Shown here: positions 1 through 34,293 of the stretch, one piece after another | Numbering within the stretch: the stretch's first letter is position 1 | Layout of the letters: each line of letters starts with the position of its first letter | Source: Acidobacteriota bacterium | Lineage (GTDB): Bacteria > Acidobacteriota > Thermoanaerobaculia > Gp7-AA8 > JAHWKK01 | DNA: 34,293 nucleotides | Direction: 5' to 3' | Assembly (NCBI GenBank): GCA_019347945.1 | Contig: JAHWKK010000031.1 | Location: 1 to 34,293, forward strand | Translations under genes and position numbers: made by a program | Notes under the pieces: model-generated | Database searches by the model: none | The model's input: the letters and a program-made list of their open reading frames with translations, nothing else | What the model was told of the DNA's origin: nothing

Positions 1-289
1 GGGTCGCGACACCCTTGCCCCAATGCTCCTTGCCGATCCAGTAGCCGACGAGGCGGACACCGTCCTGGGGCCAGCTCCCGATGTTGCCCGCGACCTGGCC
101 GTCGAGGAGGATCGTTCGCGTGACCGCTGCAGGGTTGCCGAGGATCTTTGTCGCCCAATGGGCGTCGAAGGCTGCGCGGTCGCGGGCGGCGAAGGCGGCC
201 ATGCGCGTGGCGTCGGCATCGAGTTGTTGCTCGTAGAAGATGGGAAGGTCGTTGGGATCGACGTCGCGGAGTCGTACTTCGTTACTCAT
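1..289 (-). CDS. GNAT-family N-acetyltransferase, N-terminal part (cut by window edge)
   Basis: The minus strand reads an open frame of 96 codons starting at ATG 287-289 (MSNEVRLRDVDPND) and running off the left edge of the window, so the C-terminus is missing. The order of elements fits a RimJ/RimL-like GNAT: an RLRDV beta-strand start, a central strand with TILLDGQVAGNIGSW, then RLVGYWIGKEHWGKGVAT, which is the beta4 strand leading into the acetyl-CoA-binding loop (consensus Q/RxxGxG/A). GNAT enzymes transfer acetyl from acetyl-CoA to amines; the substrate cannot be inferred from this part. The frame has no stop over the whole visible length. The gene faces away from the transposase element that begins 80 bases to its right. 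Confidence 0.85.
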   Translation of the reverse strand, partial: MSNEVRLRDVDPNDLPIFYEQQLDADATRMAAFAARDRAAFDAHWATKILGNPAAVTRTILLDGQVAGNIGSWPQDGVRLVGYWIGKEHWGKGVAT

Positions 290-369
290 TTGCCTACACC
301 CGGCCAGCCTGTCGGTCCATCTGTCTCTTTTCCCTTAGTGATGTGCGAAACAGACAAGGTAAGTTGGGT

Positions 370-1466
370 AAGTTGGGGTCAAACCTCGAATCTTAACTTA
401 ACGCGCACCGAATCGCCTCGATCGACCGGCGGAACTCATGGTCGCTCCCCTCGAGTTGCTCGCACTTTTGGATCATCTTCGAGACTGCGGGCTCGGAGAC
501 TCCGAGGTACTCCGCAATCATTCGATGAGTCAATCCGCAGTCGCGATAGGCGAGTTGCGCGAATGCTTTGCGCCCCGGCCGACGGTTCTTCCGGCGCAGG
601 CCCTGCGGCGTCTCGTCAAACTCCCTGAGCACGAGCTCGATCACGTGATCCAGAGTCGGTCGTACGATCTCGAGTTGAGCTCGGGGATGTTCCCGGCTTC
701 TCGCTTCGGACGACACGATCGTTTGCATCATCTCGCAAAACGCTTCCCCTCCCAGATAGATCTGACCGATGAGCATCTCCCACGGCTTGTACGACGCTCC
801 TCTGGCATCGGCCACGAATCGCCTGTAGCTCTCGCGCGACTGGCCGCTGTCGCCAGTGCCGAAATTCGAGAGCGTACTCTGCGTCTCGAGCCAGGAGGGC
901 GTCTTCGTCAGCCCGGCAGTCGCGCGGTAATTGCTCCACTGCCAGTCGCCCGCATATTTGACGGCGTGGCAGCGTACCGGGTTCAGAACGATATACCGCG
1001 TCAGCTCCAGTAAATGCGATTCCCGCTCAACCAGGATGCTCTTGAACCGCCCCTGAAAGAGATGCCCGACCCGATCATGACGCGTGTTGAACCACATCGC
1101 ATAGGTCTCATTCAACCGCTTCATCCCGGGCGAGAGACCGATCTCGGGTGTCTCGATCAGCAGGTGATAGTGGTTCGACATCAGAACCCACGCATGAAGG
1201 ATCCAGCGCCGAAGCGTTACTACCTCTTCGAGAATTTTCAGGAATCGCCGCCGATCCCTGTCATCGCGATAGATGACACGCCGCTCATTGCCGCGCGAGG
1301 TGATGTGGTGGATCGCGCCAGGAAAGTCGATTCTGAGCTGGCGGGACAAACGAGCGCCGGATGAAGGCCAAATCGTTGCCGGGTGACCGAGTGGAGCGTG
1401 ATCGTACCTCGGAGCGCCGCGCCGGGCAACCCCGGTAAGTTATGTTTCAAGGTGCGACCCCAACTT
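370..1466. mobile_element. REP/IS200-like element with terminal inverted repeats and its own tyrosine transposase
   Basis: The left end reads AAGTTGGGGTC at 370-380 and the right end GACCCCAACTT at 1456-1466, which is a perfect 11-bp inverted repeat; homology continues inward less perfectly (AAACCTCGAA against GCACCTTGAA). The 1,097-bp unit contains one gene, the Y1 transposase at 393-1349 on the minus strand. The boundaries are supported by two shorter copies elsewhere in the window (21187-21429 and 21771-22011) that begin and end at the same bases. Classical REP-associated transposases act on separate REP hairpins, so a transposase gene lying inside a unit with the same ends as dispersed short copies is noteworthy. 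A partial copy of the left end (AAGTTGGG) lies immediately outside at 361-368. Confidence 0.8.
393..1349 (-). CDS. REP-associated tyrosine transposase (Y1/HUH superfamily)
   Basis: A 318-residue protein of the IS200/RAYT type that nicks and joins single-stranded DNA. Visible motifs: the opening RxxFPGAxHHITSRGNER, the metal-binding HUH signature as NHYH (H60 and H62), GHLFQGRF near residue 95, and the catalytic tyrosine in LTRYIVLNPVR (Y119). Residues about 260-300 look like a helix-turn-helix (LTHRMIAEYLGVSEPAVSKM), a DnaA/Tnp-type DNA-binding addition common in longer RAYTs. The start is a TTG (1347-1349), chosen because the conserved N-terminus begins there; no clear ribosome site precedes it, suggesting poor translation. 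All key residues are present, so the enzyme may be active and could mobilise the deleted copies at 21187 and 21771. Confidence 0.93.
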   Translation of the reverse strand: MSRQLRIDFPGAIHHITSRGNERRVIYRDDRDRRRFLKILEEVVTLRRWILHAWVLMSNHYHLLIETPEIGLSPGMKRLNETYAMWFNTRHDRVGHLFQGRFKSILVERESHLLELTRYIVLNPVRCHAVKYAGDWQWSNYRATAGLTKTPSWLETQSTLSNFGTGDSGQSRESYRRFVADARGASYKPWEMLIGQIYLGGEAFCEMMQTIVSSEARSREHPRAQLEIVRPTLDHVIELVLREFDETPQGLRRKNRRPGRKAFAQLAYRDCGLTHRMIAEYLGVSEPAVSKMIQKCEQLEGSDHEFRRSIEAIRCALS

Positions 1467-1621
1467 CCCGGACGGCAGAGTCCCCACGACCGTACTCGGG
1501 AGTGTTAGCCATTCGTCCCCCCCCGGCTGCGTTGGTACTCAGGATTCTACAACGCCCTCACGAGAATCGATTCGAGCGACAGCCCGCGAAGGTGTGACCC
1601 TATTTTCGGCGCCCCAAATGA
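1467..1621. other. Gene-free stretch with a solitary family-2 repeat end
   Basis: Between the transposase element and the arginase-family gene there is no credible ORF. The only recognisable signal is GAAGGTGTGACCC at 1588-1600, which equals the right-hand terminal repeat of the 128-bp element at 18561-18688, so it is probably a leftover end of that repeat family. Confidence 0.45.
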
Positions 1622-2548
1622 TCATCTGGGCACCGGGACGATGCGTCCTTCGAAAGCGGCGCGCAGTAGCGAGACGAGCCGCCGCCCGCAGTCGAGACCG
1701 GGGTCGAGCGTCGGGTCATAGATCGTGAGCTGGAGACCGATCGCCTTGGGACTCGCCACGAGCGCCGCGAGCAGCGTAGCGAGTTGCTCGATGTCGGGAC
1801 CAGCGGGCTCCGGCGAGTCCACGGCGATCATCACCTCGGGCGACAGCACGTCGGCGTCGACATGGATCCAGAAGCCATCCACTCCCGGCGCCGCGACGCG
1901 CGCGAGCATCTGCGCCGCAAGCGCGCCGAGCCCCACAGCATCGAGCGGCATCGGGAGATCGAGGATCTCCGACTCGGCGAGCGCCTCGTGGCCGTACCAG
2001 AGACCATCGGCGTCATCGCGGCGGCCGACCAGGGCGATATCGCCTGCCCGAACGAGCGGACGCTCTGAGTCCAGGGTCGCGAGCGGCGAGCTGCCGCGGC
2101 CTATCGCCAGGGCGAGGTCCATGCTGGCGGCCGATCCCGTTGCCGAGTCGGCGGGAGTCGCGAAATCGGCGTGCGCGTCGATGTATGCGAGTCCGACGCG
2201 GTGCTGGCCGGCGCGGCGCGCGCCGAGGAGGCTGCCGAGGACGTTGCTGCAGTCGCCACCAATCACGATGGGGAAGCCGCCTTCGGAAAGCACTGTCGCC
2301 ACGCGCTCGGCGAGCAGATGCGAGTATCGCACGAGTTCAGGCTCGTTGCGCACGCCACCGGGCGGGCGTACGAAATCGCGGTAAGGCTCCGGAAGCACGT
2401 CGCCGGCGTCGCGGGCGCCGAGTGCGGCCCCGAGCCCGAGTTGTCGCAGCGTGGCCGGCGCGCGATCGACATGGCGCATGGTGCCATCGTCGTACGGCTT
2501 GATGCCGAGGCTGCTGGCCGCGCCGATCAAGGTCAGGTGTCGCGTCAT
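1622..2548 (-). CDS. Arginase/agmatinase/formiminoglutamase-family ureohydrolase
   Basis: About 308 residues from ATG 2546-2548 (MTRHLTLIGAAS); a GTG 15 bases upstream is possible, but ureohydrolases normally begin with this beta strand. The three di-manganese signatures are in order: GGDCSN near residue 97-102 (usual GGDHS/GGDCS), DAHAD near 124-128, and VDADVLSP near 230-237, so the metal-binding aspartates and histidine are kept. The family hydrolyses guanidinium groups (arginine, agmatine, guanidinobutyrate) or formimino groups, giving urea or formamide. The specificity loop here does not resemble a well-characterised arginase, so the substrate is left open. No operon partner is visible. 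Confidence 0.88.
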   Translation of the reverse strand: MTRHLTLIGAASSLGIKPYDDGTMRHVDRAPATLRQLGLGAALGARDAGDVLPEPYRDFVRPPGGVRNEPELVRYSHLLAERVATVLSEGGFPIVIGGDCSNVLGSLLGARRAGQHRVGLAYIDAHADFATPADSATGSAASMDLALAIGRGSSPLATLDSERPLVRAGDIALVGRRDDADGLWYGHEALAESEILDLPMPLDAVGLGALAAQMLARVAAPGVDGFWIHVDADVLSPEVMIAVDSPEPAGPDIEQLATLLAALVASPKAIGLQLTIYDPTLDPGLDCGRRLVSLLRAAFEGRIVPVPR

Positions 2549-2580
2549 GCGTTCAGTACCCACAACTTGATGCCATGACT

Positions 2581-2811
2581 CTACAAGAGCCTTCGGAATT
2601 CCTCCGGAGTGAATCCCGCATCCTTTGCGATACTACCCGTCGTATGGGTGGTCACAGCGTTATGGCGGGGAATGGTGACGATGCGCGTCCCGTCGGAACA
2701 TGACGATTGCCTGCCTTGACGTACCACTCGGAAATTAGCTTTCTCGAGAGCAGCGACGGCACGCAGGTGGTTGATTCGGGCGCGGCCGCAAAGAATCTCC
2801 GCCGAAACCAT
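2581..2811 (-). pseudogene. Degraded HicA-type mRNA interferase toxin
   Basis: The minus-strand frame shows the HicA (YcfA-like) pattern: AVAALEKANFRVVRQ, then DGTRIVTIPRHN, then IAKDAGFTPEEFRRLL at the C-terminus. Intact HicA proteins have a GSH or similar motif with the catalytic histidine between VRQ and DGT. Here the frame reads GRQSSCS and lacks it, whereas the neighbouring frame at the same place reads AGNRHV, which resembles the expected motif. Two compensating small deletions (net one codon) would explain this. The usual partner antitoxin HicB is not recognisable on either side. The remnant therefore looks like an inactivated, orphan toxin. The start at 2809-2811 is approximate. Confidence 0.6.
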
Positions 2812-2923
2812 ACCTGGAGCTGGACCGTATGCAGCGGCAGGCACAGCAATCATGGAAAGCCACGAAGACCTCACAACGGCTTCATCGATGCCGATCGTCC
2901 TCGAAATCCTTTCAGAAGCGACA

Positions 2924-2950
2924 CATACGGATAAACGTCATATCCGTATG
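2924..2950. promoter_or_regulatory. Perfect 10-bp dyad over the DsbD-like gene start
   Basis: CATACGGATA (2924-2933) is followed by a 7-base spacer and its exact inverse TATCCGTATG (2941-2950). The right arm contains the ATG at 2948-2950, and no canonical ribosome site lies upstream. The site could be an operator for a dimeric repressor (such as ArsR or TetR types) or, in the mRNA, a hairpin that hides the start codon. No regulator gene is adjacent, so the binding protein is unknown. Confidence 0.5.
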
Positions 2951-5077
2951 ATGTGGAACCGAATGCTCCGCAGCACCATCATCTTTCTGATCGCTTCGCT
3001 GGCGGCTCTCCCGAGCTTCGGGGAACCGGTCTCCACCCCGCACGTCACCGCTGAGCTGCTCCTCGGCGGCAGTCACGTACGTCCCGGCGAGGAGTTCCGC
3101 GTGGGGCTGCACCTCCGGATGAAGGAGGGGTGGCACACCTACTGGAAGCATCCGGGAGACTCGGGCGAGCCCACCACCATCGACTGGGTTCTTCCGGATG
3201 GCTTCACCGCAGGACCGATCCTCTGGCCGCAGCCGCAGCGGATCTCCATGGAACCGCTCACGACCTACGGCTATGAAGGCGACGTTCTTCTCATGGTGCC
3301 GATGCGGGCTCCGGCTACGGTCGTCGCGGGAAGCAGCGCTTCGATTACCGCCAATGTCTACTGGATGGTCTGCGAGGAGATCTGCATCCCCGAGGAAGTA
3401 ACCCTCGGCATCGACGTACCGGTCGCGGCCGAGCCCTCCACCCCCGGTGCGTCCGCAACTCTGTTCGACCGCAGCACCGCCACCCTCCCGGTCCCCTCCG
3501 ATGGGTGGCAAATCCGAGCCGCCGAACAGGACGACCGCATCATCCTCCGGGCCCGGCCTCCGGAGGGATTCCGCATCGAGCAGCCGGGGATCAGCTTTTT
3601 CGCCGCGACCGGTCCGCTCATCGAATACAGCGCACCCCAGCCGGTCTCCCTCCGCGACGGTGAGCTCACCATCGAGCTCACGAGGTCACCCTACGCGGCG
3701 GACGACCTCCGGCGACTCTCCGGAGTGCTCCACGCCCCCGCCGGCTGGGTTCCGGGAGGGCCGGTGGCGGTCGAGATCGACGCGCCAATCGATGCGGCTT
3801 TCGCGATTGCTCCAGTGACCTCCGCGCGTCCGCCGCTCACACTTCTGATTGCTCTCGGCCTGGCCTTCCTCGGAGGAATGGTCCTCAACCTGATGCCGTG
3901 CGTGTTCCCGGTCGTCTCGCTCAAGATCCTCGCGTTCATGCAGCACTCGGGGGACGAGCCCAGGCGCGTGCGGCTCCACGGCCTTTCTTTCGCCTGCGGA
4001 GTGCTCCTCGCGTTCTGGATCCTGGCAGGACTTCTTCTCGCGCTTCGCGCCGCCGGCGAAGAGATCGGCTGGGGTTTTCAACTGCAGTCCCCCGCGTTCG
4101 TCGCAGCCATGGCGTTCCTCCTGTTCGGCCTCGGACTTTCGCTTTCCGGCGTGATGGATATCGGTACCTCGCTGACGAGAATCGGCGGCGCCGCGGCGGG
4201 ACGAGCGGGTTACCGCACCAGTGGGCTGAACGGGATGCTGGCGACGGTGGTCGCCACTCCGTGCACGGCCCCCTTCATGGGAGCGGCACTCGGCTTCGCC
4301 CTCACTCAGTCGGCCCTGGCCGCACTCCTGATCTTCACCGCGCTCGGCGCCGGAATGGCGGCTCCGTACGTTGCCCTGTCCCTCTGGCCGGCGCTGCTCC
4401 GCTTTCTGCCGCGGCCTGGACAGTGGATGGTTCGGTTCAAACAGCTGATGGCGTTTCCACTGTTCGCTACCGTAGCCTGGCTGGTGTGGGTCTTCGGCCA
4501 CCAGACCGGCGTTGACGGCATCCTCCGGCTTCTTCTCGGACTGACTCTGGTCGGAGCAGCAGCCTGGGTATGGGGCTCCTGGTCGACTCTCGATGCATCA
4601 TCCCGCACCACGGCCACGGCTCGCAGCGTCGCCGTCGCCCTGCTCGCTTCCGGATTCATGCTGAGCGTGACTGCGGAGCCGGTCAGCAGCGAAGTGAACG
4701 CCGCAGGAGTGCTGCAGGACGGCTCGGATGTGCAGTGGGAGCCGTGGTCGGAAGAGCGCGTTGCGGAACTGCGTGCCGAAGGACGCCCGGTGTTCATCAA
4801 CTTCACCGCCGCGTGGTGTCTGACCTGTAAGGTGAACGAACGCGTCGCCTTCAGCTCCGCCGGGGTGAGCAGAATTGTCGGCGAACGCAACATCGCCATG
4901 CTGAAGGCCGACTGGACCAACCGCGATGATGCCATCACACGCGCGCTCAGCTCGTTCGGCAGGTCGGGCGTCCCGCTGTACGTCGTCTACGAGGCCGATC
5001 CATCTGCCCCGCCCCGTCTACTTCCCGAGATCCTCAGTCCGGGGATGCTCATAGAGACGTTTTCCCAATTCCAATGA
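2948..5077 (+). CDS. DsbD/ScsB-like thiol:disulfide interchange protein
   Basis: About 709 residues starting with a signal peptide (MMWNRMLRSTIIFLIASLAALPSFG); ATGs at 2951 and 2963 are equally possible, while the longer upstream frame is rejected because it has no signal-like start. Order: periplasmic alpha/DsbC-like domain with WMVCEEICIPEE (Cys about 142 and 146), an eight-helix membrane domain with a cysteine in NLMPCVFP (about 318) and another in VATPCTAPF (about 439), and a C-terminal thioredoxin domain with AWCLTCK (about 624/627). This is the complete electron relay that moves reductant from cytoplasmic thioredoxin across the membrane. The redoxin genes directly downstream are the likely periplasmic acceptors. 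The perfect dyad at its start suggests repression control. Confidence 0.93.
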   Translation: MMWNRMLRSTIIFLIASLAALPSFGEPVSTPHVTAELLLGGSHVRPGEEFRVGLHLRMKEGWHTYWKHPGDSGEPTTIDWVLPDGFTAGPILWPQPQRISMEPLTTYGYEGDVLLMVPMRAPATVVAGSSASITANVYWMVCEEICIPEEVTLGIDVPVAAEPSTPGASATLFDRSTATLPVPSDGWQIRAAEQDDRIILRARPPEGFRIEQPGISFFAATGPLIEYSAPQPVSLRDGELTIELTRSPYAADDLRRLSGVLHAPAGWVPGGPVAVEIDAPIDAAFAIAPVTSARPPLTLLIALGLAFLGGMVLNLMPCVFPVVSLKILAFMQHSGDEPRRVRLHGLSFACGVLLAFWILAGLLLALRAAGEEIGWGFQLQSPAFVAAMAFLLFGLGLSLSGVMDIGTSLTRIGGAAAGRAGYRTSGLNGMLATVVATPCTAPFMGAALGFALTQSALAALLIFTALGAGMAAPYVALSLWPALLRFLPRPGQWMVRFKQLMAFPLFATVAWLVWVFGHQTGVDGILRLLLGLTLVGAAAWVWGSWSTLDASSRTTATARSVAVALLASGFMLSVTAEPVSSEVNAAGVLQDGSDVQWEPWSEERVAELRAEGRPVFINFTAAWCLTCKVNERVAFSSAGVSRIVGERNIAMLKADWTNRDDAITRALSSFGRSGVPLYVVYEADPSAPPRLLPEILSPGMLIETFSQFQ

Positions 5078-5096
5078 CGATTCACGAGGAGGTTTC

Positions 5097-5741
5097 ATGA
5101 AGAAGTTCTACGGCAGCATCGGAATGGCGGCGGTCGCGCTGCTGATGGCAGTCATGGTGGTGGCGTGCGCGGAGGAAGCGACAGCATCGTTCGATGGCCC
5201 AGCACCGGAGGTCGGCAAGGCGGCTCCGGGCTTCAGCGTCGCGGACACCAACGGTCAGACGCATTCTCTCGACCAGTACCGCGGCAAATGGGTGGTTCTC
5301 GAGTGGCTGAATCACGGCTGCCCCTACGTAAAGAACCACTATGACACCGGAACGATGCAGGCGCTGCAGAAGAAGTACGCGGCTCAGGATGTGGTCTGGC
5401 TCTCGATCGTCTCCTCGGCGCCGGGCAAGCAGGGGCATTACTCGAATGAGCGCGCCAACGAGCTGACGCAAGAAAAGAATGCGTCACCTCATGCCGTGCT
5501 CGTCGACTCATCAGGGACGATCGGCAGGGCCTACCACGCACGCACGACTCCGCACATGTTCGTGATCAATCCCGAGGGGAACATCGTTTACATGGGCGCA
5601 ATCGATGACACGCCGACTACGAATGCCGACCGCCTGAAGACGGCCCGTCCGCTCGTCGACATCGCGCTCCAGGAGGCGATGGCAGGCAAGCCGGTCAGCG
5701 TTCCGGCGAGTCAGCCGTACGGCTGCAACGTCAAATACTGA
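5097..5741 (+). CDS. Redoxin-family (peroxiredoxin-like) lipoprotein
   Basis: 214 residues; start ATG 5097 has a strong ribosome site GAGGAGG just upstream, 19 bases after the DsbD-like stop. The N-terminus is a signal peptide ending in a lipobox (MVVAC, Cys 24), so the protein should be lipid-anchored. The AhpC/TSA-type thioredoxin fold follows: GKAAPGFSVADTNG, then WVVLEWLNHGCPYVKNHY with the active-site cysteine (Cys 75), then TTPHMFVINPEGNIVYMG. A second cysteine sits at the extreme C-terminus (PYGC, about 210) and could act as resolving residue. The CPYV motif is typical of the PRX-like1 group of secreted redoxins. It probably receives electrons from the upstream DsbD-like protein. Confidence 0.88.
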   Translation: MKKFYGSIGMAAVALLMAVMVVACAEEATASFDGPAPEVGKAAPGFSVADTNGQTHSLDQYRGKWVVLEWLNHGCPYVKNHYDTGTMQALQKKYAAQDVVWLSIVSSAPGKQGHYSNERANELTQEKNASPHAVLVDSSGTIGRAYHARTTPHMFVINPEGNIVYMGAIDDTPTTNADRLKTARPLVDIALQEAMAGKPVSVPASQPYGCNVKY

Positions 5742-5780
5742 GATTTGAGCTCGAGCAATCACAATCCACGAGGAGGGTTC

Positions 5781-6389
5781 ATGAACAAGTTCTATCGCAG
5801 CATCGGAATGGCGGCGGTCGCGCTGATGATGGCAGGCACGTTGATGGCGGCACCGGAGATCGGCAAGGCAGCTCCGGGCTTCAGCGTCACGGACACCAAC
5901 GGCGAGACGCATTCTCTCGACGAGTACCGCGACAAATGGGTGGTTCTCGAGTGGCTGAATCACGACTGCCCCTACGTGCGGAAGCACTACGACAACGGAG
6001 TGATGCAGGCGCTGCAGAAGAAGTACGCCGACCAGGGTGTCGTCTGGCTCTCGGTCGTCTCCTCGGCGCCCGGCAAGCAGGGCCATTTTCCGAATGAGCG
6101 CGCCAACGAGCTGACGAAAGAAAAGAAGGCGGTACCTCATGCCGTGCTCGTCGACTCAGCAGGCACGGTCGGGAGGGCCTACGCCGCACGCACGACTCCG
6201 CACATGTTCGTGATCAATCCGGAGGGCAACGTCGTCTACATGGGCGGGATCGATGACAAACCGACTGCACGTGCCGCCGACCTGAAGACGGCCCGCCCGC
6301 ACGTCGACATCGCGCTTCAGGAGGCGATGGCAGGCAAGCCGGTCAGCGTACCGACGAGTCAGCCGTACGGCTGCACAGTGAAGTATTGA
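5781..6389 (+). CDS. Redoxin-family (peroxiredoxin-like) periplasmic protein, tandem paralogue
   Basis: 202 residues from ATG 5781, which follows a strong GAGGAGG site; an in-frame upstream start at 5745 lacks one. The protein is very similar throughout to its upstream neighbour, including the DCPYV active site (Cys 63) and the C-terminal PYGC cysteine, so the pair arose by tandem duplication. Unlike the neighbour, its signal peptide (ALMMAGTLMA) has no lipobox cysteine, so it should be a soluble periplasmic protein. The two genes thus put the same catalytic domain in two places, membrane-tethered and free. Third gene of the DsbD operon. Confidence 0.87.
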   Translation: MNKFYRSIGMAAVALMMAGTLMAAPEIGKAAPGFSVTDTNGETHSLDEYRDKWVVLEWLNHDCPYVRKHYDNGVMQALQKKYADQGVVWLSVVSSAPGKQGHFPNERANELTKEKKAVPHAVLVDSAGTVGRAYAARTTPHMFVINPEGNVVYMGGIDDKPTARAADLKTARPHVDIALQEAMAGKPVSVPTSQPYGCTVKY

Positions 6390-6417
6390 GACGCGCAATC
6401 TAGCGGAGTTGACAGAA

Positions 6418-6489
6418 GAGTGGACGAAAGGAGTGGACGACTGAGTGGACGGTGGTGGCGGGTCCACTCTCTTGTCCACTCTTCCGTCC
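6418..6489. repeat. GAGTGGAC repeat cluster with inverted half (copy 1)
   Basis: Three direct GAGTGGAC units (6418, 6431, 6443) are followed after a short loop by GTCCACTC at 6462 and 6474 and a weaker third unit near 6485. The units are spaced 12-13 bases apart, and the two halves can fold into one long stem. A second cluster of the same design is at 9083-9156. The cluster lies after the redoxin operon and before the DUF3592 operon, where it could act as a transcript-end hairpin or a REP-like sequence. Confidence 0.75.
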
Positions 6490-6570
6490 AGTAACCATCC
6501 ACGGGGTCATTTTCGATCGATTGATTGCGCCGTCGCGTCGTGCTAGCGTTCGCGACCGGTCGCTCCGCGA

Positions 6571-6696
6571 ATGGATCCGCGCTTAACATCCCGAACCAGT
6601 GTCAAGAAGTCCGGCGGAGCCGGCTGTGGCTGCATCCTTCCGCCGCTGATCGGACTCGGCATCGCGGCCTGGCTCCTTCCGGGACTGGATTCGTAA
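6571..6696 (+). CDS. Possible small membrane peptide, or the frameshifted N-terminus of the next gene
   Basis: ATG 6571 opens a 41-codon frame (MDPRLTSRTSVKKSGG) whose second half, from GAGCGCILPPLIGL to WLLPGL, is hydrophobic with a small-residue and cysteine-rich start, like a transmembrane hairpin. It ends at TAA 6694-6696. Directly after it another frame encodes a second hydrophobic stretch (IIFAAFIVLVSISIGY, about 6725-6772) that runs without a stop into the DUF3592 gene but has no start codon of its own. Either this is a separate small protein, or a single-base error or mutation near 6690 splits one larger gene. No good ribosome site was seen. Confidence 0.3.
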   Translation: MDPRLTSRTSVKKSGGAGCGCILPPLIGLGIAAWLLPGLDS

Positions 6697-6811
6697 TCCG
6701 ACGGCCGATACGATACCCCCCGAGATCATTTTCGCGGCGTTCATCGTTCTGGTCTCGATCTCGATCGGTTACAACCTGAGACTTCGCCATCGCAGGGCGC
6801 GAGCTGCCGCG

Positions 6812-8053
6812 GTGTCTGCAGCGGGGCCGGTCGAGTCGATCACCGGAAGCGCTTCCAGCCAGCGGGGCCCAAAGAACATCGGGCGGATCGTCTTTGGGAT
6901 CTTTCTGCTCTTCGGGCTCGGCTTCATGATTCCGTTCGGCTTCATGTTCTGGGGGCTGATCGACAGCAGCAACTGGGAAGAAACTCGATGCACCGTGACC
7001 TCCAGCGAAGTCGGCGTGCACTCCGGTAGCGACGGCAGCACTTACAGCATCGACATCCGGTATCGCTACGAGTGGAACGGGGAGGAGTACTCGGGCGATC
7101 GATATCATTTCTCCTCGTTCGGCTCGAGCAGCGGCTACCAGGGTAAGGCCGATGTCGTGGAGCGTTACCCGGTCGGGTCCGAGACTCCCTGCTGGGTGGA
7201 TCCGAACGATCCGGAGAAATCAGTACTCGCTCGGAAGGTCGGCTGGGAAGCGCTCTTCGTCCTCCTGCCACTCGTTTTCGTCGTCATCGGCCTCCTCGGA
7301 GTGCTCGGCTCGTTCGGCGCCATCGGCAAAAAGCTTCATACCCAGCGGCGCGCCGACTGGCTGCCGGGCTCGGACGATGAGGAGCAGGCTCCTCCGACGA
7401 GCGCGCTCGAGCGGGAGCGCTTCATGCCGAACTCGACGGAAACCGGAAGCGATCCGAACGTGCTCGAGGCGAAGACGAGCCCGAAGGGGCGATTCATCGG
7501 GTCGCTCTTCGCCGCGATCCTCTGGAACGGGATCGTCTGGCCGATCATCTACTTCGCAATCATCGCCGGAGACGAGCGCGAGGGATGCCTGATCGTGTTC
7601 ATGGGCATTTTCGCCCTCGTGGGGCTTGTGATCCTCCTCTCTGTTCCGTACTACGCGCTGGCGTTGGCGAACCCGCGGATCACGATGCGGCTGGGGGGTC
7701 CGCTGGTCCTCGGCGGGAGCACCTCGCTCGCCTGGAGTTTCAACGGAAAGGCGGACCGGATCCGCAAGCTGATCGTGAAGCTCGAAGGACGGGAGGAAGC
7801 GCGTTATCGAAGAGGCACCAATACCCACACCGACAGAAGCACCTTCTTCGAGCATGTCATCATCGAGCAGACGAACAATCTCGCGATCGCCTCGGGGCAG
7901 GCCACGATCGATGTTCCGGAGGGAACGATGCACAGCTTCGATGGAGCGAACAACCGAATCGTCTGGTTGCTGTCGGTTCAGGGTGACGTCCCCCGCTGGC
8001 CCGACGTGAGCGAAGAGTTTGAGCTGACGGTCCGACCGAAGGGGATGGTTTGA
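6812..8053 (+). CDS. DUF3592 membrane protein with C-terminal arrestin-like domain
   Basis: 413 residues from a GTG at 6812; the true start may lie upstream, because the open frame continues back through a hydrophobic segment. Visible layout: a membrane helix (about 24-48), an extracytoplasmic beta-rich DUF3592 domain (about 53-140, with ETRCTVTSSEV, IDIRYRYEWNGEEYSG and VGSETPCWVDP), a helix (about 146-170), a charged linker, two more helices (about 230-290), and a soluble tail (about 290-413) rich in beta strands ending GDVPRWPDVSEEFELTV, which resembles an arrestin/Spo0M-type sandwich. The molecular role is unknown. Its stop overlaps the start of the next gene, also arrestin-like, implying coupled translation and perhaps a complex. 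Confidence 0.8.
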   Translation: MSAAGPVESITGSASSQRGPKNIGRIVFGIFLLFGLGFMIPFGFMFWGLIDSSNWEETRCTVTSSEVGVHSGSDGSTYSIDIRYRYEWNGEEYSGDRYHFSSFGSSSGYQGKADVVERYPVGSETPCWVDPNDPEKSVLARKVGWEALFVLLPLVFVVIGLLGVLGSFGAIGKKLHTQRRADWLPGSDDEEQAPPTSALERERFMPNSTETGSDPNVLEAKTSPKGRFIGSLFAAILWNGIVWPIIYFAIIAGDEREGCLIVFMGIFALVGLVILLSVPYYALALANPRITMRLGGPLVLGGSTSLAWSFNGKADRIRKLIVKLEGREEARYRRGTNTHTDRSTFFEHVIIEQTNNLAIASGQATIDVPEGTMHSFDGANNRIVWLLSVQGDVPRWPDVSEEFELTVRPKGMV

Positions 8054-8439
8054 TGGACAGCATCCGAGTCGATGTCGACGGGCAGACGGCGCTCGAGCCG
8101 GGAAGCGAGATTTCGGGGTCGGTTCACTGGAGCCTCGCCTCCGCTCCGAGGTCGGTGCACACGCGCCTGTTCTGGTATACGGAGGGGAAGGGAGATCGGG
8201 ATCTCTCGATCATCGAGGAGGCGACTGTCGCCGGGAGCTCACCATCCGGCGAGACTCCGTTTCGCTTCGTGCTGCCGCCGGGACCGTACAGCTTTTCCGG
8301 TGAGCTGATCTCGCTGATCTGGGCGATCGAAGCCGTGGCGGAACCGTCCGGTGCAACCGGAAGGGTCGAGCTCACGGTCGGGCCAGGGGGTCGTGAAGCG
8401 CGGATCGACAAGATGGAAGGCCGGGAGGACGTGAGTTGA
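8053..8439 (+). CDS. Small arrestin-like beta-sandwich protein
   Basis: 128 residues from ATG 8053, whose first base is the last base of the preceding TGA. A TTG at 8050 is in frame but less likely. The sequence is all-beta in character with LEPGSEISGSVHW near the start, TPFRFVLPPGPYSFSG in the middle and LISLIWAIEAVAE near residue 100, the pattern seen in arrestin and Vps26/Spo0M-like domains. It has no signal peptide or membrane helix, so it is probably cytoplasmic and may partner the cytosolic tail of the upstream membrane protein. Function is not established. Confidence 0.72.
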   Translation: MDSIRVDVDGQTALEPGSEISGSVHWSLASAPRSVHTRLFWYTEGKGDRDLSIIEEATVAGSSPSGETPFRFVLPPGPYSFSGELISLIWAIEAVAEPSGATGRVELTVGPGGREARIDKMEGREDVS

Positions 8440-8486
8440 ACGCCGAGCGACGAAGAACCGCCGGCGACGCCTCGACCTGCTGAAAA

Positions 8487-9056
8487 ATGCGAGCTCGGGA
8501 CAATCCATTAGCCGCGGGACGTTTCGACCGGGTGCGCTATCGCTTTCCCGACGGTCATTCGATGGAGGAGCTTCTCGCGCGGCTCCGCGCGCGGAAGATG
8601 CGAGGAGCGCTGGTCGGCGGCGAGGGGAGAGGAAAGTCGACGCTTCTCGGCGAGATCGGTGACCTTCTGATCGACGAAGGCTATTCGGTCTTGCGCATCA
8701 CACTCCACCTCGGTGAGTCACGTCTCCCGAGGAAACTCGCCGGAAAGCTCGCGACGGCAGACGGGCGAACGGCCGTGCTCGTCGACGGCGCGGAACAGCT
8801 GTCGCTCAGCTCGTGGCTCCGGCTGAGGGTGAGCGTCCGAAACGCCGGTGTTCTTCTGATCACGTCTCACCGGGAAGGGCTGCTCCCGACGATCCTTCAC
8901 TGCGGAACCTCACCGGAGCTGCTCGAGGGAATCCTCGACGAGCTCGCGCCCGACCGCCCCGCCGATTTCCCCTCCGCGGAGCACCTGTGGCGAAAACACC
9001 GGGGCGACCTGCGCCAGGCACTCTTTGAAACCTACGACGCGTGGGCGAGGCTGTGA
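8487..9056 (+). CDS. Small P-loop ATPase
   Basis: 189 residues from ATG 8487; an in-frame TGA lies two codons upstream, fixing the 5' limit. Walker A is GGEGRGKST (residues 44-52), Walker B is TAVLVDGAEQL (Asp 100), and GVLLITSHR (121-129) looks like a sensor strand, as in AAA/STAND-type NTPases. The rest is short: an N-terminal segment ending in a helix (MEELLARLRARKM) and a C-terminal helical part (HRGDLRQALFETYDAW). There is no extra enzymatic domain, so the ATPase probably drives or gates a partner. It lies 47 bases after the arrestin-like gene in the same operon. The combination with a DUF3592 membrane protein is not a pathway I recognise. Confidence 0.75.
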   Translation: MRARDNPLAAGRFDRVRYRFPDGHSMEELLARLRARKMRGALVGGEGRGKSTLLGEIGDLLIDEGYSVLRITLHLGESRLPRKLAGKLATADGRTAVLVDGAEQLSLSSWLRLRVSVRNAGVLLITSHREGLLPTILHCGTSPELLEGILDELAPDRPADFPSAEHLWRKHRGDLRQALFETYDAWARL

Positions 9057-9082
9057 GGGAGGTCCTGCCGAGCTTTGAAGCG

Positions 9083-9156
9083 GAGTGGACAGAGGAGTGG
9101 ACGGAAGAGTGGACAAGACAGTGGACCGCCACCCCTGTCCATTCAGTCGGCCACTC
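9083..9156. repeat. GAGTGGAC repeat cluster with inverted half (copy 2)
   Basis: Four units at exactly 12-base steps (9083, 9095, 9107, 9119; the last is CAGTGGAC) are followed by inverted units at 9137 (GTCCATTC) and 9149 (GGCCACTC), again 12 apart. It has the same architecture as the cluster at 6418-6489 and lies between the converging ends of the ATPase and DUF4105 genes, where a bidirectional terminator would be expected. Confidence 0.75.
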
Positions 9157-9157
9157 T

Positions 9158-9988
9158 TCACTCTTCAACCCCGCGGATCCTGCGGGAGAACTCGGGATCG
9201 TCCGCGAACCGCTCCGCGGCTTCATTGATTCTGAACCGCTCGCGGATCATCTCCCGCGAAAGGTCCGTATCGATCAGGCCCAGCTCCAAGGCGAGCTCGT
9301 CGGAGTGTCCCGGCAGGATCACGCCGCGCTGGAGGCGCGGCACCCGTCCGGGGGCGATCGTGTTGACGTGTGACACGAGATTCGTCGTGCAGGTATTCGT
9401 GAGCGTGTTGTAGTGCTCGGGCTCGGCGGCGAGTTGATTCGCACGGCCGAGCATGTCGAGAAACATCGCGCGCGCCCGATCGGGTGTCGTGCGGATAGGG
9501 TAGAGGAAGACGTCGTTGCGGCGGTGATTCGCGCGAAGTCCGATCAGGTCGCGCTCGTCGGCGACGACGTACATGAGCTCGTACTGTCGCAGCAGTCCTC
9601 GGAATGGTGAGAACGACTCCCCCTGCTCCTTCCGGATCTCGACCGAGATCGCGACGTATTCGTCGTTCTCGAAGCCGAAGCTGACGAAGGTGTGCGCCAA
9701 TGCGCCCCAGCCGCCGAAGGGCTCCACGACGAACCAGACGGTCTCTAGCTCGCGGAGATCATAGGTGCGCTGTTCCCAGCGCGGCGTGAGGTCTGTCTCC
9801 GACTTGTAATCGAAGTTCCGGACGTTGCGGATGGTGACGAGCGGATCGTCGACGACTGCCGTCGCCAGCCGCGACTGATCGATGGTCCAGTCGCGATCAT
9901 TTGACGGCCGCACGATCGCCGCGAACCCCAACCACACCAGGAGCAGCGTAACCACCGTTCCTGCCACCCATTGAATCCATCGTCGCAT
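9158..9988 (-). CDS. DUF4105 (Lnb N-terminal-like) membrane-anchored protein, intact copy
   Basis: 276 residues. An N-terminal hydrophobic anchor (VAGTVVTLLLVWLGFAAIV) is followed by a periplasmic domain of the DUF4105 type: AHTFVSFGF with a conserved histidine near residue 100 and YNTLTNTCTTNLV with the conserved cysteine near 200, the arrangement of an NlpC/P60-like papain-fold hydrolase. Family members are thought to act on cell-envelope substrates or lipid-linked groups; the substrate here is unknown. The first 69 codons are duplicated almost exactly at 19096-19305, where the gene is truncated. It lies downstream of the BASS transporter gene. Confidence 0.85.
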   Translation of the reverse strand: MRRWIQWVAGTVVTLLLVWLGFAAIVRPSNDRDWTIDQSRLATAVVDDPLVTIRNVRNFDYKSETDLTPRWEQRTYDLRELETVWFVVEPFGGWGALAHTFVSFGFENDEYVAISVEIRKEQGESFSPFRGLLRQYELMYVVADERDLIGLRANHRRNDVFLYPIRTTPDRARAMFLDMLGRANQLAAEPEHYNTLTNTCTTNLVSHVNTIAPGRVPRLQRGVILPGHSDELALELGLIDTDLSREMIRERFRINEAAERFADDPEFSRRIRGVEE

Positions 9989-11053
9989 CGCCCGGGTATC
10001 TTAGGCTCGGTCCGGAGTAGGAGGCCTAACGCCCAGGCGTAAGAGGTGCGGAGCTCACGTACATGGCGCACTCGGACTGCCTGGCAGCGCTCGGCAACGA
10101 ATCGGACGGCTGGGAGCGCCGGTCAGCCTGCGGGGGAAAGCGCGCTCTTGGCCGCATCCACGGCTGGTATGCGGGCCCATACCGCGGCGAGGGCGAATCC
10201 GAAGACGAGGTGAACCACGCCCCACAGGATCGAGGTGATCGCCACTCCCGCGAGGTTGGGAAAGAACGCTACTGCCAAACCGACAGCCAGTGCGACGTTC
10301 TGAAACGCGACCTCCAGTGTCACCGCGCGGCGGTCGCCGGCCACAAGGCCGGAAACCCGGGCGAGAGACCAGCCCAGCACCGCCGCGACGGCGAACGTGA
10401 ATAGAACCGGAGGCAGCGCGGAATTGGCGAACGCGCCGAGCACCTTGATGTTGCCCAACAGCAGGATCGCCACCACAATGGCGAACACGCCCCCGGCGAC
10501 GCGGCGCGACCACAGGCGAATCCTGTTCGCCGTCCCGGGCCGCCTGGCGCGAATGAGCATTCCGGCTGCCACCGGCACGATCAACATGATGAGCAGCACC
10601 ATGACCACCCGCTTGGGATCAATCTCGATTCTTTGGAGGACGGCCCTGGTGGCGGGATTCATCGCCGCCCAGAATCCGAACAGCAGCGGCGTGGCCACGA
10701 TGCTGAACAGCGTCGAAACCGCCGTCATGCTGACCGACGTGGCCACACTGCCGCGCGCCACGCCGGTAAGGTAGTTCGACAGCGCCCCGGCTGGGCAACA
10801 GGCCACGAGCAGCAGGCCGAGCGCGATGCTCGGCGTGTCGGCCATCATGCGGCCGAATCCGTAAGCGACACCGGGCAGGATAATGAACTGCGCGACGAGT
10901 CCGATAAGCGGCGCCCTGGGGCTTCTGAGGATACGGCGGAACTGCTCCCACGTCAGGTCCAGCGCCACGGCGAACACGAGAAAGCCCACCATGACCGCGA
11001 CGGCGATGCCGACTGTCGGGCTGAAATTGAATGACGCCTGATCGATGTCCATG
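9782..11053. repeat. 1,272-bp direct duplication, copy 1
   Basis: This segment recurs at 19099-20370 in the same orientation with an exact 9,317-base offset. It covers the first part of the DUF4105 gene, the 134-base gap and the whole BASS gene, ending at the BASS start codon. By eye only about four to five substitutions separate the copies (for example in ACGTACATGG/ACGCACATGG and near 11013), so the duplication is very young or kept uniform by conversion. No transposase or short target repeat was seen at its edges. Confidence 0.93.
10123..11052 (-). CDS. BASS-family (bile acid:sodium symporter-like) transporter, copy 1
   Basis: 309 residues, almost entirely hydrophobic with about nine or ten predicted helices and a short charged tail. 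The family signatures are present: ACCPAGALSNYLTGVARGS near residue 84-102, with the unwound-helix motif, and RRAVTLEVAFQNVALAVGLA near 240, the second cross-over region. BASS transporters couple sodium to uptake of organic anions such as bile acids, pantoate or pyruvate; the substrate here is unknown. It differs from copy 2 at very few positions (Val against Ala near residue 14). The sequence before its start lacks the good ribosome site of copy 2 (GGGAGAG), so this copy may be weakly translated. Confidence 0.9.
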   Translation of the reverse strand: MDIDQASFNFSPTVGIAVAVMVGFLVFAVALDLTWEQFRRILRSPRAPLIGLVAQFIILPGVAYGFGRMMADTPSIALGLLLVACCPAGALSNYLTGVARGSVATSVSMTAVSTLFSIVATPLLFGFWAAMNPATRAVLQRIEIDPKRVVMVLLIMLIVPVAAGMLIRARRPGTANRIRLWSRRVAGGVFAIVVAILLLGNIKVLGAFANSALPPVLFTFAVAAVLGWSLARVSGLVAGDRRAVTLEVAFQNVALAVGLAVAFFPNLAGVAITSILWGVVHLVFGFALAAVWARIPAVDAAKSALSPAG

Positions 11054-11090
11054 ACTCACGAGACGGCGCTGGCCTCCAGATTGGCGCCGT

Positions 11091-11681
11091 TTATTTTTGT
11101 TTCGACTTCCTCGATCTGAATGTCGGACAGTAGCGCTCCGACACTCCCGCCGCCAGCGGCTCGTCGAGGTCCACGTCATTGCGGCTCCTCTGCGCCCCCC
11201 AGGAGAACACGTTCTCGAAGAGCGGAAGCCACCGGTCGTTTCGCACCATCTCGAGAAAATGGACCTCATGCTCTTTCTCGCGGAGACCCATCTCATGAAG
11301 GATCTCGTCGTGCGCCTCGATGCCGAGGTCGTGGAAGTAGCGGATCATGATGTAGTACTCGCAGACGTTTCCACTCTCGAGTCGGCCGGCGAAGTAGTAG
11401 GGCATGAAGCGACCGATCACGTGGCAGGCCAGTCCGATGGTCCGTCCGATGAGCTCATACTTGATCTCGAGCCACCGCGAGATTGGAACGTCGTACCTCG
11501 CCATGATCCGGAGGACGTTCTCTCGATGATCCCACTCGTCCTGCTCGATTCGTCGGACGGCGGCCTTCTCCAATGGATCCCGAAGCGAGGCAGCGTGGCC
11601 GACGTACGCGAGCGAAGCCGCCTTCTCCGCCGAGTAAGCCGTCTGGAGTGAGCGGACGAGTTGGGGATGATCGAGTTTCAT
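11091..11681 (-). CDS. Ferritin-like di-iron protein (COQ7/ubiquinone-hydroxylase-like fold)
   Basis: 196 residues, mainly helical. Candidate metal ligands: Glu in YSAEKAASLAY (about 19), EQDEWDH (ExxH, about 46-52), Glu in NVCEYY (about 105), and REKEHEVHF (ExxH, about 133-140), which match the four-helix two-iron pattern with two ExxH motifs. Between helices 2 and 3 lies a hydrophobic stretch (IGRTIGLACHVIGRFMPYYFAG), as in membrane-attached COQ7-type hydroxylases. Reaction and substrate are not known. It lies upstream of BASS copy 1 on the same strand, separated by 38 bases, but the duplication junction at 11053 falls in that gap, so the pairing may be accidental. Confidence 0.7.
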   Translation of the reverse strand: MKLDHPQLVRSLQTAYSAEKAASLAYVGHAASLRDPLEKAAVRRIEQDEWDHRENVLRIMARYDVPISRWLEIKYELIGRTIGLACHVIGRFMPYYFAGRLESGNVCEYYIMIRYFHDLGIEAHDEILHEMGLREKEHEVHFLEMVRNDRWLPLFENVFSWGAQRSRNDVDLDEPLAAGVSERYCPTFRSRKSKQK

Positions 11682-11734
11682 TGGCGTTTACCAAGTTTAT
11701 CCTGAGACATGGGCAACACTCGCCCCCATCAAAC

Positions 11735-11832
11735 CGCCACATGTAAGTTGGGGTCAAACCTCGAACCGCCACATGTAAGTTGGGGTCAAACCTCGAATCC
11801 TAACTTAACGCGGACCGGATCGCCTGGATCGA
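11735..11832. repeat. Tandem partial left ends of the transposase element
   Basis: A 32-base unit (11735-11766), containing the AAGTTGGGGTC terminus, is repeated immediately at 11767-11798. After the second unit the match to the element's left end continues (about 11789-11832: TAACTTAACGCGGACCGGAT and GCCTGGATCGA) and then stops where the family-2 repeat begins. No right end is present, so these are abandoned or one-ended copies. Confidence 0.75.
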
Positions 11833-11837
11833 GGTGA

Positions 11838-12085
11838 GGGTCACACCTTCGTTTTTCGACTCGACCCTCATTGCTGCCTCGCAGGCATCCTACTCCTCGT
11901 GGAGAGATGTGACTAAAGTTTCCATTCCAGGGAGAAAAGCGATCCAGAAAACGACAGTCTCGGATGCTGGTGTGATCGGTGGTCCGAAGATGCAGAAGGC
12001 GAGATCCTTCGCGGCGCTCAGAATGACAGTTAGAGAGTGTAGAGGGTCACACCTTCATTCCGAGCGCAGCGAGGCATCTCGGTTC
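11838..12085. repeat. Truncated family-2 repeat and a dispersed-repeat stretch
   Basis: From GGGTCACACCTTCGTTTTT at 11838 the sequence matches the 128-bp element at 18561-18688 for about 120 bases (up to about 11957) and then loses the right terminus. It runs on into a low-information stretch (about 11996-12085) with GAGATCCTTCGCGGCGCTCAG and ATTCCGAGCGCAGCGAGGC, which has the look of the dispersed palindromic repeats common in GC-rich genomes. Another family-2 end, GGGTCACACCTTC, lies at 12044-12056. The 484-base gap 11682-12165 contains only such repeats and no credible gene. Confidence 0.65.
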
Positions 12086-12165
12086 CCTTCCCCTGATCCG
12101 GTAGCGCGCGCCGGCCCGTAAGCGGGCATAATGCCGCTCGTCCCATTCCCAAGGAGGAGTGCTTG

Positions 12166-13269
12166 ATGAAGGAGCATCTGCCCGAGTACTTCGCGGAGTT
12201 TGCCGGCACCGCGATCATGATGGCCATCGGCACCGGAGCCATCGTCTTCATGTGGTCCGAAGGCTCGATGATGACGGAGCTGATCCCTTCAGAAGCCCTG
12301 CGGCGCCTCGCCACCGGAGTGCTCTTCGCGGGCGGGGCGACGCTGGTGGTGATCTCGCGCCTGGGGCAACGCAGTGGCGGGCACCTGAATCCGGCGATGA
12401 CGCTTGCCTTCTGGTGGAAGGGACAGGTGGCACCGCCCGACCTGTTCGCTTACGCCGGCGCGCAGATCGCCGGCGCGCTCCTGGGCGTGTGGATCGTCGC
12501 GATGGTGGGCGGCGCCGCGGCCGAGAGCGTGCAGTGGGGCATTACCCTTCCGGGCGCCGGCTACTCGGTGCCCGAGGCGTTCCTCGCCGAGGCGGTCATC
12601 ACCTTCCTGCTGGTCTTCCTGGTGCTTTTCTGCGTGAGCAACCAGCGCTTTGCCGCCGCCACCCCGTTCCTCGCCGGCGCGCTGGTCGCATTCCTCGTCT
12701 GGGTGGAGGCGCCGATCTCCGGCACGGGCTTGAATCCGGCGCGCAGCTTCGCGCCGGCGCTGGTGAGCGCAAGGTTCGAGCATCACTGGCTCTACTGGAT
12801 CGCACCGGCGGTGGGCGCCATCGCAGCGGTGGTCCTTTTCGCCCGGACGGTCGACACGGCCGAGCGCCCCGGCTGCGCCAAGCTGTTCCACACGGAGCGC
12901 TACCGGTGCATCTTCCTGCAGTGCGCCTACGAAGTATTTCCCGCCGGGCGCGTGGTGATGCGCGAAGGCGAGCAGGCCGTGTTCGCGTATGTCATCGAAG
13001 AAGGCGAGCTCGAGGTGCGCAAGCGCGCCGAGGACGGCAGCGAGCGCGTGCTCTCGCGGCTCGGCCCGGGAGAATGGGCCGGCGAGCTCGGAATGCTCCT
13101 GCGCCTGCCGCGCTCGGCCACGGTGGTCGCGTCGCGCGACTCACGTCTGCGCATGGTGACCGAGCAGAACTTCAAGCACGTGATCGCCGAGCACCCGACG
13201 GAGACCGAGCGGCTCCTGCGCCAGCTCGCGAAGCGCCTGCACGAGACGAGCGCGCAGCTGGTCCTCTAG
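12166..13269 (+). CDS. Aquaporin/MIP channel fused to a cyclic-nucleotide-binding-like domain
   Basis: 367 residues from ATG 12166, preceded by the ribosome site AAGGAGGAG; a TTG one codon earlier is ignored. Residues 1-228 form a six-helix MIP channel with both NPA motifs (GGHLNPAMTL, NPA 75-77; GTGLNPARSF, NPA 190-192). A cysteine-containing linker (about 229-255) leads to a Crp/cNMP-binding-type jelly roll (about 255-345): MREGEQAVFAYVIEEGELEV, then GEWAGELGMLLRLPRSATV (306-320), which matches the phosphate-binding cassette FGE(x)ALL...R(S/A)AT. This suggests a water, glycerol or small-solute channel gated or tuned by a nucleotide. MIP proteins rarely carry such a domain. The gene converges on the amylase-like gene (8 bases apart). 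Confidence 0.9.
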   Translation: MKEHLPEYFAEFAGTAIMMAIGTGAIVFMWSEGSMMTELIPSEALRRLATGVLFAGGATLVVISRLGQRSGGHLNPAMTLAFWWKGQVAPPDLFAYAGAQIAGALLGVWIVAMVGGAAAESVQWGITLPGAGYSVPEAFLAEAVITFLLVFLVLFCVSNQRFAAATPFLAGALVAFLVWVEAPISGTGLNPARSFAPALVSARFEHHWLYWIAPAVGAIAAVVLFARTVDTAERPGCAKLFHTERYRCIFLQCAYEVFPAGRVVMREGEQAVFAYVIEEGELEVRKRAEDGSERVLSRLGPGEWAGELGMLLRLPRSATVVASRDSRLRMVTEQNFKHVIAEHPTETERLLRQLAKRLHETSAQLVL

Positions 13270-13277
13270 AGGCTGCC

Positions 13278-14780
13278 TCAAGCGGCCGCGGCCACCCGGA
13301 AAAGGTGCGCAGCGTGCCCGTCCAGGCGAACGAAGAGCCCGTTCGCCTCGAGGTCGCCGCGTTCGCGCTCGTAGTACCGGTCGTCCAGCGCATCGACGAA
13401 GTGGAAGCGCGCGCCGGCGGGAAGCTGGGCGCCAACCGGCAGGCGCCCCTGCGCCGCCGCGGCCGACATGTTGACGACGACCAGTGCGTATCCGTCGTCA
13501 AGGCGCCAGCTCCAGGCGAGAAGCTGCTCGTGGCTGCGGTCGCTGTCGGGCGCGGCGTGCACGAGCGACCAGGTCCCGGCATGAAACAGCGCATCGTCGG
13601 TCGCGTGCAGCACGCGTTCGTAGACCGCACGCAGCGCGAGATCGGCCGACTCGGCGCGCGCCGCATTGAGCGGCATGGGCAGATGCACCGAGCGGCCTTC
13701 GAACTGGCCCTGGTGGAAAAAGCGCAGCCCCGGCAGCGTGGCGATGAGCGCCGCCAGGCCGGGAAGGCGCGCACGTCCATAGGCTTCCGCCGCGCGGTGT
13801 TCGTCGTGGTTTTCCAGGAAGCGCGCGAGCTTCGATTGGTAGGCGATGTCCGCCGAAAGGTGGGCGCGAAGCTCGTGCGCATTTCCGGCACGCAGCCGGT
13901 CGTACAGGCGCTTGTCGTAGGTGAAGTCGAAACCCAGGTCCTGGAGCGTGCCTTCCATGTCCCAGTACACCTCGGCCATCCACAGGAAGTCCTGCGGCAG
14001 GGCGGCGATCGCGGCTGGCCAGAACTCGTCCGCCGGCGGTGGGCCACTGAGCAGCCGACCCCAGGTGCGCGCGAACACGTCGTTCAGCACCAGCATCGCC
14101 ATGTCGCAGCGCACCCCGTCGCAATGCCGGGCCACGGAGCGCAGCACCTCCAGCATCGCCGCGCGCGCTGCCGGTTCGAAGTAGTTCACCTGGGCCGTAT
14201 CGGTCCACGGCGCGAAGTAGGGATCGCGCCCGCGGGCGACGAAGTACGGCGAGCGCCCGGCCGGCTCCACGAGGATGAATGACGCGGGATTGCGCTGGTA
14301 GTCGGCCTGGCTGCCGCCGACGAAATACTCCGGATGGGAGTCGATCCAAGGATGGTCCGGGCCGAGGTGGTTGGGTACGAAATCGAGGATGAGTCGCATG
14401 CCACGGGCGTTGAGCTTCGCGCGAACCGCGTCCAGGGCTGCCCAGTCGCCGATGCGCGGGTCCGGGGCGTACTCCGTGATCGAGAAAGGCGAGCCGACCA
14501 CCGCCTCGAGCGTCCATCCGGGAAATGCGCGGTCGAAGTGGCGAAAGTTCGCCGCGTCGGTACGGAAATGGCGCCGTCCGGCGATGCTTCGCTTCCATAC
14601 GCCGAGCAGGTACACGAAATCGAAGCCGAGCCCCGCCAGGTGATCCCATTCGGCGTCAGGTACGTCAGCGAGCGTGAACGGGCGACCGGCTGCCGCGCCG
14701 AGCTCTTCGAGCCACGCCCAGGTGTTGATCTGGTACAGGTGCGGATGAAGTCGCCACGGCTTGGGGCGGGTCGGGGACAT
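13278..14780 (-). CDS. GH13 alpha-amylase-family glycosidase or glucanotransferase
   Basis: 500 residues from ATG 14778-14780 with an AAGGAG site upstream. All four GH13 regions are visible: LILDFVPNH (130-138), DGVRCDMAM with the nucleophile Asp 226, [10 protein letters not shown] with the acid/base Glu 270, and FLENHDEHR with the transition-state Asp 326. A C-terminal beta domain follows (about 400-500). There is no signal peptide, so it acts in the cytoplasm. The family covers hydrolases, trehalose synthase-like mutases and transferases; this N-terminus ([13 protein letters not shown]) is unlike a classical secreted amylase, and the exact reaction is open. It is divergently arranged with the GH63-like gene over an 88-base shared promoter region. 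Confidence 0.88.
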
Positions 14781-14868
14781 CGCGCTCGCGCTCCTTGTCC
14801 GGTTGTATTTCCGAGAGTTGCGGTCGACACGCTATCATGCGTGCCACAACAGGCCCCAAAGGAGAGCG
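14781..14868. promoter_or_regulatory. Shared divergent promoter region of the sugar cluster
   Basis: This 88-base gap separates the divergent amylase-like and GH63-like genes and must hold both promoters. A TATCAT hexamer at 14833-14838 is a fair -10 candidate for the plus-strand operon, but no convincing -35 at the right distance was found, and no clear operator dyad is visible. The plus-strand ribosome site AAAGGAGAG ends just before the ATG at 14869. Confidence 0.4.
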
Positions 14869-17612
<2,744 letters not shown>

Positions 17613-17616
<4 letters not shown>

Positions 17617-18416
17617 CCTACCAACCCCTCGTGGGCCAGAAGGCGCTCGTGACCGGAGCAAGCTCGGGCATCGGCGCGGGCGTGGCGCTGGCACTCGCCC
17701 AGGCCGGCGCCGAAGTCGTCGTGAATTACTCCTCGAGCCTTGCGGGCGCCGAGAAAGTCGTGGACGAGATCACCGCATCCGGCGGCAAGGCCTTCGCGGT
17801 GAAAGCGGACATTTCCCAGGAAGCCGACGTGAAGGCCATGTTCGACGAGACGATCGCGAAGCTCGGCACCATCGACATCCTGGTGAACAACGCCGGGTTA
17901 CAGCAGGACGCGGCCTTCACCGACATGACGCTCGCCCAGTGGAACCGGGTGATCAGCATCAACCTCACCGGCATGTTCCTGTGCTCGCAGCTCGCGGTGC
18001 GGGAGTTCGTGCGCCGTGGCCAGAAGTCGTATTCCAGGGCGCTCGGCAAGATCATCTGCATGTCCTCCGTGCACGAGGTCATTCCCTGGGCCGGGCATGT
18101 GAACTATGCGGCCTCCAAGGGCGGGGTCAAGCTCTTCATGCAATCCCTCGCTCAGGAAGTGGCCCCCCTCAAGATCCGGGTGAATTCGATCGGTCCGGGC
18201 GCGATCGCGACACCGATCAACCGTGCCGCCTGGGAGACGCCCGAGGCGCTGACCAAGCTCCTCGAGCTGATTCCCTACGGACGTATCGGCCTGCCGGACG
18301 ACATCGGCAAGGCAGCGGTGTGGCTCGCCTCCGACGACTCAGATTACGTGAACGGCCAGACGATCTTCGTCGACGGCGGCATGACGCTTTACCCGGAATT
18401 CGCGGACGGCGGCTGA
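17613..18416 (+). CDS. SDR-family dehydrogenase (glucose 1-dehydrogenase-like)
   Basis: 267 residues. The ATG at 17613 overlaps the preceding TGA, so translation is coupled. Classical short-chain dehydrogenase features: TGASSGIG (14-21) for NAD(P) binding, NNAG (92-95), catalytic Ser 151/152, Tyr 165 and Lys 169 (YAASK), and a C-terminal [12 protein letters not shown] that resembles Bacillus-type glucose 1-dehydrogenases (DGGMTLYP...). The expected reaction is oxidation of beta-D-glucose to gluconolactone with NAD(P) reduction, consistent with a glucosidase directly upstream. Assignment of the substrate is inference from this similarity and from context. Confidence 0.88.
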
Positions 18417-18560
18417 CACGCGACCGTGCAAGGACCGCGATGGCCATGACCATGCCGCATCCGGAGAATTGATCGACCTTCGGCTTTCCCTGCCTCCAGG
18501 CTCAAAAAAAGCGGGGCCACGTCTTTGATTTTCGGCGCACGGGCCGACGATCGGAGGTGA

Positions 18561-18688
18561 GGGTCACACCTTCGTTTTTCGACTCGACCCTCATTCTGCC
18601 TCGCAGGCATCCTACTCTTCGTGGAGAGTTGTGACGAAAGTTTCCATTCCAGGGAGAAAAGCGATCCAGAAAAACGAAGGTGTGACCC
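18561..18688. mobile_element. Family-2 short inverted-repeat element, complete copy
   Basis: GGGTCACACCTTCGTTTTT at 18561-18579 is exactly inverted at 18670-18688, giving a 128-bp unit with perfect 19-bp termini and no gene. The interior carries CTACTCTTCGTGG. A right-truncated copy is at 11838. The size and ends are those of a non-autonomous, REP/MITE-like element. The rest of the gap 18417-18724 shows no ORF or other structure. Confidence 0.8.
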
Positions 18689-18724
18689 CCCTATAGGTGG
18701 TCGACGCAGCACTGCAACGCCTGG

Positions 18725-18947
18725 TTAGCGCGCTACTTCAACCTCGGGAGGACTTCCGTGCTCCTCGAGGTACTCTCTGAGCCTGGTTGACGACGGCGGA
18801 ATCCTTGAAGACCTTCGCCAGGTCGGAGTCGAGCAAGATCACGTTCGTACCGCGCTGGTACTCGTCGTAAAACTTGCCTCGTTCGCCACCGCGAAGGTCA
18901 TACTCGTCTCTCATCTCGTCACGATCAGGCTTCTCAGTCATCTTCAT
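18725..18947 (-). pseudogene. Frameshifted small antitoxin-like protein gene
   Basis: From ATG 18945-18947 (or 18939-18941) the minus strand reads MKMTEKPDRDEMRDEYDLRGG, then RGKFYDEYQRGTNVILLDSD and VFKDSAVVNQ, a pattern I associate with small orphan antitoxin-like proteins (DEYDF...GVRGKY...). As written the frame then changes to a poor tail and stops at 18738. The neighbouring frame continues naturally with LREYLEEHGSPPEVEVAR and stops at 18725. Two missing bases in the GCTC tract near 18790 would join them. It is therefore a recent frameshift or a sequencing error. No cognate toxin was recognised nearby. Confidence 0.6.
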
Positions 18948-18973
18948 TACACCCTTCGTTCGCGTCTCGGTTT

Positions 18974-19086
18974 TGGGGTCAGGTCTTCGGTTTTCGGTCG
19001 ATTCCACCGATCGTAGAATCCAGCACCCAACTAGGGCAAACTTTCTACTCCTCGTAGGCCACACAAAAAACAAAGACCTGACCCCA
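18974..19086. mobile_element. Family-3 short inverted-repeat element
   Basis: TGGGGTCAGGTCTT at 18974-18987 is inverted perfectly at 19073-19086 (AAGACCTGACCCCA), and weaker pairing extends inward to the T-rich and A-rich runs. The 113-bp interior has no ORF but holds CTACTCCTCGTAG, close to the core of the family-2 element. It ends 12 bases before the duplicated segment starts (19099), so it may mark or have caused the breakpoint. Confidence 0.75.
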
Positions 19087-19095
19087 GAGGTCAGC

Positions 19096-19305
19096 TCACG
19101 GCGTGAGGTCTGTCTCCGACTTGTAATCGAAGTTCCGGACGTTGCGGATGGTGACGAGCGGATCGTCGACGACTGCCGTCGCCAGCCGCGACTGATCGAT
19201 GGTCCAGTCGCGATCATTTGACGGCCGCACGATCGCCGCGAACCCCAACCACACCAGGAGCAGCGTAACCACCGTTCCCGCCACCCATCGAATCCATCGT
19301 CGCAT
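19096..19305 (-). pseudogene. Truncated DUF4105 gene (N-terminal 69 codons)
   Basis: Starting at 19305, this copy equals the first part of the intact gene at 9158-9988 and then ends at a TGA formed by foreign sequence at the duplication junction (19096-19098). Only the membrane anchor and a short part of the periplasmic domain remain; the histidine and cysteine of the putative active site are lost. It still sits downstream of BASS copy 2. Confidence 0.88.
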
Positions 19306-20370
19306 CGCCCGGGTATCTTAGGCTCGGTCCGGAGTAGGAGGCCTAACGCCCAGGCGTAAGAGGTGCGGAGCTCACGCACATGGCGCACTCGGACTGCCTG
19401 GCAGCGCTCGGCAACGAATCGGACGGCTGGGAGCGCCGGTCAGCCTGCGGGGGAAAGCGCGCTCTTGGCCGCATCCACGGCTGGTATGCGGGCCCATACC
19501 GCGGCGAGGGCGAATCCGAAGACGAGGTGAACCACGCCCCACAGGATCGAGGTGATCGCCACTCCCGCGAGGTTGGGAAAGAACGCTACTGCCAAACCGA
19601 CAGCCAGTGCGACGTTCTGAAACGCGACCTCCAGTGTCACCGCGCGGCGGTCGCCGGCCACAAGGCCGGAAACCCGGGCGAGAGACCAGCCCAGCACCGC
19701 CGCGACGGCGAACGTGAATAGAACCGGAGGCAGCGCGGAATTGGCGAACGCGCCGAGCACCTTGATGTTGCCCAACAGCAGGATCGCCACCACAATGGCG
19801 AACACGCCCCCGGCGACGCGGCGCGACCACAGGCGAATCCTGTTCGCCGTCCCGGGCCGCCTGGCGCGAATGAGCATTCCGGCTGCCACCGGCACGATCA
19901 ACATGATGAGCAGCACCATGACCACCCGCTTGGGATCAATCTCGATTCTTTGGAGGACGGCCCTGGTGGCGGGATTCATCGCCGCCCAGAATCCGAACAG
20001 CAGCGGCGTGGCCACGATGCTGAACAGCGTCGAAACCGCCGTCATGCTGACCGACGTGGCCACACTGCCGCGCGCCACGCCGGTAAGGTAGTTCGACAGC
20101 GCCCCGGCTGGGCAACAGGCCACGAGCAGCAGGCCGAGCGCGATGCTCGGCGTGTCGGCCATCATGCGGCCGAATCCGTAAGCGACACCGGGCAGGATAA
20201 TGAACTGCGCGACGAGTCCGATAAGCGGCGCCCTGGGGCTTCTGAGGATACGGCGGAACTGCTCCCACGTCAGGTCCAGCGCCACGGCGAACACGAGAAA
20301 GCCCACCATGACCGCGACGGCGATGCCGGCTGTCGGGCTGAAATTGAATGACGCCTGATCGATGTCCATG
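19099..20370. repeat. 1,272-bp direct duplication, copy 2
   Basis: Same orientation and content as 9782-11053. The left edge lies inside the DUF4105 coding sequence and 12 bases from the family-3 repeat; the right edge is exactly at the BASS start codon (20370), after which the sequence differs completely from copy 1. Together the two copies bracket the ferritin-like gene and the sugar cluster. Confidence 0.93.
19440..20369 (-). CDS. BASS-family transporter, copy 2
   Basis: 309 residues, identical to copy 1 except for Ala near residue 14 where copy 1 has Val. All membrane helices and the CPAGALSNYLT and RRAVTLEVAFQN motifs are kept. It is preceded by GGGAGAG, a reasonable ribosome site, and follows the methyltransferase gene by 34 bases, so it looks like the original operon context. 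A sodium-coupled organic-anion carrier is expected; the substrate is unknown. Confidence 0.9.
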   Translation of the reverse strand: MDIDQASFNFSPTAGIAVAVMVGFLVFAVALDLTWEQFRRILRSPRAPLIGLVAQFIILPGVAYGFGRMMADTPSIALGLLLVACCPAGALSNYLTGVARGSVATSVSMTAVSTLFSIVATPLLFGFWAAMNPATRAVLQRIEIDPKRVVMVLLIMLIVPVAAGMLIRARRPGTANRIRLWSRRVAGGVFAIVVAILLLGNIKVLGAFANSALPPVLFTFAVAAVLGWSLARVSGLVAGDRRAVTLEVAFQNVALAVGLAVAFFPNLAGVAITSILWGVVHLVFGFALAAVWARIPAVDAAKSALSPAG

Positions 20371-20403
20371 GCAGACTCTCCCTTCCGTCAAGCGGCCATG
20401 CCG

Positions 20404-21039
20404 TTACACAGCGCTTTCTTTGCGCCCCAACATGCAGTGGGCGCCGAACCGCACGGCGTCGTTGCGACCGGTGCGGGTTTCGGTGAAGCCGGCCTGGCGG
20501 AACGCGGCTTCGAGATCGGCAAGCTCGTGAAGATGAAAACCGTCCGTCGCAGCCGGCTTGAAGCGCATGAAGTTCTCCCGAATCGGGAACGTCACCGCCG
20601 CCAGCCCGCCGGGCTTGAGAACCCGGTGCATTTCTTTGAAGACCGCGCCCGGATCGGCAATCACGTATGCCGTGGCGACAGTGCACGCCTTGTCGAACGT
20701 TCCATCGTCGAACGGCAATGCGCCGCCGGAGGCTTGATGCAGCGCCACCCGCCCTTCCGCGATGGCTTGGGCGTTCTTCTTTGATGCCATCTCGATTGCC
20801 GTCTTCGAGATTTCGGCGCCAGCCACGTGGCCGTTGGATGCCCGTTCCGCAAGCAGCCCGATGTTCGCGCCATTGCCGAAGCCGACCTCCAGAACGTGGT
20901 CATTGGGCTGCACGTCCATCAGGTCCGCCGTCCAGCGAGCGTGCTCAATGGTTTTTGGAGTCATCCAGCGAAACAACGCCTTGCCGAGTACTCCCTTGGG
21001 ATGTTGCAACTGCTTGCCGATCACACGGAATAGGCCCAT
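20404..21039 (-). CDS. Class I SAM-dependent methyltransferase
   Basis: 211 residues from ATG 21037-21039, preceded by GTGAGGTGG; a GTG four codons upstream is less likely. Motif I is VLEVGFGNGANI (49-60), the acidic strand-2 end is AGAEIS, motif II/III lie around ALPFDDGTFDKAC, and LKPGG is present near residue 150, as in UbiE/small-molecule methyltransferases. The N-terminus (LQHPKGVLGK) is that of a soluble protein. It is co-directional with BASS copy 2 and probably co-transcribed. The substrate is unknown. Confidence 0.88.
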   Translation of the reverse strand: MGLFRVIGKQLQHPKGVLGKALFRWMTPKTIEHARWTADLMDVQPNDHVLEVGFGNGANIGLLAERASNGHVAGAEISKTAIEMASKKNAQAIAEGRVALHQASGGALPFDDGTFDKACTVATAYVIADPGAVFKEMHRVLKPGGLAAVTFPIRENFMRFKPAATDGFHLHELADLEAAFRQAGFTETRTGRNDAVRFGAHCMLGRKESAV

Positions 21040-21186
21040 GGGCCACCTCACTTGGTCGAGTGTCGCAGGTCACGAATGTCGCAACCATAGTCACTTTCGT
21101 GTGGTGGGGCAACCGGGCATTTGTCCATCGTCTGACAGGCAGGTGCGCTCTGGACAGGGCGCTCGCCCGCTCAGCAAAAAGCGGGT

Positions 21187-21429
21187 AAGTCGGGGTCAAA
21201 CCTCGAATCTCAACTTAACGCGGAACCGGATCGCCTCGATCGACCGGCGGAACCCACGGTCGCTCCACTTGAGCTGCTCGCACTTCCGGGGTCATCTCGA
21301 GACTGCGGGCTCGGCGGGATAAATGAGTGCCGGATGAAGGCCAGATCGTTGCCCGGTGACCGAGTGGAGCGCGATCGTACCTCGGAGCGCCGCGTCGGTA
21401 AGTTATGTTTCAAGGTGCGACCCCAACTT
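21187..21429. mobile_element. Internally deleted transposase element (MITE-like), copy B
   Basis: Left end AAGTCGGGGTC (one mismatch to the canonical end) and right end GACCCCAACTT. The interior matches the two outer parts of the element at 370-1466 and lacks about 840 bases, joining the equivalent of positions about 496 and 1341 at GCTCGGCGGG. Nothing of the transposase active site remains, so movement would need the enzyme in trans. Confidence 0.85.
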
Positions 21430-21772
21430 CACCAACGAGATTGATGAACTGCCTCCCCGAACTACGACAGAACTCACAGCCTTTGTAAACGAGAGGAAGG
21501 GATCAGCCGTAGCCTCGAAAGGTTATCGGTTGTGGGAGTTTTTCGTCCCTCTTCACGACGCGCAAGTTCGGCCCTCACGATTCGTGGAAACAGAGAAATT
21601 CGGCATCGCAACAATCTCCACACTCCGATACATCGATATCGAGAGTAGAGACCATAGCGAGCTGATTGAGCTCGCCTTCGAGATGATGGAGAAGGACATC
21701 GAATACGTCGTCAAGGTCTTCCATCCTCCCAGACGCAATACGTTGGAGAAGCTCGACGCAGCCAGCGGGTAA
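21430..21772 (+). pseudogene. Both-end-truncated gene fragment between two MITE-like copies
   Basis: An open frame of about 113 codons fills the whole space between copies B and C. The protein has ordinary composition (TNEIDELPPRTTTELTAFVN, LWEFFVPLHDAQVR, FETEKFG-like VETEKFGIATIST, FEMMEKDIEYVVKVFHPP) but no ATG at its start, and its stop TAA (21770-21772) is made by the first bases of copy C. It thus appears to be an interrupted gene. I do not recognise the family. Confidence 0.5.
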
Positions 21773-22011
21773 GTTGGGGTCAAACCTCGAATCTCAACTT
21801 AACGCCCACCGGATCGCCTCGATCGACCGGCGGAACCCACGGTCGCTCCGCCCGAGATGCCCGCACTTCTGGATCATCTCGAGACTGCGGGCTCGGCGGG
21901 AAAACGAGCGGCGGATGAAGGCCAAATCGTTGCCCGGTGACCGAGTGGAGCGCGATCCTACCTCGGAGCGCCGCGTCCACTAAGTTACGTTTCAAGGTGC
22001 GACCCCAACTT
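21771..22011. mobile_element. Internally deleted transposase element (MITE-like), copy C
   Basis: Perfect AAGTTGGGGTC at 21771-21781 and GACCCCAACTT at 22001-22011. It is the same length class as copy B and has the identical deletion junction (GCTCGGCGGG), in the same orientation, so B and C descend from one deletion product. Confidence 0.88.
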
Positions 22012-22021
22012 CGTCCTCATC

Positions 22022-22858
22022 TTAGTTCGGCCAGTAGAGCGTCGTTTCATGAGTGACATCGTCCGTTGCGCTGATGAGAGCCCAAAGGCGCCGTCCTTCA
22101 GGTACGGAGCGAATCTCCACCTGAAGCAACCCACCCTCGTCTACGTCAGAGAACGCTTCCGACCTGAATGTCAGCTGCGCGTAATTTGGATATGACGGGA
22201 CGTGCGCAAAGCAGCATTCGGAAGGAATAGTCGCGAGCTCCAGCGTTTGTTCGAGCAAGAGGCGCGCGGTTCCGAGCGTCTGCACGCGGACGACCACCTG
22301 GGTAGAAGGTTGGATGTCAGGTTCATAAACGCGCACAGTGAGCCGGGCTCGCTTCGACACCGGAATTCCCATCACGGTGACGGACGTCGTCCTAAAGTCC
22401 GGCTCGCGAACAACCGGAATCATCGTCCTGTTAGCTGCAGTCGGACCGAGCACATACGCTGAAAAGAAAATATCCCCTGAGTAAGCCTTGTCCACAAAAA
22501 CAAGACGCGCGGGGACCGCGCGATGAACGTTTGCCGTGTGCGCCGGTGGATAACCAAACATGCGGAGCCCAGTCACGACTTTTGGCCGCACGGTCGAACG
22601 TTCTGGAATCGGCGCGATGAACCAGACATTCGGAATGACCTCAACGTCATCCTCGGAATCGTTGAAGACCCATAGCTCGCTCTGCCAGCGTGATCCTCCC
22701 GCGCCCCCAACTATGGTGGGGATAAATATCGGAACGAGCACGCGCTCGAACCGTGCAGCGAGCTCGTCCGGACTCGGACCGTAACCGTGATCCGCAAGAG
22801 TCGCGTGGGAGAAGAGGAAAATCGTGAAAACGAGGAGGGATCGCGTGACTACTCGCAT
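22022..22858 (-). CDS. Secreted beta-sandwich-type protein, function unknown
   Basis: About 278 residues from ATG 22856-22858, chosen because a good signal peptide follows (MRVVTRSLLVFTIFLFSHATLA); the longer upstream frame has no secretion signal at its start. The mature part is strand-rich: ERVLVPIFIPTIVGGAGGSRWQSELWVFNDSEDDVEV, a layout (polar loops between short hydrophobic strands, ELW-FN motif) I associate with secreted proteins of Acidobacteriota. Two adjacent cysteines (SECCFA) lie near residue 220. It appears less GC-rich than its neighbours. No catalytic motif was seen. Confidence 0.7.
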   Translation of the reverse strand: MRVVTRSLLVFTIFLFSHATLADHGYGPSPDELAARFERVLVPIFIPTIVGGAGGSRWQSELWVFNDSEDDVEVIPNVWFIAPIPERSTVRPKVVTGLRMFGYPPAHTANVHRAVPARLVFVDKAYSGDIFFSAYVLGPTAANRTMIPVVREPDFRTTSVTVMGIPVSKRARLTVRVYEPDIQPSTQVVVRVQTLGTARLLLEQTLELATIPSECCFAHVPSYPNYAQLTFRSEAFSDVDEGGLLQVEIRSVPEGRRLWALISATDDVTHETTLYWPN

Positions 22859-23075
22859 ATTGGTATTACGGCACCGGCGCCACGATCGTCTATACACCAA
22901 CTAACGGCTCTGCATTCAGCGGGCAGGTAGGCCACCGAAACGCTTGAGATCGGAGCCCAGGTGCAGTGCCGACTAATTGAATAAATTGAACACTTTAATG
23001 CGCAAATTGATCCTATCAATGCCTGAAACGTCCGAGGTTTCAGCGCGATCGTCCGGTGAACGCTGCGGGTTCCGC

Positions 23076-23720
23076 TCATGCTTCCGGCGGACGTTCGCCG
23101 ACCTCGACGATCAGAGAGCCGGGGCGTTGCGGGGGGTCGGGATGTGGGATCAGTCCGAGGATCGCGCCGCTGATGAATCCCCCGAGATGCGCCGCATTGT
23201 CGATTCCGGCCCAGGTGAATCCGAAAACGACGTTGAGACCCGCCCACATGAGCAGCATCTCGAACAGTCCGGCGGTCCGGCGTCCGCGCCAGTAAGGCGA
23301 CCGCCGGATTCCCGTGATCAGCGCTCCGAGCAGACCGAAGATTGCGCCGCTCGCTCCAGCCGTGACGGACTGTGTGAAGAAGAAACTCGAGAGCGAAGCG
23401 ACCAGAGCGGTTATGAAAAAGATCGCGAGCATCCGGCTCGAGCTGAACATCACTTCGTAGAGCATGCCGAGCTGGTAGAGAGCCCAGAGATTGAAGACGA
23501 GATGGAGAAGGCCGACGTGGACCAGGACGATCGTGAAGAGCCGCCACCACTCACCCGCCTCCAGCGCACCGGGGTAGAGCGCGCCCGCCCGAATCAGCGC
23601 CGGGGTATCGGCGGTGGTGAGGGCGAAGAGCGGAACGCCCACGATGACCTCGTGAATGAACCCGAGGACGATCAGAAAGATCAGCGCTCGCGTGACGGGC
23701 GCCGCTGGCTTGATGCGCAC
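23076..23720 (-). CDS. Rhomboid-family intramembrane serine protease
   Basis: 214 residues from a GTG (23718-23720). Hydrophobic segments alternate with short loops, and the family motifs are present: GEWWRLFT (56-63), HVGLLHLVFN with His 73 and Asn 77 in the oxyanion region, GASGAIFGL with the catalytic Ser 124, and NAAHLGGF with the catalytic His 178. Rhomboids cut transmembrane substrates within the bilayer; the substrate is unknown. It lies 38 bases after the SDR gene on the same strand and may be co-transcribed. Confidence 0.93.
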   Translation of the reverse strand: MRIKPAAPVTRALIFLIVLGFIHEVIVGVPLFALTTADTPALIRAGALYPGALEAGEWWRLFTIVLVHVGLLHLVFNLWALYQLGMLYEVMFSSSRMLAIFFITALVASLSSFFFTQSVTAGASGAIFGLLGALITGIRRSPYWRGRRTAGLFEMLLMWAGLNVVFGFTWAGIDNAAHLGGFISGAILGLIPHPDPPQRPGSLIVEVGERPPEA

Positions 23721-23758
23721 CTGCCGGGTTCCCTGGGGGTCTGTTGAATCTGGTCCGT

Positions 23759-24559
23759 TCAGATCTTCCTCCGCTTCAGCATTTTCGATGTGATTCTCAT
23801 GGCAGCGTGAGCGATGCCGGGTGCGATCTCGCTGAGCTTCATGAATCCTGCCGCCAGCGCCGGGAGCACCATTCGCCGCCGTCCCGTCTCGAGAAGACCA
23901 ACCGCCGCCCGCCCGACGCGCCCGGCGTTCATGACCGGAACCAGTCGCGACGCCGCGGGGATCGACGCTCGGTCCTTATCGTCGAACAGAGCCGTTTCGG
24001 TCGTCGCCGGGCAGAGAAGCGATATCGTGACGCCGGTTCCGTGCAGCTCGTCTCGAATCGACTCGGCAAATCCGTTCAACGCGTGCTTACTCGCCGCGTA
24101 TGCCGACATGCCGGCATTTCCCATGATTCCGAGGATCGACGAGACGAAGACGATCGCGCCTCGCTTCCGCGCGAGCATACCGGGAAGCACCGCCTGGGCG
24201 CACCAGACAGCTCCGAGGTAGTTGGTCCGCATCATCCCTTCGATGTCCTCCGGGTCGAGTGAGACCGCCGGTCCGAGCGTTCCCCAGCCGGCCGAGCAGA
24301 CCAGACCGTCGACCGGCCCGAGTGATCTCTCGATTCGTTCTGCCAGCCGGATGCATTCCTCGCGATCGGTCACGTCGAGCTCGAATCCTTCTGCCCGTGC
24401 TCCGATCTCCCGGCATCGTTCCGCGACCTCGTCGACGAGCTCACGCCGCCTTGCAGCGATCGCGACCGCGGCGCCCCGATGGGCGAGCTCGACGGCGGCC
24501 GCCCGGCCGATGCCGCTGCTCGCGCCCGTGACCAGAATCACCGAACCTTCCAGCTTCAT
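23759..24559 (-). CDS. SDR-family oxidoreductase
   Basis: 266 residues from ATG 24557-24559. TGASSGIG (11-18) binds the nucleotide, VCSAGWG replaces the usual NNAG, and Ser 140/141, Tyr 154 and Lys 158 (YAASK) form the active site. The C-terminal segment (AAGFMKLSEIAPGIAHAAMRITSKMLKRRKI) is amphipathic and basic, as in SDRs that associate with membranes and act on lipids or long-chain substrates. Substrate unknown. The longer upstream frame is rejected because it runs through repeat sequence. Confidence 0.87.
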   Translation of the reverse strand: MKLEGSVILVTGASSGIGRAAAVELAHRGAAVAIAARRRELVDEVAERCREIGARAEGFELDVTDREECIRLAERIERSLGPVDGLVCSAGWGTLGPAVSLDPEDIEGMMRTNYLGAVWCAQAVLPGMLARKRGAIVFVSSILGIMGNAGMSAYAASKHALNGFAESIRDELHGTGVTISLLCPATTETALFDDKDRASIPAASRLVPVMNAGRVGRAAVGLLETGRRRMVLPALAAGFMKLSEIAPGIAHAAMRITSKMLKRRKI

Positions 24560-24582
24560 GACGCGCAAAGGATATAGGAGGG

Positions 24583-24945
24583 GGGAGGGTTGGAGGTTTG
24601 GGGTTTGAGGTTGGAGGTTGGAGGAGTGCGGTCCAATAAGGCAGAGGCCGGGCACGGGCGCGGGCACGGGCACGGGCGCGAGAAAGATCTCGAAGAATGC
24701 GTCGCTCGAGGGGCTGGTCAGGTTGATTCGCGACCGCCCCCCAGATCCTTCGCCGGCTCCTAATGAAACATCCGTTCGCGAGGCCCGCCCGTGCCCGTGC
24801 CCCTGCCCGCGCCCGTGCCCGGCCTCTTCATCGGACCCAGCGCTACGCGTCATGGTCACTTTTCCGGGCTTCATTCCCGATCCGATGGGGCCTTCTGGCC
24901 TCGGTCACTTGCTCAGGATGACGATTGCTTGGATGTGACGGGAAC
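24583..24945. repeat. Repeat-filled intergenic region with a large GC-rich inverted repeat
   Basis: The 402-base gap between the SDR and FAD-oxidoreductase genes holds no credible gene. 24583-24622 is a purine-rich run of GGAGG/TTGGAGG units. 24644-24678 (GGGCACGGGC units) is inverted at 24786-24826 with a single 6-base extra unit, giving a stem of about 35 bp around a 107-base loop. 24837-24945 resembles the dispersed repeats at 12000-12085, ending CTCAGGATGACG. The whole has the look of stacked REP-like insertions. Confidence 0.65.
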
Positions 24946-24961
24946 AAAAGCGCGAACGGTT

Positions 24962-26122
24962 TCAGATGCTGGCGAACTGGTCCGCGAGAGCTTCGATCGA
25001 CGCCGTGTCGGCGCGCGTTCGGCGTGTGAGAAACCTCCCGGCTTTCGGTGAAGACACGATCGAGAGAAGCGCGTTCATCATCCCGGGTCGCTCGAGCATC
25101 GCCGCGACCAGGCGGCTCCAGCGGAAGCGAGAATGAAACGCTCGCGAAAAGGTTCGATCCCACGCGTCCCGGCCTCGATCATCGCGTTCGGAGAGAAGAT
25201 GAAGGGCGAGCAGAAGCCCCGACTGCAAGCCGATGGTCATCCCGTTACCCGCCAACGGATCGACGAGCCCCGCCGCATCACCGATCATGAGCGTGCCCTC
25301 GTGCTCCGCTTTCCTCGCCGTGAAGATGACCGGATCGGACGACACGAATTCTCCGGACGGCTCGGGGTGCTGGTCGAAGAGCGATCGAAGGGCGTCGGAT
25401 TCCCCGCGAAGCGATTCGACCACGGCGTCCCAGCCACCTCTGCTCGTCCGGAGCCGGTTCTGATGAACGAGCCCGCAGATATTGATCTGGCCTCTTTCGA
25501 CCGGCGAGGTCCCGAGATAACCGTCGCGGAACGAGTAGAGGCGCACTTCCTCGTTGTCGGCCGCGTCGACGTAGTGCCGTTTGAATCCGAAAAACCGGCG
25601 CCGGGTCTCCTTCGCGAAAGATCGCTTCATCTGGAGATCCATCCGGCCCCATCGGCCCCAGGCTCCGACGATCATTCCGGCCTCGATTCTCATCTCCCCC
25701 TCGCTGCCGGACGCGATGATAAAGGGCGTCGGACCCGATGACTCGATGCGGGAAACCGTGACTCCGGTCATGCCTCGCACACCAAGGATGACCGCTCGCT
25801 CGAACAGCATCCGATCGAGAGAGAGCCGGGAGATGCCCCGCGCGGTGCCGGGAAGATCGAAGGAGTACTCTCGTCGTCCCGCAATGACACGACATGTTCG
25901 AACCGGACGGGCACCGGCGGCATCGAGCGCTCCCGAAAGGCCGAGAAGGTCGAGAACCGGCCCGGCGTCCCAGGAGAGAAACTCACCGCAGATCTTGTCG
26001 CGCGGAAATGTGTCGCGCTCGACGAGGGTCACGTCGACGCCCTTCGAGGCGAGAAGTGCCGCAGCCGTCGATCCGGCCGGTCCGCCGCCGACGACCGCAA
26101 CCTCGGTTTTGATCGTCGTCAC
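24962..26122 (-). CDS. FAD-dependent oxidoreductase (geranylgeranyl-reductase/hydroxylase-like)
   Basis: 386 residues from a GTG at 26120-26122 that overlaps the methyltransferase stop (GTGA). The FAD-binding Rossmann motif is VVGGGPAGSTAAALLASKG (10-28), with Glu 35 at the end of strand 2 (LVERD), followed by DKICGEFLS, typical of the geranylgeranyl reductase/aromatic hydroxylase group. The second FAD motif is LMIGDAAGLVDPLAGNGM near residue 275-292. Family members reduce isoprenoid chains or hydroxylate aromatic and polyketide intermediates. In this operon it is a plausible tailoring enzyme for a ketosynthase-made product. The longer frame to 26905 is not used. Confidence 0.87.
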   Translation of the reverse strand: MTTIKTEVAVVGGGPAGSTAAALLASKGVDVTLVERDTFPRDKICGEFLSWDAGPVLDLLGLSGALDAAGARPVRTCRVIAGRREYSFDLPGTARGISRLSLDRMLFERAVILGVRGMTGVTVSRIESSGPTPFIIASGSEGEMRIEAGMIVGAWGRWGRMDLQMKRSFAKETRRRFFGFKRHYVDAADNEEVRLYSFRDGYLGTSPVERGQINICGLVHQNRLRTSRGGWDAVVESLRGESDALRSLFDQHPEPSGEFVSSDPVIFTARKAEHEGTLMIGDAAGLVDPLAGNGMTIGLQSGLLLALHLLSERDDRGRDAWDRTFSRAFHSRFRWSRLVAAMLERPGMMNALLSIVSSPKAGRFLTRRTRADTASIEALADQFASI

Positions 26123-26787
26123 GAGCCGGATCTCGCGACCAATCCGATGCGATACGGAAAGATCCGGACGACGCTGGCCCGAGCTCCAATGCTGCTCGCG
26201 ACGCTCATCGCCTCTTCGACGGTGTAGCCGCGAGCGACGGAGGTCGGAGCGTCGAATCGAGTGATCCGTCCGATGAGTCGCAGCGCTCCGAGAAGCCGGG
26301 TGAAGAGCCATGGGACGATGTGGCGACGCGTATCCGAGACGATTGCGGCTTGCCGCGCCACCCGCAGCGCTTCTGTGAGAATTCGAGCATTCTGGCTCTC
26401 GTCGAAATGATGAAAGAGGTGGGAGGAGGTCACGACGTCGACCGAGCCGTCGAGGAAGGGGAGTCGGAAGGCATTCCCGACGACGCGGAGGATCGGATTT
26501 TTCGAGCCGAGCTTTCTGCCGTACAGAAGGTGCTCGATCCGGAGATCGAGACCGATTCGCATCTGCACGTCGTTGAGTGAATCGATCAGATCGGAGGTCC
26601 CCGACCCGAGATCGAGAACGCTGGCAGGGCGGGGCGCCGCGATGCGAACGGTTTTGCGAAATGCTCTGACTCCGCCGGCCAGCGAATTGAATTTCCGGAG
26701 ATCGCGGAGCGATCGTTCGACGTCCTCGACCGGCTGGCCTTCCTGATCGAGAAGCTCCGGTGTATCGACTCTCTGCGAGAGGAACAT
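26119..26787 (-). CDS. Class I SAM-dependent methyltransferase (biosynthetic operon)
   Basis: 222 residues from ATG 26785-26787, three bases after the ketosynthase stop. Motif I is SVLDLGSGTSDL (61-72), the strand-2 acidic residue is in IGLDLR, and the HLFHHF segment near residue 125 is typical of methyltransferases acting on aromatic or polyketide substrates. Its stop overlaps the start of the flavoprotein. A carbon- or oxygen-methylation of the product of the upstream ketosynthase is inferred from this position. Confidence 0.85.
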   Translation of the reverse strand: MFLSQRVDTPELLDQEGQPVEDVERSLRDLRKFNSLAGGVRAFRKTVRIAAPRPASVLDLGSGTSDLIDSLNDVQMRIGLDLRIEHLLYGRKLGSKNPILRVVGNAFRLPFLDGSVDVVTSSHLFHHFDESQNARILTEALRVARQAAIVSDTRRHIVPWLFTRLLGALRLIGRITRFDAPTSVARGYTVEEAMSVASSIGARASVVRIFPYRIGLVARSGS

Positions 26788-26790
26788 CGC

Positions 26791-28035
26791 TCAGATTTTC
26801 CTGAGAACGAGAGCGGCGTTCTTCGATCCGAACGCGATCGTGTTGCAGAGTGCGACGTCGACCCGCGCCGGCCGGGAGGCGAGGGGGACGTAATCGAGGT
26901 CGCATTCCGGGTCGGGGTTCTCGAGATTGATCGTCGGAGGAAGGATGCCCTCTGTCAGCGCCAGCAGCGTTGCGGCAACCCCGGCCGATCCGCAGGCACC
27001 CTGCGGATGCCCGATCATCGACTTGGTCGCCGAGCCCGCGAGAGATCCGGCATGATCGCCGAACGCACGCTTGACCGCGCGGGTCTCGGCCCGGTCGTTG
27101 AGCTCGGTCGAGGTACCGTGATAGTTGATGTACCCGACTTGCTCGGGGGAGACGCCGGCATCTTCCATCGCGAGCTCCATCGCGCGGGCGGGCTCTTCGC
27201 CGGACTCGTCCAGCCGGACTCGGTGGTACGCGTCGCAGGTGGAACCGTAGCCGGCGAGCTCGGCATAGATGTGCGCGCCTCGCGCACGCGCCGACTCCTC
27301 CTTTTCGAGAACGAACATCCAGGAGCCTTCACCGAGGACGAAGCCGTCGCGTTCGGCATCGAACGGCCTCGAGGCCCGCTCCGGCTCGTCGTTGAATCGG
27401 GTGGAAACGATCTTCATCATGCCGAAGCCCGTCATGACCCCCTCGGTAATCGTCGTGTCGACGCCCCCGACGACGATCTGGTCGGCGAGGCCGAGCCTCA
27501 GGCTGTTCAGGGCGTAACCGAGTGCATCGGTGGAAGAGGTACAGCCGGTGGAGATCACGTGGGAGAAACCGTGAAGGTCGTGAATCATGGAGATCTCCGA
27601 GGAGATCGTTCCGATCGTTCCGGAGGGGACGGAGTAGACGGACGCCTTTCGCTCCTTCCCCGCGTACCAAAGCTCGTACATCCGCTCGCTGAACTCGATC
27701 GCGCCGCCTCCGGTACCGAGCATGACCGCGACCCGCCGTTTGGCTTCGAGATCGAGCTCTTTCGGATCGAGCTTCGCGTCCTCGAGCGCCTCGGCGGTCG
27801 CAGCCAGCACCATCGGAACTGCTCGGGAGACATGCCGGAGCTGTTTGGGATCGAACCAGTCACCCGGATTGAAATCGCGCACTTCGCCGGCGATGCGTGA
27901 GGTGAGCCCGGAGGGGTCGAAGGAGCTGATCCTGGCCACGCCGCTCGTTCCGGCAGTCAGCGACTCGAACCATTTCTGCCGCCCGATCCCGATCGGACTG
28001 ACGACGCCCATACCGGAGATCACGAACCTCGTCAT
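26791..28035 (-). CDS. FabF-like beta-ketoacyl-ACP synthase
   Basis: 414 residues from ATG 28033-28035, which overlaps the stop of the HAD gene (ATGA). The thiolase-fold ketosynthase is complete: active-site cysteine in ISTGCTSS (Cys 165), first histidine in NYHGTSTELND (His 306), Lys 338 in SATKSMIGH and second histidine His 343. It also has VVSPIGIG at the N-terminus and the C-terminal NTIAFGSKNAALV typical of KAS II. These enzymes condense malonyl-ACP with an acyl starter. No fabG, ACP or FabD lies next to it, so it is more likely a specialised condensing enzyme than the housekeeping FabF. Confidence 0.92.
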   Translation of the reverse strand: MTRFVISGMGVVSPIGIGRQKWFESLTAGTSGVARISSFDPSGLTSRIAGEVRDFNPGDWFDPKQLRHVSRAVPMVLAATAEALEDAKLDPKELDLEAKRRVAVMLGTGGGAIEFSERMYELWYAGKERKASVYSVPSGTIGTISSEISMIHDLHGFSHVISTGCTSSTDALGYALNSLRLGLADQIVVGGVDTTITEGVMTGFGMMKIVSTRFNDEPERASRPFDAERDGFVLGEGSWMFVLEKEESARARGAHIYAELAGYGSTCDAYHRVRLDESGEEPARAMELAMEDAGVSPEQVGYINYHGTSTELNDRAETRAVKRAFGDHAGSLAGSATKSMIGHPQGACGSAGVAATLLALTEGILPPTINLENPDPECDLDYVPLASRPARVDVALCNTIAFGSKNAALVLRKI

Positions 28036-28730
28036 CGGGTGGTTCCGAGGATCGCCGACAGAACGGGCGGAACGTCGGTGAAGTCTTCGAAGAAGAAATC
28101 CGGCTCTTCCGCTCGGAGGTTCTCAGCCGAAGTCTTTCCGGTCGCGACGGCGATGGAAGTCGCCGAGTGGGGTTTACCGCAGCGGACGTCGTGAATCGAG
28201 TCGCCGATGATGACGACATCTCTCGGTTCGAATCGATGTCCCGTGCAATCGGCTGCACGCGAGATCGCGATCGGCGGAAGATCGGAACGGCGGGGGGAAT
28301 CCGAGCCGAACGCCCCGAAGCTGAAAAAACGTTCGAGCTTCCCGGATGCCAGCTTGGTTCTGGCGCCACCTTCGACGTTGCCGGTAAGAAGCCCAGTTGT
28401 GATGCCGGGCTGTTTCTCCAGCTCGGTGAGGAGATGCTCGACCCCTTCGACGACCTCGACTGGGGTCCGTGTGATGCGCTCCTGAAGCTCGCTGAGGTAA
28501 CGAGGCCAGAGCTCGGCGATGCGACTGTCGATCTGGTCGGTCGTGAGTCCGCTGTTCTTCAGAACCATGTGAGTGATCTCCGGGTCGGTTCGACCGGAAA
28601 AGTCGTAGTGGTCGAGCGGAGGGGTGCAGTCGAAGACCATCCGAAGCGCGGATGCGAATGCATCTCGCGCTGCGCCACGATCCCGTATGAGTGTCCCGTC
28701 GATGTCGAATAACGCGAGCCGCTGGGGCAA
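28032..28730 (-). CDS. HAD-family hydrolase (phosphoglycolate-phosphatase-like)
   Basis: 232 residues from a TTG at 28728-28730; it is chosen because CGGAGG lies seven bases upstream and the catalytic motif follows at once. Motif I is LALFDIDGTLI (Asp 9 nucleophile, Asp 11 acid), motif II is in GLLTGN near residue 115, and motif IV is VVIIGDSIHDVRCG. The cap region between motif I and II is helical (C1 type). It is the first gene of the ketosynthase operon; a phosphatase for an intermediate, or a housekeeping role, cannot be decided. Confidence 0.87.
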   Translation of the reverse strand: MPQRLALFDIDGTLIRDRGAARDAFASALRMVFDCTPPLDHYDFSGRTDPEITHMVLKNSGLTTDQIDSRIAELWPRYLSELQERITRTPVEVVEGVEHLLTELEKQPGITTGLLTGNVEGGARTKLASGKLERFFSFGAFGSDSPRRSDLPPIAISRAADCTGHRFEPRDVVIIGDSIHDVRCGKPHSATSIAVATGKTSAENLRAEEPDFFFEDFTDVPPVLSAILGTTR

Positions 28731-28777
28731 GGTTGGCCTCCGCGGCGCGATGATACAGGAGTGGAAACCGCGGGAGC

Positions 28778-29224
28778 TCAGATCTCGAAGAGGAACTGGT
28801 CGGGGCCGATCCGTTCCTGAAGCTCGGTCTCGATCTCCCGCCGGTGCTTCCATTCGGTCTCCGCCATCTCGTTCGCAATGTTGCGGATTTCTTTTTCGGT
28901 CGCCCGCTCCGACAGAAATCGATACTGCGCCTCGGAATTGCGCTCATGCTCCATGGCGAACTTCAGCGCCCTGACCGGGTCGAACTTCTGCACTCCGGGT
29001 GGGATCGTCATCGAAGACTCTTCCATCGGTGGTGGAGGCTTGTCGAAAAGCTCCTTGTAACGCCTCTCGAGCTGCGCCCGATGGATGAGCTCTCGATCGG
29101 CCAGCGCCGTCAGAACGTTTTTCGTTTCGGCGTCAGGGGCGAGCGAGGCCATGTCCTTGTAGAGCCGACGGGTGTCGAGCTCGGACTGGATGGCTTCCAG
29201 CAGGATCTCTTCAACAGTCTTCAT
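28778..29224 (-). CDS. Rubrerythrin/ferritin-like di-iron protein
   Basis: 148 residues from ATG 29222-29224; ATGs eight to nine codons upstream are possible, and no clear ribosome site settles the choice. The two helical hairpins repeat the ferritin-like pattern: ELDTRRLYKDMA with DRELIHRAQLE (ExxH), and ERNSEAQYRFLSE with ETEWKHRREIE (ExxH). There is no C-terminal rubredoxin domain, so it is an erythrin-type protein, probably acting in peroxide or iron handling. It is transcribed away from the metallopeptidase gene, with a divergent promoter region between them (29225-29310). Confidence 0.85.
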   Translation of the reverse strand: MKTVEEILLEAIQSELDTRRLYKDMASLAPDAETKNVLTALADRELIHRAQLERRYKELFDKPPPPMEESSMTIPPGVQKFDPVRALKFAMEHERNSEAQYRFLSERATEKEIRNIANEMAETEWKHRREIETELQERIGPDQFLFEI

Positions 29225-29310
29225 CGTGTGGTCGGGCGGCATCATACCGAAAAGCGGAAGCGTTGCGCATTGACGTTGCAAAGGCGAAACGTCCAGGAGG
29301 TTCGACCGCC

Positions 29311-30144
29311 ATGAGATGGAGAGGAAGGCAGACCAGCAGCAACGTCGAGGACCGGCGCGGAATGGGCCCGGCACTGATCGGGGGAGGAGGGGTCGGTGCT
29401 CTCGTCATCGCCCTTCTCGTGATCTTTCTGGGAGGCGATCCTTCGGACGTCGTCCAGTCGATGCCCACTCAGTCGGTCGACCCGAACGATCCCGAACAAC
29501 AGGAAGCGGCGCAACGGGTCGGGGTGGTTCTGAAGGACACCGAGGACGTCTGGAATCAGCTGCTCCCGGCTGAAACGGGACAGGCCTACGTCGAGCCGAA
29601 GCTGGTCCTCTTCTCCGGAGCGGTGGAGTCGGCCTGCGGAACGGCGAGCTCGGCAGTCGGCCCGTTCTACTGTCCGCTCGACTCGAATGTTTACATCGAT
29701 CTCAGTTTCTATCAGCAGCTCGAGCAGCGATTCGGTGCTCCAGGCGATTTCGCGGAGGCCTACGTCGTGGCGCACGAGGTCGGTCATCACGTTCAGAATC
29801 TGCTGGGCATCGCCGGGCAGGTGCAGCAGATGAGGCAGCAGAGCTCGCAGGAGGAGGGGAACGCTCTGCAGGTCAGAATGGAACTGCAGGCGGACTGTCT
29901 CGCCGGGGTCTGGGCGTATCACGCCAATCAGATGAATCAGATTCTCGAGCCGGGTGACATCGAGGAAGCGCTGAATGCCGCGAGCGCGATCGGTGATGAC
30001 ACGCTTCAGCGCCGATCCCAGGGACACATCGTGCCCGAGTCGTTCACGCACGGCACGTCCGCGCAGAGATCCCAGTGGTTCCGCGCCGGATTCAACTCGG
30101 GCGACGTGGACCAGTGCGATACATTCGGCGCGGGGGCGATATGA
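29311..30144 (+). CDS. Neutral zinc metallopeptidase (YpfJ/KPN_02809 family)
   Basis: 277 residues from ATG 29311, with the ribosome site CCAGGAGG upstream. The order is typical of this family: a basic N-terminus (MRWRGRQTSSNVEDRRG), one membrane helix (about 23-41), then a periplasmic domain with the zinc motif AHEVGHHVQN (HExxH, 155-159) and the downstream ELQADCLAG (Glu 191, third ligand). Cysteines at about 109 and 121 and the CxGx segments may form a disulfide. First gene of a three-gene overlapping operon. The natural substrate is not known for this family. Confidence 0.92.
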   Translation: MRWRGRQTSSNVEDRRGMGPALIGGGGVGALVIALLVIFLGGDPSDVVQSMPTQSVDPNDPEQQEAAQRVGVVLKDTEDVWNQLLPAETGQAYVEPKLVLFSGAVESACGTASSAVGPFYCPLDSNVYIDLSFYQQLEQRFGAPGDFAEAYVVAHEVGHHVQNLLGIAGQVQQMRQQSSQEEGNALQVRMELQADCLAGVWAYHANQMNQILEPGDIEEALNAASAIGDDTLQRRSQGHIVPESFTHGTSAQRSQWFRAGFNSGDVDQCDTFGAGAI

Positions 30145-30422
30145 GCACGAAGGTTCGTCACGAAGAGAACGCTCATCGTTTCGTCCTCGACCTCGGCAAA
30201 GAGGAAGCCGTTCTCAACTATCGGATGGACGGCGAGGACATCATGAATCTCACTTACACGGAAGTTCCCAAAGGCCACGAAGGAGAGGGAATCGGTTCGC
30301 AGCTCGCCGAGGCTGCAGTCGAGCTGGCACGGTCGAAAGAGCTGAATGTCCGGCCGACGTGTGGATTCGTCCGGTCGTGGCTGGAAAAGCATCCCGAGCA
30401 CTCCGATCTGATCGTGTCATGA
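30141..30422 (+). CDS. Small GNAT-like acetyltransferase (YjdJ type)
   Basis: 93 residues. ATG 30141 overlaps the metallopeptidase stop (ATGA). The protein is a minimal GNAT core: ILNLTYTEVPKGHEGEGIGSQLAEAAVELA-like segment (MNLTYTEVP, then HEGEGIGSQL at about 46-55, which binds acetyl-CoA), followed by VRPTCGFVRSWLEKHPE. This truncated GNAT type is widespread, with unclear substrates. Its stop overlaps the start of the next gene, so the three are translationally coupled. Confidence 0.87.
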   Translation: MSTKVRHEENAHRFVLDLGKEEAVLNYRMDGEDIMNLTYTEVPKGHEGEGIGSQLAEAAVELARSKELNVRPTCGFVRSWLEKHPEHSDLIVS

Positions 30423-31513
30423 GAAGAAGGAGAAAGAGCCGGAAGCATTCGAAGCGGCGGCGAGCTCTCGCTCTGCTCGGCGCGGCGGTCGTGGCCGGTG
30501 GAGCCGTGGCGGAGCTTCGTTGCCGATTCTCCGGCGGAGCATGGAAAGGACCGGAGTCGGATCACTTCGACGGCCAGCGATTCCGAAACCTCGATCCGGT
30601 AACACACTCCGGGCTTGCATTCCTCCGATGGCAGGCGAGGCGTGAAAGAGGCGAATGGCCGGGCTGGCGGGAAGTTGCGCCCGGACCGGCTCCGCCACCG
30701 GAAGTCGCGGAACGATCGACGCGCGTCACCTGGATCAATCATGCGACGGCACTCATTCAGATCGATGGCATCAACATCCTGACCGATCCGATCTGGTCGT
30801 ATCGGTGCAGCCCCGTCGAATGGGCGGGGCCGCGCAGACACCGATCGCCCGGAATCAACTTCGGCGATCTGCCGAGAATCGACGTCGTGTTCATCTCCCA
30901 CGATCATTACGATCATCTCGACATCGGTACGCTTCGTCGCCTGGAAGCACGACACAAGCCACGCTTTCTCGCGGGCCTCGGGAACCGCGGGCTGCTGGCA
31001 GAAGCTGGCTTCGATGTCCGCGTCACCGAGATGGACTGGTGGGACTCGGTCGAAATCGGAGGCGCACGGCTCCATTTCGTTCCGGCGCGGCACTTTTCGG
31101 CGCGGGGAATCTGCGATCGGGATCGGACGCTGTGGGGAGGCCTCTTCGTCAGCGGGAGCGGAGCGAGTGTTTACTTCGCCGGCGATACCGGTTTCGGCTC
31201 TCACTTCGAGCAGATACGCGACCGGTTCGGATCTCCCTCGATCGCGCTGCTGCCGATCGGCGCATTCCGGCCACGGTGGTTCATGAGCCCCGTTCACCTC
31301 GACCCGGAAGACGCGATCAAAGCGCACCGGATCCTCGGAGCAGAACGGTCGATACCGATTCACTGGGGAACCTTTCCCCTCGGTGACGACGGAGAGCGCG
31401 AAGCGGTCGAGCTGCTCGGGCGGCTCGTCGAGAAAGAGGGCGGGAACGGCTGGACGATTCTCGAAATGGGTGAAGCGATCGAAGCGGACACCGCGTTCGA
31501 GGTGGCCGGCTGA
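30419..31513 (+). CDS. Metallo-beta-lactamase-fold hydrolase (NAPE-PLD-like)
   Basis: 364 residues from ATG 30419, overlapping the GNAT stop (ATGA). A very basic N-terminus precedes a hydrophobic segment (ALALLGAAVVAGGAVA), which could anchor it in the membrane. The MBL motif is HDHYDHLD (161-168), later histidines lie in VPARHFSARG and IPIHWGTF, and GDTGFGSHF holds the bridging aspartate, a pattern typical of the UlaG/NAPE-PLD-like branch. The family hydrolyses phosphodiester bonds in lipids or lactones; the substrate is open. Confidence 0.88.
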   Translation: MRRRRKSRKHSKRRRALALLGAAVVAGGAVAELRCRFSGGAWKGPESDHFDGQRFRNLDPVTHSGLAFLRWQARRERGEWPGWREVAPGPAPPPEVAERSTRVTWINHATALIQIDGINILTDPIWSYRCSPVEWAGPRRHRSPGINFGDLPRIDVVFISHDHYDHLDIGTLRRLEARHKPRFLAGLGNRGLLAEAGFDVRVTEMDWWDSVEIGGARLHFVPARHFSARGICDRDRTLWGGLFVSGSGASVYFAGDTGFGSHFEQIRDRFGSPSIALLPIGAFRPRWFMSPVHLDPEDAIKAHRILGAERSIPIHWGTFPLGDDGEREAVELLGRLVEKEGGNGWTILEMGEAIEADTAFEVAG

Positions 31514-31527
31514 GCGGAGAATTGAAA

Positions 31528-31604
31528 TGGTGCGAGCTGAGGGACTCGAACCCCCGACCCCCTGCTTGTAAGGCAGATGCTCTAACCAGCTGAGCTAAGC
31601 TCGC
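31528..31604 (-). tRNA. tRNA-Val (anticodon UAC)
   Basis: The minus strand folds as a standard tRNA: acceptor GCGAGCT with AGCTCGC, D arm GCTC...GAGC, anticodon stem TCTGC/GCAGG with loop CTTACAA (anticodon TAC), a T arm with GGTTCGAGTCC, discriminator A, and an encoded CCA at 31528-31530. The TAC anticodon reads GUA/GUG valine codons. It lies 14 bases after the MBL gene on the opposite strand. Confidence 0.95.
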
Positions 31605-31679
31605 ACGTCCGGGCTCAACCACTGCGCGGACGGAGGTATTCTCTTCGATTGGCGTCCGATTTGAACGCCGGTGACCTCC

Positions 31680-32807
31680 ATGAGAAGAACCCACCTGATC
31701 GTCACGGCGCTCGTTCTCACCGCAGGCAACTTCACCTACAACCCGGCCGATACCGTCGAGCCGACAGGCGAAGCGGCGAGCGACAACCTGGGCCTTTCGC
31801 TGCCGGATGGTTTCCGAATCGAGGTCTGGTCCAGCGAGGTACCCGGCGCCCGGTCGCTCGCCAGCGCGCCCGACGGCACGATCTTCGTCGGAACCAGGAG
31901 GGAAGGGAACGTCTACGCGGTTCGTGACACCGACGGGGATGGGACGGCGGATCGTGTCTGGACGATCGCCAGCGGCCTCCGCTCTCCGAATGGTGTGGCC
32001 TGGCGGGACGGTGACCTCTATGTCGCCGAGATCAGCAGGATTCTTCGGTTCCCGTCGGTTCTCGACGATCTCGAGTCGGTTGCCCAGCTGGAGGTGGTGT
32101 TCGATGATTACCCGACGGATCGTCATCACGGTTGGAAGTACATCGCGTTCGGACCCGACGGCAAGCTCTACGTCCCCGTCGGTGCTCCCTGCAACATCTG
32201 TGAATCGGACTCGATCTACGCGACGATCACGCGTCTCGACCCGGACGGATCGAACATGGAGATCTACGCGAGCGGGGTTCGGAACACTGTCGGGTTCGCA
32301 TGGCATCCTGAGACGGACGAGCTGTGGTTCACCGACAACGGGCGGGACATGATGGGCGACGACATTCCGCCTGACGAGCTCAACCATGCCTCGAGGGGAG
32401 GGATGCACTTCGGCTATCCCTATTGTCACGGCACGGACATCGCCGATCCTGAATTCGGGGCGAAGCGGCCCTGCAGCGAATTCACCGCTCCCGCCCAGAA
32501 CCTCGGCCCTCACGTCGCGGCGCTCGGAATGCTCTTCTACACCGGAGAGATGTTTCCCTCCGAATATCGAAACCGGATTCTGATCGCGGAGCACGGTTCG
32601 TGGAATCGTTCGACGCCGATCGGATATCGGGTCATGATGGTCGAGCTTCGAGGAAACGAGGCCGTCTCCTACGAGCCGTTCGCCACCGGCTGGCTGCAGG
32701 GTGACGAGACGTCGGGACGGCCAGTCGACCTGTTGCAGCTCGACGACGGCTCGATCCTTCTGTCGGATGACGCCGGAGGCCGAATCTACAGAATCACGTA
32801 TTCGTGA
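31680..32807 (+). CDS. PQQ-dependent sugar dehydrogenase-like beta-propeller (sorbosone dehydrogenase family)
   Basis: 375 residues from ATG 31680 (MRRTHLIVTALVLTAG), a signal-like start; the GTG at 31671 is ignored. The mature part is a repeated-strand propeller: LPDGFRIEVWSSEVPGARSLA, RSPNGVAWRDGDLYVAEI, then HHGWKYIAFGPDGKLYVPVGAPC and SGVRNTVGFAWHP, motifs found in the GDH/sorbosone dehydrogenase group, where a His and Arg near the centre bind PQQ. Cysteine pairs (PCNIC, YC, PC) may form disulfides in the periplasm. Whether PQQ is bound here is inferred from family resemblance. Confidence 0.87.
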   Translation: MRRTHLIVTALVLTAGNFTYNPADTVEPTGEAASDNLGLSLPDGFRIEVWSSEVPGARSLASAPDGTIFVGTRREGNVYAVRDTDGDGTADRVWTIASGLRSPNGVAWRDGDLYVAEISRILRFPSVLDDLESVAQLEVVFDDYPTDRHHGWKYIAFGPDGKLYVPVGAPCNICESDSIYATITRLDPDGSNMEIYASGVRNTVGFAWHPETDELWFTDNGRDMMGDDIPPDELNHASRGGMHFGYPYCHGTDIADPEFGAKRPCSEFTAPAQNLGPHVAALGMLFYTGEMFPSEYRNRILIAEHGSWNRSTPIGYRVMMVELRGNEAVSYEPFATGWLQGDETSGRPVDLLQLDDGSILLSDDAGGRIYRITYS

Positions 32808-33216
32808 GTCACTGTGGCGGGTGCTGGTCGCGTTGAATCACGACTGTCCCTCGGATCGTTCGCCGTCCTCAGAATGAACTGCTGGTTTGATCGGCGCTCC
32901 GCTTGGTCTGGCTGTACTTTCATGAGAGGTCCCTCGCTTCCCGCCCGACCACCCGCTCGGGACGACCGGTGCGGGGAGATCTGTGACATGCCTGAATCTC
33001 CTGACGTCTGGCGTCGAATGCCCGAGGTTACGACTGACCACACGCCGGATTGAAGCGTCGAGAAAACCCTCTACCCCCCCCGTCGTCCCGAGCGGGCGGC
33101 GAGCTTGCGAATTGTTTCGATTCGGCGTACCTGCGGGCGGGCAGGCGAGGGACCTCCAGAATGAGTACATTCAGGCCCAGCGAAGCGCCGACTTCAAGTT
33201 CATTTCCGCTTTTTCG
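32808..33216. repeat. Gene-free 409 bases with nested inverted repeats
   Basis: Between the beta-propeller gene and the cysteine hydrolase (convergent ends) no real gene was found. AGGTCCCTCGCTTCCCGCCCG at 32927-32947 is imperfectly inverted at 33134-33155, and CCGCTCGGGACGAC at 32953-32966 is perfectly inverted at 33082-33095, so the two nest as a long stem with a 115-base loop. Around 32860-32875 a CGTCCTCAGAATGA stretch resembles the dispersed repeats at 12000 and 24930. Confidence 0.6.
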
Positions 33217-33807
33217 TCACTCGTCGAAGCGGATCTCTTCACATTGGAGGATCCGCGCGTCGAAGAGCTTTTCCATCTGTTCGAGTATGCCGGGGATATC
33301 CTCGGCGTCGAGTCCCGCGACCCCGTCCGAGGCGATCGTGAGCTCGAACCCGCGCATGTGCGCGTCGTGCGCGGTGAAGAAGACGCACGAGTTGACGAGC
33401 TGGCCGGCGAGGATCAGGTTTTCGGTCCCGAGCTCCCGCAGGAGAATCTCGAGCGGCGTCGCGTGGAAGCCGGTGTGACCGGGCTTGAGGATGAGATAGT
33501 CCGTTTTGGAGGGGAGCAGAGTTTCCACGATCTGCTTTCCCTTCGAGCCCGAACGAAGGCAGTGATCGATCACCTCGTCGAATCTGGAGCGCCACCGCCC
33601 GATATTGTCGTTCGCGTAGATGACCGCGGCGTTGGACTGGCGGGCGCGTTTCAGCAAAGCCTCGATGCGAGGCAGCGCCTCGGTGACCGCGTCAGCGACT
33701 CGATCACCTCCCTCGAATTTGAAATCATTGATCAGATCGATCAGCAGCAGGGCAGTCCTGCGCTTCCGTTCGTTCTCGGGAACGACTGAATAGTTGCTCG
33801 AGAGCAT
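33217..33807 (-). CDS. Isochorismatase-family cysteine hydrolase
   Basis: 196 residues from ATG 33805-33807. The catalytic triad of the family is visible: Asp 24 in ALLLIDLINDF, Lys 108 in LILKPGHTGF and Cys 141 in GQLVNSCVFFTAHDAH. A cis-peptide before the cysteine is usual for this fold (LVNSCV in place of the classical GxxTxxCV). These enzymes hydrolyse isochorismate, nicotinamide or other amides; the sequence does not fix which. The gene stands alone, with repeats on its left. Confidence 0.9.
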   Translation of the reverse strand: MLSSNYSVVPENERKRRTALLLIDLINDFKFEGGDRVADAVTEALPRIEALLKRARQSNAAVIYANDNIGRWRSRFDEVIDHCLRSGSKGKQIVETLLPSKTDYLILKPGHTGFHATPLEILLRELGTENLILAGQLVNSCVFFTAHDAHMRGFELTIASDGVAGLDAEDIPGILEQMEKLFDARILQCEEIRFDE

Positions 33808-33871
33808 CGAAGTAAGTCAGCCGCACCCGGAAACATTGGGCGCGATGAAACGACCGCGGGGGACCGGGCGG

Positions 33872-34027
33872 TCAGCTGTTCTTGGTGCGTCCCTCTTTCT
33901 TCCTCTGCTTGTTGACGGTCCGTGCGGCGATCTCCTCGGCGCGATCCGTCGATTTGCCCGCGTCCTTTTCGCTGTCCTTCACATGCTCGTACTGCCGTTC
34001 GTCCTTCTTGCTCCATTCCTTCGGCAT
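33872..34027 (-). CDS. Small highly charged protein (plasmid-stabilisation/Rho N-terminus-like annotation group)
   Basis: 51 residues from ATG 34025-34027, which has a good AAAGGAG site upstream. The start MPKEWSKKDERQYEHVKDSE and the later DRAEEIAARTVNKQRKKEGR are the conserved opening found in many short proteins that continue into a Rho-termination-factor N-terminal-like domain. Here it ends early (GRTKNS, stop 33872-33874), so it lacks that second domain. The function is unknown. Confidence 0.72.
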   Translation of the reverse strand: MPKEWSKKDERQYEHVKDSEKDAGKSTDRAEEIAARTVNKQRKKEGRTKNS

Positions 34028-34078
34028 GGCGGTTCTCCTTTCCGGTATTGCACGGTGCGACTCCCGTGCCGGTCAGGG

Positions 34079-34247
34079 CTGGAGGTTGGAGGTTGGAGGA
34101 GTCGGTTGCCAGTTGGAGGAGTCAGTCAGGCCAAGCGAAGCGCCGGCAGGGGGTTTCGGGGTCGGGTCTGAACAAGGAACTTAACTGCCGAACCAAGCGG
34201 AATGCAACCTACTCGCGGGGGTTAGTTGCCTGTTCAGTCCCGACCCC
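34079..34247. repeat. TTGGAGG run and family-4 short inverted-repeat element at the right end
   Basis: 34079-34125 has TGGAGGTTGGAGGTTGGAGG and a related TTGGAGGAGTC unit, as in 24583-24622. GGGGTCGGGTCTGAACA at 34158-34174 is inverted at 34231-34247 (TGTTCAGTCCCGACCCC, one mismatch), a 90-bp element with an interior CCTACTCGCGGGG. The remaining sequence to 34293 shows no gene. Confidence 0.65.
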
Positions 34248-34293
34248 CTGCTCAATCAGGTCGGGCCATTGGGACGGGGCGGACGCGCCGGGC

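Follow-up and report, generated by a model that had tools for sequence, protein, structure and literature searches.

Direct gating of aquaporins by a second messenger has long been debated for AQP1. The locus described here raises the question of whether a bacterial channel of this family carries such a switch in its own chain: in the window (the whole stretch of 34,293 nucleotides that was analysed, from an Acidobacteriota bacterium) one gene joins a MIP channel to a cyclic-nucleotide-binding domain (CNBD). A sequence-only reading of this DNA had proposed that the gene, which lies next to sugar genes, encodes a solute channel under second-messenger control. Among the readings considered, this proposal is still the one best supported: it rests on domain homology, on binding residues that are intact and invariant, on the purifying selection that acts on the tail, and on the presence of predicted adenylate cyclases at the locus in one lineage of relatives.

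The gene is a single uninterrupted frame whose product begins MKEHLPEYF; its coordinates, and those of its motifs and neighbours, are collected in Table 1. As had been read from the letters, its 367 codons translate without a stop, both NPA motifs lie in a MIP channel domain, the linker bears cysteines (C237, C248 and C253), and the tail contains the GEWAGELGMLLRLPRSATV cassette (residues 302-320). The MIP and cNMP_binding matches score 131 and 71 bits against Pfam cut-offs of 25 and 27.5, respectively, and are the only domains found by Pfam; the protein has no VGIC-type cation pore, the criterion for the CNG/HCN family. Its solved relatives are aquaporins for the MIP half, and PKA/PKG regulatory domains and CRP-type regulators for the CNBD half. 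The fusion is the sole match covering the MIP part in its own genome (G000), and other CNBD proteins of that genome match its tail at about 23-34%. Rfam and sigma-70 scans around the gene gave no matches.

Table 1. Features of the fusion gene and its neighbourhood (window coordinates).
Feature	Position	Strand	Basis
MIP-CNBD fusion gene, 367 aa	12166..13269	+	single frame; Pfam MIP and cNMP_binding; 14 full-length homologues
Ribosome-binding-site-like AAGGAGG, 5' of ATG 12166	12151..12157	+	sequence
MIP channel domain, residues 5-224	12178..12837	+	PF00230 E 6e-38; PDB matches AQP4, AQP5, AqpM, AqpZ
First NPA motif, residues 75-77	12388..12396	+	sequence; same in 12/12 fusions checked
Second NPA motif, residues 190-192; predicted filter A55, V178, T187, R193	12733..12741	+	sequence; filter by fixed NPA offsets
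Linker motif C237-AKL-x-H242-T-x2-Y-x-C248-x-F-x2-C253	12874..12924	+	residues invariant in 15/15 fusions
CNBD, residues 257-343	12934..13194	+	PF00027 E 7e-20; AF2 tail model resembles MtbCRP, GlxR, CRP
Phosphate-binding cassette GELGMLLRLPRSA, residues 306-318	13081..13119	+	PKA/PKG Glu-to-Arg spacing; invariant core residues in 15/15
GH13 alpha-amylase-family gene, convergent with fusion	13278..14780	-	PF00128 E 7e-11
GH63/MGH1-like glycoside hydrolase, conserved neighbour	14863..17616	+	PF22422 E 6e-22, PF03200 E 1e-8
Glucose-1-dehydrogenase-like SDR, overlaps hydrolase stop by 4 bases	17613..18416	+	best PDB match glucose 1-dehydrogenase E 3e-71; syntenic in L011 (79%)

The search for the same architecture that the sequence-only reading had suggested was fruitful. 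The first two full-length homologues (54-55% identical) came from a scan of genome contigs. In all, 14 genomes besides the window's encode full-length MIP-CNBD proteins, 47-65% identical to that of the window; with the window's own included, at least 15 bacterial genomes from three lineages have the architecture. By whole-genome search it was found in 11 of 217 genomes of one gammaproteobacterial family (so named here because the family includes a record titled Gammaproteobacteria) and, in a different class of the window's phylum, in 3 of 193 genomes, all three in one family. No other fusion was detected in the window's class at E<=1e-40 among 149 genomes, nor in its order at E<=1e-35; the viral contigs scanned held none, and plasmid records contributed stand-alone MIPs and no fusion among the matches listed. 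The window protein is nearest to two proteins of the gammaproteobacterial family (65%), whereas its identity to the fusions from its own phylum is 47-51%; the neighbouring hydrolase and SDR are 76% and 79% identical to their counterparts in L011. Together, these relationships point, by inference, to horizontal transfer. A tree of the MIP part requires one change of state for the fusions; its support is weak (77/70, 75% of bootstraps), and consequently a single origin is favoured rather than demonstrated. The L011 record is titled Klebsiella pneumoniae MAG but carries nearly the same locus as L012, a Gammaproteobacteria MAG, and is probably mislabelled.

The selectivity filter predicted from the NPA offsets, A-V-T-R, is shared by all 12 fusions checked and by stand-alone relatives from Nostoc and Frondihabitans; its arginine, R193, directly follows the second NPA (N190-P-A), and the first NPA is at N75. 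This filter differs from both F-H-T-R, found in AqpZ, and W-G-F-R, found in GlpF, which places the protein outside the Aquaporin Z and GlpF-type subfamilies, and the NCBIfam equivalog models for AqpZ and Gla score it at 76 and 23 bits against cut-offs of 256 and 400. Plant NIP-II channels, whose filter is A-I/V-G/A-R, pass boric acid, glycerol and urea. By analogy, A-V-T-R appears closer to the NIP-II type than to AqpZ or GlpF and, since the AqpZ and Gla cut-offs are not reached either, the pore is predicted to be wide and to admit small uncharged solutes (glycerol-like, urea-like, possibly water).

The neighbouring genes suggest where such a channel might work. The sugar genes of the sequence-only reading are real (GH13, GH63/MGH1-like and SDR), but the partners of the fusion are the GH63-like and SDR genes and not GH13: the GH63/MGH1-like hydrolase neighbours the fusion in 13 of 15 cases, and in the relatives mapped against L011 it lies directly beside the fusion with no GH13 gene between. 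In Nostoc, Deinococcus and Frondihabitans, MIPs of this branch that stand alone also lie beside glucose 1-dehydrogenase and glucosidase, GH1 or GH15 genes, which makes the association of MIP, glucosidase and dehydrogenase independent of the CNBD, and the CNBD an added control. The window's GH63-like hydrolase had no PDB match by phmmer. A characterised glucosylglycerate hydrolase has been discussed alongside GH63 (PMC6608630), and for this reason a compatible solute is, by analogy, a possible candidate substrate.

Several repeats and duplicated genes were observed in the window. A 1272-bp direct repeat (9782-11053 and 19099-20370, 99.7% identical), each copy with an SBF-family transporter gene (309 aa), lies on both sides of the segment that contains the fusion and the GH13, GH63-like and SDR genes, a layout expected from either a recent duplication or integration by a single crossover. 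Just inside it, a 125-bp direct repeat (11827-11951 and 18549-18673, 96% identical) flanks the sugar-gene block. A family of 130-250 bp repeats marks the edges (366-496 and 1340-1467) of an ORF resembling REP-associated transposases (393-1349, minus) and recurs at 21180-21430 and 21764-22012. Tandem duplicate ORFs of 214 aa each (5097-5741 and 5745-6389; 84% DNA identity over 672 bp) are redoxin-like by eye, and the product of 11091-11681 (minus) is ferritin-like, with a COQ7 match below threshold (E 0.0016).

By sequence, the tail has features expected of a working CNBD. G306, E307, P315, R316 and A318 are invariant in the alignment of 15 fusions, E307 and R316 have the Glu-to-Arg spacing of PKA/PKG cassettes, and the tail matches the SthK CNBD by sequence (E 3e-8). 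In close pairs with unsaturated dS the dN/dS of the CNBD is about 0.07-0.13 (0.046/0.70 for L011/L012, 0.067/0.53 for L061/L063 and 0.012/0.13 for L060/L062), which indicates purifying selection, although in most pairs the CNBD changes faster than the MIP part. An AF2 model of the tail (pLDDT 65) consists of a beta-roll and C-terminal helices; the PDB structures nearest to it (Foldseek E 4e-9) are M. tuberculosis CRP, GlxR and E. coli CRP, in cAMP-bound and apo forms, and part of the cassette falls under pLDDT 50. A full-length model from three input sequences was set aside at pLDDT 48. The cNMP-binding residues are present by homology, and models at pLDDT 48 (full length) and 65 (tail) are too weak for pocket geometry. 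Because of the invariant cassette residues, the PKA/PKG spacing, the low dN/dS and the CRP/GlxR-like model, the tail is very probably a ligand-binding CNBD, and we infer that its ligand is cAMP.

Between the two domains, C237, H242, C248 and C253 are invariant in all 15 fusions. The same C-H-C-C motif follows the last MIP helix in stand-alone MIPs of the window's class (L013, L015 and L019), and so belongs to the MIP branch rather than to the fusion. Lying directly below the membrane, it may bind a metal or serve as a redox site.

A predicted source of cAMP lies close to the gene in one lineage. The genomes of L011 and L012 (G149 and G150) each have just two PF00211 cyclases, both about 5-8 kb from the fusion: one is a GAF-PAS cyclase of adenylate type, and the other is smaller and lacks the usual Lys. 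One or both are kept at this place in L058-L062 and L071. The gene order in this gammaproteobacterial lineage is CNBD protein, cyclase, HD-motif protein, GAF-PAS cyclase, GlgA, GlgC, fusion, GH63-like hydrolase, SDR, and a FAD/Fe-S protein with two CNBDs; this order is kept, with losses, in L058-L062 and L071 where contigs reach far enough; L058, for example, is without the GAF-PAS cyclase. Since all genomes with the cyclase linkage belong to one lineage, it counts as one conserved arrangement. No cyclase is present near the fusion in the window, and none was seen near it in L056, L057 and the three f89 genomes. A freely diffusing messenger needs no cyclase close to the channel gene. In the window's genome an FHA-GAF cyclase (L037 9550-11199) agrees with adenylate-type class III enzymes at the metal, Lys, Thr, Asn and Arg positions, and PF00211 has a second, weak match there. 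This FHA-GAF cyclase and the GAF-PAS cyclase of the locus both have the adenylate-type Lys (DKFIGD) and Thr (DYTV) together with metal and transition-state residues.

Further CNBD proteins are encoded at fusion loci (L011 1550-2083, L011 14796-17270 and L056 1573-4635). The second, which in the gammaproteobacterial lineage adjoins the fusion locus, is a FAD oxidoreductase that combines two CNBDs with 4Fe-4S motifs; a protein of the same type, 40% identical, is encoded elsewhere in the window's genome (L036 8546-10927). The third, close to its MIP-CNBD gene, is an ABC transporter with membrane and ATPase regions and a C-terminal CNBD. A protein with an HD-hydrolase-like pattern (RxYHxLxHxxMV ... 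GLFHD) occurs at two locus types (L011 3203-4519, L058 2681-3937, and L056 6562-7983, minus). It has no Pfam or PDB support, and as a candidate phosphodiesterase it is only a lead.

Given that at least 15 genomes from three lineages have retained the fused gene, which in one lineage lies beside enzymes predicted to make cyclic AMP, the protein probably acts as a solute channel that a second messenger switches directly. In its fuller form, this explanation has cAMP bind directly to a working cytosolic C-terminal CNBD and so modulate a MIP channel for small solutes, in a glucan/glucoside locus, and we consider it the likely one. MIP channels are tetramers, and four CNBDs would consequently lie under the membrane per channel, as in CNG/HCN/MlotiK1 channels. 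cAMP made by a class III cyclase would bind these domains; the short conserved Cys/His linker would carry the movement of beta-roll and C-terminal helix over to the last membrane helix and the loops near it, and the pores would open or close. Membrane permeability would thus follow carbon or energy state, as signalled by cAMP, during glucan or glucoside mobilisation. More tentatively, the fusions might represent a class of ligand-gated aquaporins, in which cAMP on the fused CNBD gates the MIP pore and the Cys3His linker couples the two, possibly as a metal or redox co-sensor, within a cAMP-controlled glucan/glucoside locus.

The CNBD might instead bind cAMP without gating the pore. It would then act on the channel's assembly, stability or location, or on its binding of partners (it might, for instance, recruit the hydrolase or dehydrogenase), and the signal would alter the place or amount of the channel. 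We know of no common gate in MIP pores on which CNBD movement could act, and the presence at relatives' loci of CNBD proteins of unlike function, a redox enzyme and an ABC transporter, fits a general docking or allosteric module. However, the length and motif of the linker are conserved in 15 of 15 fusions, which suggests mechanical coupling, an argument that is not decisive because stand-alone MIPs without a CNBD have the Cys/His motif too. We regard control without gating as unlikely. Some proteins of the CNBD fold bind other ligands or none, and many members of the CRP/FNR superfamily do not bind cAMP. The tail could by this token sense another nucleotide, heme or a metabolite, or be a ligand-free structural domain, and a metal or redox site in the conserved Cys3His linker would suit such a sensor. 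Nevertheless, the cassette Glu and Arg, usually missing from CNBD-family members that bind no cyclic nucleotide, are invariant here, and predicted adenylate cyclases are present in the genomes, in one lineage at the fusion locus itself; a different ligand, or none, is more unlikely still. Finally, a frameshift, assembly or annotation artefact joining two genes is a negligible prospect, given the single frame, the one ribosome-binding site and the 14 other genomes that encode the same end-to-end protein without an internal stop.

With direct switching by cAMP as the preferred reading, the fusion acquires a wider interest. The MIP and CNBD modules are each known; no description of their combination turned up in the literature searched, in which subscription journals were mostly outside the scope, and it may stand in Pfam/InterPro architecture listings. 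As a conserved natural fusion, it offers a small bacterial protein in which second-messenger gating of an aquaporin can be tested. If the reading is true, an unrelated pore, in which each subunit has its own conduction path, has acquired a CNBD module, and cAMP is linked to solute permeability and to glucan or glucoside use in bacteria.

Among known systems, the effect of cGMP on human AQP1 is debated and AQP2 is controlled by PKA phosphorylation; both are cases of cyclic-nucleotide control of an aquaporin, but without a dedicated CNBD, and the control is debated or indirect. The stand-alone MIP branch with a C-terminal KLxH tail (Nostoc, Deinococcus and Frondihabitans; L041-L046) shares the pore family, the NPA motifs, the filter Arg, and glycoside hydrolase and glucose 1-dehydrogenase neighbours; unlike the fusion, these proteins end at about 250-280 aa, without a CNBD. 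CNG/HCN-type channels (MlotiK1, SthK) resemble the fusion in having a C-terminal cytosolic CNBD on a tetrameric channel, whereas their pore is a VGIC-type cation pore and that of the fusion is a MIP pore, one per subunit. The bCNG channels, which join an MscS-type channel to a CNBD (Caldwell et al. 2010, as cited in PMC4560390), are osmotic-type bacterial channels under cyclic-nucleotide control, as proposed for the fusion, but with MscS and not MIP as the channel part. Furthermore, SLC9C1 is, according to PMC10620091 and PMC6052114, a Na+/H+ exchanger gated by voltage and cyclic-nucleotide binding; like the fusion it carries a fused CNBD on a transporter other than a classical ion channel, although it is an animal exchanger with a voltage sensor.
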